NCBI RefSeq assembly: GCF_020520425.1
Contig: NC_079491.1
Span: forward strand, 9,101,143 to 9,165,142
DNA: 64,000 bases
Direction: 5' to 3'
Source: Spinacia oleracea
Lineage: Eukaryota; Streptophyta; Magnoliopsida; Caryophyllales; Amaranthaceae
Position numbers and translations under genes: made by a program. Each line of letters opens with the position of its first letter. Position 1 is the stretch's first letter. Below the pieces are notes generated by a model. It was not told where the DNA came from, made no database searches, and saw nothing but the letters and a program-made list of their open reading frames with translations. Positions 1-64,000 of this stretch are shown in pieces.

Positions 1-180
1 TGAATGTTTCTCCTTTGTTGAAAAATGAGTGAATTAAGAAAAACACTAGTTCAATTTGGCTAGTTTTCGAAGCAAGAGAATATCGGGAGAGCGTGATATT
101 TTCCGAGGATTGAGATCAGTTTTTGAAGATTTATTAAAAGATATTGATGATCCTGATAAATGTTGATCAAGTGTTTAAGG

Positions 181-1140
181 TACGTTTCCTTGTTCTTTCT
201 TCTAATGTTCTTTTCAAATTGTAATGTTCTTTTCACAACTTTACTTTTACCGTGACATCAACATAGTTTGTTCTTTTAAATCAACATAGTTTGTTCTTTT
301 ATATCAACGTACATAGATTGTTAAAAAAAGAACATATAATGGTTTGAAAAGAACACATAACATTTCAAAAAGAACATAGTCTGATTCGTGGTAAAAGAAC
401 AAAAATACTTTTAAAAAAAATATAGATTTAGTTTTAAGTGCATCAAAAAATCGTCGTTTTTGTCTTTTTTTAATTATAACATAAAATCGTTTGAATAGAA
501 CAAATAACACTTAATAAAAGAACATAGATCTGGTGCGTTGGATAAGAACAAAAATACATTTAAATAAAAATATAGATCTAGTTGTAAGTGAATCAAAATA
601 TCGTCGTTTTTGTCTTTTTAATTAGAACACTAAGTAGTTTGAAAAGAACAAATACAACTAATAAAAGAACATAGATTCGTTGTTCTTTTCGTCCCTTTCA
701 TTCTGTTCTTTTGTTCTATAAGGAAAAAGAAAATGTTGTTCTTTTTCATGTGTTTTGTTCTCTTGTTCTTTTTTTTGTTTTTTTCTTAAATTTTTTTTGA
801 GTTTTTGTTATTTTATTTTTCTTTTGATTTTGTTCTTTGTGTTTTCTAAAAAAGTTGTTCTCTTTTTAATTATTTTGTGTTCTTTTTAACTTTTTTACTG
901 TTTTTAAATTTTTTATAATATTATCGATAATATGTTTTTTTTTTCTGTTGCATTTTTCACATGATGTTCTTTTTGTAAAATAGTTGTTCTTTTTATAGTG
1001 TATCAGGAGAGAGAATATGGTAATTTCAATTTTGTACATTTTCATTAGTTTTTTAACATTAGTGTTCTTTTCAGCTGTTGGTTAATGTTCTTTTCGTTTA
1101 CTCTATTATGTTCTTTCTGTTTAGTTTCTTATGTTCTTTT
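181..1140. repeat. Dense array of GTTCTTTT / AAAAGAAC octamers
   Basis: More than twenty copies of GTTCTTTT or its complement, in both orientations, are scattered through about 1 kb of very AT-rich DNA, with spacing from about 10 to 100 bases. No believable coding sequence is present. Similar GAACAT-rich sequence fills the small inverted-repeat element at 45.07-45.32 kb, so this may be the subterminal part of a transposon cut by the window edge. That origin is an inference. Confidence 0.6.
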
Positions 1141-1173
1141 TGTATTTTTTTATTTTTTGCATTTTGGTGCAGG

Positions 1174-1193
1174 TGCACGTAGATCTACGTGCA
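1174..1193. repeat. Perfect 20-bp palindrome
   Basis: TGCACGTAGATCTACGTGCA is its own reverse complement. Flanking GGTGCAG and CCTGCACC extend the potential hairpin imperfectly. It sits about 130 bp upstream of the 5-FCL start, at the edge of the octamer-rich tract, and could be a transposon end or a cis-element. I cannot tell which. Confidence 0.6.
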
Positions 1194-1320
1194 GGCCCCT
1201 GCACCATCCGCGCGTTGGGCCTAAAATAGTGTAGTAAATGGGTATAGGGCTTAAGACTTAAAGATAATGAACACATTTGGGAGACTTTCAAGGCAAAAGG
1301 CCAAAGAAGCAAAGAAACTT

Positions 1321-4300
1321 ATGACACAGTCCTTTTCCCTCCACCATCCGTGCACGTTAGCATCGCCACCCTTTTCCACCACCAATTTCCGCTTTCTTAA
1401 CCCCCGCCAAAACTGTCCGCCACCTCACTCCGCCTCTCTCTCCTCCCTCAGGATGAGCTCCACCACTGTTGACGGTAGCAATATTAACAGTCCCGGTGAT
1501 GTTGCCGCTACTGAGTTGGACCACATTTTCAAGCAGAAACGCACCATTCGATCCAAAGTCCGCAAATCCCTTAAGGAGATGGACCCTTCTCAGCGCGCAA
1601 TTGAAGGTATAAGAAAATTTCTTTCTTCAATTCTAGTACTCCATTATTTTGATTATATTTGTGAACTGGGGTTTTGCCGTTTTGGCAGCATTGCTTAGTT
1701 TGTTGGTATTTTGATTAAATTGGATAATTTGAGTAGATTTGTATTTTGATTTGATTAGATTAGCAATTTGAATAGATTGGATGAATTGAGTGGAGTAAAC
1801 ATTTGGGCAGCAATTGGGCATTTTGGTAGTTTGATCAAGTAGGTATTCAAATGAGGATGGAACTTGCCCTTGTTTCCTGAATGTTGGATCAAATTGTGAA
1901 GTGCCTTGTGTAGAGGTAATAATTTGATCTTGAAATAGTGAAAGAATGGGGACATTGATGATTCAAGTACTCCCTTCTTCCAGACCTGTTGTCTGGACTT
2001 TCTTAAGGTGAAAATGGGATAAATTAAGCTTTGAAACAGGTAGCCATTTTTCCCTTACATCCATTACTCATAAGTTATAGAGTTTGAAACAAAATGCTGC
2101 ATACAATCTGCTTTATACTAATCAATACAGTAATTGCGGGGAAAGGGAAAAGGGACTAGTAAAGTTCGTGCAATCTGCAAAAGTCCTACACTTTGTTACC
2201 AACTTGTCAGCAAGCTGGGCTCCTCCTCTTTTGACAAAGATCATGCACATAATATGGAGTTATTGGCATGAGAACCTTGCAATCAGACGCCACATGAAAT
2301 AGTAATCGCTACTTAACATAGGTTTTTGAAGCAGCTGAATAGCATCAGAACAATCCGAGCAGAGGATCAAGTCATCAATATTGAGACTAATAGCTAATTA
2401 GAGCCCCTCTTGTATACTATTCACCGCTGCTAGCAAAGGATCATGTCTGTGAAAATCTTGAATCCAATTCCTCTTCAATATCTGAAAACACCCGCTGATC
2501 CCAACATGAGATCTACTATTTATAAAGGATGCAGCCACTTGTAACATGACCATGTACTATTATGAACAATTCCACTACGAGAAAAAATGTCTGTAGATAA
2601 GGTTGGAATTTGTCCTAATGTGATTAGTGGAGATGAAATCCCAGCTGTTAGAAGAACCTAAGTGCAGAATAAAACTCTGGTTTCACTTGAAAGTTGGACT
2701 CAGTTTTTTATTTTCTGTACCTTTCCAGATTTCAAAAGCAAGGAAGGGAATATGCTCCAGTTAATTCCCTCCACCTAAAGATTCCCAGTCAAATTCATCC
2801 TTAACCAACCACGTGATGCAATCACCTTGGAGGAGGGAAGGCGGAATTGGAAGTGCGGTCCAAGTGACATGGGAATGGGCAAAGTCAGCGATAGCATGAA
2901 GGGAGTCTTCCAAGACGAGAAAAAATGGAGATTATGATCGGTTACGATTAAGCGATAAAAAGGAGACTTATGAGGTAGCCTGTTTATCCTTAGAAGCTAG
3001 AAGAAAAAAAATGAATTTTGAGCTTAACTTTTGCCTTCCTTAACCGGACAAGGTCATCCACAAGCTCTTTCCCTCCAATATCCTTATCATAGGCAAGACC
3101 TATGGAGAAATCCTTATAAGAATGAAAACAAGAGCGTGGGTATCTGGTTGAGGGGATATGCTTTTAATTCGACTAATAAGATCATGGTGGAGGTCGTACG
3201 GGGAGGGTAAGGTCCCATTGTCCATTAAGGACGAAGTCCTTAAGTGGTCTATCAACTTCACCTTGCTCGTGGGGACCCTGAATCATTTGTCGTGAAGGGC
3301 CTATCTCAAGCCGATATTCTTTCCTAAAAGATATTGCTTCCCCATTCCCAGAACCAAAGTATTGTTAGTAGAAAGCAAATCCCAATCCTTACAAAACTTT
3401 CCACATCGGAGACCTGTAGACGAACTTTGTGACATGAGTTTGTGAACATACTTGGGGAGTTGGGGGTGATGCATTCTTGTGCTAGGTTACTATCCCCTTG
3501 AGATAACCTCCATCGTAGCTCATGTGGGAATTGTTGATGGAGATTTGACTTCTTATTCCTAGTCCCCACTACATGCTTTGGTTTGAAGTTTTGAAAGTCA
3601 TTTCCCTTGATACCATCAGTTTTTTGTGGCTTCCCTCCTCATCCGCCCATAGGAAGTTGTTGCTAATCCTATCTAGCTCCTTCGAAGTAGCAATTGGGAG
3701 AAAAGACGTTTGCATATAGTAGAGGAATGGTGAACAGGGTGTAATTATTTAGGCACAAGCAACCCCTTAGGAGAGGAACTTAGTTTTATAATACTCTAGG
3801 AGGTTTCTTACTTTGTCCATGGCAAATTGAACTTGAGCTATAGTGGACCTTTTGTGGGAGACATGCAACCATGGTCCAACCCTAGGTTATCTGACTCATG
3901 GATGCTGAGAGTATTTTGGAACAGAACACGTTGACCTTCAACAGTGTTATTTGAGAAAGTTAGACGGCTTTTCCTCTCATATTATCTTTTAGGATAATAT
4001 ATTTATATAAAGTTCTCAAATATATTATTATCCTCGTGTACAACACAAACTTGAATCTCATTGATCACTGCAACAATTCTTGAATTTTACCTATAACCTG
4101 CAAAACGTGGACATTCAATAGTCTGGTAATGTTAAACTCATTGTATTTTTACAGGAAAAATAATTGAATTTCTGGTGGACTGTTCCATTCTGATATAATT
4201 GACGTATTTTAAGACAAAAAATAGCTGAAGTGGTGGAGCTTGATAACAGCATATTCCACCACTATTTGCTTGTGATCTGCCGGCTGCCTTCTCTGAATTC

Positions 4301-6906
4301 CACAACTATAGAATGTCATCATTCTAATAGGTCACTGTTACCTTACTTATGTAACTTGTATCATTTTCTTTCTATTCAGATGATACAATTCAGCGTTTGG
4401 TTTTGGATGCTCCATGGTTTAAATCAAGCAGAAGACTATGTGCATATATAAGCTGCCGTGCCTTACGAGAAGTTGATACATCTAAAGTTTTGGCAGATAC
4501 CCTACAGACTTCAGACAAAGGTTTGACTCAGTGCCTGAGCGTATGAATCTTTATTTCAAGGGTGCTAGTCTATGGGCAGTAAAATGATTTTTAACTTAGG
4601 TCACTGATGTATAGTTAATCAAGAAAGTTCTCTTGCATTAGATCAACTTGGTCTGTCTTATTAAACCTTGAAGTAACAACAGTCTTAAAATTCACCATTG
4701 GCATCAATGAAGATTACTAATGTGGAACTTTAACATGGGAGTTTATCATTTATTGGTGAATCTGCCCCTCTAGGCTTTGCCGAAGCTAGTAAAAAAAGTT
4801 TCCCGTATGGGAATTTGGGTTGACAACCTTCTTGAAAGAACTGGTCATGTACCTTCCTTTTCTTTAATTGTAAACTTTTAGTTTTGGCTTGCAGACAAAC
4901 AGAATTTCGAAGAGAAAACCCTTTATGTGCCAAGGGTGGAGGACAAGAACAGTTATATGCGGATGCTTAACATCTCAAGCATGGATGATTTAATCGCAAA
5001 CTCAATGGACATCCTGGAACCTGCTCCAGTAGATAGTGGAGGGAACCAACGTGAAAATGGTAGCTCATATTTCTAGTCAATTTTTCTGTATGGCATATGT
5101 TGTTTAGGTGACTTCTTTTTCGCAGTTAACAGAATGTGCTTATTGAATTTTTCTCATGAACCTTACTGAAACTTTGCTTACTAGACAGTAGACACGCTAG
5201 GGGTTTAACTGCTACTCGGTATCTTTTCGACAGTCCTGTATCGGAAATGTGTAAAATTGGTCTCTTATCACAACATAATTGTCCCTCTTGCTCATTTGTG
5301 TCAGCACTCAGTCCAAGTATGTTGTCACATTTACTTGGTTTCCTCATGTCTCAACTCCACTCTTTACTAAATATTCTGCTTTAAACTTGGTAGCAAGAAG
5401 TCAAATTTCCATTTATTGCATGTTTGGTTTATTTGAATAGGATTAATCGAGGGTTTTTCAAGTTATAGAATGTTGTAAAGGGGCAGGTGTCTGTATATTG
5501 TGTAGTATAAGTATGTCCGTTAAAAATTTTCTTTTTGTTTGGCTGTAGTTAGTAGACCATTTAGCATCCTACTTCTTGATTTTCTTGGATATGAATCTTG
5601 TTATGATGATTCGTCTCTTGTTGCAGTTATGCATGCTACTGAAGCAGTTGATCTCTTGCTCTTACCTGGTAATATAGCTTATCACCTGCTCAGTTCATGT
5701 CCACATTGCTGAAATAGAAAGTGTTATCTTTAGGTTGATTCATATTATCCCCTTCTCCAGGACTTGCGTTTGACAAATCTGGTAGACGCTTAGGCCGTGG
5801 CGGAGGGTATGTTCAAAAACTTTTAAGTCCTTACAGTTATATTTCTTGATTGGTGTATATTACAAATCAAATGACTGGGCATGGTTCCATAAGGTGTATC
5901 CCTCCATCACATGTCTGTCTGAGTATGCTCGCCTGTTAAACGTTCTTCCCCCTTCCTTACCTATTAAGGGAAAATATAAATAGAAAACAAACTAGCAGGT
6001 CTGTCTCTGCATAGCATGTATCAAGTTTAAAAGGCATTGGTTATCACCCAAAAAAAATAAAATTGCCCTATCTTTAAGTGGTGTTGTTGCTTTACTGATC
6101 TCCTAATCTTATATTTTGAAACATTTTGAAGTTACTATGACACTTTCCTGAGGAACTATCGACAGCTTGCTAACGAGAAAAACTGGAAACAACCACTGCT
6201 TGGTATGTTTTACATCCCTCCCCATATCAGTTATCTGTTTTTTTTTGGGACCAAACTCCCCATATCAGAATTATTAAAGATGGCCGGGCTCACGGGCTGG
6301 GGGCTAAACGTGGCGGGCCCATACCAAGCACACCTCTGTGACGGGCCGGGCTGGGTCGAAAAGTTCAAAACATGCCAATGGGTGTCGTGTTGGACCAGAC
6401 CAGGCCGGGTTGTCGTGACTAAGCCTAAATTTACTGTATTTAGCGTGTTTTGTCGTGCCAGGTCGAGCCATGTCGTGCTTTTTCCGAAAAAAAATGTGGG
6501 TCAGGCCCAGCCCACTACTTCGTGCTCGTTCCGGACCGACGGGCCGTGCTTTTTTCGTGCCGGGTCGGGTTGGGTCTTGGACCGGCCTGGCCCACAGCCA
6601 TCTTTAATATTATCAGTTATCTTATTTGTCAGAGATTTGGGTAAAATCAGATTTATTGATTGATTAATCTTGTTGTGTAGTTGCTCTGTCATATTCTGTA
6701 CAAATCTTGGACGATGGAGTGATTCCAATCACCCCCAATGATGTCTTTGTGGATGCTTTAGTATCCCCAGCTGGTGTTATTCCCATAAACCCAGCTGCAA
6801 TTCAAAGGTATCTGATTTAAAACTATCGCCACATTGCTGCTTCTTTATGGTAGCTATACATATATATAATTTTGTCCAATGTTTCAGGATGGAGCATGGA
6901 ATATGA
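1321..6906 (+). CDS. 5FCL: 5-formyltetrahydrofolate cyclo-ligase (5,10-methenyl-THF synthetase), organelle-targeted
   Basis: The enzyme converts 5-formyl-THF to 5,10-methenyl-THF with ATP in one-carbon metabolism; the plant enzyme is mitochondrial. Eight exons are inferred from GT-AG junctions: 1321-1606, 4380-4520, 4895-5059, 5627-5668, 5761-5806, 6132-6202, 6681-6807 and 6888-6906. They sum to 897 nt, or 298 residues. The first ~45 residues are rich in Ser, Thr, Pro and basic residues and lack acidic ones, as expected for a transit peptide. The family glycine-rich nucleotide loop SGRRLGRGGGYYD spans the exon 5/6 junction (about residues 217-229). The basic N-terminal helix KQKRTIRSKVRKSL and the VSPAGVIPINPAA C-terminus also fit. 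An in-frame ATG at 1267 and another at 1453 are alternative starts; 1321 gives the best targeting peptide. Retaining the last intron would give a different ending with a stop at 6818-6820. Intron 1 holds a LINE remnant and intron 6 a MITE. Confidence 0.93.
2150..3650 (-). mobile_element. Degenerate non-LTR retrotransposon (LINE) remnant in 5-FCL intron 1
   Basis: Read on the minus strand, pieces resemble plant LINE C-terminal regions. Near 3550 the peptide ELRWRLSQGDSNL looks like the motif that follows the reverse transcriptase. Around 2440-2330 a run such as AAVNSIQEGL...LAISLNIDDLILCSD...AIQLL matches the usual layout of the RNase H domain. Stops and frameshifts are frequent, so it is a dead copy. 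Boundaries are approximate; I saw neither a poly(A) tail nor a target-site duplication. Confidence 0.5.
6271..6610. mobile_element. hAT-type MITE in 5-FCL intron 6
   Basis: This 340-bp block is strikingly GC-rich inside an AT-rich intron. Its ends form inverted repeats, with ATTAAAGATGGC on the left and GCCATCTTTAAT on the right. The flanks TATCAGAA (6263-6270) and TATCAGTT (6611-6618) are a plausible but imperfect 8-bp target duplication (6 of 8). The interior is repeated GGGCCGGGCTGGG-like sequence, as in many plant hAT MITEs. A long ORF across it is a composition artefact. Confidence 0.65.
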
Positions 6907-7376
6907 CTTTTCATACCCCTGTATCTCTTTTATCTGTTCTTCCTGTAGCAGTGTCTGACGTAATCGACGCTGCTTAATATCTGAGACTGATGATTTCATT
7001 TCATTTCATTCTATTCGTTTTGTTCATGAACATTGTGCTTTCATCAGAAAATACTATAAAGCTTTAAGGTTTCGGGTCCTAGTGAAGAGGTTGTGTTCAT
7101 AAGTTGAATAATCTACGATTTGAAGTTAACCCTAGTTTCTTTTTTTCTGATTAACTGAGTTTAGCGCGTAAATGCCATATTAATCTTAAAGCAAAACATG
7201 AGCTTCTTCCATATTCAACAAGTTGAATGAGTCTTTAAACATCCAAGTCTCCAACCACTATAACTTACCATATTGAAAATCAGTAATTAAATCTATATTC
7301 TTCCCTCAGCAATACACAAATTTCTTTGTAAACATCATATATTTCATGTCCCTGACTAAGTCACTTGTTAATTCCC

Positions 7377-7384
7377 TATATAAA
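7377..7384 (+). promoter_or_regulatory. TATA box of GLP copy 1
   Basis: TATATAAA lies 63 bp upstream of the first ATG, in a stretch conserved in all three GLP copies (compare 10091-10097 and 11696-11703). Position and conservation support a core promoter. Confidence 0.65.
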
Positions 7385-7446
7385 CACCTTAATCTAAGTC
7401 ATTAGACATATACAAAACACTCTCCTAACTTCCTAAGTACATAGTA

Positions 7447-8091
7447 ATGGCAGCTATTCTTTGCATGGTAGTTTTCTTGCTTGCTCCTTTTGTCTCCCAC
7501 GCCGCTGATCCCGATCCGTTGCTGGACTTCTGCGTAGCAGACCTCGACTCCTCTCCCACGTTCGCTAATTTCCCTTGCAAACCAGCCTCAAATGTGACCT
7601 CCGAAGACTTCTTCTTCGATGGGTTAATGAACGAGGGCAACACGTCAAACCTCTTTGGTTCAAGGGTCACCCCCGGTAATGTTCTGACATTCCCGGCCCT
7701 GAATATGCTTGGAATCTCAATGAACCGGGTCGATCTTGCCCCTAACGGGTTGAACCCGCCCCATTCCCACCCACGAGCGAGCGAGAGCGGGGTGGTGATT
7801 AAGGGACGAGTCCTAGTCGGGTTCGTGACCACGGGGAACGTGTTCTACTCTAAGGTGTTGGGTCCCGGGCAGATGTTTGTGATCCCTAGAGGGTTGGTTC
7901 ATTTTCAGAAGAATGTGGGGGGGAAAAAGGCGGTAATTTTAACAGCATTCAACAGCCAGAATGCAGGGGCAGTGGTTTTATCCACAACTCTGTTTGGTAC
8001 AAACCCTTCGATTCCGGATCATGTTTTGACCCAAACTTTTCAAGTGGATTCAAGCGTTATCAATGGAATACAATCCAATTTCGGATCTTAA
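7447..8091 (+). CDS. Germin-like protein, copy 1
   Basis: This is an intronless 214-residue cupin of the germin-like family: secreted, usually hexameric, metal-binding glycoproteins of the cell wall, some with superoxide dismutase activity. Residues 1-20 form a signal peptide ending ...VSHAA. C29 and C44 form the family's N-terminal disulfide pair. N49 (NVT) and N65 (NTS) are glycosylation sequons. Cupin box 1 carries H106, H108 and E113 and box 2 carries H152, so all four metal ligands are present. Full length for the family. Copy 2 at 10159 differs at only about a dozen residues, and promoters and 3' flanks also align. The first ATG follows a well-placed TATA box. Enzyme activity cannot be read from sequence. 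Confidence 0.95.
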   Translation: MAAILCMVVFLLAPFVSHAADPDPLLDFCVADLDSSPTFANFPCKPASNVTSEDFFFDGLMNEGNTSNLFGSRVTPGNVLTFPALNMLGISMNRVDLAPNGLNPPHSHPRASESGVVIKGRVLVGFVTTGNVFYSKVLGPGQMFVIPRGLVHFQKNVGGKKAVILTAFNSQNAGAVVLSTTLFGTNPSIPDHVLTQTFQVDSSVINGIQSNFGS

Positions 8092-8589
8092 ATTTACTAC
8101 GAAGACCATGTCATAAAAATACTTCTACATGTTATTATGAAGATTCCCTTTATTCTTTTTATAATATTTTGTGAATAAGGAAAGAAGCTTTATGCATTTT
8201 GTAGTTATGACTTTATTCAATAATAATGCAGTTTCTGAGTTACATACATAGTACTTGTTTGTTCGTTGGTAAGAAACGTCAAAAATTGTGTTTATGGAAC
8301 TTACTGAGAGGTAGTGTTATACTCTTACACAAGAGTTTGCCTCTTTTATGTTTAGTCGATTTCTAATCATGTTTAAGAGTTCGGGATCAAATTCAATACA
8401 ACGATGTAGAAGAAACCCACTTGGGTACCCAATTTTCTTGGTCGTAGAATTTGAAATCTACGATCTTTCTTATTAAAATTAAAAAAAACTTATCTTTCAA
8501 AAAAAAAAAATGTAGAAGAATGTTCATTTTGCAAGGTCTTGTACTTGTTTATAAGTCAGAACTCTCAGAATCATAATTGTATTACTGTC

Positions 8590-8820
8590 AGCAATCAAGG
8601 ACACTTTAGTCTTTGGGTACTACGCTGAAGGTTACTATGAATACTTTCTGCAGACGACGGTATTCTTGTATAATCAATGAAACTAACAGTAGAATACTAG
8701 AAGACGGTATTCCCTGAAATAAATTACTAAGAGGTCTTTCTTCAGGAATCATGTTGTTCATTCAAACCTATTTGCATCTGTAATTTAACCACTCTGATTG
8801 CAGTCCTTCTGTTGCTGATG
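8590..8820 (-). pseudogene. Duplicated 3' end of the bHLH gene (fragment)
   Basis: The stretch from about 8590 to 8820 is a diverged copy of 12030-12310, the 3' flank and last codons of the bHLH gene. The clearest match is 8751-8815 against 12240-12305 (CATGTTGTTC followed by ACCACTCTG.TTGC.GTCCT). No other bHLH exon lies beside it, so it cannot encode a factor. It marks one side of a tandem duplication breakpoint near 8820. Confidence 0.7.
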
Positions 8821-8998
8821 GTTATGTTATTACTCAGGGAACTGGTTTTTTTGGGATTTACGTATATTAACAATTTATCGGCAGTAACACATATTCTTCA
8901 CAGAAGATTCAACCAATTTCAGAAGTAAAAACATTATCATCACATTGATATAATGATATGTTACTTGTGGATCTTGTATTATTGTCTCTCTATTTAGC

Positions 8999-9083
8999 TT
9001 ATGTGCATATATAATTAACCATGCCTTGTTGAAAGTTGATACATTTACTGCTTTGGCAGAGACTCTACAGACTTCAGATAAAG
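8999..9083 (+). pseudogene. Duplicated 5-FCL exon 2 fragment
   Basis: These 85 bases are a diverged copy of the second half of 5-FCL exon 2 (4436-4520). The frame is open and ends ...ETLQTSDK, against ...DTLQTSDK in the gene, followed by the same GT donor (AAAG|GTATGAC). No exon 1 or exon 3 copy is convincing nearby, so it is a relic of the segmental duplication that produced GLP copy 2. Confidence 0.8.
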
Positions 9084-9189
9084 GTATGACTGCACTCTCA
9101 GTATTGACAGTACTACTTAAAACTCACCCCTTTGCATCATTCATTTTGAAGCTTAACGTCAGAATTAATTGATTAAAGGTGAATCTCTT

Positions 9190-9475
9190 CTTCTGGAATT
9201 TTCTGAAGCTGGAGCCAAAGATTCATTTGTTCTTTTGGCTGTGGGATGTAATGGACTAAATCAAAATGACTCTTAAAACCTCTTCGCTTCCTTTCCATGA
9301 AGTAGAAAATGGTCGTCCCGTTGTGATTTGTTATTGATTTTGGGTCAATTGGAAATAACCTCTCTGCAATTGCAGGGGTAAGGTTGCGTGCATCCGACCC
9401 CCTCTTACCCCGCTTCTTGCGGAAGCCTCTTTGAGGCAATGGGGTAATGATAATGAAATGATAATGAATGGTAGA
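9190..9475 (+). mobile_element. SINE-like repeat, copy A
   Basis: About 285 bp matches 15403-15671 in inverse orientation: GGAGCCAAAGATTCATTTG at the left, TAAGGTTGCGTGCATCCGAC and GCCTCTTTGAGGCAATGGGG to the right, ending in a TGATAATGA-rich tail. Copy B has a clear target duplication; here I could not define one. The shared ORF peptide (FPIDPK...[15 protein letters not shown]) reflects DNA similarity, not a gene. Confidence 0.65.
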
Positions 9476-10090
9476 CTAAGATCGTTAAGGTTGAATACAT
9501 CATAGAAGTAACATTTTTCAGCAATCTTCCTACTTCTGCTGTTTTGCAATTGTGATCATTGTGTTTAACTTGCAAATAAACAGAAACTGGGTGGGATAAA
9601 TAACATCTAAACTGATGTTTGCTCTATGGGGTAATCTTTTAGGGACAAGAAAGGATAAGATGTATAGATTGATTAGCTATATTTGCATAGTTTTACCTGT
9701 CATATTCTCTTGAATGACAGTTATTTTCATTCACTCCCAATTATATTGACTTAGGATAACCTGTTCTGTTCTTGCATCACCTTCTGCTAAAGCCTAACAG
9801 GAATTCAACTTGTATTTTTGCGATTAATTTAATTGCGCCTTGAAGATTGCAGGAAGATTTTGGTGTGTGAAATCCAGATTAATCTCAGCCAAAACATGAG
9901 TTCAACACATTGAATCAGTCTTTTACCTCCTAACTAACTCTACAATTCTCCAACCACTAACTTGAAATTTACTCCATTAATTCTTCCCTCAGCATTGCTA
10001 TATTTTCTTCTTCATAAACATCATTCTCAGCTCGAATAAAATATACTACATATTTTTGCATGTCTTTGACAAAGTCACATGTTAATGGCC

Positions 10091-10097
10091 TATATAA
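10091..10097 (+). promoter_or_regulatory. TATA box of GLP copy 2
   Basis: TATATAA lies about 60 bp before the ATG, at the same place in the alignment as in copies 1 and 3. Copy 2 lacks one A relative to the other two. Confidence 0.6.
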
Positions 10098-10158
10098 CAC
10101 CCTAATCTAAATCTTTAGACAGATAAAAACACTCTCCTAACTTCCTAAGTACATAGTC

Positions 10159-10803
10159 ATGGCAGCTCTTCTTTGCATGGTAGTTTTCTTGCTTGCTCCT
10201 TTTCTCTCCCACGCCGCTGATCCTGACCCGTTGATGGACTTCTGCGTAGCAGACCTCGGCTCCTCTCCCACGTTCGCCAACTTCCCTTGCAAACCAGCCT
10301 CAAATGTGACCTCCGAAGACTTCTTCTTCGATGGGTTAATGAACGAGGGCAACACGTCCAACCTCTTTGGTTCAAGGGTCACCCCCGGTAATGTTCTGAC
10401 ATTCCCGGCTCTGAATATGCTTGGAATCTCAATGAACCGGGTTGATCTTGCCCCTAACGGATTGAACCCGCCCCATTCCCACCCACGAGCGAGCGAGAGC
10501 GGGGTGGTGATTAAGGGAAGAGTCCTAGTCGGGTTCGTGACCACGGGAAACGTGTTCTACTCTAAGGTGTTGGGTCCCGGGCAAATGTTTGTGATCCCTA
10601 GAGGTTTGGTTCATTTTCAGAAGAATGTGGGGGAAAATAAGGTGGTAATTTTAACAGCATTCAACAGCCAGAATGCAGGGGCGGTGGTTTTATCCACAAC
10701 TCTGTTTGATACCAATCCTTCAATTCCGGGTCATGTTTTGACCCAGAATTTCCAAGTGGATTCAAGCATTATCAATGGAATACAATCTAATTTGGGATCT
10801 TAA
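10159..10803 (+). CDS. Germin-like protein, copy 2
   Basis: This is a tandem paralogue of the GLP at 7447, also 214 residues and intronless. Signal peptide, the cysteine pair (29, 44), both sequons and the four cupin metal ligands (H106, H108, E113, H152) are intact. It differs from copy 1 at about twelve positions, several in the C-terminal third. The frame is open over its whole length, so it is probably functional. Its 5' flank is a second copy of the 7180-7440 region, and its 3' flank aligns with that of copy 1 for several hundred bases. Being near-identical, the two genes may be co-expressed and could undergo gene conversion; that is inference. Confidence 0.95.
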   Translation: MAALLCMVVFLLAPFLSHAADPDPLMDFCVADLGSSPTFANFPCKPASNVTSEDFFFDGLMNEGNTSNLFGSRVTPGNVLTFPALNMLGISMNRVDLAPNGLNPPHSHPRASESGVVIKGRVLVGFVTTGNVFYSKVLGPGQMFVIPRGLVHFQKNVGENKVVILTAFNSQNAGAVVLSTTLFDTNPSIPGHVLTQNFQVDSSIINGIQSNLGS

Positions 10804-11279
10804 ATTTACTATGAAGATCATGTCATAGAAATGGTACTTCATGTTTTACTATGAAGATTCCCTTTATTCTTTTTATGTGTGAATAAGGAAAGAAGCTTAT
10901 GCATTTTGTATTTATGATTTTATTCAATAATAAATGCAGTTTCTGAGTTACATTCTTACATTTTTTGAAAAGGAAAGGTACACGAAAGTTAGGATAGTCT
11001 CCTCTCAAGACTGTTGAGTTACATTCTTACATAGTAAATACGTACTTGTTTGTTCATTGGTAAGATACATCAAAAATTTGTGTGTTTATGGAACTTACTG
11101 CGAGTTCGTCTTATACAAGACGTTGCCTTTGTTGAGGTTAGTCGATTCCTAATCATGTTTAAGAGTTATCTTTACGTATTCTAGCTCCTAGAAAACATGT
11201 TTGATGTTAGAATAATCTATGATTTAATAAAAACAAATCATTACTTTTGTGATTAATCGAATTGGGTATCGATGATTGC

Positions 11280-11780
11280 AGGAAGAATATAATTTGGGGT
11301 GTGAAATTCAGGTTAATCTTAAGAAAAACATGAGCTAGCTTCTTCCGTGTTCAACAAATTGAATCAGTCTTTTACCTCCTAACTGAACAATTCTCCAACC
11401 ACTAACTTGAAATTTACTCACTCTATTCTTCCCTCAGCCATCCTATATTTTCTTCTCCATAAACATCATTCCCGGCTCTCTTGCTGAATAAAATATACTC
11501 CCTCCGTCCCTTAATACTCGACCTATTTTGATCGGACACGCTTGCCAATGTACAACTTTAACTACCAATTTCTTTGTAAAAATATTAATATTTTAAAAAT
11601 GTATATTAAGTGCAAAAAGTCAAACCAGGTCGAGTATTAAGGGACAAAGGGAGTTATATTTTGCATGTCTTTGACAAAGTCACATGTTAATGGCCTATAT
11701 AAACACCTTCATCTAAAACTTTAGACAAATACATACTCATGGCTGCCCTACAGCCCGAACCCGAAGACTCTGGGTCGTGA
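11280..11780 (+). pseudogene. Third GLP copy: promoter plus 13-codon stub
   Basis: From about 11280 to 11741 the sequence aligns with the 5' flank of both GLP genes, including TTGACAAAGTCACATGTTAATGG, a TATA box at 11696-11703 and the transcription-start area. An ATG at 11739 begins like the GLPs (Met-Ala-Ala), but homology stops within about five codons and a TGA follows at 11778-11780. The GLP body is missing. A Stowaway element is inserted in the promoter. This is a promoter orphaned by recombination; whether it still drives transcription is unknown. Confidence 0.8.
11498..11653. mobile_element. Stowaway-type MITE in the orphan GLP promoter
   Basis: The ends are inverted: CTCCCTCCGTCCCTTAATAC on the left and its near complement at 11630-11653, beside a TA dinucleotide. 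The same position in GLP copy 2 (about 10041) is empty, which confirms an insertion after duplication. It is the same subfamily as 38420-38679. Confidence 0.85.
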
Positions 11781-12239
11781 ACAAGCATTTGTAAGTCGGA
11801 CTCAAAAGTGACCGACGCAAAATAACCTAAAAACGAAAGTAATTTATTATAATCCGACCCGAGCAACCCATTTTACAGGTCTAGTTCTCATACATTGATA
11901 CAATATTTCTCTTTTTTCGAGATCAACTCCGATACATACAGTTAAGAGGATCAAATCTTACAATAAAGTCTGATTATAATAGAAGAATTTTCGTTGAAGC
12001 ATAATTGTCTTTGGTTATACAGATATTCAGCAACCTAAGACACTTCAGTCTTTAGGTACTAGTTAGAGGGTCATACAACAGGGCTGACGGTTACAATGAC
12101 CCGACCCGAAACCTGTTACAAATCAAGGAAAGCTAAATACAGTAATAAATATACCGCCTAAACAGTAGAATCATATAGGCAGAGTGACCTGATTATGTGA
12201 AATAAATGGTGAATATCAAAGAGATCTTTTAAAAGGAAA

Positions 12240-15200
12240 TCATGTTGTTCGTTCGAAATTTCCACCTAATTGCATATGTAACCACTCTGGTTGCGGTCCT
12301 CCTCCTGCTGCTGCTGCCAATTCTCTTGCAGCTTGTGCTAACATCATACTTGGATCAAATGAGGGCATCCCTAGCTGATTAACCTGCTTAGATCCATCAT
12401 ATTTCATTATATTAGTAGCTAAATTAAGTTCCAAGTAATCATCTAGACACAAAATTAGGCTCCATTTGGTTTGGTGTAAAATGTTTTCAGTGCAAAATGA
12501 TTTTCCATGGAAAAAACATTTTCCAAAGGAAAACACAATTCCAAACTAGTTTTCCTTTATTTGGTTTCCTAAAAGAAAATGGGAGAAGATGGTGAAGATT
12601 AAGGGGGAAAAGGGGAGAGGAGGATAGGTGCAAAAGTGGTTTTCCTCCATTTCAAATTGAAAAGGTTTTTCCGCCTTTAAGGGAGCTATGGAAAATTGTT
12701 TTCCATCCCTTGCCAAACCAAACAACGTAAAATAATTAAAAAGGGAAAATCATTTTTCATGAAAACGTTTTACGCCCTACTAAACGGAGCCTTAAGGCTT
12801 TAGGTTTCAGCATTACAAATCGACCCAAACAGAAGAAGTCGAAATAAATAGCCAAATTCACTCTTTTGCAAACTTAAGGTTTTATGCACGTAGTAGTATG
12901 TTTTTTTTGTTTTTCTTTTTTATAGGAATCACGTAGTAGTATGTTTCAGAACATGTAGCATATAGATTAGGACTTCCTTGGGTATCAGAGAAGGAAAAAG
13001 AATAAGGTTCCCGAAAGGGGAACTTCTTCAAATAGTATAGTGGTGTACCTTCTATTATTCACCAGACATAAATTAGCTTCATTTGCTCATATTTTCGTAC
13101 AGCAGTACTATTAAGCCTTAACCAAAGTCAAATGTCCAGTTTCTTAAAGGTTTGAGTTGATCACTTAATTAAGTACGAGAGTAAATCCAAGGAATAACAG
13201 ATATAGATTGTTATTACAATTCTTACTAGCAGAAAATTGCAAATGCAGTAATATCAGGTCAGGGATTGATAAGTTTTCAAACTTACTTCTTTTGAGTGGA
13301 ACCCCCCGATAGAAGGGATCATCCCAGAATTGACTGCTTCAAGCTTCATAGATAAGAACTGTAACGCAAAGAAGATAAAGTGGGAAATAAGCAAATAAGA
13401 TGGTAAGGTTTAGTTAACAATACATGAAAGAACCATAGCAATGAGACATCCGGAAATTTTAAGGGCTGGAATTTTATGAGAACCATAACAAACCTAATTT
13501 TCAGAAGATCTAAGAAATGACGGGCAATGGCCAAATGAAGGAAGAAATACGCAGGTAGAATTACAATTTTAACAATACATAACAAACAGTCTATTTCCAA
13601 ATTGATGAGAGATATTGATTGACTAAGGAAGCTCGCAATGAATAGGTTTTCTTCAGACTTCCTAAAAATCTAAATATAACTCACCTCAACCTGTCGTTGT
13701 AAGGATTGTACATAGTTGATAATCTCATCTAGGACAAGTGCTTTTCCAATAACCTGTCCAAACAAGTAAAACTCAATCAGCTAGAAAATGATACATGTGT
13801 AACATTTTTAGAATTTAGGGCTAAACAGCTGACCACCAAGAAATTAGAAAACAGGACATATTTCGAGCTCAAAGGTCAACAAAATAACACATGGTGATCT
13901 AAACGACTTATTCATACCCATTTATCGATCCCTAATACCAACCTTGTTGCATCCAGGAACCAAATCTTGTAAAATTTTCATTCTCTCGCTTATCTTTTCT
14001 CTCCTGGCCTGCCAGAAGCACAAAGAAATTTTAAAAACTGCTGCAGAAGCCACCCAAATCTTCCACAGATCAAGGGAAGAGGAATCAAATGCAGAAAAAT
14101 TAGAACATAGGAATATCATGTTGTTTGATGGTTTATAATTGTGTTAATCTGCTCACTACAAGATGAACCTAAAACAAGGAAAAAAAATGTTTCCAGAATC
14201 AAGAAGAAAATTACTCTTTCTGCGAGACTGTGGCTATCTGTAGCTTGACCCCTTCTTGCTCTGACATGGATGTAGTCTTTTAGCTGTTCAGCTGATTTAT
14301 CAGCATTCTTGTTACCTCCAGCTGAACCTGTTTCACCTCCAACCTTTGAACAGCCATTTTCATCCTCAGAACCCGGTGTTTTAGTGCGTTTACCATTTGA
14401 TTCCTTCTGCATAACAAAAACGGAGACAAAAAGTAAGGCGACAAATTAAATTTTAAGAACATCAAAGCTAAAGCTACAACGCCTACAAGCACTATGTAAT
14501 CCACAGTTCTTATCAGCTGTAATACTAGTATTCAACATAAATTCCCAATGTTCATACCCGAGAGACAATTTCATTCAAATTACCAAGTGCATGATAGGCA
14601 CTACCAGAATAAGTGATTAGCCCCTTCCCTTATTTAAGGAGTGGATTAATTGCATACAAGTAAATTCTTCGAGATGGATGCATAGTTACACTCTTCCATC
14701 CGCGGTGTAAGTCGCTTAAGGGAAAGTCTAATCTTCTGATAAGTTTTAATGTGGTCTTAAGAACGAGATGTGGATTAAACAGCCATTCACAGAGCTAAGA
14801 GTTATCCCATCCTCACTCGCAAGCACAAATAGCAGTAACATAATATAACCTGCCTGTGGTTATGCTAGCTTCTCATTTAGATTTTAGACGTCCAAAAACT
14901 GTGTCTCTTTCGTTGGCATATCTAGAACTAGCTATGAATGTATCCCTAGGGTTAAGAAGTTTCAATTCACAATTTATCCATGTCTTCCAACCTCACAAAA
15001 TAGTTTTCATCAACATCTTCCTTGCCCCTCCTTTTCCTTGCTAACAACCAGAAAGGGTTAGTCTTGTTACAGAGGTCTTCCATTTCACTTCAAGTACCCA
15101 TGTTTGATGCTTGACATTGACAATAGTATAACACTTCCATTGGACATAAAGCATGAATGCATGATATAACTATGTCGGATATTAGGAGTCACGTATAACT

Positions 15201-17012
15201 AACATAGGGGTATATACGGACTTGGGAGTTACAAATGACAGAAGCATACAGGGTGTATATATTTGGGCAAAGGGAGAATATCATTGGAGGATTACACATC
15301 CCTTTACTAAATTCAAATGATAGCTAGAGAGAATGGTAGAGTGAGATAAATGGACATACATATTGCAAGGCAGAACCGCAGAAAACACTTATTATATGCA
15401 GTCATTATCATTCATTATCATTACCCCATTGCCTCAAAGAGGCTATCGCAAGAAGCGGGGTAAGGGGGGTCGGACGTACGCAACCTTAACCCTGTAATTG
15501 CAGAGAGGTTGTTTCCAATTGACCCAAAAGCGATAACGGGACGACAACCGAACGACCATCTTCTACTTCATGGAAATAAAGCGAAGAGGTTTAAGAGCCA
15601 TTTTGATTTAGTTCATTACATCCCACAGCCAAAAGAACAAATGAATCTTTGGCTCCATCGGAAATGGACAAACTTATTATACGCAGTACCTTAACAAAAT
15701 CTTCATGTTATAAATTTACAGTATGAAATTAACAATCAGTAAGGGGGATTAATAAATTTTATCACAACCTTATTGCATTCTATCTAGTTGCTGGCTAATA
15801 TCACCCCCTTCTCTCTTCCTCTCTTCATCCACTGATTTTTGGCCAATTTTGGCAAGAAACAGATCAACTTTTTCAGGAACTCAACTTTTCTGACCCCATT
15901 GCTTTGTTTATTTTAGTCTTTTGATATTTCATCAAATCAATCAACATGCCATGTAAAATTTGTATGTTTCTCTAGTTGTCTTCCCAGTATGTGGGTGTTC
16001 ATTTTGCCTCACTTAGCGAGTTAGCGGTAATTTTTATTGGTGGTGCACAAGTGGTCTAGATTGTCAAGATTATACCACGGACATAAGTTCAATGTGAATC
16101 TCGTATGAAGTGAGTTTTTCTTTCACGAAACAAGACGACAATGGAACAACGTAGATATCAACCGGATTTTTATATAGTGAGTTCTTGATCACAGATAGTG
16201 TATGGCTTCTTGTTAATGAGTATTTCCCTTTCGCAATTGAAGCAAAAGAGATTAATGATCAATACCAAGCTTTAACAACAAAGCTAAAGTCAGCCTTCTT
16301 GAAACTTATGAGGCAAATGAGTTTCATGTGTTCTTCTATCTAATTCGGTTTCAAGAGGGGGTTAGCTACATAGAACTCCCAATGGTAATTTGACTAAACC
16401 AATGACAATAAGGTTTGTTACAGCCTAAAAGGGAAGCTGAATTATGATCATAGCCAAAGCTCCAAGAACACACATGGTTACAAAAAAAATACCATAAATC
16501 AAAGTCCAAATTTTCAAATTTTAAACACTACGCAAAATGACAAAACAGCAATTCAACGTTCAAACATCTCAAAGAAGCATCAAAACAATTAAAACCTAAT
16601 ACTATTTGAGCTAAAAATGAGCTAATATTTGCAATAGGAAACCAACAAGAAAAGAGAGAATTACCAATTCATTGCCACTACTAGTAGTGGAAACAATCTT
16701 AGAAGACTCATCCTCTGAGATAATCTCTCTCCTCTTTCTCCCACCACCGCCGCCACGGCCGCCACCAAGACTTCCACTTTGATCAGTGACAGTCGATTCT
16801 TCAATTGATCCATCCCTATTCATTGCCCCCACAACACCATTACTCAACAACCCATCAAGCAAACTACTCATAAACCCACCACCACTCCCCATTCTCAACC
16901 CCAACATCCCGTCACCGTCAGAATCACCTCCACCACCATTAAACGGCCAAATCTCGGCCAATGAAGGGTTTGCTGTTGAGAATGAACCTTCACTTATCAA
17001 TGGAGGATCCAT
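12240..17012 (-). CDS. bHLH transcription factor, bHLH79/BPE-like
   Basis: Six exons on the minus strand, all phase 0: 17012-16665, 14406-14215, 14008-13943, 13753-13685, 13358-13287 and 12383-12240, giving 296 residues. The N-terminus MDPPLIS and the segment with EIWPF match the bHLH79 group. A Gly-rich acidic linker and a basic [13 protein letters not shown] stretch follow. The bHLH domain occupies about residues 163-230. Its basic region holds the His-Glu-Arg residues for E-box/G-box binding (HSLAERARREK), and the helices include LQDLVPGC and [20 protein letters not shown]. The C-terminus, with PEWLHMQ and GGNFERT, is typical of this group, whose members act in cell expansion and petal growth. 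It is a nuclear DNA-binding dimer. Start is the ATG at 17012; the preceding in-frame TTG is not a start. Introns hold a SINE and a Tourist-like MITE. Confidence 0.93.
12458..12791. mobile_element. Tourist/PIF-Harbinger-like MITE in bHLH intron 5
   Basis: A 334-bp block with inverted ends GGCTCCATTTGGTTTGG and complementary CTACTAAACGGAGCC is flanked by TTA on both sides (12455-12457, 12792-12794). TTA duplication and GGCTCCRTTTGG ends are typical of this class. Confidence 0.8.
15403..15671 (-). mobile_element. SINE-like repeat, copy B, in bHLH intron 1
   Basis: 269 bp on the minus strand, similar to 9190-9475. It is bracketed by ACTTATTATATGCAGT (15387-15402) and ACTTATTATACGCAGT (15672-15687), a 16-bp target duplication with one mismatch, as expected for LINE-assisted insertion. 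The tail is TGATAATGA-type rather than poly(A). I see no clear pol III B box, so its RNA ancestry is undecided. Confidence 0.8.
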
Positions 17013-17695
17013 CAAATTACTTATCTTTTTACCACATCTAAAATTGTCAGTTAGCTTGACCTAAACTCCTAATTGAGCAAAAATTGAGCAAATTTTCGAG
17101 AAATTAAGATGTGGGTATTGGAATTGGCTGTTGAAACTCAAATGGGTATTGCTTAATTTGCTGAACTTTGCTCCAAATTGTTGCTAAATTGTTCTGAAAC
17201 TTTTGAGGGAAAATGAAGTTAAGAGTGTGCTTGATTATATAATAAAGTGCAGAGAGGGAGGAGAGAGAAGGGAGATCTGTTTGGTTTTGGTTTGGGGTTT
17301 TGCCAGTAGTGCTGAGAAAGGAGGGTAAGTGTACACTGCGCACACTGCGCACGTTAAGCTAAGTGAGGTCAGAGAGAAGAGAGAGACGGGAGAGGCTTTG
17401 TTTTGTTGAAGGATCAGTGATTCAGTTCATTAGATCGGACATGAAAGAATTGTCCTACGCGCAGGGACGAAGGTTGTATTGTTGCACTCTCAATTTAATT
17501 TTAGAAAGTCCCGTGCAGTTATTGGCGCTTGCATTACACGTGCCGACATATCAGAATCACGTGCTTAAGGAACGTTCTTTTCATCGGATGAAACATGAAC
17601 TTATCTGAACTGATTAAACCTGATTAATCTGATAAGACATGAGTAAGCCTGATTGGTCTGATAGGATCCAATTAGACCTTATGGTGGTAAGAGAG
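17013..17695 (-). promoter_or_regulatory. Upstream region of the bHLH gene with two G-boxes
   Basis: About 680 bp between the bHLH start and a MITE. Two CACGTG G-boxes lie 21 bp apart (17537-17542 and 17558-17563), some 530 bp upstream of the ATG. bHLH proteins bind this hexamer, so feedback control is possible but unproven. GA-rich tracts at 17240-17290 and 17370-17400 probably belong to the 5' untranslated region or promoter. No other gene seen. Confidence 0.35.
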
Positions 17696-17941
17696 GAGGA
17701 AGTCTTGGCCTCAAGTAACTTGTGTCCATATGGACACAGGTGGCTTGTAATTGGTACTTGCTAATTTGGTATTGGTACTAAGACTAGTATGGTATTGGTA
17801 TACCAATACATTGCTAAGAAGTACCAATACAAATTATTTGTGTTATTGGTACTCACATATGCTGTGTTGGTACTAAAAATAATTGTATTTGAGTCACTTG
17901 TGTCCATATGGACACAAGCCACTTGAGGTTTAGCAATCCTC
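17696..17941. mobile_element. MULE-type MITE, copy 1
   Basis: A 246-bp element with long imperfect inverted ends: GAGGAAGTCTTGGCCTCAAG on the left and a right end that reads GAGGATTGCTAAACCTCAAG when complemented, each followed by the palindrome TGTGTCCATATGGACACA. Flanks GTAAGAGAG and GGAAGAGAG give an 8-of-9 target duplication. Copy 2 at 46147-46392 has the same length in opposite orientation. Confidence 0.85.
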
Positions 17942-18461
17942 GGAAGAGAGTCCACTTATATGACATGGTTGGAACTTACAGGACCTTATTCTAACTTTTA
18001 ACTGAATTTATTAGACTTAAAACTGTTTTTTTTAAGGTGAAGAGAATACACCCTCACTTGAGATATAAAATGAGTTAATTAGACTATTGTTTTTACCTTA
18101 TATGATGAGCATGTGTGAACGCGTGTTCATTGTGTTGCATGTAGGTTTATACATGTGTAGTAATCGTATTATTTTACTACACCGTGCATTTGCATAGGTG
18201 CACTCGTCGGCATATGTGATGCATACATTAATTGAAACACACTATTTTGTTGTTGGACAAACTTATTAACGACCTACTCCACCGATAGTGAGAAATATGG
18301 ACAAATGCTCTCATTAAAATGTAAGCATAGTGTATTATCCTTTGGGTTTTATTATGAAGGAAGTAGTCATTGAAGCCTGAAATGATAGTTAACTTGTCTA
18401 GCATCAGTAACACCACATGACTACCCAATCCTCTCATAATTCATAACAATATTAATATACT
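17942..18461. other. Intergenic, no gene recognised
   Basis: AT-rich spacer between two MITEs. Short ORFs here have no recognisable motif. No RNA gene seen. Confidence 0.5.
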
Positions 18462-19196
18462 ACTCTCTCTGTCCCTAAAAGATTGTTCAATATATTATAT
18501 ATGAATTTGTATGTAACCTGGGAGTTGCCCCGGGTTTTTGACTTTTATTCGGGGTTTTTTTTAAAAAAATATGTGTACGTATAGATGATGTCATCATCAA
18601 ATTACGGTGGTGACATAAGATTAGTGACCGATCAACAACCTTCCAGATTAAATTCCACATCCAAAAATCTAAACAAAGTCGGATCCATTTCTTCAAAGTA
18701 ATAATTGTACATTTATGAATTAAGTAATCATTCCTTTTTTTACATTCACTTTTATTCAATGTATTTGTTTATTGTAAAAAGAATATATAGGCTTATATGG
18801 AAAGATATTACATAAGTTGTAGTTGGTTAAGATGGTAAGAAGTGTAACTTTTAACAAATAGGTTTGGTGTTCAATCCTTGTTAGATGTTTTTTTGTTGTA
18901 ATAACGTGTCATGATGCTAATTAGTGGTGATGTGGCTTAATAAGGAGAAGTCTACGTGACACGTATACGTTCTTCAAAACGTCTTTTAATATATTAGTAT
19001 AGATGTCCATATTTGTTTGTCTCATGCTTTATTTGGTTTATAGTCTCTGTATGTTTTTACCCACATACGATTATTTAATCTAACTAAAAGACAAGTTTAC
19101 CTATCAATTTATTTTTGAGTAAACTCAATTCTAAATAAAGTGAGAAAAGCACTTGAGAATTTGAGACAATCTTTTGAGACGGAGGGAGAGGGAGTA
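18462..19196. mobile_element. Stowaway-like element split by a Helitron
   Basis: The outer ends are inverted: CTCTCTCTGTCCCTAAAAG near 18465 and, complemented, CTCCCTCTCCCTCCGTCTC near 19175-19196. Between them lies a minus-strand Helitron. Its 5' end (19003 reading left) is TCTATACTAATATATTAAAA with an A outside, as in the element at 28786. A GC hairpin (CCTGGG...CCCCGG) near 18518-18535 marks its 3' side, but no clean CTRR end is visible. It contains a tRNA-like stretch at 18830-18895. Confidence 0.55.
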
Positions 19197-20045
19197 CATC
19201 ATCCAGAAAAAACAAGGCAAACTAAAGAATGACATTTCAAGTTGTAAGTCAAATAGTACAAGCTAAAAAAGTTATTGTTACTTGTAAATTAAACATCTTT
19301 ATTTTATCGGGGTAGATTTTATATGGCTGATTGTTAATAATATTATTCTGAGAATTTTGCTGGTAACTCTTTTTTACAGTGATCGCCAAATGAAACAAAT
19401 AGTTAAAATGTCTCCTAACAAATCATTAGGAAATGGTTCCACAAATAAAATAAAAGAAAAAGAAAAAACAAAAGAGGAAAAAAAATTGGGGAAATTAGCA
19501 AATACGAAGGCGACACGTAGCGTCTGCCACACTTATATTTGAGACTTCAATTATTTTGAAGGACTTATGGGATCACGCACTCTCCCCCTTCTGGTTGCTG
19601 CAATTCTCAGACTTTCAAATTAATTAACTAATTATAATTAAAAAAAAGTATTAATTAATTAGGATGCTTAAATCTTTGTAGACACAAGCCAAGACTAGAT
19701 AGCTTGCTCCCACGAGCTAACCTTATTTTTATAATAATTAAGTTCACAAATAATTATTAATTTGTTTTGTGTTGTGTTGTTTTGTTAAGGTACTATACTC
19801 CATATTTTATTAATTAATCCATGATTTATGACACTCTTCTGCTATTTCATAATTGCCTATTATTAAATATTGATTAGATTAGATGTGTACTATTATTTCT
19901 TAATTTCTTTAACCTAAAATATTCCTTGATCCCCATCCTTAGTTATTAGGGGTTTTCTCGTTGATTGGTTATGTTTCTTTGACCTGACTACTTATCGTAC
20001 TATTAGGTCAATTTGACATGATAATTGAGTTCTGGGTTGATCTTG

Positions 20046-20620
20046 AATGTTTTGGGGGGGGGGGGGGGGGGTTTAAGTTAAAGTCTTGATCAATTGTTCT
20101 ATTTGTTTAAAGGGAGAATGTTTCGCAACTTTTTGTATTGTGTCTTTCGATCAAAGGATGCATGGATATTGTTGTAACATATCAATATGAATATCGATTT
20201 CTGTAGTTATTTAGTTTGAAATTTTGTTGTCTTGTTAAGAAATTACCGATTAGAATTTTACACATTTTTATTGTCTTGTTAAGTATTACCCGATTAGAAT
20301 TTTACACATTTTAATTGTCTTATTAAGTATTGACCGATTAGAACTTTACACATTTTAAGAGGGGGATAGGTCATAGGTTAAGGTCTTGATCAATTGTTCT
20401 ATTTGTTTGGGAGGATGATTTGCAACTTTGTGTATTGTGTCTTTAGATCAAATGATGCATGGATATTGTTGTAAAAAATCAATATGAATATCGATTTCTG
20501 TATTAATTTAGTTTGAAATTTTTATTGTCTTATTAAGTATTAGCCGATTAGAATTTTACACATTTTAATTGTCTTATTAAGTATTAAGTATTAACCGATT
20601 AGAATCTTACACATTTTAAC
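20046..20620. repeat. Poly-G tract and compound direct repeats
   Basis: A poly-G run (about 20054-20071) is followed by a unit of roughly 290 bp present twice (from about 20073 and 20368), recognisable by GTCTTGATCAATTGTTC and GATGCATGGATATTGTTGTA. Each unit ends in short tandem copies of about 45-55 bp containing CCGATTAGAATTTTACACAT. No coding potential. The rest of 19197-21132 is AT-rich spacer with no gene recognised. Confidence 0.8.
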
Positions 20621-21266
20621 GGACTCAAACACCAATATCTTACTTAAGTTACTTCTACTAGCTCTTGGTGCGCGCAATGTGCACAAACGTTTTAAAAACT
20701 TTGCTTTTATACGTAAGCAACATTTCAACACTTTAAAATTATTTTAACCATTTAAACTTAACACTAAAAGTGGAATTATATAATAAAGATAATATCAAAA
20801 TATATTACTTCTAATACGTTACATACTTACATTATCAATCATTTGTGGTTTTCATATTAGCAATAATTCTTTGTAATTGTAAACAAAGATCTTATGGATT
20901 TCCCTCTTTCACGACCCAACCTATAGGCCCAGCTACATTACCAGCCCATTACCAGCTATTAAATTTGAACTTTGTCCCTCAACTTGAGTCTTGGTACGCG
21001 AAGGTATTACCACCTCATTTCCTTTTTATGTATTGTTCGTTTTACTCGAATTTCATTTATCTTATCAAAATATTCAGAACGTCTTTCAATCACAAGGTGT
21101 AAAATAATTTATTATACAATAAGATAATTTTTAGAGCGATTTCTTTCAATATTGCATAAAGATCTAATAATTCCCTAAATACGTTACTTTCTAAGTTATT
21201 TCCTACCATACCGTCCACGTAAGCAAGGGAGAAAGAGAAGTAATTTTTTTTTCCGGTTCAGCATTG

Positions 21267-21359
21267 AACCGCCATATGAGATAGCGGTTTCGTTTTAAAG
21301 AAAACCGCCATCTGAGATGGCGGTTTAATGTTATAAACCGCTATCTGAGATAGCGGTTT
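21267..21359. repeat. Three clustered AACCGC..GCGGTT palindromes (a fourth at 21691-21715)
   Basis: Palindromes at 21267-21290, 21302-21326 and 21335-21359, with a related one at 21691-21715. Core sequences are CCGCCATCTGAGATGGCGG and CCGCTATCTGAGATAGCGG, so arms co-vary (C/G to T/A) while staying paired. Such covariation suggests that the hairpin itself matters, or repeated inverted duplication. Confidence 0.85.
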
Positions 21360-21440
21360 GCTTAGTTGTAAATTATTTTTAACATGAATTACAGTTTAAA
21401 TAGAAATATAACTTAGAAGTAACCTCTTGTGACATCAATT

Positions 21441-21513
21441 GCGTTTGTAGCTTAGTGGTTAGAGCGTGTTGTTTCTAAGCAAAAGGTTGTGGGTTCAAAC
21501 CCTTCCTGACGCA
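21441..21513 (+). tRNA. tRNA-Arg(UCU)-like sequence, probably degenerate
   Basis: 73 bases with tRNA layout: acceptor GCGTTTG/CTGACGC (one mismatch), D arm GCTT..GAGC paired, loop TTTCTAA giving anticodon TCT, and T loop TTCAAAC. The anticodon stem has about three mismatches and the T stem one, so a working tRNA is doubtful. It resembles plant tRNA-Arg and lies inside the inverted-repeat element. Confidence 0.5.
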
Positions 21514-21580
21514 CTTATTTCTTTTTAACCATTTCTTAATATTATTTATAAACATTACCAAATTTAACTTATCAACATTA

Positions 21581-21653
21581 GTGTCTGTAGCTCAGTGGAT
21601 AGAGCGTTTGCTTCCTACGCAGAAGGTCGTAGGTTCGACCCACACCTCACGCG
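21581..21653 (+). tRNA. tRNA-Arg(CCU)-like sequence, probably degenerate
   Basis: 73 bases very close to plant tRNA-Arg(CCT). The D arm GCTCAGTGGATAGAGC and anticodon arm (loop TTCCTAC) are well formed and box B (GGTTCGACC) is good. The T stem and acceptor stem each have about two mismatches. It lies 67 bp after the UCU-like copy on the same strand. Confidence 0.55.
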
Positions 21654-22853
21654 GTTATTTTATTTTTTACCATTTATAAATAGTGATTATAAACCGCTAT
21701 CTCATGTAGCGGTTTAGTGCCGCTTCGTTTAAAAAAAAGACCTGTTTTAATGCTGACGTGGACGGTATGGTGGGATTAAGTTAAAAAGTGGCGCATTTTG
21801 GGAATTTGGCGTTCTTTAAACAATATTGAAGGAAATCGCTCTAATTTTTATCCAACTTTGTAACTTATCAAATATTTTTTTTGTAACTTTACTATTTTTG
21901 ATTAACTTTTATATTATAAAAAAAGATGATAGACATTTTAAAGGTTATATGATTAATTTATACGAAGTACGTTATTACTGGTTTGGGAATTTTTTTTATT
22001 AAAATGAATTTTTTTATCACTACAAATAGATAACTTTTACATATATAGGGAAAACTTTTAAGCGTTTTGAATTTACTTTTTATCCAGTGTACAATGTTTA
22101 TTGTACATTACTTGTAAATAAGAATATGTGAAAATTGTTAATCCTAAATTTATATTACGGAAATTTCATGAAATACCCTCGAGTTTTGCTAAAATTCACC
22201 AAACGCCCATCAAGTTTCAACAATTCATAAAATACCCCTCACCATCCGTACAAATGCCCACCATACCCTTACTGTTAACAGACGTTAAGTCTCCGTTACG
22301 GGTAGTTTACCATTCTGCCCTTATTTTCCTTTTGGGCGCCATATCCCTTCCCTACCCTTGTTACCCATTCCAAAGTTCAAAAAAATCGCGACCCTGTAAC
22401 TGCTTTGCTTCTCTCTCTCTCTCTCTCCCCTGTTCTTCTTCCTTCTTCCACCATAACTGCATCATCAATCTCACAAAAAGGTTCTGAATTTTGGTGCGCA
22501 TTTAGTTGGTGAAGTAGTTTTCTGGGTTTTGAACCACACACGCTTTCTCAGAAAGGGAATTTTGGCGAATTGGGCAAGGAAGCTGTAGAAGTTCAAGTGT
22601 TGAATTTCGTGTTCGAAGGTTACCCACGCATCGTTTAAGGTATGTAATGTCAATCGCTGAACTTTTTATTCGCTTTTTTAAACTTGTGTTGCGCAAAATT
22701 AGGGTTTAGGGTTTCTGGAAAATTTGATGTTGGATGATGACTTGTTTGTTTGTGTTCATGAAAAAAAGTAGGAATTGAGTAATTAAATGACATGCATGTC
22801 AAGTTGTTAATGGAAATTACTGTTTTTTTGTTGATTTGCTGTTGTGTGTTAGG

Positions 22854-25800
22854 ATGTCTGCTGTTTGGTTGTTGCTGCACTATAAGTCTCATGACTTTGA
22901 TGTGAGGGTTGTAGACACTGATAAATGTCAGTTGATAGACATATTCATAGATATTTTTGAGGAATCGACTAAGCAAAATGTGTTTTTGCCTGAAAAGTTT
23001 AGGTTATACACTAACTCACCCACTGGGAGGGTAGAATTGGTTGATGATAGTGTAATGCTGAGAATGTGGGGGTGGAATATGGGGACTGACACCATAGAGT
23101 TGTGGGTAGAGGAATCAGACAGTCCTGGGGTAGCATTTAGGTCTGCTGTAGCTCTGCTTGAAAGGCAAAGGAAGGAGGATGAAAGGAAAATGAGGGAGAG
23201 ACAGGAAGAGGTTTTGAGGATGCAAAAAAGAGGCTGAAGAACAGAGGAGGGTAGAGGAGGAAAAGGAGAGGGTTAGGAAGGAAATGGAGGAACAAATGAG
23301 GTTCACAGTTGCCATGGAGGTCCCAGTGGTGGATGTGGAGAATGATGGGGTTGAGTATGTGAGGATAATTACCTCAGATGATGCTGATGAAGTGTTTCCT
23401 GGCCTATCTCAACCAGAACCAGAACCACAAACACAAGAATCCCCCTCTAAGAAACCTACCAAATCAAAATCTAAGAAGAAACTTACCCCAAAAAAGAGGA
23501 AACAAAAACCTGCCCCCCCACAACCTACTGAAACTGACCCACAATCACCCCAGCCCACACAACCTGAAACAACACAACCTACACAAGAAGCACCCCAACC
23601 CACACAACCTGAAACTTCCCCCCACCTCCATCACAACAAGCAACACCTGAAACTGCCCCCCCACCTCCATCACAGCAAGCAGGACCTGAACCAGTGGTCC
23701 CAACCAAACCCAAAAAATCAGGAAGGGCTAGACCTAAGGGGTTTAGGGTGGGGAAAAAAACACAAGTCAAAATGGGAACATATGTTCCTAAATATGGTAG
23801 GGGAAACACAAGGGCTGCTAGGAATGGGAAGGGTAAGGGTAGTGATGTGATATCTGATGTTGAGGATGATGAGGACAGTGAAGATGTTGACTTTGAGGAA
23901 ACTGGCAGTGATGGGAGTGATGATGACAGTGAGGATGAAACAGACATTGGTGACTTCATTGTTGAAGAGGAGGGGTTGGAGGATTTGATGGATGAAATCC
24001 ATGAGAAGTCATTTGAGGATTGTTTAGACGGGAGCTCAAAAATGGACAAAAATTACAAGAATGGGAAAGTGTATGTTGAGCAGGAATGGGGTTCAATTAA
24101 GCTTGAGCCTTGGTTGATATTTAAAGATAGGGAGGCTTTTCTTGATGTTCTTAAGGACTATTTTATACAAGAGAGGTTTGGGTTAAGTGTTGAGAAGGCA
24201 GACAGTAGAAGATACACTGCTGTTTGTGCAATTGAGGGGTGTGATTGGAGGATTCATGCTTCAAAGATGGTTGATAAGATGAGTTGGGCTATAAAATCAC
24301 TGACTGGGGAGCATAAACAGTGTGGTAGACTAGAGGTGAACCCCATAGTGACCACCAAATGGTTAGTGAAGAAGTTGTTGCCAGAGATTGAAGCAAACCT
24401 AGATGTTCCTGTAGAAACATTGCAGAATGTGACTCAAAAAATGTTTAGGCTACAAGTTAACAAGAGGCTATTCTACAAGGTTAAGGCAGTGGCTAAGGAG
24501 ATTATCCATGGGAGTTTTAGTGAGTCATATGCCCTTCTACCTAGGTATGCAGAGATGATCAAAGAGACTAATCCTGGTAGTTATGCATTGATCACATGGC
24601 ATAATGATGGTGGGAATGTGGACCCAAGGTTTAAGGCTTGCTTCTTCTCATTTGGTGCACAAGTAAGGGGGTTCCTGAAGGGGTGTAGGCCCATTATTGG
24701 AATTGATGGAGCTCACCTTAGTGGGTATTTCAAGGGGATTCTGCTGTCAGCCTTGGGGATTGATGGCAACAATGAGATATTCTTGCTTGCTTATGGGGTT
24801 GTTGACACTGAAAGCCAAGAGAGCTGGACCTATTTCATGAGGAACCTCAGGGCACTGTTTCAGAGAGAAGGCTGCAACAAGGATGACTGGACATTCATCA
24901 GTGACAGAATGAGGGTAAATTCTGAACTTTTATCTCTTATATTCAAGTTTTTATAAATTCACCAAATACCCCAAAGTTAAAACTTAATTCACCAAATACC
25001 CCAAAGTTAAAACTTAATTCACCAAATACCCCAAAGTTAAAACTTAATTCACCAAATACCCCAAAGTTAAAACTTAATTCACCAAATACCCCAAAATTAA
25101 AACTTATTCACCAATAATCCCACAGTTTAATATTGTTTGCCTTGTCATTGTTTAATCTTAGGGGGTGGATTTAGCTGTACATGAGAACTTCCCTAAGGCC
25201 ACTAGAAGGTGTTGCAGTCAGCACTTGTACATGAACTGCAAGAATGGTGGTTGGAGTGGAGAATTGTTCCACAAACTATTCTGGATAGCTGCTAATGCTT
25301 ACAACCCCTATGTGTACAACAAGGCCATGGAGAAGATCACTGACTTTGATCCCAGGGCTACACAGTACTTGGATACATGTACTGAGCAGTGGTCCAGACA
25401 TCAGTTTGAGCCAGAAGTGTGTTGTGATCATAACACAACAAACTTTGTGGAATCATTCAATGCTGTCACCAAGCCCTACAGGGATTTACCAGTGTTGAGA
25501 CTGTTTGAAGGTATTGTGTTCTGTTTTTTTCCCCATTTTCTATTTCTGTCAGATTTTCAGTGATTATGTTCTTATGTTTACTTGGTTATTGTGTTAAAAT
25601 GCAGCTATTAGGGAGTGGTCTATGCAGAGAATTGGGGTCAGATTTGACAAAGCAGCAGACATGGAGCCTCAACACTTAACTGAGCATGCCAAAGTTGAAC
25701 TGGAGTTGAGAACAGCTGAATCCAGGTTTTGCTACTCTACTCCATGTGGTGGTGGGGAGTATGAGGTGAGGGAAGGCCATGTGAAATTCCCAGTCAACAT

Positions 25801-26278
25801 TGACAGGAGAACCTGTGGGTGTGGAGTTTGGCAGGTGTCTGGTATTCCCTGCAAACATGGTTTGAGGGTCATTTACAACCAGAGACTAGACCCTCTGGAC
25901 TTTGTGTCCCATTTCTTCAAGGGTGCTGCTTATAAGCTGGCATATGCAGAACATATGCACCCTATGCCTGACCCTACTCAGTGGCCTGAGTTCAACCTTC
26001 CCACCATTAACCCTCCTGGAATTAAGAGGACTGCTGGAAGACCCCCTAAACAAAGAAAGAGGGGTGCTATGGAAGCTAAGAAGAGGAAGAGGCACACTTC
26101 AGTAAAGTGTAGCAAATGCAAGGAGATGGGCCACAATGCAAGGACTTGCAAGTCTGGCACTGGCAGTTCCAAGGCACCACCAAAACAGAGGGTTACAACA
26201 AGGAAGAGGAAAACTGGTGATGATGGAGCAAGCACATCCAAGGCAGCACCAAAAGGGAAGAAATCAAAGCAAGCATGA
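22854..26278 (+). CDS. MURA-type MULE transposase (two frameshifts)
   Basis: Exons 22854-24914, 25162-25510 and 25605-26278, plus a probable 5' untranslated intron (donor at 22640, acceptor just before the ATG). Conceptual length is about 1,027 residues. An N-terminal PB1-like region is followed by a Pro/Thr/Gln and acidic linker, a MULE DNA-binding region (CAIEGCDWRIHASK), and a DDE core: first Asp in GIDGAHLSG (~618), second in FISDRMRG (~684), Glu in NFVESFN (~784). A SWIM zinc finger (CGCGVWQVSGIPCKH) lies near 875 and a CCHC zinc knuckle (CSKCKEMGHNARTC) near 975, with a basic tail. The A6 run at 23224-23229 shifts the frame and leads to a TGA at 23235. The C6 run at 23618-23623 shifts it back. 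As sequenced the protein would be truncated; either indel could be a sequencing error. Intron 1 contains a 30-bp tandem array. Confidence 0.92.
24957..25110 (+). repeat. 30-bp tandem array in the transposase intron
   Basis: Five near-identical 30-bp units (ATTCACCAAATACCCC... plus AAAGTTAAAACTTA), with a degenerate sixth to about 25130. The unit resembles three copies in opposite orientation near the MULE 3' end (27035-27110) and the ACCAAACGCCC motif of the terminal repeat. Confidence 0.9.
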
Positions 26279-26481
26279 GGTGGGGACTGTTTAAGGAGCA
26301 CAGTGGGTGTTTTGGGTAGTTTTTGATCTTGCACATATTCATTAAGTAGAAAACAGATGTAGTTAGTGCAAAGATGTGTTGTAAGTGAAGCTAAAAAACA
26401 GATATGCTTCCCATTTTGGTATTTTGTGGAATTTATGCAACAACAATTATGAAATGTGATTTTATTTCTTATTCATTGTGT

Positions 26482-26874
26482 CTACTTCATGATTACAAAT
26501 AGTAGGGTTACAAACATCAATATCCCCATTTGAATTACAAGTTTAACTACGTTTTGTTGTTGTTTGAGCTTTTTCTTCATTTGCTTCAATTCCTCTTGCA
26601 TATTATTGCTTCCCCTGTTTTCAGCACTTTCTCCTTCGTCTAAGCTTCCCCTGTGTTGTCCTTCGAGCTGCTGCCCCCTGTTTTCTTGCTCAACTACTCC
26701 CTTGCACCATCTTAGATTGTTGCAAGGATCACACTTGTAGTACAACCTTTGTGGATTGAGCGTTGTATCGGAGCTTCGGATGGCAAATTTCCTACCACAA
26801 TAACAAAATTTGTTAGGTACTCTAATATATGTGGACTCATTGTGTGTGGAAGATGATTTTGAAACAAAACTCAT
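26482..26874 (-). CDS. GRF zinc-finger, coiled-coil, membrane-anchored protein of the MULE
   Basis: A single-exon 130-residue ORF inside the MULE, convergent with the transposase gene (stop to stop about 200 bp). Residues ~22-60 form a GRF-type zinc finger: FCYCGRKFAIRSS, then YYKCDPCNNLRWCKG, with four cysteines. A charged stretch (GEQ-rich, ~62-88) leads to a Lys/Gln coiled coil (QEELKQMKKKLKQQQ), and a hydrophobic segment (MGILMFVTLLFVIM) ends the protein as a tail anchor. GRF fingers bind nucleic acid. The layout recalls the convergent mudrA/mudrB pair of maize MuDR, but I see no similarity to MURB. A role in transposition is inference; the intact frame within a mobile element argues for use. 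Confidence 0.8.
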   Translation of the reverse strand: MSFVSKSSSTHNESTYIRVPNKFCYCGRKFAIRSSDTTLNPQRLYYKCDPCNNLRWCKGVVEQENRGQQLEGQHRGSLDEGESAENRGSNNMQEELKQMKKKLKQQQNVVKLVIQMGILMFVTLLFVIMK

Positions 26875-27034
26875 GATAGAAATCTTATAAGATTAGAAAA
26901 CCAAAGCAAAACAACAACAAAAGTACATGAACAACCCAGCAAGGGGGCTTTTATAGCCTACCAGAACCAACGGCTACTTTTCATACAAAAAAACTAGCCG
27001 TTGGAACAACAAAACTAGCTAAATTTTATGTTAG

Positions 27035-27115
27035 GGCATTTGGTGAAATAAGTTTGAGATTAGGGGCATTTGGTGAAATAAGTTTGAATTTAGGGGCATT
27101 TGGTGAATTAGAAAC
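27035..27115 (-). repeat. Subterminal 30-bp repeats at the MULE 3' end
   Basis: Three copies of GGGCATTTGGTGAA(ATAAGTTTGA) in direct succession, inverted relative to the intronic array at 24957. They sit just inside the 3' terminal inverted repeat, a usual place for transposase binding sites. Confidence 0.8.
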
Positions 27116-27271
27116 TTAGCTAACGGCGGACTAACGGCACGTTATTAGTAAGGGTATGGTGGGCATTTGTACGGATGGTGAGGGGTATTTTATGAATTGT
27201 TGAAACTTGATGGGCGTTTGGTGAATTTCAGCAAAACTCGAGAGCATTTCATGAAATAACCGTTTATATTA

Positions 27272-28785
27272 CTTCAATCGTTACTCATAAATTTCCTCCC
27301 CTCAACGTATTGGGGGGAAATAACATATGCTCCATATGAAGTAGGAACTTATTAAGCTAGCCATTAACTCAAATTATCATAACGTCTTAGCGCTAAACAC
27401 TATTGAATCAAAAAAAATAAGTAATCTCGAAAATAAAAACAATAATAATTTCACAATTGTTGATCTAAATAATGGTAACCGTCCATTTCTTTTAGGAAAT
27501 GTAAAGGATCCCGACTCATCTATATGACGACAAAGATCTAGGTGGGGAAGAAGCCTAGATAATTTGACCACAACCTTGATATTTTGTTAGATAGAAGTAA
27601 TAATCACCAATTAAAAATATTTTGCATAATCATTTGCAATCATCAATTATGAGGACAAACAAAAGGTTTGGTAATTGAAGGTGACAAAAAAATATCCAAA
27701 AAAATAAAAATCACAAGTTATATATTGTACTTTGTACATAATTGATTGCCTAACTTCTTTCTATTTTGTCATGAATTTTGACATTTGCCTAACTTTGCCT
27801 TAGCAATTACTCTTGGAATTAATTAAGATGAGTTAAACATCATCTTAATCCCTAAAAAGCCTTTTATTTTATGATCCTAATTTGGGCAATAAAATCATGT
27901 GACTATAATTATTTGCCTACCCCATTATTATTATCAAAGGGTTATTAACTAAACTTTATTTTGTTATAATTGTGTTCATTTTTGTGGAGAGTAGTTGAGA
28001 TATATCGACTTCGTTGGATTGCAATTGCATTGATACAATGATACGTAATACTCCGTAGTTGTAATATTGTACGATTGCCTTATATTTGATAAGCAACTTC
28101 GTTATACAAAATGAGCAATTGGGTTTGTTAGTTTATTGTGTATATCTTATGGATTATTGTACACAACTCATACGCTTATAATAAGTTTGTATAAGTAATT
28201 ATGTAGACGAGACTTGATCTCTTTCTTTTTTAGTATCAAATGAACAAATTACCGAAAAGAATACCTCATATCGCTTGTATAGTAAAATAAAAAGCTCGGT
28301 AAGATACAATCTCTTGTATACGGACTAAGAAGCATAGAATTAAAAACTCATTATTGCTTATCATACCATATCAAACATTCAGTGACAACTGACAAGTACT
28401 TTTTATGAAACAACTCGTAATTATAAAAAAAAAAATTAGGGGCTCGTAAATAATTATAGAATTACAATATTAAAAAGAAGATAAACTTGGCCTGATTTTT
28501 TTTTTTAATTTTTTTTAATTTTTTTTAATTTTAAAATTTAGTAAATACGAAGTATATATTTTAGGTTACCTTAAATCAAATTGGGCTTGATCCATTAGAA
28601 GGTTTAAGGTTGGGGTTGATAAAAGTTAAGGCCTGGTCAGAATTGCAAGTTGCAACAAAAGTAAGGTAAGGTTAAGTGTTAAACAAGAGAAGTCATAAAT
28701 GCTTTATTTAGTGTCTATTCCTTGGAAATTCTCAGGGTTCAACTTATTTTCCTGGAAATCTATACCTAGTATTTAAAAAGGAACA
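27272..28785. other. Intergenic AT-rich spacer
   Basis: No convincing gene. A TTTTTTTTAA-type microsatellite lies at 28498-28532. Short ORFs lack recognisable motifs. Confidence 0.5.
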
Positions 28786-29088
28786 TCTATACTATATATT
28801 AAAAGGCGTCTACAAGAAATAATACGTGATACGTGGCACTCTGCTTATGGATCGTTCGCTCCATGTAATTTTTGTATACATTAAAAAAAAAGTCTAACAT
28901 GGGTTTGCGTAAGGTTTGAACCCCTGACCTCAAGTTTAAACAATAAAGCTTTTAGCACTAAGCTATTAAATGTCTTACGTTATCATTGCAAAAAAAATAA
29001 TATTTAAGCATCCCTCAAAAAAAAAAAAAAGTAAATGAGAATGTTATTAATGTAGTAACCCGGGGCATCGCTCGGGCCCAATAACTAG
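28786..29088 (+). mobile_element. Small non-autonomous Helitron
   Basis: 303 bp, from TCTATACTATATATTAAAAGG at the left to CTAG at the right. A GC hairpin (CCCGGGGCATCGCTCGGG) lies about 10 bases before the CTAG end. It is inserted between A (28785) and T (29089), as Helitrons require. On the minus strand it holds a tRNA-like stretch with A-box-like TAGCTTAGTGCTAAAAGC and B-box-like GGTTCAAACC. Confidence 0.8.
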
Positions 29089-29120
29089 TTATAGATTATT
29101 AGAAGTCATGTGGCATCTCA

Positions 29121-30545
29121 TCAATACCTAGTATTTAAAAAGCATAACCATCACAATTTCAATGACACATAGGCAATACTATTTTGATGACACGTGTCTC
29201 AATCTTATTAATATTTCTATTTACTTTTTGTTATAAAAAAAAAATATGGTCATTCATTATTCTACTTTATTGTCATTAGTTATTACGTAGTATACTACTA
29301 ATCTCCGTCTCTTTAATTTACTAGAATTGTACTGCATCCATCCCATATTTATAGTATTATTCGACTAAAAACACGGATTTTAAGAAAAGTGTAATATAGT
29401 ACACGGAAATTTAGAATATAGTACATTGATAATCGATTTGTATGAGAAAGTGAAATATACTACATGGATAAAGGAATATAGTACATGAAGAAGTTGTGTT
29501 GGGTTTTCAGTGTATTTTTAATTAATATAGTACATGGGAAAATGGAAAACTTAATGGCCAGAAATAGAAACATGATTATAATTTTGGGGCGCTTAAAATA
29601 GAATCAGGACTACAAAAACGGGATGGAGGAATTACCAAAAATTAGGATCGATACTCAACTTGATTATGCCTAAACTACCGTCCCCTACTTCATTTTCCCC
29701 ATTCTTCACCTTCCTTTTAACTCTCCAAGCTTAATTATTTTCAATGTCAATTTAATTCAATCCCCAAATCTTCTCCCCTTCTCTTGTAGCATTAATTCAA
29801 AATTTAACCTCACTAATAGACTTTTTGACTAATCCGTTTTGAAACGGTACGAGATTATAGGGTGTTTTGATTCAACATTTCTATTGTTTATTTTCATGCA
29901 TGCAATTCAAGCTGTAATACCACCTCCCCCCCCCCCCCCCCCTCGCCCTATCTCTCTCTAAGCACGTTGTTCTTGATTTTTCTTAAGCACATTGGAAGTA
30001 TGTTGTTTATTTTTCTTGCTTAATTAGTTGCAATTCATTTTGCAGAGAAGGATAATCTTATAATGTATGGTTTCCACGCAAATGATTAAAGGTGGGTAAA
30101 TCGTCATCGACATTTTGAGACTTTTAGGTGGGTTTTATTTGTATATTTTTGTTGTTGGGGGGAACTTACAATTAGTTTTAGTTCTCCTATAAGAAAAGTT
30201 TTGTCAGTATAGTTCAATAGTTAGACTTTGTTAAGTCTTTCCCTTAATTGGATAACATGAGTATAGTCGTAAACTGTAACAGTTGCAAATTTGTTTGGTC
30301 TTTGTACAAATGATATGTTATTGGTGGTAATAAGTGATTTAAAGTGGATCTATTTTTTCAGGGAAGATGAACATAAGCAGAAAAATGTAATGATTAAAAA
30401 GACAAGACTTCATATGTTAAAGTTTTAATTATTATCATTTGGTTTAAACACCTTCTAACACCTACTTAAGAACAACATAACTTCTAAATTCCATTACTCG
30501 ACCAACATATAACCAGTCCATTCGTCGAACGGGCCCAAAAACTAG
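29121..30545 (+). mobile_element. Non-autonomous Helitron, 1.4 kb
   Basis: It starts TCAATACCTAGTATTTAAAA after an A and ends CTAG before a T, with the hairpin CCATTCG/CGAACGG close to the end. It carries no helicase gene. A poly-C run lies at about 29924-29942. The host sequence TTATTAGAAGTCATGTGGCA occurs on both sides. A related 3' end (GAACGGGCTCAAAAGTTAG) sits at about 30880-30901. Confidence 0.7.
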
Positions 30546-30901
30546 TTATTAGAAGTCATGTGGCATCTCATTATTAGAAGCCATCATTTTGTTTTGTTTT
30601 TTTTGCAATTTTTCTTTATTGTTTCTATGATTTACAACTTCTAATGCCTCTTCCACTTCATTTTCCTTATTCAACATCAAGTTATTAATAGTCTAATATA
30701 CTCATTAGTCTCTTCCACTCCAAACCCCTTTAACATCCAATATTTATTCAACATATAATTTTTATATTTTTCCAACCTTCAAAATTACACATCTATTTAA
30801 TTCATATATTACCAAAAATAAGAAGTACTCACATTAAAACTTCAAAAGACATCTGAACAACCACTATACAACCGCCCCTTCTATGAACGGGCTCAAAAGT
30901 T

Positions 30902-33699
30902 AGTTTATTTTAATTTATCTGAAATTATACGGAGTATGAGCTTATCCTAAAAATAAAAAAAAAAAAAAACTTTATTTTGTCCGAAATTGTTTAATTTGGG
31001 TATGAAATTGCCTAAAACAACTTAATTATCTAAACTAATTTTTTCATTCTAACGTATTTTATCTTTGCCTTAACTTAACTAAACTTATTTGAATTTATTT
31101 TGCATATCGATGAGAAGCACTTCAACTTGGTTATCAAAAAATTAATGAAAAGCTTGTCAATAGAACCTCCTAAAACTCTTAAATAGTAAATACCCCCGTT
31201 GAAAAGTTTCTGAATGCAGTTTAAAGTTTAAACAACTAGTTTGCCACCTCTAACGAAATACGTATTTTGTAACTACGAAGCGTAGACGTATCTATGGGAT
31301 AATTCATGAGGCCAAATCTTGAGACTAATCCACTTGTAAAGATGTTGGTCCCAAGTGGGTCACATCCCTTGGTACCGTGGGCCTTTTGATAAATTTTTCA
31401 ACATTAGTAGTCAGCTGGACTCAAGCCCAGTTAAGGGTAAGCCCTTAACTGCTAAGAGTGTTAAGCTGCTAACAATTCAACAAGACAATCAACTAAAAAG
31501 ATCCATTTAATTTGTTTCAAAAGATATTTGGGAAGAAAAAAGTTATACACGCACTAGGTGTATAATAAATTTGTTATAAATCAGGGTAAGTTTAATTCAG
31601 TTTTTTATTATATTTAACATGTTTTTATTAACTTTGATATTATAAAAAATTTTATGGCCAAATATTTTACAGGATTACATAGTTACCTTTATACATAGCG
31701 ATCTTTTTATTTTTATTTTTTTGACGGGGAAGAACAATTTCATTAATAATCCGCCATACGGCATCTACAATAATAAAATAGATCTGTATACCACAGATTC
31801 AAAGAAAATACATAACTGTTACAATCAAAATAATTACTATTCTGCATTCTAAAGCACATCTCGTACTCCACCGCTTCTAGCTTAACGCGAGCAGTGATTT
31901 TCGATGTTTTCGCATCTTTTCAAGTAGAGCCCTTCGCAATATGCGCACGAATTGTTCTGATTGGCGAGTTGATGATAAACCCTAAACCTGTATGAATCCA
32001 AATCTCCTTCCAAATTATTGAAACCCTAAAAACCCTATCAAGAACCTAGAAAACTCTAGGAAAAACCCAAATAAATTGGGAACAACCCAAGAATAAATTG
32101 GGAACAAAACAACGGAAAAAACAAAACAAGACAATACATAAAGAGAAAACAATGAAAAAACAAGAATAAGGGTCGGAAATAGTCTAATTTCCGAAGAAAT
32201 TAGACTATTTCCGATCTAAACGGCAAAGAAAACTGAAACCCTAAAAGATGAGAGAGAAGAGGAAAAAGGGAGAGAGGAGCGACGTAACATGTTCGAACTC
32301 TAACATACGAATTTCATTAATATGTTTCTAGTGGATATACATAGCGATCTTTATATGCACGTGATACGTGCAAAAATAATTTAAAAAAAACAAAAAGTAA
32401 TTAAAGAGGGAGATGATTAATTATTGGACGTAAATCATAAAGTTAATATAGAGCTTACCATAATATTGTGTTTCATTTGTCAACGTTAATTTTAAGTTGT
32501 CAATTATTTCAAATTTATCCAAGTTATTACTGTGGGTATTTTAGGATATTCTATAAGGAGAAATCAAAAAGTCATTTACGCTGATGAACTCTGGAGTTTC
32601 CTTATCGAAAACGTTAGTGATTTTAAAAGGATATTTTTATTATACGAAAAAATTTATCACTAAAAATAGACAAATTTCTGAATTATACGGAGTAACTATA
32701 AACTTTAATTTACCCCGATCTGCAATATTTATTGTACACCATCTTTAAATAAGTGTATATTTTTTTTTAGTAAATCAAGGCATTGCTTGAGCAAATGCAA
32801 AAAATGTTCCATAAATTTAATTTTGGTTGCGTACTGTCCTATTCTCTGGTTGATTGGAATGATCTCTGGATTGATTTTTGAAAATGACCTCTCAAATTGA
32901 AGCTGTTCATGTCCTTTTTTTTTCTAAGGACATTTCTTACTCAACAGTAAATCAAGGAGATTGGTACACTTTCAATAAGTCGTGAATCAAATTACATAAA
33001 TATCTCGCAAAAAAAATATAATAAAAGTTCATTATTGGTCAAAGTTCTTCAGCTAATAATTTTGATCATAAAGATGGTTAAAGAAAAACGAAAAATGATG
33101 AGTAGTTTGATATCTCTTTCGATTTCAAAAAGATGGTGATTCTACAAACGTCTACATTCAGAAATATGGTTTGCGAAGTCTAATACTTTGCGACCTCTAG
33201 TTTCAACATTAGAGCATTGTCCAATTGAGCTAGTTTTTACATGTTATTTTTGCAAAATTAGTATTAATATAATATAGAATGATTATTTTTTGTAATTCAA
33301 AAATAATTTCATTAAAGAAAATAATACTTAATTATTTACATAATAATCCGAGACATCAATCGAATCCAAAAACTAATTTTATACTAGAAAAAGGAATCGA
33401 CTATCCAACAATTAACTAAGGTTGGTTCTATTTGCCATTTTCAACTTATCCACGGAAAATACTAAATGAAAATTAGGTGAATAAAACAAACTCTAAATTT
33501 ATCATTCGCAAAGAAGGCTACAAAGGCTTTGGCACTTAAACTAGACGGTAACGAGTCTTCTAAATACTCAAAAACACACTACTCCCTTTGTCTAGAACTA
33601 AGAATCATTTTTAGTATCTTCGAAAATACTCTGTAAAATTTTAACAACTTTCATAAAATCACACTATCTCCGTAATTACAAGGGGTTGTAAGAACGAAG
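30902..33699. other. Intergenic AT-rich spacer with transposon debris
   Basis: No gene recognised. The block 31725-32320, which starts GACGGGGAAGAACAATTTCA, is more complex than its surroundings and may be a retroelement remnant on the minus strand, but no protein motif supports that. A perfect hairpin lies at 32173-32214. Confidence 0.45.
32173..32214. repeat. Perfect 19-bp inverted repeat, 4-base loop
   Basis: Left arm TCGGAAATAGTCTAATTTC (32173-32191), loop CGAA, right arm its exact complement (32196-32214). The stem is long and free of mismatches, so it is recent or maintained. Confidence 0.85.
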
Positions 33700-34570
33700 A
33701 AAGTAACAGCTAATTATGAACAATTGAACATAGGTAGGAAATTAGGAATCCATAAACCAAAACGTACAAAGTAAAAACATCTATACAACAAAAGAACCCA
33801 GTAACTACAATAATTGTATTTACATTCCGAAGTACTGTAGCAAGAAAGTGACAACTAATTCCGAACAGACGAATGAATTCATAAATCAAAGCTTACATCA
33901 TAAAAGCATTTAGACAACACAAAGAAACAAGTAACTACAACAATTGTATTTACATTCTTAAGTAGCAAGAAAGTGACAACTAATTCCGAACAGACGAATG
34001 AATTCATAAATCAAAGCTTACATCATAAAAGCATTTAGACAACACAAAGAAACCAATAACTACAACAATTGTATTTACATTCTTAAGTAGCAAGAAAGTG
34101 ACAACTAATTCCGAACAGACGAATGAATTCATAAATCAAAGCTTACATCATAAAAGCATTTAGACAACACAAAGAAACAAGTAACTACAACAATTGTATT
34201 TACATTCTTAAGTAGCAAGAAAGTGACAACTAATTCCGAACAGACGAATGAATTCATAAATCAAAGCTTACATCATAAAAGCATTTAGACAACACAAAGA
34301 AACCAATAACTACAACAATTGTATTTACATTCTTAAGTAGCAAGAAAGTGACAACTAATTCCGAACAGACGAATGAATTCATAAATCAAAGCTTACATCA
34401 TAAAAGCATTTAGACAACACAAAGAAACCTGTAACTACAACAATTGTATTTACATTCTTAAGTAGCAAGAAAGTGACAACTAATTCCGAATAGAATGAAT
34501 TCATAAATCAAAGCATCTAGACAACACAAAGAAACCTGTAACTACATCACTTGTATTTATATTTTAAAGT
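33700..34570. repeat. 125-bp tandem repeat array, about seven units
   Basis: Units start at about 33838, 33962, 34087, 34212, 34337 and 34462 (GTAGCAAGAAAGTGACAAC), exactly 125 bp apart in the centre, with degenerate units at both ends (from about 33700 and to 34570). Central copies are almost identical. Variant CAAGTAACT alternates with CCAATAACT in successive units, which implies a 250-bp second-order unit. Non-coding. Confidence 0.92.
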
Positions 34571-34761
34571 AGCAAGAAACATGTACATCAGTACAAAGTT
34601 TGGTATACATAAGACTACAAAATTTGTTTTCACTATTTACTCCCTAAGAAGCCTTTTTTTTTTTCATCATTCATCAAATCAAAGCATCTTCCTAATTACT
34701 TCGAGTAACTCCGTTTCAAAATAATTGCACCGTATTCCTTTATCGGAATGTTTTTGTAGCT

Positions 34762-37345
34762 TCAATCGGCTCTTTGTACAGTAGTTTTAAACAACAAGAC
34801 ATACAACTTCTGATCCAAAGAAAAATAGAGAAATCCACCAACAGAGTGAGTCACAAATGACCCAAAACTGCTCCCTACAATACAATGCCAAGCAGGTCCA
34901 TAAACTCCATCAAGTTCCTGCATTCATTCATTCAAAGGTAGAGTTGTCAAAACAGACCTAATCCGACCAACATCCGACAAAAACGAAATGATACGGAAAA
35001 AAAAAAATCACATATACAATCCGCATGAGATTAATGATTCCGTACAAAACATTATCCAATTACCCGAACCGATGTTACCCGACTCATAGGCCGTAGCCGA
35101 CCATGACCCAATTTGACATCCCTTAGTCAAGGTAATCAAATTACCGACGAATTTGACCAACCAATCCCTAAAAATGGAGTATTTTATAAGACCAACAACA
35201 ATATACTATCAAATGGGTCCCAATGTGGACAAGTTTGAACAAGTTTGGAAATATATGCAAATCTTATTTGCCACCTTTTCATTAATGATATAATTTGGTT
35301 TATTAAAATTGGTCACACTTACATTGACTGTTCAAATAAGGTATTGAATGACTGAATGAGTGATCAAAGGTCGATTGGAAACGACCTCTATCCATTACGA
35401 AATTATGACCATTAATAGGCTTACTACCACGAGTAAGGTTGTGTTACTTGTGTAGTTGTGTATATCCGAATAGCCGATCCCCTCGATAAAAGGGAAAACG
35501 GCAATTTAAGGACATTGGCATGATGTTGATGTTCAATATCTAGAACTCTAGTAGTATGATTTTTCATCAATGGTTTTCAACTCTAGTCCTACTTTTAATT
35601 TCAACAAGTATGATTTTCTAAATTTTAGAAGTCGAGAACTCGAGGGAGGCCAAAGATGACTAGGGTGGACGGAGCATATAACACCAGATAGAAGGGGACG
35701 GACGGGGTCACGGAGTGATCATGGTTGACATATTGCATCATATACCGCGTCATTGGGATTAAGGCTTCGATATGGTTGTATTAGTATATAATTAATCTTC
35801 TAATGTCATCATCATCTACAGTAATACTCATTCTATTTTTCAACTTCAAAGTTCAAATCAAATGCAAAAGGGGTAGAGGATGGACCCCAACCCATTGTCA
35901 TATCATTTCTCCTAGCATGAGTAGACCAATTAACAGTAGTTAGTTCAGAAATTGGCCATGTTTCTCTTTGTTTTGGGATCATCAAATATTATTGAAAGGA
36001 AATAACTTTAACAAACTACACCAACTACGCTATACGGAAACTGATTTTTGCACGCCTTTAGACTTTCGGATTTTTGCACACCTTTAGACTTTCGGCAGTA
36101 GATGTGACAAAATCACTCCCCAAACTATACCCATCAATTCAAAAATTTATACTTCGTATTTTCAATCATGTCCAATAAACCATTAAGCTGAAAAAAACTT
36201 AAATGGCCGCATTACTAGTTCAAATTACACTATAAACACGAGTAATCCCTCAAGTGGCATAATATGTTGATTTTGGCAAACCACTATACAAGTATAGTCC
36301 CACGAGTGACCTATTATGTTAGATTTTGGCACACCTCTATGCGAGTAATGCAAGTATATACTACGTAGTATGTTTGATTTTGGCACACCTCTGTGCGATT
36401 AATGCAAGTATATACTATGTTTGATTTTGGCATAACTTTGTGCTAGTAGAAGCTTAGCTTTCAAGGCAGTGTGCCAAAATCACTTCCGAAACAATACATA
36501 ATAATTCAAAAAAAAAAAAAAATCATATTTTCAATCATATTCAATAAACCATCAAGCTAATAAAACCTTGTTAAAACTTAAACTGTGTCATTACTAGTTT
36601 AAATTACACTATCAACGCGAAATGATCATAAACAACCATGAATAAAGGAAACAAAGATGAGGGAAATAGTAGGGCGTACCTTTTTCAATGACAAGGCAAG
36701 ATTCTTAGAAGTGAATTTCTCAAGACTATCTTTAATCTTCCTTGCAAAACCAACAACATGAATCTGCATAAATGGTGGCATATCAGCAGAAACCACTTTA
36801 GCACAATTGGTTAGCAAGAAATTAGCTAACTCCACTTGAACATCACAAAATGACCTTCTCTTCCCCATCCCATTATTAGCCACTAATGTTGGTTTAACCA
36901 CCATAACCTTATTATTATTATTACTATTAAGATTATTACTATTATTAAGTATTTCTCCTAATTTCTTAGATTCTCTACCCACTTTCTTCAATTCTTTCTC
37001 CTCAACAACCACCAAAGACTTGTTTTTGCCACTTTCTAAAACCACCCTTTTCTCCCTTTTCCCATTATTTTGACCAAAACTTGGATTTGAAGGCTCAAAA
37101 TTGACTGATTGTGATAAGGCTTTGGCTTGTAATTGGGTGTCCATGTGTTTTTGGGGAAGTGGGTTTTGGGTTTTAGTGGGCTTTGGATTGGGATGTAGCC
37201 TTGAGAAGTGGTTTGTGAGGTTGTAGACGGTGGAAGTTGTGGTGGTTGATGGCTTGGTGTGTCTTTTCCCGGTGATGGGTTGTGAAATGGGAGGTGTTTC
37301 TGGAGTTGCTAACTTGCGCCGGTGGTGGGTGGGGTTGTGGGCCAT
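34762..37345 (-). CDS. Dynein light chain (DLC8/LC8) domain protein with long N-terminal extension
   Basis: Two exons: 37345-36680 (222 codons) and 34917-34762 (51 codons and stop), 273 residues, separated by a 1.76-kb GT-AG intron. Residues 1-160 are low-complexity, rich in Thr, Pro, Asn, Lys and Ser, and probably disordered. The LC8 fold follows at about 167-268: [31 protein letters not shown], then exon 2 with [34 protein letters not shown] and LYVLLFKT, the conserved strands of the family. Flowering plants lack dynein heavy chains, so these proteins act as dimeric hubs in other complexes. Exon 2 is too short for most ORF finders; its motif and acceptor (TGAATGCAG) make the assignment firm. 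The intron holds tandem duplications. Confidence 0.9.
34918..36100 (-). other. DLC8-protein intron, first part
   Basis: Non-coding intron DNA with no transposon ends that I could define. A short stretch at 34950-35110 with repeated CCGACC-like words may be a worn hAT MITE. Confidence 0.4.
36100..36622. repeat. Tandem duplications inside the DLC8-protein intron
   Basis: About 36106-36243 and 36475-36622 are diverged copies of each other (shared CAATAAACCAT.AAGCT and CATTACTAGTT.AAATTACAC). Between them a unit of about 60 bp with GATTTTGGCACACCTCT repeats three to four times (36260-36450). The donor site of exon 1 lies just outside. Confidence 0.75.
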
Positions 37346-38022
37346 CTTATTTGTGGGTTAGGGGGAGAGAAAATAGATTGATTTCAAGGCAAAAATGGGT
37401 AGGGTTTTTGGCCTTTTGGGTGGTGATTTTGATTTTGATTTTGATGGGGTTGAGTAGTGGCTTTTTGTTGCTAACTTGCGCCGATTGAGGTTTCAAAAAT
37501 TGACTAGTTTTTGGTTGTGGAAAAATGTGAGAAGGGAGGAAGAGAATGGGGAAATGGTAAAGTGGGGTCCTTTAGTAACATGCTTTTCCATGCGTTTAGT
37601 GCAGAAAGTGTGAGAGTTTGGGGACCACTTTACGTGAGTTTTGACAAATTGTCCCCATTAACCTAAGATTAATCACTAATTAATAATGTAGAAAGCTAAA
37701 TGTGCAACGGATTATATTCTAACTATTGGTTACGAGACTCACCTCATAATACTCTGTATTATCTAAATTTACCTTAACTTATTTTTTAATGAAATGAATT
37801 TACTCTGTATTTGTCTGTGAAGGTTTAAAACTTATTTTTTCTGAAATATATGAATTTAAATATTTAATTGAACTATCGAACTTATGTGAGTTCATATTTA
37901 TTTTGACTTATTTTGTCTGGTATAAGTCAAAATAAGTCCAATAGAACTGAGCTTAAGATCTACCAAGATATTTACTAATATCAAATTTGCTTATTTTGTT
38001 TTTTCGGATAAGTTAGGATATA

Positions 38023-38304
38023 CTCCCTCCGTATTTATTTAAGAGATTCACTTGTCTTTTCCGACCGTATTTATTTAAGAGATACACTTGCCATTTTTAG
38101 TAACTTATCAACCACACCATCTAATTAAATAATACATCTAATTTACCCACCCCACCTCCCACCCCTTAAAATGACATGGTCTCCACTTATTTACTTATTA
38201 AAATATCTACCCAACCCCACTTGCTTTATTATTTTATTCATTCAATTTTTCTTCTTAATACACGTGCTCGATCAAATGTATCTCTTAAATAAATACGGAG
38301 GGAG
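38023..38304. mobile_element. Stowaway MITE
   Basis: 282 bp, ends CTCCCTCCGTATTTATTTAA and exact complement, flanked by TA on both sides (38021-38022, 38305-38306). Confidence 0.92.
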
Positions 38305-38419
38305 TAATCTGTGTTCTTGAGAGAATACTACATATTATACACAACATATGTTCACTTTTATTTTATATAAAAAAAATCACTAATTAACAATGATTGTACT
38401 TAATCCTCTCAATTAGCTA

Positions 38420-38679
38420 CTCCCTTCGTCCCTTAATACTCGCACCGTTTCTACTTGACACGCTTGCCAATGCACAACTTTGACCACCAATATCTTTAAC
38501 TACATATTATAAAAACTTGTAAAAATATTAATATTTTGAAAATATATATTAAGATGAATCCAACAATATATTATATATTAACATTTGTTTTCATATACTA
38601 GAAATAAAATAGGGTCAAAGTGAATTATGTGAATAGTGCGAAAAGTCAAAACGGTGCGAGTATTAAGGGACAGAGGGAG
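38420..38679. mobile_element. Stowaway MITE, same subfamily as 11498
   Basis: 260 bp, CTCCCTTCGTCCCTTAATAC at the left and its near complement at the right, TA on both sides. Shares ACACGCTTGCCAATGYACAA with the element in the orphan GLP promoter. Confidence 0.92.
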
Positions 38680-38869
38680 TAGCTTTTTACTTTAAAATGT
38701 CAATAAATGGCTTAATGCTACGTATAGGGCAATTAGATCATGAGCCAAGATCTAGCTCTTCCTTCGAGCACTAGCCGTTCTTGGTTTCTTGGTACGGAGT
38801 ACTTAATTTACTTAAAATAGTGTTCTCTTCGTTTAGTTTCTCGATAATAATAGAAATAAGGGGTTGTTT

Positions 38870-39114
38870 GGTTGATTGTGAGAAGTAGAATAGCCTGTAA
38901 GAAATTTTTCTCATGTATAAATATTTCCTATGAATTAGGTGATATTATTTAGTTAAACATCACGTGAAGTTCCACTTATTTAGGGGAACCTAAGTAAACA
39001 AATTCCTCAAATAAGTATGTCTTTTCATATTTTTGTCAACCTAATAATCCTACGATCTTCCACTTTATAGAAAATCATAATTCCCATCGTATTTCATATC
39101 AATCAAACATCACC
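38870..39114. mobile_element. Tourist-like MITE, copy 1
   Basis: Ends GGGGTTGTTTGGTTGATTGT and, complemented, GGTGATGTTTGATTGATATG. Its interior (GAAGTTCCACTTA, AAATCATAATTCCCAT) recurs in 39428-39721. Flanking triplets TAA and TAT are only partly matched. Confidence 0.7.
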
Positions 39115-39427
39115 TATACCTCAGGTTTTCATTAGAGGGAGGCAACTCATATGTATAAGACAAAGTTATCAACAACGCTTATGCCGTACTTAGAATTAAT
39201 CAGTTTGAGTTCTGACATTCATTCTAGCTTTTAGATTCTAATTATTTGGTGTGTCTCGTGCTCTAATTGCGATGATTAACATTTGAACATATATAATTAT
39301 TCTAATTAGATTAATGTCCCCACTTACTAATTTGGGTGGGAAGTATATTTGACTGTAACCCAGAACAAAAACAAAACGTCCAAAGAGGAACATCACTCAT
39401 CACATTCAACAGTGATTTCAAAATCTA

Positions 39428-39721
39428 GGGGTAGTTTGGTTGATCGTGGGAAGTAGAATTTTCTAGGAAAAGTTTTTCTAATGTATTATCATTTTTTATG
39501 AAGTAGAGTATATTATTATTTGGTTAAACATGGAAAATAAATTCTCATGAGAAGTTCCGCTTACCTAAGGGAACCTAGGTAAGCAACTTCCTCCATTTTG
39601 TAGGAAGTGGAACTTCGTAGAAGTGTGACTTCCATGTTTTTGTCAAACAAACAACCCTACAATCTTTCATTTCCTAGAAAATCATAATTCCCATTGTATT
39701 TCATGTCAACCAAACATCACT
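39428..39721. mobile_element. Tourist-like MITE, copy 2
   Basis: 294 bp, same family as 38870-39114, flanked by CTA on both sides (39425-39427, 39722-39724). Ends GGGGTAGTTTGGTTGATCGT and, complemented, AGTGATGTTTGGTTGACATG. Confidence 0.8.
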
Positions 39722-40127
39722 CTAGTTGAACATAGTCGTAAAGGTAATACTTTTCCCCCAGATTAATGCACAATTAAGCTCCGTTTGGATCAAAGGACAA
39801 ATAGACATTTAGACTCTACTTGGTTTAGCGTAAAAAGAAACTTAGAATAACCAAGAACATGCAAACAAAGGATGTAACATGTTCATACAAAGATGTTAGA
39901 GTTTAACGTGTAAAAATTGTGGTCCTGTTTGCAAGTGAAATGTTACTCCGTAGTTCATTAATACTGTTGGGGGCCTTGACAATGAGCGGTTGTAGACTTG
40001 TAGGCCTATACCCACAGAATAACATGGAAAATAACCTGTTCAAAACATCCACGAAAGCTGAATTTTAAAATCCAGGCAACCCATCAACACAGGAAAGTCT
40101 CATGCCCCTTAAAAGCTACAAGCATTA

Positions 40128-41018
40128 GGGTGAGTTTATCCCTAGTCTTGAAGGGAGTCTTGAGGTGAGTCTCAAGCCTAAATCTTGGGATAATGTGGTA
40201 AAAGACTACACAAGTCTTGAAGTGAGTTTGAAAATCCAAGACTCACTCAAGATTCACTTAAAACTCCACTTTTTTCTTCCTCCAATCAAATCATGCCACA
40301 ACATCAAACTTAATTTATCTTATTTCACCCAATTAAATTATTGATGATTTATGTATTATTTTGTTTCATTTGCCTTTAAATTTATGTTCTAGATCTTTTG
40401 AATTTAATATGTTGTATTATTGTTTCTAATTTGTACGGAATATATGCAATGTCAATTTTTTCATTTTTTTCTCGAATTATAGATTACTTTGTTTTAGAGC
40501 CGATCAACATGGACCCGGCCCGACCCGGTCCGAAATTACCGGGTTTTGGGCAGAAGATTCCGGCCCGAATTTTTTAAAAACTTTGCGGGCTTTGGACAAC
40601 GCAAAACAACAATTTTAGTTATAAATTCGGCATGGTCTGAAATTGGTCCAAAAAGCCCGCTATTTTTTGCCCGAAATAGCGGGTTTTGGGCATAAAAAAT
40701 TGGCCCGAAACTTGGCCCGGCCCGGCCGAACAACATAATGGACAATTTTTTTTGCCCTCGGCCCGACCCGAACCCGGCCTGCATGTTGATCAGGTCTACT
40801 TTGTTTGTATATAAGAAAACATAGTTTCAATATTATTTAGAAAATGTACAAAAAGAAAAGATATATCCATAAAATATTATTTTAAGAATTAGGCGAGTCT
40901 GAGGATAATGTGTAAAAATAGGGTGAGTTTTATGTGAGTCTGGATAATGAAAAAGTTAGTGGAAAGCTGATGTGGCAGAATCTGAAGATTGAAAGTGAGT
41001 CTGGGGATAAACTCACCC
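40128..41018. mobile_element. PIF/Harbinger-like inverted-repeat element (outer)
   Basis: 891 bp with ends GGGTGAGTTTATCCC and GGGGATAAACTCACCC, flanked by TTA at 40125-40127 and 41019-41021. No transposase. It contains a complete hAT MITE (40495-40798). Confidence 0.85.
40495..40798. mobile_element. hAT MITE nested in the Harbinger-like element
   Basis: 304 bp, inverted ends TAGAGCCGATCAACATG and, complemented, TAGACCTGATCAACATG, with a perfect 8-bp target duplication CTTTGTTT (40487-40494, 40799-40806). GC-rich interior (CCCGGCCCGACCCGG). Textbook hAT features. Confidence 0.95.
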
Positions 41019-41458
41019 TTACTTCTACAGTTCTTCGGATTAAAAGTTCAGCAAAATAAGAAACTACGATATGATGAATATAATTACAACGGGGTGGTGC
41101 TAAATCAAAATGGAATTTACACAACCATCCACACCGCTTAACATTCTAATTTTCTATTTAATACATTTACATTCACTAATAAAAAGCACCTCCATATACA
41201 ACCCCAAAATGAAAACCAACAACTGCGCTACCAAAAATGTATTCCCATACAGGAGAGAAACTACATTACATAAGTACTACTCCGTATCTATGTCTGCCTA
41301 TTCGCAACTTTAGATTATACGACCCAGGATATACCACACTTTATTACAAGCAATCGATAAGAACGAGCCTTGTCCGATTACAAATGGAGCATCAAGCCTT
41401 GGTCGAATTAATAATATGCCTAGTACGTCTGAAGAGAAGAAGACGGAGAATTTGAGGT

Positions 41459-44400
41459 TTAATTCCATGGGCTTGGGTGTCGAGCTTCTCTGAAACCTGA
41501 AGTGCCCCCCGAAGCAGCTGGGGAAGGTGAAGATGCAAAATAGTTTGTTCCAGAAACAGACACGCTTGGCAAGTTTGAAGGGTGACCTTGATTCCCTGAT
41601 GGGGCAAAACGTGACGGACTGCCGGCAGCCACCAATGCGGCTCGAGAAGGATGAGAAGCCTGCACAGCCAACTACATTAATACACCACTCTTTCTATCTA
41701 TTACAACTATATAGAATGTTACCCCTCAAAAAAAATACTATATAGAATGTTAGAAACAAAACAAACATATTTTGGAAAATTGGGGTTATAGTTATCTAGT
41801 CAGTGGTCACCATATAAGAATCTAATAATTCAAGGAAACACTTGTAAGAAAACACACAAAAAAAATCCCAAATAAATCATTTGGCAAGTGCTTACTAGTA
41901 CTCCTATTTGGGAGTTAAGAGATTAAGACCCCAGTCCCCAATATTCAACAATAGCATGCTCTAATTTTGATACACACTCCCTTGACGGCCCGTTTGGTAG
42001 CCGGCCATAAATGGTGTCAATGGGAATGAATTTGTATATAAATTTGTACAGAAAATCAATATCCATTCCCATGGTAATGCTAATTCACTCAAAATTATCT
42101 CTTTTTCTTTATAAATTTCCATTACCATTTGGAGAGTGGTATTAGATGGGAATGCAAATCTATGAAGAAAAACACCAAGCTTGAGACAAAATTTCATTAC
42201 CGTGCACATCATGATGTTAATTTCTTGCCAAATAACACTAGGATTTATTCCCATTCACACCGTTTATTACCGGCTACCAAACGGGCCGTCATCCCTTCCC
42301 CGAGGGTGTCAATGGGTTAGTATCATCTTCTCACAAGTTCATAAGCTTCCACAAGTGCTAGTCTTCTTTCTTTTTCCACAATCCGTGCCCCTTTCTATGG
42401 GTAATCTCTTTCAAATTTTAGTAAATTATGTAAACCATATAATCCCCTAAGGATCAACAACAAATTCTGCAACCTCAATTTCTTTCCTGTATAAAGCTTC
42501 AACCCTTTTCTAACAGTCTTATATCTCCTCTTCAGGTTAATTTACCTATTTTCCTTCTCCATTATTATTTCAAAGTCAAATATAGGTCATCCCACTATTC
42601 TAAATTGTAACAGCACCATAAGCCAATGATATGTTATTATCTCTGCCTCAGTAATTGACTTCTTTCATAATCAAACAACAAGCATTTACCAAATGGTCGC
42701 CACAAAAGGAAAAGGGCTAAAGCAATACGCTAATAGTCATATCCAAAGCAAAAGACTTTAAAAAAAATAAGTGACTCCTACAGAAAATCTCGTTCTGATA
42801 ATCTCCCCTCATTCCCATTTTACAGTCTTTACTTACTCTCTTCAGATACACAAGCGATAAGAGAAGGCTTCTTCTCATGGGGAGCGTACAAGTCAATTCG
42901 AACAGGTAGTCAGGTTACTCAGGTATACAATGATTATGATAAAATGAGATTGAAAAAAAAAATATAGCAATATATTCTGAAGATAGAGCATTAACAATAA
43001 ACAACAAAGTTTACTCTACTTTGACATAATGAGCAATTAAGGATAAACAGTGAAATAACTGGATAGAAATTAAGAAGATCTTCAAGGATTATTCAGTTGG
43101 AAAGATTCAAAGGAATTTGTTAATTTGTAATTTGTTTACTCCGTGAGAAACCTTTGTCCTCTTGCTGTAATAATTTTCTTTCACATTTTTCTTAAATAAA
43201 ACTGAGACCACCATGAGAACAGATAATTTTTTGCACATCTGGCAGCTTCCACACGTCACATGACTCACATCCTCAAAAAATTATAACACCACAGGAAGAA
43301 AGTGAGATAAGAAGAATGATGAAGATTTACCGTATTATGCTGGAAATATGGTGCCCTTCTGAGAGCAGACTCCGCAGAGGGTGAAGTACTGCTCATGCGG
43401 AGCAATTGTTTAGATTGTTGGTTATTATTAACAGCGTCGTCACCTTCTCCTCCTTCAACATCAACAGTAAGATTTGCCTCTGACCCTGTTCTAGGTGTAG
43501 CATGGTGCGTCATAGACCCAGAGTCATTTGAAGCATCCACTTGAAGGGGAAGAGGAGGTCGACTTCCTTGCATACTACTTCGTCTCTTAAGTTCCTCTTC
43601 TGCATTCAAAATCTTTAACAAGCCACAAAACAAAGACAGGTTAGGTATGAAAGAAAGAAAGGGAACGTATGAGAGAAGTTAGTGTCTATACTTTATACAA
43701 CAAAAAGTCCGAAAGATGTTGTGGTGGCATGAACCTGTACTACTCATGACTCATAAGCAATGAACTAAATACACCAGAAACGAATCCCAAAGATACACAA
43801 AGCAGCAGTCATTCACCTCACACAAGACAACTAAAAACAAAAAGAACTTGAATAAAATCACAAGATCAATAACAAGGAAAAAGAATCACAAGACCAATAA
43901 CAAGATGCAGCGAATTTCTTTAAGCTGAAGTGCAAACTTCCACAAGCAGCTGACGTTAGGCAAAGCATACATATGAGTGATATGACATATCTAAATCAAT
44001 TAAGAGACCCATACATAACTAATACTTCGTATAAGAATACAGAGCAATCTAAAGTTACCATTAGCAACTAGCAAGTCATCGATAATAACTGCAATGAATG
44101 AAACCATTTACCTGCTTAAGTGCTTGTACTAAATTATGTTTCTTTTCATTTAAAATATGCAGCTTTTCCTCAACCTCTCTTTTCCGCCTTTCATTTTCAT
44201 CAACTGTATCAACTTTGTCACTGCCCTGTGTACAATGATGAAAAGTTTTAGTTTATAAATCATTGTATGCTTGATGAAGATCAATACAAAGTAATACTTG
44301 AAACTAAAACTTCAAACAGCAAGAGGAAGAAACTTAGCTAAATGTCCTTTTATGTGGTTCTTAGGTCTTGACCATACTTCTAGCAATCAACAAGAATGTT

Positions 44401-45998
44401 TCACTTGAGCAAAAATTCAATGAAAATAACACACCTACTACATTCTGAATGTATTCCATCATAAAGTAACATTCTATTAAGAAAACATATCATATTCTCT
44501 TAGCTAATCTTTGACATGTATAAAATACTATATTTGCACAATTTTTTTATTTGGTGCAAACTAAACTTAGCAAGCCTTTAATATTCAGTAAGGCCTCTAG
44601 CATTTGAAGACCAACAGGTACGAGTATCGGATATGGGAACGGAATCTGAATATATTCCATCACAAAGTAACATTCTAATAAGGAAACATACTTCATATCA
44701 TATTCTCTTAGCTAATCTTTAACATGCAAAAATTACTATATTTGCAAAATTATTTCATTTGGTGCAAACTAAACTTAGCAAGCCTCTAATATTCAGTGTC
44801 GCCCCTAGCATTTGAAGATCAACGGCTCACACACAAAGAACATAGTAAAGCGCAACAACTTCAAAACCATAATGAAATCTTATAAATCAAAATGCTCTCC
44901 TTTAAGCGACCACTCCATAAACTTTGTTCATTCCATATTTTATTTCAATTTAAATATCAGTGAACTATTGCTTGCCGTTTCAAAAATCAATGAAAAATGA
45001 CAATACAATTTATAGCCAATAACTTAAAAAATTGCACCTTACCTTAATTCATAAATGACCAAAATATGGTTTATGCACCCGGGTGCACAATGCTTACTGT
45101 GCACCCTGTTTTTCAATGAACATATAGTTCAAATACAAAGAACATATTGTTCATAACTAAAGAACATATAGTCAATGAACATATAGTTCAAATCTATAGA
45201 ACATATAGTTTAAATAATTCACTAGTATATGTACATTGAAATCATTATCAATGTTTTTTAGATTTTCAATAAATGTTCAACGGGGTGCACAATGAGCACT
45301 GTGCACCCGAGTGTATAATCCAAATTGCGATAAACGACCCTACTAGAAAATCTACAAATTACAATTGCTCCCCACAATTCAGAAAACATCAGTCAATTTC
45401 CAAATGTATTCATAAACCACATGCATTGGCAATTCAGCATGAAATTAAAGCAGCAACAACAATAAAAACAGAAAAAAAAAAAAAAATCAATCAAATCAAA
45501 TAAATTGAAATAAATTAATCAGAAATCAAAGAAGAAGAAAGAAACCTCTAAAGCAGAAGGAATTGGATTATCTACAACCGGAGCAATCTCCTTCTCCTCC
45601 ACCAGCTTATTAACATCGGCATCAGTCAACAATGGCGGACGATCCAACAGTAAATAATCTCCAGCATCCTCCACTGTAATTTCAACATTATTAGAAGGTT
45701 CGGGACAAGAATTAGGGTTTTCAGGTCCATTGAAGTCCGATTGATTAGGCGGTGGTGGAGAATTGACAAGGTTTAAATTAGGGTTAGGGATTGTGACGGA
45801 GGAGGCGGTGAAGGTGGTTGGAAGGGCAGGGAAGACGGAAGAGGAGGTGGAAGGGAGGTGAGAGATAGCTTTTGAACGGCGGAAGAGGAGAGAGCGGAAA
45901 TCCTTGATAGAGATACCAGGCGTCGGCATTAGCCATCGTCTTGCTACGTCGGGTGATACTCTGTGAAGATTTCCTCTGTACAGTGATATAGCCACCAT
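41459..45998 (-). CDS. Plant protein of unknown function, four exons
   Basis: Exons 45998-45546, 44225-44112, 43612-43331 and 41671-41459, all phase 0, giving 353 residues. I do not recognise the family. The N-terminus (MVAISLYRGNLHRV..RRWLMPTP) is basic and followed by KDFRSLLFRRSKAI. Next come a Ser/Pro/Asn-rich stretch and an acidic motif with DYLLLDRPPLLTDADVN. Residues ~155-200 form a charged helix (EVEEKLHILNEKKHNLVQAL, then AEEELKRR) likely to be a coiled coil. The C-terminal third is Ser/Pro/Gly-rich and probably disordered, with RMSSTSPSAESALRRAPYFQ as its most structured-looking part. No catalytic motif or membrane segment. Exon 4 could instead start 12 bases later at a second AG, and small exons in the 1.7-kb intron 3 could have been missed. 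Confidence 0.75.
41983..42291. mobile_element. MITE in intron 3 of the unknown gene
   Basis: 309 bp, nearly perfect inverted ends TGACGGCCCGTTTGGTAGCC, flanked by TCCCT on both sides (41978-41982, 42292-42296). The superfamily is uncertain: ends look Tourist-like, but the duplication is not TWA. Confidence 0.85.
44446..44825. repeat. Direct duplication in intron 1 of the unknown gene
   Basis: 44446-44616 and 44649-44823 are copies of each other (TGGTGCAAACTAAACTTAGC, CATATTCTCTTAGCTAATCT) about 200 bp apart. Non-coding, moderately diverged. Confidence 0.85.
45072..45317. mobile_element. Small inverted-repeat element with GAACAT repeats
   Basis: Ends TATGCACCCGGGTGCACA and, complemented, TATACACTCGGGTGCACA. 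The interior has several GAACATATAGTTC-like palindromic words. No target duplication was defined. It may relate to the octamer array at 181-1140. Confidence 0.6.
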
Positions 45999-46100
45999 TG
46001 TTGTGACTCTCTCTCTATCTCTCCTATCTCTGACTCTCTGTGCTTTGCTGTTTGTTTTTCTGTTGTTCGTTTTTGTAGCTTTCTCGTTTAATTTTCGTTT

Positions 46101-46620
46101 GTGTAATTAGATTGTTGGAAGCCGGTTAGCCACCCGAGTCCACCTCGAGGATTGCTAAATCTCAAGTGGCTTGTGTCCATATGAACACAATTGACTCAAA
46201 TACAATTATTTTTAGTACCAACACAGCATGGGTCAGTACCAATAACATAAATAATTTGTATTGGTACTTCTTAATAATGTATTGGTATACCAATATCATA
46301 CTAGTCTTAGTACCAATACCAAATTAGCGGGTACCAATTACAAGCCACTTGTGTCCATATGGACACAAGTCACTTGAGGCCAAGACTTCCTCAGTCCACC
46401 TCAGACTATAAACTATAAAAATCATATCATATTAGGCGAAAAAAATAAGGTACTCCTTTCGTTTCTTTTTGTTCTTTATATTTGATTTTTTACACATTTA
46501 TTAGATTGTTGGAAGCCGGTTAGCTACCAGAGTCCACCTCAAACCATGAACTATAAAAATTAAATCATATTAGGCAAAGAAAATAAGGTATTCCTTCCAT
46601 TTCTTTCTGTTCTTTACGTT
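46101..46620. repeat. Tandem duplication, one copy carrying a MITE
   Basis: ATTAGATTGTTGGAAGCCGG begins at about 46109 and again at 46501. Each is followed by TTAGC.ACC.GAGTCCACCTC, then AACTATAAAAAT and a Stowaway-like TTTCKTTCT segment. The first copy is interrupted by the 246-bp MITE; the second is not. Confidence 0.9.
46147..46392. mobile_element. MULE-type MITE, copy 2, with perfect target duplication
   Basis: 246 bp, same family as 17696-17941 in opposite orientation. Flanked by AGTCCACCTC at 46137-46146 and 46393-46402, a 10-bp duplication. The unoccupied paralogous site at about 46530-46542 has a single AGTCCACCTC. Confidence 0.93.
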
Positions 46621-46648
46621 TGACTCTTTAGACGTTTATTAACTATAA

Positions 46649-47051
46649 CTAGCTTTTGAGCCCGTTCAAAGAACGGACGGTTATGTAGTGGTTGTTTAGT
46701 CTATTTTTTAAAGTTCTAATTTTATTGAGCTTTTGATTTTAGAGGTAATTTTGAAAGTTGAAAGAATACATAAATTAAATAGTGTATTAATATTGACTGT
46801 TAATCGGGAAGATGGAATGAAAAATGTTGAATGAATAGATTTGGTGAATTGATGTTGTATGAGGAAGATGGAGTGAAAGAGGCGATTGGAGTTGTATAAT
46901 ATATCAAACAACAAAGAAAAAATAAAATAAATAACCAAATTGACGGTGGAAAGAATGGATGACACGTGTCATCTAATCAAATGTGTTGACACATGTCATC
47001 TAATCAAATGTGGTTTTCCTTTTTAAATACTAGGTATAGACTAGGTATAGA
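46649..47051 (-). mobile_element. Non-autonomous Helitron
   Basis: On the minus strand it begins TCTATACCTAG after an A and ends in CTAG before a T, with hairpin CCGTTC/GAACGG just before the end. The body includes ACACGTGTCATCTAATCAAA twice. Same family as 29121-30545. Confidence 0.75.
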
Positions 47052-47914
47052 TTAATGTAAATTGAGATTCTTTTTTTTTAATTACGTTTATTTATAATGT
47101 TTTCACTTTTATATCTGATATTTGAAAAATAAGAAAAATTTAATGTCCTAATTGAAAAGTGTGAAAAAATAAATGACCCAAGTATAAGTCAATGATTGAT
47201 GGCTAACGATTCGTATGGAGTATCAAAGGCTTAAATCAATTTATGTCTACGTTTTCTGTGAATAGTTTTTGCTTTTTTTTAGTATGGTCTATTAAAGAAT
47301 AAGAATAAGATAAAGAGAATACAGTCTTATTGTAATAAATTACTTTCCTTTCAAAAAAAAAACACCACTTTGACCCTAGGAGCATCAGTCTCTTTTTTTT
47401 TTTTTTTTGGTGTTAATGAGGATATATTCCATTAATAAAAAAGGAAAAAAACACCACTTTGACCCTAGGAGCATCAGTCTGTTAATTGTGCTTTTGAACT
47501 CTAGAAAAAATAACATAATAAATAAAAGAAATGACTTTAAAAATTACTAAGTACTCCGTACTAGACTAGCTACTAGCTAGTTTTGAAAAAAGTGATATAC
47601 CCTACGTGGAATAACAAATTACCCGTCTAATTGATGAACGGCGCATGAGCGATATCTAATTATATAGATATGTATGACTTGAGATCGAATCTCGTTTACA
47701 TGATTTTTCCTTGATAGCTCTCTAGGCTTGAAAAAAGCTTTTATAATAATACCAAGGAATGTTGTGTGTTGAGGTTTAATGGTTGATCTTCTAAAGGTCA
47801 CGCCCTATTCTCTACTCTTTCACATTCACCAACACCGTGAGAGATTCATCAAACAATCAAGGCCCCCACATAAGTAGCTACGTACTAATCCTCATGTTAT
47901 TGCTTTACTTTTAA
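47052..47914. other. Intergenic, no gene recognised
   Basis: AT-rich spacer. CACCACTTTGACCCTAGGAG occurs twice (about 47363 and 47451), flanking a TTTTTTGGTGTTAATGAGGA segment, a likely small retroelement insertion with target duplication. Confidence 0.45.
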
Positions 47915-48646
47915 CTAGGTTAGGTCCCGTGCAACGCACGGTTATTACTAAAATATTTAATTATTTCAATAGTATTTAAATAAAAGACATGTGATATTAG
48001 AAAAACGTGAAAGTAAAAAGAATGTATGCAAAAGTATGAATTCATAGTGTATAAAATAAATATCCAAATAAGCTAAATATGCATATTAGTACAATACGGA
48101 GTACAAAATTAAGGATTATATAGTTGTATACTTACCACTTATTATTATTTTAATTAACATCCGTATTCACAGTGTATTATTATTAGACTAACATTAGAAA
48201 TCAATTCTTCAATATTATATAAATTAATTAAAAAGTTATAACAATACATAAATAAAATCAAATTGTAAAGGAGAAAATAATATTGATTCATCTTTCCTCC
48301 GATAATATATCATGTACTACGTAGTTACATTTATGGTTGTGAGAAATAATTCCCCTGACTTTCATTGATTGTGTATTGTCAGTATATATACAAACTATTT
48401 CTTGTACAATAGCGCGATATGAGGCTATTAATTAGGAATCTAATTAATACACAATATTTACAAAATAACTGCATATTCTATCAATGGTAATTCAGTTATA
48501 TTTTTATTTCAATTTTTATCTTAGTTTCCTAAAAAAAATGCAAAGTAAAATCTTTTTAAAAAAGTTTTAAAAAATATATTTTGGCGGGAAAAAATCGCAC
48601 CAGGAAATGACACGTGTCATTACTGGTGTCTCTTTTAGTATATAGT
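47915..48646 (-). mobile_element. Helitron-like element, with a second Helitron end adjacent at 48649
   Basis: The minus-strand 3' end at 47915 has CTAG before T and the hairpin CCGTGCGTTGCACGGG; the 5' side ends near 48645 (TATACTAAAAGAGACACC on the minus strand). Directly beyond, at 48649-48675, a second minus-strand 3' end appears (hairpin CCGTGCAATTGCACGGG, TACTATACTAG). The 5' end of that second element was not found. Confidence 0.6.
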
Positions 48647-48675
48647 AACTAGTATAGTACCCGTGCAATTGCACG

Positions 48676-49608
48676 GTTTAAAAAGTTTGAAAATAAAGTT
48701 TTCACTAAATTAAAAATACAGATATTTTCATTAGTGATGAAACGGAATATTAAACTTGTTCACGAAGTTATATACCTTATTAAAAAGTAATTATAATTTA
48801 GCTTAAAATCAAAGTTTTACGCCTTAATTTGTACGCAGTACTACCCGCGCAACATAAAAATGCATAACACAAATATACGTACTATTTACATTATTAGTTT
48901 CTCTGTTTTTTAATGTCATAAAGGATGTTATTGTGTGCTTCGTATAAGTTTCAATAATTATTTATTAAATTACTTATAAATCCAGTCATTCTATAAAGTT
49001 CCACATAATTGACCTTTCATATGGATAAAGTTTGTAAACTTTGGCCGTGATTGATAGTTAAATATTACAAAAGTTATTTTATTGTTGGATCTCATTGGAC
49101 CTGTTTCAATATAAAAATTTTAAATATCACTTTTTCTATCAGTTCTATTACCTGTGGCAAGAAAAATAATCCGACGTATTTGATGGACGCTTCAAATTTT
49201 TAGTTGGGCCTTTTTAGATATATCATATCAGGAGATGTCTAATTCCATTCCTCTAAAATCCCATACGCACTTCCCCTCTAAAAATTGATTATAGATTTCA
49301 TTGCAAAATTCGTACGGAGTATATATGAAGTGTTATGTCGTTTTGAATACACACCTCCCTTGAGTAGAACTCCATATATCATCATCGTCTAGTTAAGTAA
49401 CTCAACAACCCTGGAATTATTCTTCCAAACACCCTGTTTAAGTATACTCATAAATCTGTAATACATGTCTTACCCGTTGCGTTCACAACTTTACCCACTC
49501 AAATAACCAGGTTACTACCTTATTCACTAAATTTTCTCTAGTGTTAATAATAAAATACAAAAAAAAATGTTGCAGGGGGTTATATTAAAATGAAACCAAT
49601 TTTTATAC
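48676..49608. other. Intergenic or body of a second Helitron
   Basis: AT-rich, no coding features. It may be the interior of the Helitron whose 3' end is at 48649. Confidence 0.35.
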
Positions 49609-51169
49609 TCCCACTACTACAAAAAAGGGCATAGAGTACTGTTGAAATACACTTTATAGGACGCCTTAGAGGCGTTCTCCAAGTCAACGCGCTATAAAGT
49701 TTATAAAACGGGTAAAAGAAGCGTTTTATATACCTAGTTATAAAGTACAGTGATAAGAGATAAGCGCCCTCTATTCCCTTCCTAAAATCGGAAAATGAAG
49801 AAGGAATATAGAACGGTTAACGTACATAACCGTCTCATATACTCTATAATAAAGCGTGCCTTCCGTACATAACCGTCCTCTATTCTTCCTGTTAAATATT
49901 GAGATATAGAACATCTTCCGTACATAGGCGTACTATATACTTCATGTTTAATATTAAGATATAAAGCTGTTTCCTTACACAACCGTTCTATATTCTACCC
50001 CTTTTTTTTTAATATTATTTAAAAGTAGCAGCACACACATCCTAAAATAGGATATTACGATTCTTGTATGTAAACCAAATCTAAATAGATAAAATAAAAA
50101 TGATATCCACACGATCTTTCCAAAAATCCTTTCATTCAATAACAAAATAATATTGTTCATTCAATAAAAAAATTCTATTATTCATTGATAAAATATAATG
50201 ATCTACACAAGGTACGGCAAAAAAAATCCAATATCACTAAAAAAAAAAAAATGGTGTAGCAGCAAGAGCAACTTCTGCAGCAACTGGGGATGGTGTAGGG
50301 GTGTAGCAGCAAGAACAGATTCTGCAGCGGAAGAACTCACATTGCTAGCTCTAATTGCATGCTCAGCAGCACTGAAAGTCAGTGTGATTCTCTTGAAATC
50401 TGCTGGTTATTGCGAGTTTCAGACCTTGGTTTGGCTACTTCTACAAATATTACCCTGCCATCAAGAAACTGAAAGTGGAAACTTTATTATTAAAATGATT
50501 AATTGTTCATATGCTCCTCAAAAATAGAAGAGACTGAGGCAAAGTTTATACACGTAAGTGAAATTGGCAAATAAACCGAGAAAAAAAAATAGTTTCCACT
50601 ACATTTGTATCTAGCAAATTAGTTGTGCTTCTGCTGCATTTTGTCAGCAGAATCTAGCACTACCACTCTACAAGATTGCACGTTTCCTTCTTAGAAAGAA
50701 AATACATCTAGTTGAAGACCCAAAACATAAGTAAATATAATAGATGTGTTATGTTTTCCACACTCAACATTCAACAGGGATATCGACCAAATGTTGAAAC
50801 ATTATTCAAACAAAAAACGCAATTGTTTGGTTACAACTACAAATAAACTGAAAACATGTTTCTTCTCGAACTGTAAGAAACAACTGGCCGAATGAATGTA
50901 GCAAGACTAGCAGCTATACAGGACACCTTAAGCATTCAATAGCATTAATTTCAACCAAAAGGACCAAGATAGTGCAATATCAAGAACTACATTTTGACAG
51001 AAATACGGAGTATTAAGAAGAAGAAAAACTCACAAATCCCCCCCTCCTTAATATGCAATATTTAACATCATTTTGGAATCTTTCAAACTTATATGTGCTT
51101 GCTTGTTTCTTTTAGCAAGCAACACTAGATTCTTATAGAAAGTCCCAAAAGTCTAAAGAATAAGAATTC

Positions 51170-51450
51170 TTTTCAACCAAACTGCTGTAGAGGCAGCTTC
51201 GTTTCTCGTATGTATTCAGCTTGAGCCAAAGAAATTGTCACAATCTTTTGCTTCTTGGAACACTATAAGACAACCTTCTTCTTTTCTCCCAAGCACAAAT
51301 TGTATGGCGGTATGCTCTTCCAGTCATCTACAGAACGAGCAGTCACTGTCTATGTAGTCGGTCAATTATCCATTTTCTTCAAATCGGTATCTTATTTTTC
51401 TTTTCTTAGTACCCTGAAGATAGTGCAAGATCCTCTTTGCAGCAAAAAAA
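51170..51450 (-). pseudogene. Ty1/copia RNase H fragment
   Basis: On the minus strand AAKRILHYLQGTKK is followed by a degraded Y.DSD segment and SKKQKIVTISLAQAEYI, in the order expected at the copia pol C-terminus. Stops interrupt it. Confidence 0.75.
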
Positions 51451-51527
51451 TCTAATTTTCTAAGATAACCCACGTCTATTGACGCCATATTGAGTCCAGA
51501 TGCTGAGCTAAGACAACATAAACAGAA

Positions 51528-51960
51528 GTTTGGTTGGCTCTCTACTCTACCTAACTCACGCAATGCCTGACGTATGCTGTTACATGAGTGATACTACAGT
51601 GAAAGAGGATCTAGTGCTTCATCAAGGTGTCAAGTCAAAGAAAATGAAATTGATCAAGTACAGTGGTAAAGATTGTGTTAGTTCCAATCCGTACATGACC
51701 AAAAGTGCACATCAGCATAAAATTTCTGCTTGGGAACAAAAACAATCTCATGGTGTTTTAAGAAACAGGAAAGTGTGGTACTTTCTTCAGATGAAGCTAA
51801 ATACATGTAGGCCCACAAAGCTGGTTGAGAAGAATTCTTTTTGAATCTGATACAATTGCTATAAGAATTTGGTGTTTCATGCTAAAAATGAGATTAGATA
51901 TATCTAAAGGGGCACAAAGAGAGAACAATAAGTACGCCAAATTTTCTTAGATAAGCATAA
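51528..51960 (+). pseudogene. Second Ty1/copia fragment, opposite strand
   Basis: VGSLLYLTHAMPD is the copia motif after the reverse transcriptase. Degraded matches to the QSH.VLSTG.VEY and SSDEAKY region follow, and then to the NKSAI..NPVFH segment near 51860-51890. Frameshifts and missing internal sequence make it non-functional. Confidence 0.7.
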
Positions 51961-52420
51961 ACCAAAAGGATTCTAATGATAAGTATGTTCTTTAGCAAGA
52001 CTAGCTACGAACTAGGAATTAAGGGTCAGAGGTCTCTGGTAGACTAGCTCTAAGTCGTTGGAGGGAGGATACATGTTCAACTGTGTGCTCAATTTAGCTA
52101 ATCTCACAATTAGAATACATTTTTGAGTAATATGGATATTTTTGATATTTGGGGACTGTAGCTGATGAATTCAACTCTTACCAATTACCAACACAACCAA
52201 TTATGAGCACCCCCACTGCTCAAACAGCAAGAGAACATCAAATGTACAACCTTTGCGATGACTGAAGGCCAGGTCAATGCATTTTATCCACAAGGTAGAA
52301 GGGGTCTGTTCTTTTTATTCATTGTCTGGTGAACATTTAGGGTTGTCCATCACGTCTGGATTCCTGAAGGAAAGAAACTATCAACTCAACTAGTCTGATT
52401 ATGTACAGCGATTAGTATTA

Positions 52421-52690
52421 CGAATTGAATTCATCAGTTATGCTGCAGAGGTGGTGTTCCACTTCAATGGCCTTGACTACATGTTATGTGATGCAAATTT
52501 ATGGATACGACACTCGGGATTATATTGCCTGGCTATGATCAAGCTCAAAGAAAGTGAGGGTAAGGTGTCGATATTAGGATTTCACCAGCAAAAGAATGCT
52601 CACATTGTGTATGATCTGGAGAATAACATGCTTAGTTTAGTCTATTCAGGAACTTGTCCTGATGACGCTGTCGATTTTCTGCAAGGCTGA
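52421..52690 (+). pseudogene. Captured aspartic-protease (nepenthesin/CDR1-like) C-terminal fragment
   Basis: An open stretch of about 88 codons reads ...EVVFHFNGLDYML, then GLYCLAMI, SILGFHQQKNAHIVYDLEN and LSLVYSGTC before a stop. These are the final motifs of plant A1B aspartic proteases (xylanase-inhibitor C-terminal fold). Both active-site Asp regions are absent, so no peptidase activity is expected. The frame is uninterrupted, and it sits in a CACTA element with the usual stop and flank, which suggests capture of a terminal exon. Confidence 0.8.
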
Positions 52691-53945
52691 AGGCAGCATG
52701 CACTAATTCTAACAACTACACATTGCATCAACACATAGAACTCCATAGACAACAAATCAGTACTAAAAGCAGAAAATTCAAGGATAATCCAGATCCTTGA
52801 AGTGTTCAATTTTTCATTATCCCCTTTCTTTCTCTAACTGCAAATTTCAATTTAATAAGACTTAAATCATATTAACTAAAAAACTAGTTTAATTGGATTA
52901 AATTTACCAGATTTTTTTGGACAATAATCCTACTAAATTAAATGTAATTCCGTTTAATTGGACTCTATGATTCGACCTAAACCTTCAATTATGAAAGTCT
53001 CTTCCACACAAGTAACAACAAGAATTCGACATTACAATTTCATAATTAAGAACATTATTAGTTGAAGGGTAAAGATGTAGAACAAAATTAAGAATACCAA
53101 CCTCGAAATTTGGAGTGTGGTGAGTCGATGTTCACCAGAGGTCGCAAAGAAGCAGCGATACAGTAGTGCGGCCGACGGTACAGTAATGCGGCAGCGATCT
53201 GGTGGTGGTGCAGCGGTGATCTGGTGGTGGTGCACGATTATGGTCGAGGTTTTGCGGGAGATTGAATTTGGGGTTTTGTTAGAAAGGTTTAGGTTTTGCA
53301 CGATTAAGGTTAAGGTTTTGCAGAAGATACAGTAGAATGTTTAGGTTTTGGTTTGCGGGAGGTTTTTTATTTTGAGGTTTGATCGCCGCTGAATTAGTTT
53401 TTTAATTTTTTTTAAATGAGAATATTGTACGCCTGTATCCAAGGATTTAAAACACCGCTCTGTATGTTTTTGATTCATACTCCTCCAGTCCTATACATGT
53501 ATATATTAAATATAATTATAAAATAATTATTTTTATTATGGTAAAAAATATGAAACGATTAAGTGACGTAACCGTTCTCTATTCTTTCTCCCATAGAACT
53601 GTTATTAGAGAAAACCGTACTCTATTATCCTATGAAACGCTTAACACACTTAACCGTACTCTATTTAGCGTTACTTATTCCAACTTTTGTAGTAGTGTCC
53701 CATAAAATAAAAATTTGACAAGTAATTAAGATTAGGAATTCATTATCACCACAAAAAAGCATCAATTTAATTGCAACATAAAAGCAACCAAGTTCCCCTA
53801 AACAAACCTTCTAGGAAGGTAATAAAATTAATTCATTATATTTACAAAAATTCTTAATTAAGGTGGTGTATAATAATTATTGTACGCCGGATTTAAAAGT
53901 TACTGATCAAAATACTTAAAAGTTGTCCCATTATATGTAAAAGTT

Positions 53946-54113
53946 ACCAATTGCTTGTTGGTTCAGTGATGATTGGAGCTGAACTTGGTAGGGATAACCC
54001 GTGTTCGATTCCCCGCAACAACAATTGGGAGGGGACTGAAACCTAACCATCCAAAACTCGCCCCGAATCCGGATTAGCCCTAAGGGTGAACCGGGTTCTA
54101 ACACCCAAAAAAA
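53946..54113 (+). mobile_element. Intact tRNA-derived SINE
   Basis: 168 bp with a tRNA-like head (A-box-like TTGGTTCAGTGATGATTGG, B box GTGTTCGATTCC), a body with CCGAATCCGGATTAGCCC and GTGAACCGGGTTCTAACACC, and a short A-rich tail. The 16-bp target duplication ATTATATGTAAAAGTT is perfect (53930-53945, 54114-54129). The tail motif resembles plant Au-type SINEs. Confidence 0.93.
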
Positions 54114-54129
54114 ATTATATGTAAAAGTT

Positions 54130-56049
54130 TAGTTGCTTTATTAGAGATAAAAATTTTCTTTTAATAAAAATTACCCCTATAATATCACACATAACGTATA
54201 CGGAGTAATGGTAATCATATGCTCATTAAAAATTTATTCATAATGTAAAAAGTTAATGAAAACATGTTAGAAATTATGAAAAACTTATTAACACTTACCC
54301 CGATGTATGATAAATTTATTATACATCAAGTGCACGTAAGATAGTTTATTGTATTTAAAGGTTGGAAAGATAGTCTATGCGTATTTAGGACATGCATAAA
54401 AATGGTTAGTTATTTTAGTTTCCTTGAGTTTGATTGAGGTTAAAGGTTGACTAAAATGTACAAAGTATGTATTAGCCTATTAAACAATGTCTACGCAGTA
54501 GAATCATCGATCATAGTAAGTGAACTCCCTCGACAATAATATAAAGTTGAGGCACGAGATATTATATAGGGGGTATATCAAGCAAATATCTTAGATGCTT
54601 AATATAGTGTATATGTAGTATTTACTTCAACCCTTGTAATTTATTAAAGAAAACGGAAAGTTAATATAGAATATCAAATACTATTCAATAAGATACGATG
54701 TGATGAAATTATACATACATTTTTATGGGACTATTTGGATGTGGTTTTTATAATTTATAATTACTTTTTTTCCCCTTTGGTTTCTATATATGTCTCCTGT
54801 GTCATTGTAGTTTCCCAAATAATGACAACTCTTATTACTTTTAATTTTTCTCTTGGGGAGGGGAGACCATTGATTGTCGTTATTGAATAAGCAATAACAA
54901 TGAATGGATTTTGGACAATAAAGATTAAAACGCGAAGAAATCTTAATTTGAGTAATGTTGAAGCTAGGACTTATATAATGACGGGTGTTATTGATTTATA
55001 CGATACACTCCGTATATTTTTAAAATTACAGCATCACATTTCATGTCAATTTAGATAGAAATAATTCAAAAAGAATAAGAAGAATATACAATTTGATATG
55101 ACATAAAATAATTTTAAATAACTGGACAAATTGTAAACCTTCAAAAAAAACCTTTCATTTGGCAAAATTTTACAGGCTTAACGTTTGAATTAATTTTAGT
55201 AGAACAAATTTATTTTGGCTACACTTTAGGCAACTGATAACTACGATATCTTTTTTATGTGAACAAATTATTTTTAGAATAATATTGATTCTACAGTCAT
55301 ATTATATATGGCGGTAATATTCTATATAACATGCAACAAATATGACATACATAATTATAAATATATGAACAATATAATAAGATAATATTCTATTATAAAA
55401 TTATTTTATTTAGGCAATAGATAAACTGTAATTGTTTCCTTGTTCAAAAGAATTTAGTATTTTTTTTCTAAAGTAATGACATAATATATTAATACCTTTC
55501 CATCAAAAAAAAAAAATATTAATACCTAAGATAGTGTTTCTATAAATTAAAAACAATTACATAAGTGAATGTGTTTTATTAGGGAAGGATAAAAGAACGG
55601 GATTTTTTCCAATGAGCGTGACATGTGTCATGTGTGGTTTTAGGGGTCTCTCTGTTATGTTTGCCCAAATTTAATTCTACTCCAAAATTAGCTATAATGC
55701 GCGAAGATCCTTATTTCATAAGATTCTTAAATTTATCAATATGAGATTTTTTTTTAATGATAGCTTGAATTTTAGACCCCTGTACGTGAAAAAAAAATTA
55801 TGAGAATAATAATAAACAACATCAAAAATCTACAACCAAGAAACGTCGTCATATACGAAATAATTAAAAATACATTTTCATCAATCAAGACTATTTCAAT
55901 GGCCTTAATTTCAGTTAGTTTGTAGTAGTCTGGTTTTTCCCAAAGCCGTATAATTTTGACCTTTATTTTTCAATTCTCCTTATGCGAAGTTATATCACTA
56001 ATCATATTTATCGAATGACACATCTATAATCTATTAACTATATTTTATA
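54130..56049. other. Intergenic AT-rich spacer
   Basis: No gene recognised. At 55590-55665 a segment (AGCGTGACATGTGTCATGTG, GGGGTCTCTCTGTTA) looks like a Helitron end, but I could not pair it with another. Confidence 0.45.
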
Positions 56050-56304
56050 CTACCTCCGTTTCAAAAAGATCTTTACAGTTACTATTTGCACGGACTCCAA
56101 TGCAATACTTAACTACTAATATATCCAATTTCGTATGTAAAAAAGTTATAAAAATTTGATATTCTGAAAATACATCTCGAGACCAATCTAACAAGATCTT
56201 ACATGTAAAGTTTTGATGTATATAATGGTGAGAATTTACGATCAGAGTTTTTATACTTTGGTCACATTTTCCAAAGCGTAAAGAATTTTCTGAAACGGAG
56301 GTAG
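56050..56304. mobile_element. Stowaway MITE
   Basis: CTACCTCCGTTTCAAAAAG and complement GAAACGGAGGTAG, flanked by TA. Confidence 0.9.
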
Positions 56305-57190
56305 TAGTTTTTTAAATGTATGGTATATTGTGTGACTTATATGACTTATATACTGATGGGATAACGATATATATATGTTATAAATTCGTATGTATATATG
56401 TCAATCAGTCTAATCCCAAAATCCGTGATACGTGCACGAACATATTGCATAATTATTCTGGAATTGCACGTATCAATACTCCTATATATGATTTTTCCCA
56501 TATATAAGGATATTTAGTGTGAAGTTGGTATAAAGATTTAAGCTTGTATTATATGTTAGTATATATATTTTTTATTCTCAAAATTTGTATTAGGCAAGAT
56601 TAACAACATATATGTCGAATTGTCGACCAAGTCAAACTATTTCACAATTCGTGTATAGTGAAAGTAAACGTACGTATATATTTGCAAATATAGTTCATTT
56701 AATATTGAGAATATATATTGATTCACATACATAGTTCATTCTCAAAATATGTTATAATTGGCATATATAAGATATTTAGTTTGAATAGTCCACCAGTATA
56801 TTCTCAAAATTAGTAATATGATGTAATAAGTTTATATTCTTAAAATTGTATTTTGTCGTATATAACTTAAAATAACTTAAAATGCTCGTAATCTGCCGTA
56901 ATAAGTTTTGTGTACGTATATATTTCTATATTTTACTTATATAAGAATATTTTCAAAATTATGTACAAATCCTTAACGTATAGTAAGGATATTTTTTCTC
57001 CCTTTTATATTTACCAGCAAATCTGATTTAGTATTTTTTTTTTAATATTAATTAATTATAATTAGTTCATTAATTTAGGGGAAGGAAAATGGGTGGGAAA
57101 ATTTTTAATGTGAGCGCGACAAGTGGCAGGTTTGCTTTTAGGGGCTTCTGTTTTAGTATAGGTATAGATAGATTTGGTTCGTAAGAGCTA
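56305..57190. other. AT-rich spacer with a Helitron 5'-like end
   Basis: No gene. On the minus strand, from about 57172, TCTATACCTATACTAAAACA followed by a CCTAAAAGC..CTGCCACTTGT segment is a typical Helitron 5' end. Its 3' partner was not identified. Confidence 0.4.
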
Positions 57191-57563
57191 CTTCTTCCGT
57201 TTCTTTTTGTTTGTTACGTTTTGACTTTTGCACGTTTATTAACGTATAATAAAGATTCTTTTTGTTTTTTATTAAAAAATAAACCCAAGTAAAGCCTCAA
57301 TCCACTAATCACTACAACAACCAATAAGATTGTTTTATTTATCAAAATGAACCAATAATGAAAAAGCACAAAAGTTGCTAACTTAAGATACTTGGAAAAT
57401 TGTAAAGATTTAATGAGTTAAAAAAATTGGACCAATTAAAATCAAAAGTTGGCACAAAAAATGATAGTATAATAACTTTATAAAAAGAAAGATTCTCCCA
57501 CGTAACAAACATTGTGAAACACTCTAAAAGGAATACGTAACAAAAAAAAAAAAACGGAGGAAG
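57191..57563. mobile_element. Stowaway-type MITE
   Basis: CTTCTTCCGTTTCTTTTTG at the left and ACGGAGGAAG at the right, TA on both sides. Long for the family (373 bp). Confidence 0.75.
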
Positions 57564-57839
57564 TACTAATCATCATTTTAGTACGTATCGTGATTAGTGT
57601 AAAGAGTTTTAAAGGTCCATTAATTACATATAGGGTTGTAAACTTGTAATACGTAAACTTATTTCAAAGTTTACGTTGAGCTGATGTGTTCCTCTCTTTT
57701 CCCGCTTGACTTATCTTTTTCATATCCTTCTCCTAATGTTCACCCTCAATGGTATCCTTAAAAAAAAGTGTGTTGATAAAGGTACAAAAACGTTTTGAGT
57801 TGGCCATGCAACCTAGTTTATTTTTTCGAGCAAGCAGGC

Positions 57840-58363
57840 CTAGGGGTGTAAATGAGACGAGATCGAGTCTAAATAAACTACTCGGGTCTGTGCTTGATTA
57901 AAACTCATCCACGATCGTTTTTTAATAAATGAGCCGAGTTTGAACAACTTTTGAAGCTCGTTTAACCAACAAGTTTGAATATGAACATACGTTTGCTCGT
58001 TCATTTATTTTCATGAACAAGTTCGTCTATTTGTTCATAATCAAACATTCCGTACATAATTTTATAATCATAGATATTGTATTATAACTTTAATTTTAAC
58101 AACAACAACAACAACAAAAAATATCATATGATTAAAGTATTTTAAATAAATGGCTAAATTAATTCACATTCAAAATTATATTTTTAAATGGTTAAACTTT
58201 AAACTAAGTACAAAACTCGTTTAAGAAAAAAGCTCGTTTTTGAACTCGACTCTGTTAATAAACGAGACGTTCATGAACCGTCACAAGCATAAAATCTCTT
58301 AAACGAACCGAGCTTGAATAGATTTTGAAGCTCGGTTGAAAGCTCGGGCTCCCCTACATTAAA
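57840..58363. mobile_element. Probable hAT-type MITE
   Basis: TAGGGGTGTAAATGAGACGA at the left and AGCTCGGGCTCCCCTAC at the right are weakly inverted. The interior is rich in GAGCTCG/CGAGCTT words, typical of hAT MITEs. No target duplication seen. Confidence 0.45.
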
Positions 58364-58987
58364 TGAACACCTAATTAAGCAGACCTAAACAATAATTAAC
58401 TTGACAAACATGTTATTTTGACATGTGTTTCTAAATACTTTCATACTTTAAATAACTAGTTTTGTTAAACATGAACTAAAAAAATAATTATTAATTTATA
58501 AACTCGTGATTTTATCACACCTACATTTTGTATTACTTCAATTTTCTAAAGTAGAACAACTTTAAATTCTTCATTTTCGAAAGTTATTTACATTTACTAT
58601 TTATATAAACTACTATGAAATATTTTACGACTAATATATTCAATTTCATATATGAAAAATTTTAACTTTTTTTTTTTAATAAAGTTTAATTTATTGAAAA
58701 TAAAAACCGAAACGAATCTAATAATATTCCAATTAATTATATTGTAATATCTCTACTTCCTAAAAAAAGTCGATACTCAATCTGAGTTTTGCATCATTTT
58801 TTCCCAATTATACCCCTTAATTATTTGGTTTAATATTTACAATATTGACATTCACTTGCAACACAACTACTTCGTAAGTTTCCCTTTTCATTTTCTTTTT
58901 TAACATACGATATTTAGGAAACATAGTAAGTATGAGTAATTGGTAGTAGCTTACTCCGCATAAAGCTCATGATGTTGTAATTAATTA

Positions 58988-59300
58988 CTACCTCCGTTTC
59001 ATAATGATATTTACGGTTCCTGTTTGCACAAATATTAATAGAAAAAAGAGAGATTGTGTAAAAATGTGGTTGAATATAATAAAATATGGATAAAATTAGA
59101 GAAATGTGTAGAAAGGTGGGAATGTAAGAAAGAAATTAATAAAGTAAGATAAAGTGAGTGGAATTTTAAGTTGTAAATGTTGTTAGGTAGGGTAGTAAAT
59201 TTTCATGTCAAAAAATAGTATAAAGCAAAATGTAAAGAACATTTTGAAACAGATTAAAATGAAAAATGTAATTATAAAAATCATTTTGAAACGAAGGTAT
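58988..59300. mobile_element. Stowaway MITE
   Basis: CTACCTCCGTTTCATAATG and GAAACGAAGGTAT ends, TA on both sides. Confidence 0.8.
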
Positions 59301-59617
59301 TAAGTATCAGTGTAACGGTACGTAGGAGGATCTTAAGATAATTTTGAGGCATTATTTCTAGTATGTTTATAAGTAACGAAATTAAATGAACTTGCAATCT
59401 TGATTATTTAGACATCCTACTATGCATACAGTTACAAATCCAGAAACTTCATACAAGGTATGTACAATTGCTCAAAATAAATTCAAATCATTTATACAGA
59501 TCAATAAAACCCACATATGTCATTGAAGCTAGCTAGCGTTCACTCATAAATTTAAATGGTTGTAACTTGTAAGCTACAACTATGTAACTGTAGTTTAATG
59601 CCCTCCTATAAATAATA

Positions 59618-59872
59618 CTCCCTCCCTTTCATTTTAAATATATCCACTTAAACCGACACATGCACTCATCATTGCATAATTTTGACAAGTAATTATCTTT
59701 TATTTTCTATCGGTAAATATTATAAAAAGTTGATATTAAGAAAATATGCATTGTGAAACAACATTTTACATAATAACATTTGATTATTACTCTGTATATA
59801 TTAGTAAAATATCTAAGTCAATATAAACAATGTGAAATTTTAAGTGATGCATTTAAAAAAAAACAGAGAGTG
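59618..59872. mobile_element. Stowaway-type MITE, worn right end
   Basis: CTCCCTCCCTTTCATTTTAA at the left. The right end AACAGAGAGTG is a degraded complement next to TA. Confidence 0.7.
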
Positions 59873-60228
59873 TACATGTATAATATTTTTTTTTGAAAAT
59901 GTGAATAACTCCATGCGATTTTTAATAGAGCAAGGTGTATACATTTCTTAACTTGCGAATAAGAATGATAAACTTTTATTTGATTAAATGTCTTTTATGT
60001 TATAAATAGTAGAAAACAACTTAATTAATGCTCCGTACGAATAGTAAAACTTACAAGAAGATCGAGCACAGGACCCTTGCATTATATATTAATTCGACTT
60101 TTAGTTTAATATTTGTAATGGTCTATAAAGACCTTAGTGTTTAGTGCATTACAATATGCAAGTTTAAAAAATTTATAAATGTACGTTAAGCCAATACGTG
60201 CATAGCACATGCTTCTGACTAGTATATA

Positions 60229-60489
60229 CTTCCTCCGTTCCGCAATAGATGCATCTTGGACACTATTCATTAACTAACTTTGACAATTGTTCTTTCACAT
60301 TATGTAAAAGTAAACATAGTCTAGTAAAATCTTGTTAAATTCGTATTAATGTGAGGATTATAAATATTACTCCGTAATTTTTTATAATTTTTACTTATAC
60401 GCAGTGAGAGATATTAATGTTCAAAGAAGCATGTTGGGATACTTGAAAATAAATAAATAAATGATACAAGTATTGTGAAATGGAGGTAG
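60229..60489. mobile_element. Stowaway MITE
   Basis: CTTCCTCCGTTCCGCAATAG at the left, TATTGTGAAATGGAGGTAG at the right, TA on both sides. It lies downstream of the defensin stop codon. Confidence 0.88.
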
Positions 60490-60711
60490 TATAATAGAGA
60501 TAATTTATGATCAAGATTTTCTTACTAAGAAATTCGAAAACGTCAAAAAAAACTTTCAAAGAACAGAGATAATACATTTTATTAATTTTTCATAAATAAA
60601 CAAAGTACATAAAGCGTGCACATTTCATTTGTTTATAACCCTGGCTTGTTTCCTCCTCCATTACGAGGGTACAAGACTAATACATAAAAGAAGATGAAAT
60701 TGGAAGGCCGT

Positions 60712-62238
60712 CTAAGCACAAGGCTTGCTGCAGACGCATTTTCTACGAAAGCCATGACAACTTCCACCGGGAAATCCCTCTCCCATGCACGACGATTCGC
60801 AGTTCCGGTCACTAACGCATGGTCCCCTGAATGTTCTACTCGGATTTGTGCACATTCTTGCTTCTGCTACTCTTGGACCCATCTCTTTAATTTTAAACAC
60901 AACAACAAATATCATCAACAAATTAGACATGCAAAATTAAAATTATCAAATTTAGCAAAAACATATATGGAAAACTAAAACATCTCATAGACACTAAGGC
61001 CTCGTTCAATATCATGTACGAAGTACTCCCTCCATTTCTTTTTGATGTATCCATTTGGAATCTGCTGTGGTTTTTAAGAAAATTGAAATATTGATTTGTA
61101 TGGGTATAAGTGTAATGATTGAGTGTAAGAGAAATGATTAGGTGTAAGAGATTATAATAAATAAAGGAGTAGGAAAATAATAAAGAAATAAGGTAAGAGA
61201 GAGGAGTGATAATGATGGGTGATAAAGGAGGTGAGAGAGTGGGTATATGGAGTAGGGAAAAAAATTAAATATTATGGGTGGGGAAAATTAGGTGGGAATA
61301 TGGGTAGAATCTTTAGGTATTTTGGTAATTAGATAGAAATGTAAGGGTATTTTAGGATAAAATATATGTCCAAAAATAGAATAGATTCTAAATGGATACA
61401 ACAATATGAAACGCTTAAAATGAAAACGGATACAACAATAAGAAACGGAGGGAGTACTACGTATCTGTTAAAAGATTAACCCACATGTGAATTAAAGATT
61501 ATTTATCCCACGTTAAAATAAGTTGAAGATTAGACTTGGTCAACTATAGCCCGGCCACTAACCCAATCCGGCCCAAAAAAGTGTGGATTTAAATAGCCTA
61601 AAATATGCATTTTTAGACCAAAACCCGAATCCTGCTTTAAAAACCCCATTTCGGCCCGCAAAACCAGCACAAAATTTATGATTTTGGGCATGATTTATGA
61701 TTTATGTGTTATGTGTTAAAACCCAACCAGACCCAAATTTTGATCACCTTTTGCTAGAAGTGACTAAGATATACTTCCACTGTTCATTTTTACTCTGTAA
61801 TGTTTGTCACTTTCATGCATAATGAACAACTTTGATCATTAATATATTTATTTCTCATTAACAAAAATTATAAAAAAGTTAATATTTTAACGAGACATAT
61901 TAAATTAACAAGATCCCACACGACTATGTTTTACCTTAGGTATAAATCACCAACAATTATCAAAGTATAATTAAAGTATAATTAATATGTAAATAGTGTA
62001 AAAATCAACTCGGAGGAAGTACATTATGCTTATAGTTATGCTTATAGTACAGAGTACTAGCTAGACTAATAGCACTTATGTTAAGCATTTCGTCTAACGA
62101 AGACAATTAAAACGAAGACAATTAAAATGAGGCATATATTATGAAACAGACACCCTTAATTCAAAGGAAGGTCAAGGAAGTTGTACCTATGGCCAAGACA
62201 AGCATGAAAGCAAGAACAAAAGCTACAAAGGGCTTCAT
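60712..62238 (-). CDS. Plant defensin (gamma-thionin)
   Basis: Two exons: 62238-62187 (signal peptide) and 60884-60712, 225 nt or 74 residues. Residues 1-17 are a hydrophobic signal (MKPFVAFVLAFMLVLAI). The junction codon gives Glu, followed by MGPRVAEAR, and the mature peptide begins near residue 28. It has the eight cysteines in defensin order, with NPS..F.GPC, the GEGFPGGSCHGF turn (gamma core GxC) and the final CVCSKPC. An intron inside the signal-peptide region is standard for this family and supports the join. Secreted antimicrobial peptide, usually antifungal. The 1.3-kb intron has been colonised by three small transposons. Confidence 0.93.
61026..61454. mobile_element. Stowaway-type MITE in the defensin intron
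   Basis: 429 bp, CTCCCTCCATTTCTTTTTGA and AGAAACGGAGGGAG ends, TA on both sides. Confidence 0.85.
61531..61756. mobile_element. Possible hAT MITE in the defensin intron
   Basis: Left TAGACTTGGTCAACTATAGC resembles the end of the hAT MITE at 40495. The right end, complemented, reads TAGCAAAAGGTGATCAAAAT. GC-rich interior words (CCCGGCC, CGGCCC). No target duplication found. Confidence 0.45.
61774..62019. mobile_element. Stowaway-type MITE in the defensin intron
   Basis: CTTCCACTGTTCATTTTTAC at the left, CTCGGAGGAAG at the right, TA on both sides. Confidence 0.75.
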
Positions 62239-63357
62239 TGCAACTTGAACTATTTGATAAAAAAAATTCAATAATAATTAGGAAAATATATGGTGTGTTT
62301 TTTTTGTTTTGTTTTGATTTGGTGATGAAAACAGACACAAAGCTACTTTTATAAGGGAAGATGGTGTGCATGGCAATTGCCAAATGGTGCTTTGGTGCAA
62401 ATACCAATGCCTAAATGAAGCTACACGTACATGTTACAGATCTCATGAATCACCATGACTATAAATGTGACACGTTCTTTTTCCTAATATTTAAACTTCG
62501 TACAACCTTTTTAAACATAATTCTCGGCTTTTGGGTGAGTTCGGTTTTTTTTAATCGGGCCGGGTCTGGTTCTCGTCATGATTTCGGATCAATATTGGAT
62601 CGGGTCATATAGGATCAATTCGTATCAGATCGTTCATATCGGATCGAGTTTTCGGATTATATCAGATTTTTTTGGTTAGATCGAGTTTTTGGGTTAATTG
62701 GATCAAATTTTTTGGATTTTTAGTTTTGATTAGGTTGTTTCTTTTTAGATTTGGTGGTCACTATCATAATATTAACAAAATCTTTTTCCTATAATTCAAA
62801 ACAGTATAAATTAATAAAATGAAAATTATAATAAAAAAATTTAAATAATATTCGGTTTCGGGTGAAGATCTTTTTGGGTACTTTGGTTCGGGTCATTCGG
62901 ATATCTGGTCATTTCAGGTCAAATCATTTCTGGGTCAGTTTCGGTTTCGGGTCGGTTCTGTTTAGTTTTCAGGTTAATTTTGGGTCGTCGCTTCAGATCA
63001 ATTTCGGGTTACAGATCAGATCAATCGGGTCAGTTTTTCGGGTTTGGGTCAGATTTGCCAGGTTTAGTTGCAGCTCCCCCAAAATTTTGTGTTTTATTGT
63101 ATAAATTGCATACATGCTACATTGTTTAATTTTTCTACTGTCCTTTTTCTTAAAATTGTTCAAGATCCATCACTGATCACATGGTCATACATATTAGGTA
63201 ACCCCGTGCCTTTCATCGACAAACATAGTTAGCGTATATTATGTACCTTATACGGAACTTCTATTCAAATTTGGTTTAAAATAAAATTTACTCTAATTTG
63301 TGGGCTAAGTATGAACAATGGTACATAATGAGTATGGTGAGCACCTAAAATAACATA
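62239..63357. other. Defensin upstream region and GGTTCGGGTC-rich tract
   Basis: The first ~200 bp are the defensin 5' flank; TTATAAAAG at about 62346-62354 on the minus strand is a possible TATA element. From about 62530 to 63080 there are repeated TCGGGTC, GGATCGGGT and TTTCGGGT words, a low-complexity composition seen in hAT MITEs. ORFs across it are composition artefacts. Confidence 0.4.
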
Positions 63358-63613
63358 CTTCATCCGTTCCAAAAATGTCGCACCATTTGTTTTTTACACT
63401 ATTTACACTATGATTTTGGCAATTTTTTGTAATTCGTAAGTAAGAAAATTTTAGTCATGTGGGGTTATATTAGATTTGTATCGATATATATATTTTCTTA
63501 ATATTATTCTTTTTATAATTTTTACTTGCACACGGTTTGTGATATTAAGAGTCAAAGTAAAGGTTAGAGAAGTAAAAGTCAATCATAGTGCGATATTTTC
63601 GAAACGGAGGAAG
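63358..63613. mobile_element. Stowaway MITE
   Basis: CTTCATCCGTTCCAAAAATG and TTTCGAAACGGAGGAAG ends, TA on both sides. The remaining 387 bases to the window end are AT-rich with no gene. Confidence 0.88.
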
Positions 63614-64000
63614 TATATACACATGTAAAAGAAAATTACAACAAAAGAACATGCAATATGTTAATTCACTTTTTATTAAAACTCATGTTTATTTTACGTT
63701 AGGTATGTTCTTTAAGTTATACTTATATTTTTAGGGTGCATTATAGCTCCTTGTACACCATGATCAATTATCTAAAATGCGATTAACTCTAGATCATAAT
63801 GCGTAGTACTCCGTAGTAATATAGGGTATTGCTATTAGGATTTAAGAAAGGCTCATACGAAGTATGAAAAAATGGTGAATCAAGTTGGGCTTAAACTTGC
63901 ATCAGCTAGCCCAACAGTAGACAAACTTTTTTTGTTTGAGACAGTAGGCAAACTTTAAATATACTCCTTGATTCGACTCGTTTACATCCCCACACTTGAT

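What the first reader, a model, noticed from the sequence alone, without database searches (positions are those of the whole stretch)
21133..21842. Inverted-repeat element carrying two tRNA-Arg-like genes and four covarying palindromes
A 710-bp unit with 22-bp outer inverted repeats, a 7-bp target duplication, a second perfect 16-bp inverted pair inside, and an interior of tRNA-Arg(UCU)-like and tRNA-Arg(CCU)-like sequences plus four hairpins of one family with compensatory changes. I know no standard MITE class built like this. The tRNA parts could give internal pol III promoters; the hairpins could be small-RNA sources or protein sites.
Basis: partly seen in the sequence, partly recalled or inferred. 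Interest (0 to 1): 0.74.

Follow-up and report, generated by a model that had tools for sequence, protein, structure and literature searches.

The report
Mutator-type mini-transposon carrying tRNA-Arg remnants
A 708-base plant mini-transposon, apparently of Mutator type and with palindromes in its ends, has picked up two tRNA-gene copies that look worn out; it is a curious but understandable variant of a known kind of jumping DNA.

Summary
The "second 16-bp inverted pair" is the best-kept inner block of one long inverted arm (118 of 151 aligned bases identical) that runs into palindromes 1 and 4. The 9-bp duplication and long arms point to a non-autonomous Mutator-like element (MULE) of foldback type. 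Both tRNA-Arg-like units carry tRNA-gene signals outside the tRNA body (TATA, CAA, T-run) as well as A and B boxes, yet their stems are damaged. A captured tRNA gene, duplicated and decayed, is the simplest account. The "covarying" claim is weak: one of 12 palindrome pairs changes on both sides, no more than in shuffles. Foldback MULEs are published, and capture of tRNA genes by transposable elements has been proposed for wheat. Nine paper searches on transposons with tRNA listed no report of the combination.

The parts
21125..21133 (.). left target-site duplication TAATTTTTA
   Evidence: identical to 21842-21850
21134..21154 (+). left tip of terminal inverted repeat
   Evidence: 20/21 to right tip
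21134..21290 (+). left long inverted arm, including palindrome 1
   Evidence: 118/151 aligned bases identical to right arm
   Evidence: 23/25 to 21751-21775
21266..21290 (.). palindrome 1 (imperfect), partner of palindrome 4 in the arm alignment
21302..21326 (.). palindrome 2, perfect 12-bp arms, 1-base centre
21335..21359 (.). palindrome 3, perfect 12-bp arms, 1-base centre
21407..21526 (+). tRNA unit 1 from TATA (-34) through CAA (-5) and the tRNA body to a 5-T run (+9)
21441..21513 (+). tRNA-Arg(TCT)-like sequence, anticodon stem 2/5 paired
   Evidence: Rfam 44.6 bits; pairing
21547..21668 (+). tRNA unit 2 from TATA (-34) through CAA (-8, another at -22) and the tRNA body to T runs of 4 (+5) and 6 (+10)
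21581..21653 (+). tRNA-Arg(CCT)-like sequence, acceptor 5/7 and T stem 3/5 paired
   Evidence: ARAGORN; Rfam 41.0 bits; pairing
21691..21715 (.). palindrome 4 (imperfect centre)
21690..21841 (-). right long inverted arm
21751..21775 (-). conserved inner block of the right arm
21821..21841 (-). right tip of terminal inverted repeat
21842..21850 (.). right target-site duplication TAATTTTTA

Best explanation
A non-autonomous Mutator-superfamily element (MULE-type MITE, foldback build) in a plant genome. Shown: 9-bp target duplication, long inverted arms, no ORF of 100 aa or more inside, palindromic modules in and next to the arms, two tRNA-gene-like units in the interior. Inferred: a MULE transposase supplied in trans cuts at the tips and recognises conserved blocks of the arms. 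The inner 25-bp block is my candidate binding site, because it is better kept (23/25) than the stretch before it (31/44). The interior was acquired as DNA, since the tRNA units keep upstream and downstream signals that an RNA copy of a tRNA would lack. One tRNA-Arg gene, duplicated in tandem (140 bp apart, related 3' flanks), is the simplest source; the TCT/CCT difference could then be one later base change. Pol III may still transcribe the units, but they are unlikely to give working tRNAs.
For: Perfect 9-bp duplication and 20/21 tips; arms 118/151; block pattern 20/21, 31/44, 23/25. TATA, CAA, A and B boxes and T-run in both tRNA units, signal kinds listed for plant tRNA genes in PMC11700998 (passages); TATA in the upstream 50, CAA in the last 10 and 5 or more T in the first 16 bases downstream occur together in 0.4% of 20,000 random window positions of matched composition (0.2% at any composition). 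Damaged stems. 3' flanks of the units alike (6 of 2000 shuffles reach the score). 9-11 bp duplications and arms of 100-500 bp given as marks of MULEs (PMC3310237, passages; 7-12 bp in PMC9168764, passages). Foldback MULEs known (PMC4486113, passages). tRNA-gene capture by TEs proposed for wheat (PMC4298962, passages). A MULE with transposase-domain ORF pieces and its own 9-bp flanks lies about 300 bp away, so the superfamily is present in this genome.
Against: No second copy is in the window, and the genome could not be searched, so family status is untested. No transposase with matching ends was found: the neighbouring MULE shares only an 11-mer with one arm (30 of 1000 shuffles also share one). 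The 5' flanks of the two units are not alike (379 of 2000 shuffles reach the score), so two separate captures remain possible. Taken singly the upstream signals are common here (TATA 41%, CAA 19% at matched composition), and I chose the thresholds after seeing the units. The duplication can also be parsed as 7 bp. The parent tRNA gene was not found, so capture is inferred.
Confidence: 0.8

Rival explanations
1. The tRNA units are a working part of the element, kept because pol III transcription through them helps it, for example by opening chromatin or making small RNAs together with the hairpins.
For: A box, B box, TATA, CAA and T-run are present in both units while cloverleaf stems have decayed; palindromes 1-3 can fold as RNA hairpins (-53.1 kcal/mol for 21262-21362); some microRNA models match the hairpins at E 0.0003-0.0025 in a 708-base search.
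Against: These signals are expected in any captured plant tRNA gene that has not decayed far, and one element gives no test of selection. The microRNA matches score 30-32 bits against cut-offs of 69-117 and probably reflect hairpin shape alone.
Confidence: 0.1
2. The tRNA-like parts are one or two SINEs that inserted into a MULE-type MITE.
For: SINEs begin with tRNA-like promoters; there are two such units; the DNA after each is AT-rich.
Against: Upstream TATA and CAA and a T-run within 10 bases of each tRNA body fit whole tRNA genes better. Words shared between the stretches before, between and after the units are at most 9 bases and AT-rich, so no clear SINE-type flanking duplication is seen. 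No SINE library was available for a direct comparison.
Confidence: 0.05
3. A transposon that targets tRNA genes (Dada type).
Against: Here the tRNA sequences are inside the element, not at its flanks. Dada-U6 and Dada-U1 are described as lacking terminal inverted repeats; this element has long ones.
Confidence: 0.01
4. A MITE of another cut-and-paste superfamily (hAT, P or similar), part of the 9-bp match being chance.
For: The junction can be read as a 22-bp repeat with a 7-bp duplication; the target is AT-rich.
Against: All 9 bases match and arms of about 150 bp are typical of MULEs.
Confidence: 0.06

Closest known systems
MuTAnT, a Mutator-like foldback family of Medicago truncatula (PMC4486113, passages read)
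   Same: Long inverted arms built of modules with foldback structure, 9-nt duplication, AT-rich target, no coding capacity in the short copies.
   Different: 90% of MuTAnTs are 200-300 bp, their ends carry zero to four G, they favour (TA)n repeats, and no tRNA content is mentioned in the passages I saw (12 of 16 places).
Pack-MULEs and Pack-TYPE elements (PMC8903248 and PMC3310237, passages read)
   Same: Non-autonomous, inverted ends, target duplication, interior of captured host DNA.
   Different: Defined by captured coding DNA; here the cargo looks like tRNA-gene DNA. The term tRNA does not occur in the main text of PMC8903248.
tRNA-Lys genes proposed to be captured and expanded by TEs in wheat (PMC4298962, passages read)
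   Same: tRNA genes spread as passengers of repeats, many thought non-functional.
   Different: Different tRNA and a cereal host; the passages do not name the carrier.
Dada transposons (PMC3706591, passages read)
   Same: A DNA transposon together with tRNA genes.
   Different: Inserts into tRNA genes; no terminal inverted repeats in the U6 and U1 families; 6-7 bp duplications.

Membership tests
Mutator-like element (MULE) | target duplication of about 9 bp (7-12 reported) | tested here: met
   TAATTTTTA 9/9 on both sides; ranges
Mutator-like element (MULE) | long terminal inverted repeats (about 100-500 bp) | tested here: met
   arms 157/152 bp, 118/151 identical, far above shuffles. 78% identity is just under the 80% used as a search criterion in PMC3310237
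Mutator-like element (MULE) | moved by a MURA-type transposase that recognises these ends | not testable with these tools
   neighbouring MULE has different ends apart from one 11-mer; genome search unanswered
MITE | short, non-coding, with inverted ends | tested here: met
   708 bp; no listed ORF of 100 aa or more overlaps 21134-21841
MITE | many homogeneous copies in the genome | not tested
   one copy in the window; unanswered
Pack-MULE | interior derived from a host gene elsewhere in the genome (coding DNA in the usual definition) | tested here: inconclusive
   tRNA-gene-like interior with gene-type signals; parent locus not searchable
Functional plant tRNA gene | intact cloverleaf stems | tested here: not met
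   unit 1 acceptor 6/7, D 4/4, anticodon 2/5, T 4/5; unit 2 acceptor 5/7, D 4/4, anticodon 5/5, T 3/5
Functional plant tRNA gene | A and B boxes, upstream CAA, downstream T-run | tested here: met
   control; plant signals described
SINE | flanking target duplication around the tRNA-like unit | tested here: not met
   no shared word of 10 bases or more around the units; one AT-rich 9-mer
SINE | tRNA-like head joined to a tRNA-unrelated body and A/T-rich tail | tested here: inconclusive
   AT-rich DNA follows each unit after a T-run; no SINE library to compare with
Dada | inserted inside a small-RNA gene | tested here: not met
   tRNA sequences are inside the element; none found at its flanks; feature

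The most novel reading that the evidence does not exclude
A MULE foldback family that uses a duplicated tRNA-Arg unit as a built-in pol III promoter: tRNA function is lost while promoter and terminator signals are kept, and the subterminal palindromes give hairpin RNAs or protein sites. It would be a DNA transposon with SINE-like transcription signals.
Probability: 0.1. Interest if true: 0.6.

Novelty: new variant of a known kind. Interest (0 to 1): 0.33.

Why it matters
If more copies exist, this shows a cut-and-paste route by which plant tRNA genes are copied and scattered, adding tRNA pseudogenes that mislead tRNA annotation and may seed new pol III transcripts. If the tRNA units proved to be kept by selection in a family, it would be a new way for a DNA transposon to recruit pol III.

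Tried and rejected
Exact-pattern scans of viral contigs for the palindrome, the inner block and the tip gave 0 matches each, not informative for plant DNA. Genome contigs was not scanned, being prokaryotic.

Paper searches: ten of ten used. Nine bear on transposons with tRNA content: 0 papers; 25 of 38 listed; 25 of 93; 8 of 8; 11 of 11; 15 of 123; 15 of 16; 1 of 1; 15 of 640. (12 of 42) was for plant tRNA-gene signals. No listed title or abstract start names a MULE or MITE carrying tRNA-Arg genes, but several lists were cut, the library holds open-licence papers only, and I looked into eight papers by passages only.

Rejected: microRNA reading of the hairpins (scores far below cut-offs, though E-values in the small search reach 0.0003); nested insertion of a second element bounded by the inner 16-bp pair (it aligns within one arm); the neighbouring MULE as shown mobiliser (one 11-mer in common); Dada and SINE readings as given above.

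The perfect duplication does not date the insertion: with 0 of 9 differences, divergence up to about 28% is not excluded at the 95% level (my arithmetic, no call).

Full report
Setting. The window reads as plant DNA. It holds two similar germin-like genes: the one at 7447-8088 matches Pfam Cupin_1 and PDB chains of oxalate oxidase 1 at E about 7e-57; the second, at 10159-10803, is judged by likeness to the first. It also holds a MuDR-type transposase in pieces. The species is not known to me, and no eukaryotic genome collection was available.

Bounds. The best parse is an element at 21134-21841 (708 bp) between two copies of TAATTTTTA at 21125-21133 and 21842-21850. The tips match at 20 of 21 bases; the tip pattern occurs only at these two ends and in none of 100 shuffles of the window. 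Two 9-mers drawn at random from the window agree in 28 of 1,981,320 draws, so the 9-base match is unlikely to be chance.

Arms. Aligned with gaps, the arms (21134-21290, and 21690-21841 reversed) agree at 118 of 151 aligned bases, with score 148 against a best of 26 in 1000 shuffles. Conservation is uneven: tip 20/21, middle 31/44, inner block 23/25; 0 of 5000 shuffles reach 31/44 for the middle. The arms end in palindromes 1 and 4. A 9-bp duplication with long arms is the mark of Mutator-like elements (PMC3310237; PMC9168764; passages read). Foldback builds among them are described for MuTAnT, with Jittery and FARE1 cited in the same paper (PMC4486113, passages).

Palindromes. The four 25-bp copies are related, three of them in tandem at 33-36 bp spacing. 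Two have perfect 12-bp arms; none of 500 shuffles of the element has such a hairpin, and the whole window has one other (the other is at 46347-46370). The claim of compensatory change reduces to one pair of twelve in one copy of four, with 313 of 500 shuffles doing as well; one copy shows the unpaired C/A state at that site. Copying of one palindrome arm from the other would give the same pattern without RNA selection (inference). A second MITE in the window, copies at 17696-17942 and 46146-46392 (94% alike, inverted), has 22-bp palindromes in its arms. The copy at 46146 is flanked by a perfect 9-bp duplication, AGTCCACCT. The copy at 17696 matches at 7 of 8 with the tool's bounds, or 8 of 9 with its end moved by one base. 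Palindromes in MULE-like arms are therefore not peculiar to the focal element.

tRNA units. Both reach the Rfam tRNA cut-off (44.6 and 41.0 against 29 bits). They are 54/73 identical and start 140 bp apart. Each has TATA at -34, CAA at -5 (unit 1) or -8 and -22 (unit 2), A and B boxes, and a T-run at +9 (unit 1) or at +5 and +10 (unit 2). These are kinds of signal listed for plant tRNA genes; in that paper TATA is found upstream of only 22-32% and CAA within 10 bases of about 36-45% of tRNA genes (PMC11700998, passages). As a control made after seeing the units, 20,000 random window positions of matched composition have TATA in the upstream 50 bases in 41%, CAA in the last 10 in 19%, five or more T in the first 16 downstream in 6.6%, and all three in 0.4%. 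Each signal alone is thus weak; the set in both units is not, though the two units are related and not independent. Each unit also has damaged stems: unit 1 acceptor 6/7, D 4/4, anticodon 2/5, T 4/5; unit 2 acceptor 5/7, D 4/4, anticodon 5/5, T 3/5. Their 3' flanks are alike (6 of 2000 shuffles reach the score); their 5' flanks are not (379 of 2000). Capture of a tRNA gene as DNA, a tandem duplication and decay explain this most simply. Two captures remain possible. For wheat, capture of tRNA genes by TEs followed by expansion has been proposed (PMC4298962, passages).

Neighbour. A MULE of 5,105 bp at 22158-27262 lies about 300 bp away. Its ORF pieces carry DBD_Tnp_Mut, MULE and SWIM domains, its ends are 94% complementary over 123 bp, and it has 9-bp flanks TTTATATTA; the same 9-mer also occurs at 21908-21916. 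Its ends share CCCACCATACC with the focal right arm, and the left arm has that word with one change. 30 of 1000 shuffles also share an 11-mer. The word lies in the conserved inner block, so it is a lead for a shared recognition site, no more.

Mechanism. Shown: anatomy and an insertion footprint of MULE type. Inferred: trans-mobilisation by a MULE transposase, with the tip and the 25-bp block as contact sites, and the tRNA units as passengers that may still attract pol III. Not shown: copy number, mobility, transcription, or any function of the palindromes.

Verdict. A new variant of a known kind: a foldback MULE-type MITE with tRNA-gene cargo. Foldback MULEs are published and tRNA capture by TEs has been proposed. 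Nine searches of an open-licence library (several lists cut) listed no report of the combination, which is weak evidence of absence.

Changes made on checking. The pol III signal control and an eighth genome search (not completed) were added; unit ends, the germin wording, the SINE rows and the count of relevant paper searches were corrected.

Noticed in passing
22158-27262: A 5.1-kb MULE with DBD_Tnp_Mut, MULE and SWIM domains in separate ORF pieces, 94% complementary ends and 9-bp flanks TTTATATTA.
   Followed up: partly
21201-21225, 21751-21775 and the MULE ends at 22158-22300 / 27130-27262: The word CCCACCATACC is shared by the focal right arm and both ends of the neighbouring MULE, at position 68 of the arm and 100 of the MULE ends; 30 of 1000 shuffles also share an 11-mer.
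   Followed up: partly
17696-17942 and 46146-46392: Two inverted copies (94%) of a 247-bp MITE with 22-bp palindromes in its arms; the second copy has a perfect 9-bp duplication AGTCCACCT.
   Followed up: partly
26482-26892 (minus strand): ORF inside the MULE with a cysteine pattern that I recall as GRF-zinc-finger-like; Pfam gave no match at 0.001.
   Followed up: partly
24956-25114 and 27034-27107: 30-bp tandem repeats of 5.3 and 2.5 copies with similar-looking units on opposite strands, between transposase pieces and near the right end of the MULE.
   Followed up: no
33746-34514: A 125-bp unit repeated 6.1 times at 94% match.
   Followed up: no
7414-8091 and 10126-10803: Duplicated germin-like genes, 96% identical over the first 300 bp (Pfam run on the first only).
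   Followed up: no
9210-9457 and 15411-15657: Inverted pairs of about 250 bp in several blocks at 90-97%, possibly two copies of another repeat.
   Followed up: no
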